Virus record (IMG/VR): IMGVR_UViG_3300028388_004389
Location: 1 to 21,137 of that record
From: a virus
Length of the DNA: 21,137 bases
Direction: 5' to 3' (one strand)
The position numbers and the translations under genes are program-made. How positions within the stretch are numbered: position 1 is the stretch's first letter; every line of letters starts with the position of its first letter. Shown piece by piece: positions 1 through 21,137 of the stretch. The notes beneath the pieces were generated by a model. It did no database searches. It saw only the letters and a list, made by a program, of their open reading frames with translations, and was not told the origin of the DNA.

Positions 1-737
1 TTGAAGTTGTGAGCCTCATCACCTATTACCATTCCAAACGGTTGATACCATCCAGCTTTGAGTTTATATATGGATTGCCATGTTGTTATTGTTACTTTAG
101 AATCTTGTCGATACTTGTCTTTGCCTGAGTAGATCTTATGGACTGAATCCATATCCCAAGCATTATCGTAGTGACTGTAGTCTGCAAAGTCAGAAAACAT
201 TTGCTCCACCAGAGAGGTGGTCGGTACAACGATGAGTACTTGCTTGTCGCTATGCTCAAAGAACCATCGCACCATAAGGTATATGATAAGCGATTTCCCG
301 GAAGCTGTAGGTGACAGAAGTACACCCCGTTTGTTCCGCAGGGCATGTGTAACCGCGGCAATCTGGTAATCGCGTGGCTGTATCTTTTGACCTTTAGCAC
401 TTAAATATAATCCTTCAGCAAACTTTGCAACTTCGGCCTCATCGATGTCTTCAATGGTATCTGGACGTCCATAATAATTACTACCTTCAACAAGTATGTT
501 ATAGTCACGGACATCTGCAAATTCTGATAAGTAACGGAATAACCCGGCCGGGAGCTCTTTTGTCCTCCCATCGTATAACCTGATTTTACCATCCCAAACC
601 TTATTCTTGTATGCTGGCATAAACTTATAGCCAGGAACATAAAACGTAAAGAAGTCTGTCAATTCCTGAGCTACACTAGGCTCACAATCAACAATAAGTT
701 TAGACTCATTCTTCTTCTTTACTATTAATGTTTCCAT
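1..737 (-). CDS. uvsW: UvsW recombination helicase, N-terminal part (cut by window edge)
   Basis: Superfamily 2 DNA/RNA helicase that unwinds R-loops and branched DNA during recombination-dependent phage replication. The frame opens at ATG 737 and stays open to position 1, giving about 245 residues; the C-terminal half lies outside the window. Visible parts: an N-terminal accessory domain with VWDGKIRLYD near residues 48-56, a Q-motif-like QPRDYQ at 120-125, Walker A SPTASGKS at 142-149, motif Ia VPTTSLVEQ near 171-179, motif Ib TTWQS near 218-222, and DEAH at 240-243. All match the T4 UvsW layout. The start overlaps the uvsY stop by one base (TAATG), so translation of the two is probably coupled. 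Shorter open stretches in another frame of the same strand here are shadows. Confidence 0.95.
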   Translation of the reverse strand, partial: METLIVKKKNESKLIVDCEPSVAQELTDFFTFYVPGYKFMPAYKNKVWDGKIRLYDGRTKELPAGLFRYLSEFADVRDYNILVEGSNYYGRPDTIEDIDEAEVAKFAEGLYLSAKGQKIQPRDYQIAAVTHALRNKRGVLLSPTASGKSLIIYLMVRWFFEHSDKQVLIVVPTTSLVEQMFSDFADYSHYDNAWDMDSVHKIYSGKDKYRQDSKVTITTWQSIYKLKAGWYQPFGMVIGDEAHNF

Positions 738-1183
738 TACATACCACTTGTAAACTTACGCCACTCAATCATATTCTTAATGTTTTGATGACGCCATTTA
801 ATATTTTCCATTATCTCTTTAAGGGTATCTATACATGTTTTTAGATACTCTATCTGTGCATCAGCTCTCTGAATATCAGGATCTGATTCATAGTAATGGT
901 CCATCTCACCTTTCAGTGGTTTGGATAATCCGTTGAATGGGTCATACTGCCATCCACGTTCATCCATATCTTCCTTAGACATTTTACCGTTGTAGTACAG
1001 CCATTTGTCCCGGAGAAGAATTTTTAGTTCTTGTTCCTTCTTCTTTAGCTGTAACTTGTTAATAGTTAGAAGCTCAAGATACTTACCATGCAGACGTGCA
1101 GAATCCTGTGAAGCATCATCTAGCTTCATGTCATCAATTGGGGAGTCCTGTTGCCACATCTTTAAAATTTCATCAATATTCAT
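737..1183 (-). CDS. uvsY: UvsY recombination mediator protein
   Basis: Recombination mediator that helps load the UvsX recombinase onto single-stranded DNA covered by the gp32 binding protein. At 148 residues it is close to T4 UvsY (137). It is highly charged and helical, with a lysine-rich central stretch (KLQLKKKEQELK, about residues 43-54) followed by LLRDKWLYYNGKMS. That matches the conserved T4 region where a basic helix precedes a YY-G segment. A helical C-terminal part follows (IEYLKTCIDTLKEIMENIKW). An AGAGG ribosome site sits upstream of the ATG. It directly precedes uvsW with a one-base overlap and follows the gp3-like gene by 19 bases. I saw no promoter of its own, so it may be read from the promoter at 1741-1748 or from elsewhere. 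Confidence 0.9.
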   Translation of the reverse strand: MNIDEILKMWQQDSPIDDMKLDDASQDSARLHGKYLELLTINKLQLKKKEQELKILLRDKWLYYNGKMSKEDMDERGWQYDPFNGLSKPLKGEMDHYYESDPDIQRADAQIEYLKTCIDTLKEIMENIKWRHQNIKNMIEWRKFTSGM

Positions 1184-1202
1184 TATATAACCTCTAAACT
1201 AT

Positions 1203-1715
1203 TTAGCGCAGTTTAAAATAAGCATACTCAAATGATACAACTGCAGTAAGATACTGAGTATCGGTTATTGTAAGGTCAAATGGTAAAGAAGACAACGTTG
1301 TTGGAAACGCATTCACAAATTGAATTTCTCGTGTTATATTATTGTGTGACGAGAGAATTGTAAGTGTAATATCCCTTTCCTTTCTATTAGCTTCATCATC
1401 TTGGGTTGCACTTCCAATCATCCAATCGTAAATCTCTTGATAGTTCTTCATTTCTTCATCAACAAGAAATGACATATCTACTGTACCATACTCAACCTTT
1501 TCACCGGCTATTCCTAGACGTCTATGAGGAGTCGATAGATTAGCAGGACTGATAGATACATCTGGAAGAACAATTGTCTGTAAGGTGTATTCAACATTAG
1601 GAAATTTGAGCTTATCCATAGCCATACGAAAGTATACAGGCGCTAGATAATTAAGATTCTGCGTCAGGTCACTTGTTTGCTCTACTCTGAAATTAGTTTG
1701 ATTCTCAAAGGGCAT
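1203..1715 (-). CDS. 3: Tail completion protein, gp3-like (tail-tube fold)
   Basis: Probable tail tube terminator/completion protein. It has 170 residues, against about 176 for T4 gp3. Between gene 23 and uvsY is where marine T4-like phages usually carry gene 3 (recalled gene order). Residues 63-101 (P-R-R...IAG, then DMSFLVDEEM and YDWMIG) and 137-147 (FPTTLSSLPFD) follow the same pattern as gp19 of this window (residues 60-100 and 140-150). The protein is therefore most likely a tail-tube-fold paralogue. It has its own late promoter box 25 bases upstream of the ATG and a GGAG ribosome site, directly behind the gene 23 terminator. Being a tube-family protein is fairly sure; the precise name gp3 rests on position and length. 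A gp54-like tube initiator is less likely, since T4 gp54 is about 320 residues. Confidence 0.68.
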   Translation of the reverse strand: MPFENQTNFRVEQTSDLTQNLNYLAPVYFRMAMDKLKFPNVEYTLQTIVLPDVSISPANLSTPHRRLGIAGEKVEYGTVDMSFLVDEEMKNYQEIYDWMIGSATQDDEANRKERDITLTILSSHNNITREIQFVNAFPTTLSSLPFDLTITDTQYLTAVVSFEYAYFKLR

Positions 1716-1740
1716 GTTATTTCTCCAAACTCTTTCCCAT

Positions 1741-1748
1741 TATTTATA
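1741..1748 (-). promoter_or_regulatory. T4-type late promoter box for the gene 3-like gene
   Basis: Perfect TATAAATA on the minus strand, 25 bases upstream of the ATG at 1715. In T4 this octamer is the whole late-promoter core, recognised by gp55-bearing RNA polymerase. It lies only three bases beyond the U-tract of the gene 23 terminator, so transcription is ended and restarted at this point. Assignment by consensus match and position only. Confidence 0.75.
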
Positions 1749-1751
1749 GGC

Positions 1752-1776
1752 AAAAAAAGAGGGGCCGAAGCCCCTC
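1752..1776 (-). terminator. Intrinsic terminator of the head-gene operon
   Basis: On the minus strand a 7-bp stem GAGGGGC / GCCCCTC is closed by a TTCG tetraloop and followed by seven T residues. The C(UUCG)G loop is exceptionally stable and the structure is a textbook rho-independent terminator. It begins 10 bases after the gene 23 stop codon. Confidence 0.95.
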
Positions 1777-1786
1777 CTTTATTCCG

Positions 1787-3001
1787 TTAATCTTCCATAC
1801 CATAACGAGTCTTAAACCCGATACGTGGCTGGAAGTCGTTCTCACCAACTGCACGTACCATAGTTAATGGGACGTATGGGCAGTAGAACATACCAGCGTC
1901 ATATGGGTTAGTACCACGATAACCTGAAGTGATGTAATCTACAGTTGCATATGGATCAATGTAGACCTTAGTGCGACCATTCAATACACCAGCAAAGGTG
2001 TTACCAGTGTCATCCACGTTCAAAGAAGTAGACAAAGCAGGAGCATAGTCAAGCATGCCAGAAGCAGCAAGAACTGAAGCTACGTCAGAAGAACAAAGGA
2101 TGAAGTTACCCTTACCGCGACGAGTTTCTTTCGCGATAACGTTTGCTTCACGCTCGATCTGTACGATCAAGCCCTTGAACTTCTCAACAGACCAACGACC
2201 ATCTGCATCAGATGAAAGATCGAAGACACCATTGACTGCAGTATTACCCTGCTGTGCACCAAGCTTAGCTTTAACGTTGATAGTACGGATAACTTCACGG
2301 TTGATTTCTGCAAGGATCTCAGCTGAAAGAATGTTAGCCAGCTCTGACTCAGCATCCAAACCATGGATTGCTTTCAAGTCTTGAGCCAGTTCCATTGTGT
2401 ACTCAGCTTTCAATGCACGTGACTTAGCTGTCACAGTTGCTTTCTCGATTGAGAATGCCATCTGTGCAAAGTCAGCAGCACCACCGCCTGTACCCAATGC
2501 TTCAGCAACAGCTGTTGACATACCAGTACCTGGTGCGTAGTCAACGTCGTCAGCTGTTCCATCTGTATCTGTAGCAAATGGATCAGATGATGTAGTTACT
2601 GTATTTGATACACCTGAGAATGAAGTATCAGCTTCGTTAAACAAAGCTTCAACACCGTCTTGTGCAGTGTACTTAGAACGCATTGCGAAGATCAGACCAG
2701 TAGGACCAGTCATTGGCTGAACACCAGCGATATCATAAGCGATCAGGTTAGGCATTGCACGACGAACCAAAGAAATCAGGATTGGATCCCAAGTTCCAAT
2801 GTTGCCACCAGAGATGTTGTTAGCAGCAGTTTCATTGATCTCACCGAATGAAGACTGGCCACGCTCTTCTGCAAGAGCCTTCTCTTGGTTTTCAAGAATA
2901 ACTGCAGTTACAGCCTTCTTGTACTTATCTTGAATTTCTGGAAGCTCAGCGTGCTCCAGAATTGGTTGCCACTTATCAGCGACTTTTTCTGAACCGAACA
3001 T
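1787..3001 (-). CDS. 23: Major capsid protein gp23
   Basis: Major head subunit with the HK97 fold, assembled on the gp22 core and cleaved by gp21. Family signatures are plain: LISLVRRAMPNLIAYD (about residues 75-90), DIAGVQPMTGPTGLIFAMRS (90-109), ILAEINREV, and near the C-terminus QPRIGFKTRYG. The gp21 consensus (L/I)xE is met at INE, residues 55-57, just before the conserved body, so the mature protein probably starts at T58; LAE at 43-45 is an alternative. The protein has only 404 residues (T4 521) and stops two residues after FKTRYGM, where T4 gp23 continues for roughly 45 more. The terminator follows at once, so no frameshifted remainder exists downstream. A strong AAGGAG ribosome site precedes the ATG. 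It follows gp22 by 19 bases. Confidence 0.97.
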   Translation of the reverse strand: MFGSEKVADKWQPILEHAELPEIQDKYKKAVTAVILENQEKALAEERGQSSFGEINETAANNISGGNIGTWDPILISLVRRAMPNLIAYDIAGVQPMTGPTGLIFAMRSKYTAQDGVEALFNEADTSFSGVSNTVTTSSDPFATDTDGTADDVDYAPGTGMSTAVAEALGTGGGAADFAQMAFSIEKATVTAKSRALKAEYTMELAQDLKAIHGLDAESELANILSAEILAEINREVIRTINVKAKLGAQQGNTAVNGVFDLSSDADGRWSVEKFKGLIVQIEREANVIAKETRRGKGNFILCSSDVASVLAASGMLDYAPALSTSLNVDDTGNTFAGVLNGRTKVYIDPYATVDYITSGYRGTNPYDAGMFYCPYVPLTMVRAVGENDFQPRIGFKTRYGMED

Positions 3002-3020
3002 TTGTTAGTTCTCCTTAGGG

Positions 3021-3944
3021 TTACTTGTTGATTTTATTAATAGCATCAAGGTACTGAGCCATCAAAGGAGATGAAGCTACTGGAGCATCGTCACCCTCTT
3101 CCTCTTGTACTTCTTCAGCAATAACTGGAGCTTCAGCTGGGAAATACGATTCTTTAATTGTAGCAACTTTCTTAGCGAAAGATTCATCAGAATCAAACTC
3201 AACGTTTTCAGCCAACTGAGCTAGCTTTTCAGCTTGAGACACAGTCAGACCTTCAGACGCTTCAGCAATTACAGCTTCACGCTTCAGTGTTTTAACAGAT
3301 TCAGACAATGAAATATTGTCCTCGGTCACTTTACCAAGTTGCTCTTGAAGCTCATCAACTTGCTCAGCAAGAGCGTCGACCATATCGACTTTAGCTTCAG
3401 GCACTTGAATGTAGTGCTCGGTGAACACAGACTTGAGAGCCGACATGAAGTCTTCAGCGATTTCCGTACGGAGACCGTTTTCAACTGCAAGACGGTTATC
3501 TTCCATCCACTGTTCCACGACGTAGTTAAGGTAACCATCAACTTTCTCTACGAGATCATCTTTGATCTGTGTAGTTTCTTCTGACAGCTTCTCTTCGTAC
3601 TGCTCTTCTAAACGCTCAACTTCTTCAGCAACCTTAGTAGAGAAAGCAGCTTCAAAAATAACGCTTGCTTTTTCACGGAAACTTTCAGACAGTGTAGCTT
3701 CAGAATCGACTAGTGCGTCGAGATCTTCTTTAAACTTAACATTACCCTGTTGGGCAGGCTCGTCCTTTTTGTTCAGCTGGTCGCCCTTGCGAGCTGGCTG
3801 ACGCTTGGTCTTACCTGAGGCTTGATCAACTGATGCAACAGACTTCTTCTCTTCATCAGGAAGAGATTGTTCTGCGGCTTCTTCAACAGCCTCAATGTCT
3901 TCTTCGATTTGATCAACTTCTTGATCGATCTGATTATCAGACAT
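3021..3944 (-). CDS. 22: Prohead scaffold (core) protein gp22
   Basis: Main internal scaffold of the prohead; in T4 it is degraded to small peptides by gp21 once the shell is complete. It has 307 residues (T4 269), is very acidic and contains long charged helices (about residues 105-150 and 190-230). The central signature FREKASVIFEAAF, then YLNYVVEQWMEDNRLAVENG and RTEIAEDFM, is characteristic of T4-like gp22. Several (L/I)xE sites (IAE, LAE) occur through the C-terminal half, as expected for a protein cut by gp21. The N-terminal 75 residues are a low-complexity acidic and then lysine-rich tail with no clear counterpart. An AAAGGAG ribosome site precedes the ATG in the 21-base gap after gene 21. 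Confidence 0.93.
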   Translation of the reverse strand: MSDNQIDQEVDQIEEDIEAVEEAAEQSLPDEEKKSVASVDQASGKTKRQPARKGDQLNKKDEPAQQGNVKFKEDLDALVDSEATLSESFREKASVIFEAAFSTKVAEEVERLEEQYEEKLSEETTQIKDDLVEKVDGYLNYVVEQWMEDNRLAVENGLRTEIAEDFMSALKSVFTEHYIQVPEAKVDMVDALAEQVDELQEQLGKVTEDNISLSESVKTLKREAVIAEASEGLTVSQAEKLAQLAENVEFDSDESFAKKVATIKESYFPAEAPVIAEEVQEEEGDDAPVASSPLMAQYLDAINKINK

Positions 3945-3965
3945 TAGACACTCCTTTCATAAGTG

Positions 3966-4613
3966 TTATAGTTTCGAGAGAAAATCTTTAAAGATCTTCA
4001 TCTGCGCCTCAGCTAACTGAGGTGATGGAGTTCTTTTGATTTCAGTCTCATAAGCCTCAATTTCTTGTGCTTTGAGGATGCCATTATCCCAAACCCATTC
4101 TACTCCTTCCATGATTCCATTAACAAATGCATCAGGAGCTGATGGGTCTTGAACGATGTCTACAGTAGATAACATGAAGTCATCCTTAACGTAGTTAACA
4201 CCTTCTCTTTGCTCAAGACTACCCATACCACGACTTGAAACGCCCACCTGTACACCACCATCGAGCAAACCTTTTACAACTTGTCCCATAGGAGTTTCTA
4301 GGATTTGGGCTTTTCCGATCACATTATTACCGTTCCATTCAAGGGCAGTAATGCGATGCGAAACCTTATCCAAGTTAATTGTAGGACCATCTGGGTGATT
4401 CAATTCACCAACAGCACGGCCCGTCTTAACTTGTTCTGTTACGTACTTATCTACAGCTTTCTCCATCACTGACTTAGGATATACACGGCCGTTACGGTTT
4501 TTACCTTCAGCCTGCATAAAGATACCCTCGATCATGCGAGTGCTCTTTCCGTCCTTACCTTCTGTAAGGTATGTTTCTAAACCGTGATCTACGAATTCTG
4601 AGATAAGTTTCAT
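3966..4613 (-). CDS. 21: Prohead maturation protease gp21
   Basis: Serine protease of the herpesvirus-assemblin-like clan (T4 gp21). It cleaves gp23, gp22 and other core proteins and finally itself. It has 215 residues, T4 about 212. Visible motifs: ELNHP (His73, candidate catalytic histidine), VGVSSRGMGS (residues 123-132, containing the nucleophile serine) and STVDIVQDPSAPDAF (149-163, with the conserved acidic positions). It carries its own (L/I)xE sites, IME at 167-169 and LAE at 200-202, which suggests autocleavage in the C-terminal tail. The start abuts the stop of the 67-like gene with no gap. The order 67-like, 21, 22, 23 is the normal T4-type head assembly set. Confidence 0.95.
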   Translation of the reverse strand: MKLISEFVDHGLETYLTEGKDGKSTRMIEGIFMQAEGKNRNGRVYPKSVMEKAVDKYVTEQVKTGRAVGELNHPDGPTINLDKVSHRITALEWNGNNVIGKAQILETPMGQVVKGLLDGGVQVGVSSRGMGSLEQREGVNYVKDDFMLSTVDIVQDPSAPDAFVNGIMEGVEWVWDNGILKAQEIEAYETEIKRTPSPQLAEAQMKIFKDFLSKL

Positions 4614-4874
4614 TTATTCGTCCTCTTCGGGAACATCCAGCTCTTCTTCGAAGTCATCTTCAACTTCTTCTTCAGCTGTATCATCCCATTCTTCGTCAGG
4701 CGTATCTGACTCTATTTCGTCCGCAGCTCCGAATACAGAACTAGCGACACCAATTTTCTCTGCATCTAGAACAGCAGACATACGACCAGCAATATCATCC
4801 TGAAATACAGAATTTGCAGTCGCCATATCACCACTCTGTAGTGCATCAATCAATTTACTTACATTCTCAGACAT
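4614..4874 (-). CDS. 67: Small acidic prohead core protein, gp67-like
   Basis: Probable minor core protein of the prohead. It has 86 residues; T4 gp67 is about 80. The N-terminal half is helical (LIDALQSGDMATANSVFQ, RMSAVLDAEKIGVASSVF). The C-terminal 35 residues are nearly all Asp and Glu with a few hydrophobic residues, the same two-part layout as T4 gp67. Its place between portal gene 20 and protease gene 21 is the T4 place for genes 67/68. It has its own late promoter box and a TAAGGA ribosome site. No separate gene 68 is present. The name rests on length, composition and position rather than strong residue identity. Confidence 0.78.
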   Translation of the reverse strand: MSENVSKLIDALQSGDMATANSVFQDDIAGRMSAVLDAEKIGVASSVFGAADEIESDTPDEEWDDTAEEEVEDDFEEELDVPEEDE

Positions 4875-4894
4875 AATAATTCCTTAATATAGTT

Positions 4895-4902
4895 TATTTA
4901 TA
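4895..4902 (-). promoter_or_regulatory. T4-type late promoter box for the 67-21-22-23 head genes
   Basis: Perfect TATAAATA on the minus strand in the 39-base gap between genes 20 and 67-like, about 20 bases before the ATG at 4874, preceded by a run of T. No hairpin overlaps it. It probably drives the core, protease, scaffold and capsid genes up to the terminator at 1752-1776. Confidence 0.75.
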
Positions 4903-4913
4903 AAAAAATAAAT

Positions 4914-6410
4914 TTAGAGCTCAGAGTCGGGCTCACCATAGGCACCCGACTTAAATTCTTGCTCTATCTCCTGTGAGATTTGTTTGATGTCTTCATCCGT
5001 TTGCTGTAAAACGTTTTTACGTACCCAGTCAATCGAATAATACTTACCAACATACTCATCGAGCTCTCTAAGAGTAGCAAGACGCTCTCTCATAATCTCA
5101 GCCTCTTTGAGTTCAGCAAAATGTGTATCCTGGAGAAAGTCTATATTAATACTTGACTTAATCTCATTCCACTCATCTTTGCTTACAAGCCCTTTCATTA
5201 GTAATTGAGTTCTCAAAAGCTCCATAAACAACGTTGCAAAACGCTTACGGAGTTTATCGATATACTTTTGAAACTTAACTTCATCTCGACTGATCTCGGT
5301 AGATCGACCAAGAGAGAATTGAGCTTCTTGCTCCAAACGATTAATTGGTACATTTAGAGATTTATACAATTGCTTCTGGAAGTATACAATATCATCAATC
5401 TGTCCAAGATTCTCACCGCCAGGTAGTGTTGTAATCTCTGTACCACGTCCACCTTCTCTACGTGGCAACCAGAAGTCTTCTAACATAGACATGTGCTTAC
5501 GATCATCTCGGATTGCACCAGTCTGTGCGTCATAGACTAGCTTATTACGATGCTTGGTCATAATAGCTTTCATATATTCTTCTGCTTTACCCTTAGGTAG
5601 GTTACCAACATCAATATAGAAGATACGACGCTCAGGTGCACGAGCTAAACGATAAATTACCAGAGAGTCTTCCATCATCCGAAGTTGGTTGACTGGTTTC
5701 AATGCTTTATGGAGATGCGAAACAACTTTACGTCTCTGAGCATCCATAACACCAGAAGTGATATAGCAAATGCTATCTGGTGAAATCTTGAGACCCTGTT
5801 GAGCTTTATTCATTGCATCATCGGCATAGATATAGTACTCTTCTACACCTTTAACAAGAGTAGCTCCGGTCTTTGGATCTTTATCCTTGATTAGCTTCTT
5901 AACCTTTCGCATCTTGGTTGGATCAATTGGTCGGAGCTCAATGATTCCTCGCGAAGCGTTGTTTTCATCAACAATAATATGATAGTATAGACGGCCATCG
6001 ATGTACCATCTACGGAAAATATCTGCTCCATAAAAGTTAAAGTTTAACAGCTTTAGAAGCTGATCAAACTCTTCTTGGAGAACTTTTTTAACCTTATCGC
6101 CTGCATCGAGATCATCCATCTTCAGTGATACTGGAGATGAGTCTTCATCGCTGACAATAGATTCGTTAACAATATCATCAATAGCAGCATCACATTCAGG
6201 TTGCATAGCCGCATCGCGATATCTAACAATCAGAGTCTTATCATCTTGGACCTTGTTGTGCTCCATATCGAGGTACTGACCATAGTAACCCCCAGCAGCA
6301 ACCTGCATCCCACCATCTTCATCAAAGGGAGCAACAAACGAGACTTTTTTCTTCTCGTCCTTATCTTCCTGTGACTTCTTTTTTATTTCAAAACCAAATA
6401 ACTCTGCCAT
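4914..6410 (-). CDS. 20: Portal vertex protein gp20
   Basis: Dodecameric portal at the head vertex; it nucleates head assembly, docks the gp17 packaging motor and later the neck. It has 498 residues, T4 524. Family blocks visible: KTLIVRYRDAAMQPECDAAI (residues 58-77), FRRWYIDGRLYYHIIVD (132-148), RPIDPTKMRKV (160-170), the block YRLARAPERRIFYIDVGNLP (253-272) often used for environmental g20 surveys, and EGGRGTEITTLPGGENLGQI. The N-terminus is lysine-rich and the C-terminal 80 residues are charged and helical. An AAGGA ribosome site lies 5' of the ATG, just after a strong hairpin in the gap to gene 19. Confidence 0.97.
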   Translation of the reverse strand: MAELFGFEIKKKSQEDKDEKKKVSFVAPFDEDGGMQVAAGGYYGQYLDMEHNKVQDDKTLIVRYRDAAMQPECDAAIDDIVNESIVSDEDSSPVSLKMDDLDAGDKVKKVLQEEFDQLLKLLNFNFYGADIFRRWYIDGRLYYHIIVDENNASRGIIELRPIDPTKMRKVKKLIKDKDPKTGATLVKGVEEYYIYADDAMNKAQQGLKISPDSICYITSGVMDAQRRKVVSHLHKALKPVNQLRMMEDSLVIYRLARAPERRIFYIDVGNLPKGKAEEYMKAIMTKHRNKLVYDAQTGAIRDDRKHMSMLEDFWLPRREGGRGTEITTLPGGENLGQIDDIVYFQKQLYKSLNVPINRLEQEAQFSLGRSTEISRDEVKFQKYIDKLRKRFATLFMELLRTQLLMKGLVSKDEWNEIKSSINIDFLQDTHFAELKEAEIMRERLATLRELDEYVGKYYSIDWVRKNVLQQTDEDIKQISQEIEQEFKSGAYGEPDSEL

Positions 6411-6426
6411 CTGTATTCCTTAAAGC

Positions 6427-6448
6427 TGGGGAGCCCATAGGCTCCCCA
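6427..6448 (-). promoter_or_regulatory. Strong hairpin in the gene 19 to gene 20 gap
   Basis: A 9-bp perfect stem (TGGGGAGCC / GGCTCCCCA) with a 4-base loop lies between the gene 19 stop and the gene 20 ribosome site. On the minus strand it is followed by only three T residues, so it is not a standard intrinsic terminator. It may be a weak terminator, an attenuator that lowers portal output, or an RNA processing or stability element. Confidence 0.6.
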
Positions 6449-6462
6449 TAATAACTACACTA

Positions 6463-6990
6463 TTATGTAGTCGTGTCTGCTTCCCAGTACTGAACCTGGA
6501 GTTCAACAGTGAACTCTTCAATAGTATTTTCAGCATCGTACGATACTTCAATTGCTGAAACATTAGTTGGGAATGTACCACGGAAGTTATAACGCTTCGT
6601 TGCTACACCATCTTTATTCAACTGTTCAACAATCATATCAGCTTGATAGTCAGTTGGGTTAGTTAAACCAGTATTGGCATTATGCTGGTTGATACCATTC
6701 ATCCAACGCTCAAAAGCATTACGCACTTCCATATTAACATCATTGATTACAGTGATGGTCCATGGTTCGAATATTCTGTCACCTGCAATTTGCAGCTGAC
6801 GACCGCGGAACGGAAGTGTGATTGGATTAATGACTGAAGCTGGTAACTGTGCCGACTTAACCATGAACGAGGTTAACTCTACATCTCCGCCAGCATATGC
6901 TGGAAAGTTTACAGTAGCCTTAAACAGGTTGGCACGAGCTCCACCACCAGTCAGTTTTGATTTAAAATCATCTACGCCTAAGATAGCCAT
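6463..6990 (-). CDS. 19: Tail tube protein gp19
   Basis: Subunit of the inner tail tube through which DNA passes. It has 175 residues, T4 163. Typical features: PITLPFRGRQLQIAGDR (about residues 56-72), EPWTITVINDVNMEVRNAFE (75-94) with the conserved RWMNGI that follows, YNFRGTFPTNVSAIEVSYD (134-152) and the C-terminal strand FTVELQVQYWE. It follows the sheath gene by 10 bases and is presumably co-transcribed with it from the promoter at 8733-8740. The stop codon lies in the loop of a weak 6-bp dyad at 6454-6471. Confidence 0.96.
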   Translation of the reverse strand: MAILGVDDFKSKLTGGGARANLFKATVNFPAYAGGDVELTSFMVKSAQLPASVINPITLPFRGRQLQIAGDRIFEPWTITVINDVNMEVRNAFERWMNGINQHNANTGLTNPTDYQADMIVEQLNKDGVATKRYNFRGTFPTNVSAIEVSYDAENTIEEFTVELQVQYWEADTTT

Positions 6991-7000
6991 TGTCTACTCC

Positions 7001-8674
7001 TTATTGACCGACGATTTCACTAAACTCAACACCTGTGCGTGTAGCAACAAAGTTGAGAGTGATATAGTTAATTGAACGAGCCGGCTTGATGTAGATGTCA
7101 GCTACGAATTGATTTGAGTCAATTACGTTACCAGTATTATTGGTTTCGTCACACACTACCAAGAAGTCGGTAATACCACGACGGCCTTTGACATCACGCA
7201 AGAACGGTTCTACGAGATTGCGGAACTGTGCACGAGTAAATTCATCATTAAACTCGAACAATTGGAACCTTGAGGCGGCTGATATTGCCTTCTCAAGAAT
7301 GATAAACAATCTGCGTACATTGATACGATCAAAAGCAGAAGGACGAGCCAAAGCTGTCTTATCACCAAACAACACTGTACCTTCACCTGGGAACGATACA
7401 ATTGGATTAACCCGAGCTTGATACAGTGTATCCCGATCAGCCTTTTTAGGATTAAAACCTATCTTTGTTATACCCAGTAATTGACCTCTATTTAAACCTG
7501 CAGGTGAGAACCATGCATCAGCAACATTATCTGTGTTTGCACACAAACCTGCAATGTGTCCGGCCGCTGGAATCCATCTATAAACATCGCTGTACTTATC
7601 GTATACGTAGACACATGTGGAGTCCATTACAGCGTAAGACGAAGAAGTAATTTGATCAGCCCAAGACAGTACGTCTGTCAATGGAGTGGAGCTTTGTCCA
7701 TTTGTGTAATCCACAGGGGGTGATATGAATGTTATTAGAGACTTGTTAATCTCTGCAATATCAATCATGTTACGCGCATATGTGACTGCATCTTGTCCTG
7801 TAAACGGCTGTCCACCAATTAGAAAATCAACATCCGATGTATCAGGATCATCAACAAAACCAAACGCGTTAAGAGCTTGAGCAGGAGTTAAAGCACCACC
7901 ATCACTACCATCACTAATAGTGTAGGTCTTTGCAGTTAAAAATCCTGAAAAGTCTTCACCAGCTATTGTATTTCCAGCCTCTGTTAATGCAACATCATGA
8001 TCACCCCACCAAATGTAGTTAGACTGCTCATTGATTACAGAAGCGTAATAGTTAGTAGATCCATCTTCTTTCCGCGCATCTCTAGCTTGTGACAAGAAGC
8101 TAAACCGTTCTAATATTGTTCCTGGGATGCCACTAAACAACCCGTTAGAATCAATAACTACGATGTGCATTTCATCATCTACAGCACTTACAGAGCTACC
8201 GTAGATAGATGTAGCAGGTGCAGAAGTAAATTCTGATTTATATGCCCACGAGTCAAACGCGTTATTCTTTGCTGTACAAACTTGTACTTCTATAGAATTA
8301 CCTCGTGATCCAGGATATTTTGCAATCCATTCGATGTTAGAAGTTGTTACTGTTTCATAATGCTTTTGATTTCGCACTACAATGGATTGCCCTGTGCTTG
8401 TAGCATTTGCTTCAGTGCCCAAAGTGCGAATCACACGTAATTGATTACCATACTGCAAAAATGCACTTGCAACCATAAAGGCATGCTCTGAACCATTAAG
8501 TGGCTCTCCAAAGACCTGAACTAACTCCTTTTCACTGCCAACAGACACCTCTTGTAGTGCAGGACCCCAGCCAAATTTGCCGACGGTTGCACCCACGGAA
8601 GATGATACAGCAGGAATTACGTTAGTCAAGTCAACTTCGTTTACCTGTACACCAGGTGAGACTTGAAATGCCAT
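7001..8674 (-). CDS. 18: Contractile tail sheath protein gp18
   Basis: Subunit of the contractile sheath around the tube. It has 557 residues, T4 659; shorter sheaths are usual in marine relatives and most of the difference would lie in the protruding central domains. N-terminal signature FQVSPGVQVNEVDLTNVIP with GKFGWGP shortly after. The conserved C-terminal handshake and tube-facing domain includes RLFIILEKAISAASRFQLFE, FNDEFTRAQFRNLVEPFLRD, RRGITDFLVVCDETNN and the terminal IKPARSINYITLNFVATRTG. The ribosome site AGGGGA is strong. A perfect late promoter box sits about 60 bases upstream and a near-consensus TATAAATT (8692-8699) lies nearer the start. Confidence 0.97.
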   Translation of the reverse strand: MAFQVSPGVQVNEVDLTNVIPAVSSSVGATVGKFGWGPALQEVSVGSEKELVQVFGEPLNGSEHAFMVASAFLQYGNQLRVIRTLGTEANATSTGQSIVVRNQKHYETVTTSNIEWIAKYPGSRGNSIEVQVCTAKNNAFDSWAYKSEFTSAPATSIYGSSVSAVDDEMHIVVIDSNGLFSGIPGTILERFSFLSQARDARKEDGSTNYYASVINEQSNYIWWGDHDVALTEAGNTIAGEDFSGFLTAKTYTISDGSDGGALTPAQALNAFGFVDDPDTSDVDFLIGGQPFTGQDAVTYARNMIDIAEINKSLITFISPPVDYTNGQSSTPLTDVLSWADQITSSSYAVMDSTCVYVYDKYSDVYRWIPAAGHIAGLCANTDNVADAWFSPAGLNRGQLLGITKIGFNPKKADRDTLYQARVNPIVSFPGEGTVLFGDKTALARPSAFDRINVRRLFIILEKAISAASRFQLFEFNDEFTRAQFRNLVEPFLRDVKGRRGITDFLVVCDETNNTGNVIDSNQFVADIYIKPARSINYITLNFVATRTGVEFSEIVGQ

Positions 8675-8714
8675 GATTTTCCCCTCATGAAAATTTATAT
8701 GAATTCATTATACG

Positions 8715-8733
8715 ACTTGTTGTCAATACAAGT
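8715..8733 (-). promoter_or_regulatory. Short dyad overlapping the gene 18 late promoter
   Basis: Inverted repeat ACTTGT / ACAAGT with a 7-base loop. On the minus strand the first A of the 5' arm is the last A of the TATAAATA box. The geometry is like the hairpins at 14712 and 17051, but this one is about 40 bases from the ribosome site and cannot hide it. With a stem of only 6 bp it may be chance. Confidence 0.35.
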
Positions 8734-8740
8734 ATTTATA
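8733..8740 (-). promoter_or_regulatory. T4-type late promoter box for the sheath and tube genes
   Basis: Perfect TATAAATA on the minus strand, directly before the end of gene 17 (stop at 8742-8744) and about 60 bases upstream of the gene 18 start. It separates the terminase genes from the highly expressed sheath and tube genes. A second, imperfect box (TATAAATT) lies at 8692-8699. Confidence 0.72.
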
Positions 8741-8741
8741 A

Positions 8742-10352
8742 TTACCATAAAGTCGAGGGATCACCATTAACTGTAGACCAAACCTCGCCTCCAGCTCTAT
8801 GCTTTTCTGTATCATCATAATCATCGATAATACCAAATGGAACAAGCTCATCCTCAGCAAGTCTAACCTGCTCCTCGTACAGCATACGCTTCATTTTAAT
8901 ATCTGTGTTATTAATAAAAAATGGAGTGGTACAATACCAACCAAACATCACTAATGTCATTACAAGATCATCATGATTACCGTCGGATGCCTCATAAGAC
9001 GAACCTTTAGCCTCAAAGGTACTTAACTCAATAATTGTTTCTTTATCTACGATCCTCAGCTTCTTTTGTTCTATGATGTCTTTGATATTAGAACAACCGA
9101 TCCTCTTAACCTTCTTATTCATCGTTTGGCCAAGTGCAGATGATTTGATCATAGACTCAACAAACATATTCTCATATTCCCAGTCATAGTATAAGCCATT
9201 ACAAACAAGCTGCCCTTGATCGTTAGCCTCAATAATGACATATGCATTATTATACATTTTAGCATACTTGTATATCACATCAGGGAACAGCAAAGGAGAT
9301 ATCATATCATCTTGAAATACAGCAACTTGCTCAAACGGATCTGTGCTAATATTAATAATAGAGAATGTACTGTAATCTTGCCCGCGCCCTTTTGCAACAT
9401 CAACGGTCATTACATACTGTGCTTCTTGATCTGGCCGTCTATAGATTCTTAGGTTATGGTGGTTCTCTAACGGCTCAACTGCTTTCATATTGAGCAGTGC
9501 GTCGCCATTAATTAACGTATTACCGGTTCCGTGGAATGTGTTTCCAAATTCTTGATTGAACTGCAACTCAGAAGTGTTTGCGATCGTTTGTTTCTTCCAC
9601 TCTTCATCTCGTCCCGGGACGTCCCACCAATCCACTCTGAATGGCTTAAACTCATTTGTTCCCTGCACAGCCCCTTCCCAGAGTCTATGATAGATGTTTC
9701 CGAGTCCGTTGGCTGTGGAGGTGATGATGACCTTTGTATCCTTTCCCGAAGACACCACAGGGTATGTGGAAGTGTAAAATGTAGCGGCATCTTCAACGAA
9801 AGCAAACTCGTCCAAGAAAAGAAGGTTGACGGACATGCCTCGGATGGATGAGCCTGAAGTGGCAGCAGCAATAATACGACTATTATTAGAAAATTCAATT
9901 GAACCTTTGTTTAGGGATTTGCACCCTGGTTGGAGGAAGAACGGGAGGTTCTCGAGCATAAGAGTGATTCTCGAAAGCATCTCTCTTGCTGTCGCGCCTT
10001 TGTTTGCCAATACTGCGATTGTCTTTTCTGGATTGAAGAGCGCATACCAAAGTAAGTAAGCAACAGAACTAATAGACTTACCTGACTGCCTACAAGCCAA
10101 TACAATAGAGAATCTGTTATCATTGAAGTGATCAAACATCTTCTCCTGATATGGATAAAGATTAAATGGTACTAGACCTTTATCAAGGTGGACAACCTTC
10201 AGATATTTCTTAGCGAAGTACTGAGGCTCACGCATACACTTCTGATACTCTTTAATTTCATCAAGAGTAAAGTTTTGCTCAACACCATCTCGCTTTACAT
10301 TTGGGTTGCCGAGATAACCTTCGTTATTATTCACTATGCTCAATTGTATCAC
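8742..10352 (-). CDS. 17: Terminase large subunit gp17
   Basis: DNA packaging ATPase and headful nuclease. It has 536 residues, T4 610. ATPase domain: Walker A ACRQSGKS (86-93), Walker B LLFLDE (177-182), coupling motif TSTANG (211-216). Nuclease domain: Asp318 in TVDVAKGRGQDYS, Glu375 in VIIEAND and Asp461/462 in NHDDLVMTLVMFGW form the RNase-H-type metal site. The region GNPNVKRD near residue 15 matches the start of the conserved T4 N-terminal domain; the roughly 100 residues T4 has before it are missing. The start given is GTG, but its first G is the last base of the AAAGG ribosome site, so no spacing is left. TTG at 10343, eight bases after AAAGG, is a better start and would give 533 residues. 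The gene overlaps the end of gene 16. Confidence 0.96.
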   Translation of the reverse strand: MIQLSIVNNNEGYLGNPNVKRDGVEQNFTLDEIKEYQKCMREPQYFAKKYLKVVHLDKGLVPFNLYPYQEKMFDHFNDNRFSIVLACRQSGKSISSVAYLLWYALFNPEKTIAVLANKGATAREMLSRITLMLENLPFFLQPGCKSLNKGSIEFSNNSRIIAAATSGSSIRGMSVNLLFLDEFAFVEDAATFYTSTYPVVSSGKDTKVIITSTANGLGNIYHRLWEGAVQGTNEFKPFRVDWWDVPGRDEEWKKQTIANTSELQFNQEFGNTFHGTGNTLINGDALLNMKAVEPLENHHNLRIYRRPDQEAQYVMTVDVAKGRGQDYSTFSIINISTDPFEQVAVFQDDMISPLLFPDVIYKYAKMYNNAYVIIEANDQGQLVCNGLYYDWEYENMFVESMIKSSALGQTMNKKVKRIGCSNIKDIIEQKKLRIVDKETIIELSTFEAKGSSYEASDGNHDDLVMTLVMFGWYCTTPFFINNTDIKMKRMLYEEQVRLAEDELVPFGIIDDYDDTEKHRAGGEVWSTVNGDPSTLW

Positions 10353-10743
10353 CTTTCAACAACATTCTCTGCAAGTCTGTTGTTGATCCCACAAACACAT
10401 TATTATTAGTGACTTTGGACTCTGCTGGTCCGTTCTTCTTTGTATCAATCTCGTCCTTCTTCTTCTGAAGATCCATTAGCTTGTCAGTAGTATCAGCTAT
10501 ATTCTTAACCATACCAGACAACACTTCATATGCACGAGGGTGTTCAGACTCAGAAGCCAACGCCATCATTCCATGAAGGGCTTCTGTGCTATTGTCGATT
10601 AACTCTCTGTACTTATTACGAGAGTACTCATAGTCATCTTGAATCTCTTTATTCTGCTGAGGGATAGGAGGAGTTGCATCTTCCGTTGGCTCAGGAAGAT
10701 GGGCGGAAAGAGATTGTGTGAGTTTATCAAGTTTATTTGTCAT
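10327..10743 (-). CDS. 16: Terminase small subunit gp16
   Basis: Small terminase; it recognises concatemeric phage DNA and stimulates gp17. It has 138 residues, T4 164. The central block ALHGMMALASESEHPRAYEV then GMVKNIADTTDKLMDLQKKK is the conserved oligomerisation core with its long coiled-coil helix. The N-terminal 35 residues (proline- and acid-rich) and the C-terminal tail are probably flexible and would contact DNA and gp17. The start overlaps the gene 15 stop (ATGA, four bases) and the end overlaps gene 17, so the 15-16-17 trio is tightly coupled. Confidence 0.93.
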   Translation of the reverse strand: MTNKLDKLTQSLSAHLPEPTEDATPPIPQQNKEIQDDYEYSRNKYRELIDNSTEALHGMMALASESEHPRAYEVLSGMVKNIADTTDKLMDLQKKKDEIDTKKNGPAESKVTNNNVFVGSTTDLQRMLLKGDTIEHSE

Positions 10744-11735
10744 GTTAATATCTCATAATCAAACATTTGAGCTTGTGTTCCAGATACATTTCCAAGTATA
10801 TTCTCACCCTCAATAAAGTATGCATCTGGATTTGATACCTGAACTTTAGTTTGTCCATCAGCTTCATCGTAAATCACTGATTGAATAATCGCAGTTGTAC
10901 CAGAAGTTTGACCAAGGATACTTTCACCTTCCTGAAAACCTAGAATCTCACCAGAAATAAATTGCAATTGAAATCTGAATACGGTTGGAATAAAGTACAC
11001 AGCTGTTTGGGTGTTCCAGGTGTCGTCCTGCCTAGCATATACAGGATCCGTTTGTACCTGAACCATTTCAAACAACTCTGTATCATCCAAATCAACAAAG
11101 TTTGTATAAACTTGTCTGATAACAGCTGATGTATCAACAGGACCCCAAAACCTTGTTTTCAATTGAAAATCTAATGTGTAAATTATTACACGCCTTGATT
11201 CATAATCACCCTCGTAATCATCTACAAAAGAAACATTCTGTAATGTTATAGGAACATCAAATGAATTCTCAACACCCTCGAGGTATCTAACACTTACATT
11301 ATAGGTGGGTTGAAATAATGGTAAAATTTGTTCAACTATCTGTAATCCATCATCCTGATTTTTTACCATAATGTTCAGCTGAAAATCAAGTATGTATGGT
11401 ACACTGTTACTGACAAAAGCCTTAGTATCTCCAACATCAGGGTTTGCTTGCAATCTATTAAACATTGATTGTTTGGTAGTGCTATCGTATGCCATACCCG
11501 TCATTTCAAAAGACATTCGAGGCAATTTAATTGCTAATTTCTGATCTTCTAAATCTGATTGCTGATCCAATCTGGCTAAGAACTTTTGCTTAGGGCCATA
11601 TGATAGAGGCACCTTAATAATGCTTTCTACGCCACCACCACCACGCCTTAGCACATTGATATCATTAAACATGGTACCAAAGATTGCTACAGTCTTTCGT
11701 ATAATTGAGTGGTAATAATGACCTTTTGTTAACAT
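10740..11735 (-). CDS. 15: Tail sheath stabiliser and completion protein gp15, extended
   Basis: Forms the hexameric cap on the head-proximal end of the tail and contacts gp14 when head and tail join. Residues 5-30 (GHYYHSIIRKTVAIFGTMFN and following) and 130-143 (GLQIVEQILPLFQP), then SRRVIIYTLDFQL and the FWGPVDTSAVIRQVYTNF block, match T4 gp15 (272 residues) closely. The match ends near residue 248. The remaining 83 residues are an extension not seen in T4, built from a roughly 40-residue repeat (FQEGESILGQTSGT at 267-280, FIEGENILGNVSGT at 307-320), probably a small beta module. It lies one base after the fibre-like gene and overlaps gene 16 by four bases. Confidence 0.92.
   Translation of the reverse strand: MLTKGHYYHSIIRKTVAIFGTMFNDINVLRRGGGGVESIIKVPLSYGPKQKFLARLDQQSDLEDQKLAIKLPRMSFEMTGMAYDSTTKQSMFNRLQANPDVGDTKAFVSNSVPYILDFQLNIMVKNQDDGLQIVEQILPLFQPTYNVSVRYLEGVENSFDVPITLQNVSFVDDYEGDYESRRVIIYTLDFQLKTRFWGPVDTSAVIRQVYTNFVDLDDTELFEMVQVQTDPVYARQDDTWNTQTAVYFIPTVFRFQLQFISGEILGFQEGESILGQTSGTTAIIQSVIYDEADGQTKVQVSNPDAYFIEGENILGNVSGTQAQMFDYEILT
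10764..10937 (-). repeat. Tandem 40-residue beta-module repeat inside gene 15
   Basis: Two copies of the protein pattern F-x-E-G-E-x-I-L-G-x-x-S-G-T lie 40 residues apart in the C-terminal extension of gp15. Similar Gly-Glu / Ser-Gly-Thr repeats occur in structural proteins of marine T4-like phages (recalled). The copies are diverged at the DNA level. Confidence 0.7.
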
Positions 11736-11736
11736 A

Positions 11737-12939
11737 TTACAGTGCCGCTATACGTGCTTGGAAGTCAGCAAAGTCAACCGCATTCGCGGCCGCTGTCTGA
11801 ATATCTGACTTGAGATTGTCAATTTGAGCTTGTAGATTCACGTCCTCAGCTATAAGCGTGCTTTCAGTGCTTTGTAAAGCAGCTTGTAATGCATAATCAC
11901 TTGAATCAGTCAATTCTGCAACTGTTGTAGGAATTGATGGAGCAGTGTATGATAATACACCTGTACCTGAATTGTAATTAATATCACCTGTTACTGAAAT
12001 AGCTGCTCTTGCCCTTGCATCGGTGAAGTACAAATTTGTTGGTGTTGTTGATTCTGGAACACTATCAGTATCAACTTCAGAAAATGAAGTTGTTAAGTTT
12101 TGCAATCCAGTATCAAGCTGTTGCACACCGGTCTGGAGCGTTGTAATGTCAGAGCTATAGTCTACTATAGTAGGTGTGTCTGTAAGATCATTATAGCTGC
12201 CAGAAAATAGAGTTGGAGTATCTGTTAGATCATTGTAACTACCTGAGAACAAAGTTGGTTTATTTATTAGGTCATCATAATCGCCAGAAAACGTTGCAGG
12301 TAAACCGGTAACAGTGGCATTGGTAAGATCAACATTTCCTTCAAACACTGCATTGCTTGAAGTATTAATGGGACCTACAATTTCACCAGTGGAGGCATTT
12401 ATTAATGATGTTCCATCGTTTGCAGTAACATTTCCGGAAATGTTAGCGTTGACCTGTCCAACAATATTCACTTCTTGGGCATTAATATCCAACTGAGCTT
12501 GTGTGGTAATATTCAACACGTTACTGGTTATATTAGTGTTAAACGTACCTGAATCAATTGTTATTCCATTATTACCAATAATATTTAATTCATACGCGAC
12601 TCCATTACCAGCATTGAGCTCGGTAACGTAAATTGTACGAAGTGGAGTTTGATCTTGGCCAATTGTATAAAAACCTCCATCAGTAACTAACGAAGAGGTT
12701 ATAGTTCCTCGTACTTGCTCAAGATCTTGAAAGGGATCATCCAAATCTCTAATAGTTGTTGGAATATCAGGTCTGTTAATTAAATCGACATAGTCCCCTG
12801 TACGAGAAACATTAGAAAATCCTTCATTATACGAATATAATTCATTAAAATTAGAATTAATTTTAAACGTTGCGGACCTCAGCGAATCCCCAGTTCCATC
12901 ATTTGGCTCCGTACCACTATCAATAATTAATTGTGCCAT
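11737..12939 (-). CDS. Fibre-like virion structural protein between neck genes 14 and 15
   Basis: Not assigned to a named T4 gene. It has 400 residues. The N-terminus (LIIDSGTEPNDGTGDSLRSA, then FKINSNFNELY) is a motif seen at the start of many marine phage fibre and structural proteins. A beta-rich, Asn/Thr-rich middle (about 100-215) looks like a trimeric beta-helix. Three tandem copies of FSG-x-Y-x-DL-xx-xPT fill 217-257. NLYFTDARARAAI (302-314) is another common fibre motif, and the last 50 residues form a predicted coiled coil (heptad-like STLIAEDVNLQAQIDNL). Set between neck genes 14 and 15, it could be a whisker- or collar-type fibre attached to the neck; T4 has its whisker gene wac just upstream of 13. 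That role is inference. Confidence 0.75.
   Translation of the reverse strand: MAQLIIDSGTEPNDGTGDSLRSATFKINSNFNELYSYNEGFSNVSRTGDYVDLINRPDIPTTIRDLDDPFQDLEQVRGTITSSLVTDGGFYTIGQDQTPLRTIYVTELNAGNGVAYELNIIGNNGITIDSGTFNTNITSNVLNITTQAQLDINAQEVNIVGQVNANISGNVTANDGTSLINASTGEIVGPINTSSNAVFEGNVDLTNATVTGLPATFSGDYDDLINKPTLFSGSYNDLTDTPTLFSGSYNDLTDTPTIVDYSSDITTLQTGVQQLDTGLQNLTTSFSEVDTDSVPESTTPTNLYFTDARARAAISVTGDINYNSGTGVLSYTAPSIPTTVAELTDSSDYALQAALQSTESTLIAEDVNLQAQIDNLKSDIQTAAANAVDFADFQARIAAL
12169..12291 (-). repeat. Three tandem 14-residue fibre repeats
   Basis: Codes for three consecutive copies of FSG(D/S)Y(D/N)DL(I/T)(N/D)(K/T)PT within the 400-residue fibre-like protein. Copies two and three are nearly identical in protein but differ at synonymous DNA positions. 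Such YNDLxNKPT repeats are frequent in trimeric phage fibres. Confidence 0.85.
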
Positions 12940-12951
12940 ATTGTTATCCTA

Positions 12952-13956
12952 CTAACCGTTACTCATTAAAATAGTTGTTACATCTGTTGTAATATTATCC
13001 GAGTCCATAGTAAACACCTCAGGTGCTACTACAGCCGGTGCACTATCAATTGCTGGCTCTCCAAATGGATTGGATTCGCTGAAATCTATAATTGAATCTG
13101 CTTCTTGCTCTATTATATAGTTACTTGCAGCAAGATCATTCGCAAATGTTTGATCAACGTTTTCTTCCATATCATAGACAACGTTGACTAACGCACTGAT
13201 GGATGTATCTTCCACATCAAACAACCGCGCATCAGTAACAAAGTTTCTCACGCGGCCATCAGAGCTCTTTAGATCCACAAACTCCATTAATGAGCCATTA
13301 AATGCAACCAACTTCGCTGAAATATTTACAGCAGGGCGACCATTAACACTATCAAGAACCTGCTGAGTGTAAGTATTTCCAACTTCTATTGCACCCGTTA
13401 CATCTGACACCTGAACAATTTGCTTATATCCAGCTGCACCTTCAATTGAATCGATTTCCTCGAATCCAGTGTCAAAGTCTTCCTCGTTGTACTCAAATAA
13501 TCTAGCACGTAGCTTGTATACAGGCAGATTATTTAACTGATAAAATGGCTGCTCGTGCTCAACGAATGATATCTCAAAGAATGAATTTGATAAAGGAAGA
13601 AAAATTAAGTCCCCTTCATTAGGTCTGATTAAAGTAGCTTCGTAAAAGCCTATCTGCTTTTCCCATGACCGTTTAGCCATAATAAACGTAGCTTCATCTC
13701 TGAGCTCCATTCCAAACTTGGATAGCAAATTACCTTCACCTTCAAAGCCTTCTGTGTTCTCTATATACGCTTCGATCGTATAGGCCGCATCAAACTTTGA
13801 TTCAACATCCTCACCAAGAATGAAGTCACGCGTAACAATACGACGAGGACAATAAAATACATCCTGTCCGTACATCTTCAACGATTCGATAATAATATCT
13901 TCGAAGAGGAACTGTTCAGTTCTTACTTTTGGTGAGAAGAATACATTCGTTGGCAT
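12952..13956 (-). CDS. 14: Neck protein gp14, with inserted beta domain
   Basis: Head-completion (neck) protein; with gp13 it closes the portal and receives the tail. It has 334 residues, T4 256. Residues 15-165 match T4 gp14: FEDIIIESLKMYGQDVFYCP, RDFILGEDVESKF, FGMELRDEATF, EGDLIFLPLSNSFFEI and EQPFYQLN. The last part, with DFSESNPFGEP near residue 291, corresponds to the acidic DPF end of T4 gp14. Between about 178 and 262 lies an insert (IVQVSDVTGAIEVGNTY, NISAKLVAFNGS, MEFVDLKSSDGRVRNFV) that looks like an independent small beta domain. It follows gene 13 by two bases and precedes the fibre-like gene by 12. Confidence 0.92.
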   Translation of the reverse strand: MPTNVFFSPKVRTEQFLFEDIIIESLKMYGQDVFYCPRRIVTRDFILGEDVESKFDAAYTIEAYIENTEGFEGEGNLLSKFGMELRDEATFIMAKRSWEKQIGFYEATLIRPNEGDLIFLPLSNSFFEISFVEHEQPFYQLNNLPVYKLRARLFEYNEEDFDTGFEEIDSIEGAAGYKQIVQVSDVTGAIEVGNTYTQQVLDSVNGRPAVNISAKLVAFNGSLMEFVDLKSSDGRVRNFVTDARLFDVEDTSISALVNVVYDMEENVDQTFANDLAASNYIIEQEADSIIDFSESNPFGEPAIDSAPAVVAPEVFTMDSDNITTDVTTILMSNG

Positions 13957-13958
13957 AT

Positions 13959-14708
13959 TTAACCTATAAACATATCAACAGGCATTTCGTGATTCATACG
14001 AATCTCTTCTTCCAGCTGTTGTATCTCATTTGTAGCATCATCAAATAGTTGACGACCATTTAGCATTACTCCACCAGGAAGCTGCATCCCTTCAAACTTT
14101 AATAAGTTTTGTCCCCACTGTCTCTTAACAAGAGCTGTAAAGTATTTCTTTAACCACATATCATTGTATACATCAGGATAGTTCGAAGGATCAACAGTTT
14201 GATATCCCTCTACAATTATATATTCACCTTCTTGGATTTCTTTGCCCCATTCTGAATCTAGATGAAGTTCATTCTTATGGCGACTAAAACGAATATGCTC
14301 CGTTCCATTGAGCATCATATCAATTGTTCCAAGATACTGTTGGATCTGATAATAATTTGAAAGGTTACCCATATGACCGAGCTGATACATATCATTCAAC
14401 ATCATTTGATAGCGAACATCAAACATGTTAACACCATAGCTGTTCTCGTCAGAAAAGGGGAAAATTCTAATAACAAAGATCAAGCTATCTGGAAGAGTTA
14501 TAAATCGATTTGAAACATCTTGGGCTGTAACTTCATGCTTATAATACATCCGAGATGTTGAGTCAGAATGATATTCTTGCCAATACTGAATAGCTTCATC
14601 CAAACGATCGCTCGCCTGATCATCATCGACGTTAATTTCGAGCACAGGTGCACCTAATGATCTGTAGGCGTACTCGATTAATTCTATTCGTGTTTGTGGT
14701 GCTGCCAT
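13959..14708 (-). CDS. 13: Neck protein gp13
   Basis: Head-completion protein that binds under the portal and with gp14 forms the neck. It has 249 residues, T4 309. Signature regions are the N-terminal helix TRIELIEYAYRSLGAPVLEI, VDDDQASDRLDEAIQYWQEY, FPFSDENSYGVNMFDVRYQM and the C-terminal WLKKYFTALVKRQWGQNL. Its ribosome site, AGGG eight bases before the ATG, lies in the 3' arm of a 12-bp hairpin overlapping a late promoter box. Translation may therefore depend on where the RNA starts. It is followed by gene 14 two bases later. Confidence 0.94.
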   Translation of the reverse strand: MAAPQTRIELIEYAYRSLGAPVLEINVDDDQASDRLDEAIQYWQEYHSDSTSRMYYKHEVTAQDVSNRFITLPDSLIFVIRIFPFSDENSYGVNMFDVRYQMMLNDMYQLGHMGNLSNYYQIQQYLGTIDMMLNGTEHIRFSRHKNELHLDSEWGKEIQEGEYIIVEGYQTVDPSNYPDVYNDMWLKKYFTALVKRQWGQNLLKFEGMQLPGGVMLNGRQLFDDATNEIQQLEEEIRMNHEMPVDMFIG

Positions 14709-14711
14709 TGT

Positions 14712-14740
14712 AATAGCCCTAGAGTTGTTCTAAGGCTATT
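14712..14740 (-). promoter_or_regulatory. Hairpin covering the gene 13 ribosome site (copy 1)
   Basis: A 12-bp stem (5' arm AATAGCCTTAGA, 3' arm TCTAGGGCTATT in the coding sense, one G-U pair) with a 5-base loop ACAAC. The 3' arm contains AGGG, the only ribosome-site-like sequence, eight bases from the gene 13 ATG. There is no T-tract after it, so terminator function is unlikely. The 5' arm begins inside the TATAAATA box, so RNA started at that promoter should lack most of it. Confidence 0.75.
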
Positions 14741-14745
14741 TATAA
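14715..14745 (-). repeat. 31-bp direct repeat, copy 1
   Basis: Matches 17051-17081 at 30 of 31 positions. Contains the late promoter octamer and most of the hairpin. The two copies flank the 762-residue fibre gene. Confidence 0.9.
14737..14744 (-). promoter_or_regulatory. T4-type late promoter box for gene 13
   Basis: Perfect TATAAATA on the minus strand, 28 bases upstream of the gene 13 ATG. Its last four bases are the first four of the hairpin stem at 14712-14740. From the T4 rule (octamer at about -13 to -6) the start site would be near 14731-14732, within the 5' arm. Confidence 0.78.
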
Positions 14746-14755
14746 TGATTTGATA

Positions 14756-17044
14756 CTAGGTGTATACAGCGAAGCCAATATAATCAACGGGCATAGTATC
14801 ATATGCTGATTGCTTACCCAACCCCCCAACGGTGTAATATTGCTCTACAACCGTTGATGATGTTTGAGCTGGTATATTATAATACCAATTAACAAAGTAA
14901 TTTATCCTAAAATGTTGATTAAATAAAGAGTCTTCAATGGGACCAAACGTATTTGTTGTTACAAAATTGGTCGGACTAAATGATATCCCATTACTAGTTA
15001 GTACTCTCAATGCAAATGAGGGCCTGGACAAACCATCAACAAAATCCTCAGATGACACATCTAATACTAAACCATCCGGAAGGTTTAAAAGATTGCTACT
15101 ATTAAAGCCTGTGTCAATAACCGCAAGCTGACCACTCGGAACTATCATTTCAGCTAGCTCATTACTGGCTCCAAAATTTCCTGCGGCCGCGTATGGTTCA
15201 ACTTCTGCTCTGTTTAGATACTCAAAGTCATACTGGGAGGATGGGGCACTAATGAGAATATTGTATCCAGTAGCTCCGTTGCCCGTAACAATCCTTGCTT
15301 GTACATCAACCTCTTCAGACTCAGCTGTTGTAACTGTTATTGTCTCGCGCGCAAAATAACCGTTAAAACCAGTTTGAGTCCATCCAGGATATGCTAATTT
15401 ACCACCATCAATTAATAGATCAGGAGTTTCTGCCGAAGTTAGATCGTAAAGAGGCGCCTCTATGTAGTGCCATAGGGGCTGCCAACCATCAACGTTATTG
15501 TACCCCCACATAACAACACTCTTAGCTCCATCAAAGTTAGAGGCCGGCCGATCACTTAAGCCAATTGCTCCAGCATTGACTCCATAAGAATTTGTAGCAC
15601 CTGACTCTTCAAATGCAATAACAGCTTGATTCCCGTTGCTATCTTCAGATAAAAACCTACACGTCTTATCCTGAAACCACCCCGTATCTCCATTCCTAAG
15701 AAGTGGAACACTCTGATAACCACCTTCTTGATAATCGCCATTGGATAAAAATAGATCAATCATTGATCTCAAAGTAGTCCCTTTGGCTGGAGATTCAATA
15801 ACAGTGAAGTCTGCTAAAACAGATCCTATAAAATCAATGTTAGGAATCGCAGGAGTAGCACTTGGTATAAAGTTGGCGCCAGCAGTTTCGATTGCTGCCG
15901 ATGCCAATACTTTAAAGCTGAGCATTGTATTGGTCTCGTTGCCAACACCGTCTATAATACCAACATAAAAATTAAACGTCGCATCACTTGTTACGTTAGG
16001 ACTTGTTCCAGAGATCAAACCGTCTGCAGATAAAGTTAATCCCGAAGCAACTGTTCGATCTACCTTTTCCTCTGTATAAGTGCCATCTGTATACACTTTA
16101 AATGAAAAGTCGGTAATACTATTATCATCGCTAATAAACGCATTAGTCCTGATTGATATATTTACAGCTCTATCTGAAAGAACAGAAAATACAACAGTTG
16201 GACCCACCCATTGTGGTTTCAGGCCAGTTTGAATAGCGTTGATTGCACTTGCTGCTAAACCATCTGGGTTAGTAAGTATAACTGATAAAGGACCTTCATC
16301 TGCAGTAAATTCTCTACTGAATGCAAATTCAGCATTTGTTGGAGAAGTTACCTGTATAAAATTTGGAGTAAGGGATAGATTTTGCTGTGTTTGTACACTG
16401 ATAGTAGCATCTGGATTGAAATTGGATCCTACAATTTGAAACACAACATCTGATTCACCAGTATAGTTTTCACCACTTCCTGTAATAACTTCAGAAATTG
16501 ACGGAACTGATCCTCCACCAACCAGGTTAATCCAGGCCGCACCTGTCCATATTTTAACAGCTTGCTCAGAAGTGATTACATATATTTGACCAATGGCTGC
16601 ATCCTGAGGAAGCAAGTCTGAGGTATTAATTACACCAGTGGCAGCTGTCGTTAGATCACTTGTGATCTGCTGATTTCCAACGTACAACTCATTGAAAAAT
16701 CCTGAGCTCCATCGCCGAGCAAGAGATCCTACACTAAACTGATTATCAACTGTCGGTAGAATATCATTCGATATACTATCAATAACGACCTGGTCACTTG
16801 TTGCCTGTACCCACTGTGCACCATCAACATCAGAGTAATATATATACAATTCGAGGTTAGATGTGTTGAACCACACATCGCCCGGCTCTGCATCAAGCGG
16901 AGGTGTATCGCCTGATACAATACTGGCGTTTCCACCACTAATATCAGATTCAGTTTTAATCCACTTGACACCATCCCATTCGAAGGTACTACCGGCTACT
17001 TCAGCCTCGGTACCAACTGTGGGATTTACAGGAAATAATGACAT
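14756..17044 (-). CDS. Large tail-fibre/adhesin-like structural protein with Ig-like domains
   Basis: Not a recognised T4 gene; 762 residues. The N-terminus carries the fibre motif FPVNPTVG...FEWDGVKWIK (4-30). GDVWFNTSNLELYIYY (55-70) follows, then a DLGS-like fibre strand (SVGSLARRWSSGFFNELYVG, 104-123) and an IWTGAAW module (165-171). Residues 181-275 look like an IPT/TIG-type Ig domain (FQIVGSNFNPDATISV ... VILTNPDG). Residues 278-381 look like a putative-Ig/cadherin type (GLTLSADGLISGTSP). The C-terminal half (390-762) is beta-rich and unrecognised; it may be the receptor-binding part. The gene lies alone between two copies of a promoter-hairpin repeat. Role in adsorption is inferred from domain types and position. 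Confidence 0.8.
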   Translation of the reverse strand: MSLFPVNPTVGTEAEVAGSTFEWDGVKWIKTESDISGGNASIVSGDTPPLDAEPGDVWFNTSNLELYIYYSDVDGAQWVQATSDQVVIDSISNDILPTVDNQFSVGSLARRWSSGFFNELYVGNQQITSDLTTAATGVINTSDLLPQDAAIGQIYVITSEQAVKIWTGAAWINLVGGGSVPSISEVITGSGENYTGESDVVFQIVGSNFNPDATISVQTQQNLSLTPNFIQVTSPTNAEFAFSREFTADEGPLSVILTNPDGLAASAINAIQTGLKPQWVGPTVVFSVLSDRAVNISIRTNAFISDDNSITDFSFKVYTDGTYTEEKVDRTVASGLTLSADGLISGTSPNVTSDATFNFYVGIIDGVGNETNTMLSFKVLASAAIETAGANFIPSATPAIPNIDFIGSVLADFTVIESPAKGTTLRSMIDLFLSNGDYQEGGYQSVPLLRNGDTGWFQDKTCRFLSEDSNGNQAVIAFEESGATNSYGVNAGAIGLSDRPASNFDGAKSVVMWGYNNVDGWQPLWHYIEAPLYDLTSAETPDLLIDGGKLAYPGWTQTGFNGYFARETITVTTAESEEVDVQARIVTGNGATGYNILISAPSSQYDFEYLNRAEVEPYAAAGNFGASNELAEMIVPSGQLAVIDTGFNSSNLLNLPDGLVLDVSSEDFVDGLSRPSFALRVLTSNGISFSPTNFVTTNTFGPIEDSLFNQHFRINYFVNWYYNIPAQTSSTVVEQYYTVGGLGKQSAYDTMPVDYIGFAVYT

Positions 17045-17050
17045 TACGAA

Positions 17051-17073
17051 AGCCCTAGAGTTGTTCTAGGGCT
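17051..17073 (-). promoter_or_regulatory. Hairpin covering the 762-aa fibre gene ribosome site (copy 2)
   Basis: A 9-bp perfect stem (AGCCCTAGA / TCTAGGGCT in the coding sense) with the loop ACAAC. As in copy 1, AGGG in the 3' arm is eight bases from the ATG (17044) and is the only ribosome-site-like sequence. The first A of the 5' arm is the last A of the TATAAATA box. Only three T residues follow, so it is not an ordinary terminator. Confidence 0.75.
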
Positions 17074-17080
17074 ATTTATA
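17073..17080 (-). promoter_or_regulatory. T4-type late promoter box for the 762-aa fibre gene
   Basis: Perfect TATAAATA on the minus strand, four bases after the stop of the 758-residue gene and 28 bases upstream of the ATG at 17044. The expected start near 17067-17068 would leave only three or four bases of the hairpin's 5' arm in the RNA. Confidence 0.78.
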
Positions 17081-17084
17081 AGAA

Positions 17085-19361
17085 TTAAGTAGTTGAGTAT
17101 CTTATAAAGACAACCCCAGAGCCTCCATTACCAGCCTTAGTATAGCGCATAGCACCACCGCCACCCCCTAATCCGGCAGCTGCATCCTTTCCAGTTGGAC
17201 TGTCTCCACTTCCAGCATTAGTGCCACCAGGGAAACCGCCGCCACCTCCGCGAGCTCCACCGCCCGCTCCGATAGATAGAGTACCCGTGCCTTGCCAATT
17301 GTTGGTACCAGGAGGTCCGCCATTAGTTCCTGATGCAGCTCCGGTAATACCACCTCCACCACCACCGTTGTAAGGTGATCCAGAACCTGGACCGGATGAA
17401 TTACCCTGCCCGGTTATATAATTTAACGAGAGAGGTGTTTGTACTGGTGACCCATTAGAACCACCACCTGATGAGGCTCCAATATTTCCTACAAAGCCAC
17501 CATTGGCGCCAAGCTCAACGCCACTTTGAAGATGTCCGTTACCTCCTCCACCACCGGCAGCGTGTGATACAACACCATGAGTACCATCAAGAGATGAAGG
17601 TATAGAACCTTTTACAACAAGCACTTCATCTATATCTATCGTTCCCCTTGTAGTACTTCCAGTGCCTGTATCATATTCAAATATTCTTAATAAAACATCA
17701 GTATTATTTCCAGTATTAAACTCCAGCATTTTATGATGAGCTAATCCATCAGACATAAACCCAACACTATCAGTAACGTCAGAAGCTATTTCAGATGCTT
17801 CATTAACACCATATGCTGATACACCTATAGCATTACTGCCGCTTACTCCAGTCATAGCTCTTCTCATACAGAAATAAGCAAAGTATGTAGTATTTGATTC
17901 TAATGTATACTGTTTTTGTACACCAGAACCTCTACCTTGTGTTCCTGCAATGTGGAGCATGTTTCTGTACAATGAGATATTACTTGGTGCAGTTCCTCCA
18001 GTACTTACAACAAAACCATGGTTTTCATCAGTAAACTTTTGATAATCAACTAATTCATTTGTTTTGACAACGAGAGATGATTTACCGTTTGCACCACCTC
18101 CGATCCAAGCTTCATTGTTAGTAGCAGTCCAGTCTCCACCAGATCCCCCCTCACCAACATATACATTGAAGGAATCCCCATTGGATACAGTAAGTGATGA
18201 TAACGTATGATATCCACCACCACCACCGCCACCTGCGCCACGATTTGAGCTAAAATTATCAACTCCACCGCCACCGCCACCGGCATAAGATGCTATGTCA
18301 ATCGTCATACCTGCAGGTCTCGTGGAAGTAATCTCAAAAGTTGCATCAGCTGAAAAAACATGCACATTGGTTGTACCATTTTCTACAAGCGTACCACCTA
18401 TTCCAGAATTTGCAAAGGATAGTACTATGTCAGCTTGTGTACTAGCTATATTAACACCATCTGAAGCTCTGAAAGTAACAGTAAATGTTCCTGCATCTAC
18501 TTCATTTACTGATGGAGTAATAGTGAATTGGCCATTTCCATCATTTGTAATTGTAGCTATGCTTCCAACATCTGCAGATACATGTGTCCAAGTGATTGGT
18601 AAACCTTCTGGGTCTTCAGCAGTCAAGTTAACAACGGTTGGTGTTCCATCAGCTGCTAAGGAGTAGGATGCCTGAGCTTCTGAGATAGTTGGAGTATTAT
18701 TTAGCAGAGCAACACTAAACCATCCATTACCATTCCAGATGTATAATCGATTAGTTGCGACCACATAAGCCTGACTACCTGCGTCAGCAGTTGTAGGTAA
18801 CAGATCTACAGTATCGTAAACTTGTACTCCACCAGCAACAGGAGCAGCTGGTTCTCCACCAGTGGAGACTTGAAGAACACCATCGGCTGCTGATAATGTT
18901 GTGTTGCCAAGAATAATTGAGCTACCAGACAAATAAAGATCTCTGAACTTATTATCAGCAGAACCCAAATCATACGCTTCATTAGTATCAGGTATAATAC
19001 TTTGGCTTACGGCTGATAAATTAGTACCACCAGTAGCAGTAGCATAATTGATAACAACTTCTGCTCCAGCTGGTAGTCCTGTATCCAATACGACAGTGGT
19101 TCCGTTGGTAGCAGTGTAATCCGTAGAAAGATACTGAAGACCATTGACAAACACTTCAACAGGATAGTCTGTACTATAGTTGACGTTGAACGTAGTCTGA
19201 TCAGCAGTTGCCACTAACTCGGTTCTTGTATATAATACATTTAATGGATCAGTACTTCCTGTAATGTTCCATGTGCCTGATACTGAGCTATAGGTGTATG
19301 TCTTATCACCAGCTACTATCTGTTGTCCGTTCGAGGGACTTGTTGGGAATGTTATAGCCAT
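17085..19361 (-). CDS. Glycine-rich tail-fibre adhesin with nested domain
   Basis: No T4 namesake; 758 residues. Order of parts: fibre N-terminus FPTSPSNGQQIVAGDKTYTY (5-24) with GTWNI; a strand region VEVFVNGLQYLSTDY (68-82); DLGSADNKFRDLYLSGS (131-147); the LYIWNGNGW module (206-214); a cadherin/Ig-like domain (223-317, NLTAEDPEGLPITW ... FRASDGVNIAS); and a glycine-rich tip domain with runs of six to seven Gly (360-430 and 600-758) ending in GGSGVVFIRYSTT, the usual ending of the phage glycine-rich domain family. Residues about 433-592 have almost no glycine runs and look like a jelly-roll or carbohydrate-binding domain inserted in the tip. It is probably a receptor-binding fibre. It starts 17 bases after the upstream 371-residue gene. 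Confidence 0.82.
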   Translation of the reverse strand: MAITFPTSPSNGQQIVAGDKTYTYSSVSGTWNITGSTDPLNVLYTRTELVATADQTTFNVNYSTDYPVEVFVNGLQYLSTDYTATNGTTVVLDTGLPAGAEVVINYATATGGTNLSAVSQSIIPDTNEAYDLGSADNKFRDLYLSGSSIILGNTTLSAADGVLQVSTGGEPAAPVAGGVQVYDTVDLLPTTADAGSQAYVVATNRLYIWNGNGWFSVALLNNTPTISEAQASYSLAADGTPTVVNLTAEDPEGLPITWTHVSADVGSIATITNDGNGQFTITPSVNEVDAGTFTVTFRASDGVNIASTQADIVLSFANSGIGGTLVENGTTNVHVFSADATFEITSTRPAGMTIDIASYAGGGGGGVDNFSSNRGAGGGGGGGYHTLSSLTVSNGDSFNVYVGEGGSGGDWTATNNEAWIGGGANGKSSLVVKTNELVDYQKFTDENHGFVVSTGGTAPSNISLYRNMLHIAGTQGRGSGVQKQYTLESNTTYFAYFCMRRAMTGVSGSNAIGVSAYGVNEASEIASDVTDSVGFMSDGLAHHKMLEFNTGNNTDVLLRIFEYDTGTGSTTRGTIDIDEVLVVKGSIPSSLDGTHGVVSHAAGGGGGNGHLQSGVELGANGGFVGNIGASSGGGSNGSPVQTPLSLNYITGQGNSSGPGSGSPYNGGGGGGITGAASGTNGGPPGTNNWQGTGTLSIGAGGGARGGGGGFPGGTNAGSGDSPTGKDAAAGLGGGGGAMRYTKAGNGGSGVVFIRYSTT

Positions 19362-19378
19362 TTTTGAACCTTGTTTAA

Positions 19379-20494
19379 TTAATAGGTAGTTCTTGCTGGA
19401 GGTGTAAAATACTGTGTATAATAATTTGGATCATACTTTAATCCTTTTGAAATCTCTAAATCAGCAAAATATTGTATTGCATTTCCAAAGCCAAATATAA
19501 TATCATCTCCGCTATTACCGTATATGTAATCGTTATCATGGGGTAGAGAAACATAGGAACCATCCCTATATAATTTAACTCCTATTGATGGTCCAGCTAA
19601 AAATACCACATGATGCCAGCTGTTCTGGGCCAAAATATTACCCGTACTTGTATAGTTCGAACCACTGCCAATTGCCCAGCTGGAGTTCCCTGTTTGCCAC
19701 CACACTCTTTTATGGGTAGTAGTATCTCCAGTTCCTCTGATGTTGATCATACTATCCCAGTAACCATCATCTGTACCTGTCCAATAATAATAATATTCAA
19801 TAGTAAAGTCATCCCCATGGGTAATTGAAGATGTTTGTATTGAAAACGTATTACCAGATGAATTTTGAACAGTACGTGATGAATCAAAAACAACTGTATT
19901 CTGTGTTGATCCATTCCAGGTAACAGTCGCGCCTGCACCACCATTCTGGACCGTGTCACCGCTATAATCAAATTTAACAGCTGAAAAAGCTAAGGTAAAT
20001 GAATTAACATCTGTTGCAATATTAACACTATCAGAAGCAGTAAATGTAATTGTAAATTCTCCAGCATCAGACTCGTTAGTGCTGGGAGTAATAGTAAATA
20101 CATTGTCAGCTTGTGCAATAGTAGCTGTTGATCCGAGAGAACCAGATGTAACTTCATAAGACCAGGTAATTGGTAACTCTTCTGGATCTTCAGCAGTTAA
20201 TGTAATTACTGTAGGAGTTCCATCTATGGCTAGTAAATAATTACCAGCACCACCACTAGTAATATTAGGAGCAGTATTAATCAAGGCAATATTGTACCAT
20301 CCAGTTCCGGTCCAAATATACAGTCTATCATTTTCTGATACAAATGCTTGATCACCTTCAGAGTTACCACTTAGAGGAAGGTCGTTAACAGTTGCATAGG
20401 TTTCTGTGCCACCTCCAACTGCAACCTCACCACCCGATGAGATGATGCTACCTCCTGGCTGAATTAGTCTTGATATTGTACTAGCATTACTCAT
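19379..20494 (-). CDS. Fibre protein with cadherin-like and LamG-type domains
   Basis: No T4 namesake; 371 residues. After a 30-residue Gly/Ser-rich leader come the LYIWTGTGWYNIALIN module (58-73) and a cadherin/Ig-like domain (75-172, LTAEDPEELPITW ... FTASDSVNIAT). Both clearly share ancestry with the 758-residue protein. The C-terminal 200 residues are a concanavalin/LamG-type jelly roll: DDFTIEYYYYWTG (228-240), NSWHHVVFLAG (291-301), VKLYRDGSYV (306-315), ending YFTPPARTTY. Such domains bind sugars or proteins. It lacks the FPTSP-type N-terminus of its neighbours, so it may attach differently. It starts immediately after the stop of the upstream gene. Confidence 0.8.
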   Translation of the reverse strand: MSNASTISRLIQPGGSIISSGGEVAVGGGTETYATVNDLPLSGNSEGDQAFVSENDRLYIWTGTGWYNIALINTAPNITSGGAGNYLLAIDGTPTVITLTAEDPEELPITWSYEVTSGSLGSTATIAQADNVFTITPSTNESDAGEFTITFTASDSVNIATDVNSFTLAFSAVKFDYSGDTVQNGGAGATVTWNGSTQNTVVFDSSRTVQNSSGNTFSIQTSSITHGDDFTIEYYYYWTGTDDGYWDSMINIRGTGDTTTHKRVWWQTGNSSWAIGSGSNYTSTGNILAQNSWHHVVFLAGPSIGVKLYRDGSYVSLPHDNDYIYGNSGDDIIFGFGNAIQYFADLEISKGLKYDPNYYTQYFTPPARTTY

Positions 20495-21137
20495 TTATGA
20501 CTCCGCCTGATATGTTATACCTTGAGTACGATTTGGTGGTGTGAAGTTTGAGGTATATTTTGCGACACCATTGAGTATTTGGAGGTTTTCAAGATATCCG
20601 GTAAAGTAATTACCAACAGTTCCTCCGTCTGCACCATCTGCTTCGGCACCAATCAATAGAGAACATTCTGATAATGCATTGGTGGGCGCCGCAGTAGTAG
20701 AGTAATCTAAAGTTCCATTTAGAAATATTCTGTATGTAGTCCCATCGTATGTTATTGCAAAATGCGTCCATTCATTTAAATTCCAATCAGTTACAGCAAC
20801 CTCTGCACCTCTATATCTTGATATTCTAGGTCCGTATGTTATAACATTAAATCCATCTGAGAGTCTGTTGATACCTATTATATCATCGGAGTCACCGCCG
20901 GTTCCTCCCAAAGTAAGTGTGTACCCCCATCCTTCAATTGTCCATAGTGATGATGTACTACTAATCATAGACAGCGATTCGTCAGATCTAATATAGTCTC
21001 CACTCCCATCAAAATACACCGCAGTATCAGCGTACTTAGTCTGAGTTGTTGATGTTGAGGCATCTCCAATTACAGTTAGAGTATTTAATCCGGTCTTATC
21101 AAAGATTCCAGCGTTGTCCATTGGCAGATACAGGGAT
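20495..21137 (-). CDS. LamG-type C-terminal part of a fibre protein (cut by window edge)
   Basis: The frame is open to the right edge, so this is the C-terminal end of a larger protein. A methionine at 21121 could be taken as a start for 208 residues, but the codons before it read SLYLP and join it to give LYLPMDNAGIFDKTGL, the usual opening strand of phage LamG modules. The domain therefore begins before that methionine. Further LamG marks: AVYFDGSGDYIRSDE, SLWTIEGWGY, NEWTHFAITYDGTTYRIFLN, LENLQILNGVAKYTSNF and FTPPNRTQG at the end. Role: probable carbohydrate- or host-surface-binding tip of a tail fibre. The following gene begins directly after its stop. Confidence 0.85.
   Translation of the reverse strand, partial: SLYLPMDNAGIFDKTGLNTLTVIGDASTSTTQTKYADTAVYFDGSGDYIRSDESLSMISSTSSLWTIEGWGYTLTLGGTGGDSDDIIGINRLSDGFNVITYGPRISRYRGAEVAVTDWNLNEWTHFAITYDGTTYRIFLNGTLDYSTTAAPTNALSECSLLIGAEADGADGGTVGNYFTGYLENLQILNGVAKYTSNFTPPNRTQGITYQAES

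Follow-up and report, generated by a model that had tools for sequence, protein, structure and literature searches.

A late promoter fused to a hairpin that masks the ribosome site (SD) is a known architecture, reported for the T4 genes e (lysozyme), soc and 49 (PMC3014915) and for I-TevI, segB and Aeh1 mobE (PMC2988022). In T4 genes e, soc and 49, the late octamer is joined to an SD hairpin and the late RNA lacks the 5' arm of that hairpin (PMC3014915); the leaders of T4 I-TevI/II/III and segB and of Aeh1 mobE share this promoter-hairpin logic (PMC2988022). T4-type phages also carry PeSL cassettes, which, as far as the passages cited in PMC4503421 describe them, consist of an early promoter and a terminator-like stem-loop and form a short unit that is repeated within a genome at module borders. 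Here we describe two elements that resemble the gene e design in a marine T4-like phage. The DNA analysed, referred to as the window, is a 21-kb fragment (21,137 nucleotides in full) of an uncultured T4-like virus, and the elements precede its gene 13 and a gene for a 762-residue protein.

Genomic setting of the elements

The window encodes capsid, scaffold, protease, portal, tail tube, sheath, terminase, sheath-stabiliser, neck (gp13 and gp14) and fibre-like proteins, and all of its genes lie on the minus strand. Gene 13 comes after fibre-like genes and is the first in a series of neck, sheath-stabiliser and terminase genes that continues downstream. Family matching confirmed the gene 13 product as head-tail adaptor Ad2 (PHROG 211, E 8e-43), and the 762-residue product is weakly assigned as a tail fibre (PHROG 9729, E 3e-10). 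Co-directional genes lie upstream of both hairpin elements. These upstream genes, both in the window and in the majority of five large relatives that we inspected, look late, being fibre-like or long and structural-looking, a call made partly from position and size for genes most of which have no family match. Late octamers precede some of them.

Anatomy of the two elements

On the minus strand, the gene 13 leader reads TATAAATAGCCTTAGA-ACAAC-TCTAGGGCTATT-ACA-ATG and the fibre leader reads TATAAATAGCCCTAGA-ACAAC-TCTAGGGCTTTCGTA-ATG. The former contains a 12-bp stem, AATAGCCUUAGA/UCUAGGGCUAUU, with one U-G among its pairs, and the latter a 9-bp stem, AGCCCUAGA/UCUAGGGCU; the loop is ACAAC in both. 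The octamer TATAAATA adjoins or overlaps both stems (Table 1). An initial annotation of this DNA had described an octamer that runs into an ACAAC-loop hairpin of 12 or 9 bp, with AGGG inside the 3' arm and exactly 8 nt from the ATG, and we confirmed each of these features at both sites. The same annotation had stated that the copies differ at a single position. This holds within the shared 9-bp stem, where a C is changed to a U opposite G, but not outside the stem, where the copies diverge and are 83% alike over 48 nt.

Table 1. Features of the gene 13 and fibre gene elements in the window
Feature	Position	Strand	Basis or remark
Gene 13 (neck protein, head-tail adaptor Ad2, 249 aa; ATG at 14708)	13959..14708	-	PHROG 211, E 8e-43
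T4-type late promoter octamer TATAAATA, gene 13	14737..14744	-	exact match; fixed anchor of the hairpin in relatives
Gene 13 5' arm AATAGCCUUAGA, which shares the octamer's last 4 bases	14729..14740	-	12-bp helix; covaries with the 3' arm in relatives
Gene 13 predicted late +1 (6th base past the octamer)	14731	-	inferred from T4 rule -13..-6 (PMC1524935)
Gene 13 3' arm UCUAGGGCUAUU, with AGGG ribosome site at 14717-14720	14712..14723	-	predicted SD unpaired probability
Probable tail fibre gene (762 aa; ATG at 17044)	14756..17044	-	PHROG 9729, E 2.8e-10
Late promoter octamer TATAAATA, fibre gene	17073..17080	-	exact match
Fibre 5' arm AGCCCUAGA	17065..17073	-	9-bp stem, folding
Fibre predicted late +1	17067	-	inferred from T4 rule (PMC1524935)
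Fibre 3' arm UCUAGGGCU, with AGGG at 17053-17056	17051..17059	-	9-bp stem, folding

Perfect hairpins of at least 9 bp start within 5 nt of approximately 1.0% of window positions, and for a perfect 12-bp hairpin the figure is 0.05% of positions, which argues against a chance occurrence. Local folding gave z scores of -5.4 for the gene 13 element and -3.6 for the fibre element, with none of 200 shuffles folding equally well. The window has three other octamers (1741-1748, 4895-4902 and 8733-8740), which precede tail-tube, prohead-core and sheath genes, and a ribosome-site hairpin is absent from all three. The gene 13 and fibre copies are so alike that they probably arose by duplication of one cassette rather than independently. 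Searches with Rfam covariance models produced no match to the element up to E 1.

Predicted effect of the transcription start site

T4 late octamers occupy positions -13 to -6 (PMC1524935). By this rule, +1 would be the sixth base after the octamer and would fall within the 5' arm, so that a late RNA would retain just AGA of that arm; the late start proposed by the initial annotation, about six bases past the octamer, fits the same rule. Predicted folding of the gene 13 RNA gives -17.1 kcal/mol for the long form and -3.6 kcal/mol for the late-start form, the latter being no better than shuffled sequences, and the corresponding values for the fibre RNA are -15.2 and -2.1 kcal/mol. The predicted probability that the gene 13 SD is unpaired is 0.00 in read-through RNA and 0.52 in late-start RNA. 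Likewise, the mean unpaired probability of the SD is 0.14 in long RNA and 0.44 in late-start RNA, and 71% of the paired bases of the 5' arm lie upstream of +1. The 5 bases between octamer and +1, where T4 late promoters prefer A/T (PMC2988020), are 51% GC at hairpin-linked promoters, compared with 35% at other late promoters (p 1e-8).

These predictions are consistent with a switch of the following kind. RNA that enters from upstream would hold both arms and would fold, leaving the SD AGGG paired, and the paired SD would keep the 30S subunit off, such that gene 13 (or the fibre gene) would go untranslated from read-through RNA. RNA from the late promoter would begin within the 5' arm, approximately 6 nt past the octamer, and would be unable to fold and hence be translated. 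The outcome would be a gene 13 that relies on its own late promoter and not on read-through from the upstream fibre genes. The proposal that read-through RNA is blocked and late RNA freed had been made in the initial annotation, and it gains support both from the predicted loss of structure in the late-start RNA and from covariation of the arms among relatives, described below. Judging from this comparison and from the folding models, we consider it quite likely that both elements join a late promoter to a translation block that depends on where the RNA starts, and translation of gene 13 and of the fibre gene is probably confined to the late transcript of each gene's own promoter. Since the upstream genes look late, the RNA that is blocked may be a late polycistronic transcript and not an early one; with a read-through source that is likely late, the purpose of the block may be less timing than stoichiometry or insulation.

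Covariation of the arms among relatives

Three gp13 queries led to 186 distinct gp13 leaders, many of them from short contigs and with gp13 starts assigned by rule, and 146 of these leaders contain the exact octamer. Hairpins were called at thresholds of our own setting (MFE -7, 5 pairs upstream of +1). For 47 gp13 leaders with below 80% similarity to one another and a length of 25 nt or more, the two halves of the same leader fold together with a mean MFE of -7.7 kcal/mol, compared with -4.0 kcal/mol for permuted halves (z -10.3, 0/2000). When the 22 hairpin-bearing leaders are considered, the values are -13.8 with their own arms and -8.1 with foreign arms (z -9.3, 0/5000). When 24 leaders are aligned by MAFFT from sequence alone, 85% of the cells are paired, compared with 34-43% when partners are slid, and 28 cells are compensated on both sides, compared with 9.3 after shuffling (0/500); changes on both sides occur in 7 of the 12 pairs. 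The nearest relative, L213, whose gp13 is 68% identical, has GCCCCAGA/TCTGGGGC where the window has GCCTTAGA/TCTAGGGC, and further arm pairs are AATAGTTCCAGA/TCTGGAACTATT in L276 and AATAGTCCCAGAA/TTCTGGGACTATT in L200. Compensation between the arms in relatives, which had been put forward at the outset as a check on the switch, is thus strongly borne out. Some leaders speak against the switch: in L008, L027 and L280 the SD lies mostly outside the helix. Seven other gp13 leaders (L222, L224, L226, L229, L230, L237 and L239) have a TAGTAGTA/TACTACTA hairpin after the octamer and no recognisable SD before ATGATACC.

The inverted repeat abuts the late octamer in every case, as might be expected of a repeat that works at the DNA level, perhaps by binding a protein at the promoter, with the RNA hairpin being incidental. 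However, U-G pairs are preserved on the sense RNA (21 of 277 pairs), mean folding is stronger for the sense strand than for the antisense strand (-13.4 vs -11.6), and the arm sequences and loop lengths vary widely, unlike those of a protein site. Given the U-G pairs, the folding advantage of the sense strand and the variable arms, we judged a palindrome acting at the level of DNA to be unlikely and give it hardly any credence.

The relatives also bear on whether the hairpin is an intrinsic terminator for upstream transcripts, at which RNA from the promoter inside could not terminate. Gp13 leaders L190, L125 and L213 and fibre leaders L116 and L122 combine a U-run past the stem with a positive terminator score, and T-runs before the ATG are longer in hairpin leaders than in others. 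The score is nevertheless positive in just 3 of 22 gp13 representatives, the window copies score -34 and -7, and gene 13 has a single T in the 8 nt past its stem. Furthermore, the extra Ts pair in part with the octamer, and a terminator has no need of an SD in its 3' arm. We therefore rejected termination as the general role of the hairpin, given the lack of a U-run in the window copies and the few positive gp13 relatives, and regard this explanation as improbable. In the relatives that do bear U-runs, especially in the fibre copies, termination may act alongside translation control or in its place.

Spread and specificity of the hairpin

Among loci picked solely by gp13 protein similarity, the hairpin is present at 47 of 124 octamer-led gp13 genes and at 3 of 76 other octamer-led genes (Fisher p 9e-9), with shuffled leaders giving approximately 1%. 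Eight large contigs have it at 4 of 6 gp13 sites and at 0 of 59 others. A pattern scan of viral contigs in which four pairs were left free and gp13 was not used returned at least 11 ORF-linked matches, all of those listed having gp13-type N-termini, and among the matches listed all four pairs agreed in 8 of 11 that are ORF-linked, compared with 8 of 57 without an ORF. With one pair left free, there were 36 gene-linked matches, 35 of them pairable and about 20 of them gp13; tail-fibre genes (L116, L122, L157 and L166), DUF7207 genes (L086, L094 and L098), a SegE-type GIY-YIG gene (L179) and a DSP phosphatase (L124) were also returned. As a positive control, the scan selected exactly one gene, e, within the 49 kb of T4 examined. 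Using the exact arms and loop of the window as the pattern gave no match in viral contigs, and the fibre N-terminus as a query found no relative.

Other genes stand behind similar leaders. A DUF7207 protein of unknown function is encoded behind a late-promoter hairpin in L086, L094 and L098. The SegE-type GIY-YIG gene (L179:1741-2166 (+)) and an ORF that is endonuclease-like by its N-terminus (L149, near 9785 (-)) have the promoter-hairpin design, as in the known homing-endonuclease cases.

Approximately two thirds of the sampled gp13 genes have no hairpin, and it is missing ahead of gp13 in all 10 named phages (T4, Cr30, DLP6, phiM12, S-CAM9, S-8S55, Melnitz, P-SSM4, Syn1 and Mosig). Two of these phages have structures of other kinds at this site. 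Before the Syn1 gp13 (L390, about 2335-2375), a strong stem, AGTCCCTGCCTG...CAGGTAGGGACT, is followed by TTTTT, and its loop contains the late octamer GATAAATA; the promoter here sits within a hairpin that resembles a terminator. T4 gene 13 has a GC-rich GGGGCC-GCAA-GGCCCC hairpin ahead of it (L382, just upstream of 33625). On a quick tree of 139 gp13 proteins, 40 of which have the hairpin, 17 changes are needed (at least 10 on starred branches), compared with 34.9 for shuffled labels; as read from this tree, the hairpin is clustered, yet repeatedly gained or lost.

An independent relative, G016 (gp13 59% identical), has the hairpin both before gp13 and before a fibre gene approximately 21 kb away. 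Its two copies (L391:744 (-) and L392:2280 (-)) are identical save for one C to U change in the 5' arm of the gp13 copy, and their upstream flanks are similar. Since G016 mirrors the arrangement in the window, down to a C to U difference between the copies, it suggests that a late-promoter/hairpin cassette has been copied within genomes. Near-identical gp13 and fibre copies in one genome, in the window and in G016, together with the similar upstream flank in the latter, would also suit an element that is chiefly a cassette prone to movement or recombination, the late-promoter equivalent of PeSLs, which spreads by recombination between module borders and whose hairpin has no strong effect on translation. 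Recombination, however, needs no covariation of the arms between phages with the SD kept paired, and cassette mobility could explain the copying but not the structure, and we find it very unlikely that the element is mainly such a cassette.

A class of gp13 leaders with predicted leaderless late RNA

A different arrangement is found in 15 distinct gp13 leaders (L009, L031, L036, L043, L047, L053, L058, L061, L072, L233-L236, L029 and L035), where the octamer TATAAATA lies 5-6 nt before the ATG; 10 of the 15 are without an SD of at least 3 nt. This spacing would put +1 on the A of the AUG or one base before it, so that the predicted late RNA would be leaderless. Such a design would likewise bind translation of gp13 to its own late promoter. 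Taking the two classes together, we tentatively raise the possibility that in marine T4-like phages gene 13 is subject to an own-promoter-only rule that is reached by two unrelated designs, one an SD-masking, covarying hairpin and the other a leaderless late RNA with read-through RNA mostly lacking an SD, the hairpin residing on a copyable late-promoter cassette that also serves fibre genes.

Comparison with known systems

Like a gene e-type switch, the element has an octamer at its 5' arm, a predicted SD helix in the long RNA and a compensated helix in relatives. By sequence and by modelled structure, it probably belongs with the T4 gene e-type switches as a real member. When compared with PeSLs, as far as the cited passages describe them, the element shares the repeated copies at module borders (in the window and in G016) and has no early promoter with a terminator stem-loop; a late octamer takes the place of the early (sigma-70) promoter, and the stem holds the SD and has no U-run. 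The use of this logic on gene 13 and the fibre gene is a new instance, as had been suggested, but the idea itself is not new, the T4 late capsid gene soc being already ribosome-site-masked. In a search confined to open papers, we found no report of the gene 13 hairpin, of its spread or of the paired gp13/fibre cassette. The mechanism is known, and the gene, the spread and the paired cassette appear to be unreported in those papers.

A mode of control described chiefly for homing endonucleases and for T4 lysozyme, soc and gene 49 would thereby be extended to a core head-neck gene, with support from covariation across many uncultured marine phages. This suggests that the neck (and fibre) proteins must stay independent of read-through from a shuffling fibre module. 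The T4-like octamer places the predicted transcription start to within one or two bases, which makes a direct test of the switch feasible. In T4 gene e (TATAAATACCTTCTATAAATACTTAGGAGGTATTATG), the AATA of the octamer forms the base of the stem, as it does in the window. Unlike the mobile endonuclease genes I-TevI/II/III, segB and mobE, gene 13 belongs to the conserved structural core. Relative to T4 gene e, soc and gene 49, the window elements serve other genes (neck and fibre) in other phage lineages, have a stem sequence of their own and occur as two copies within a single genome, and the RNA that reaches them from upstream is probably late, not early.
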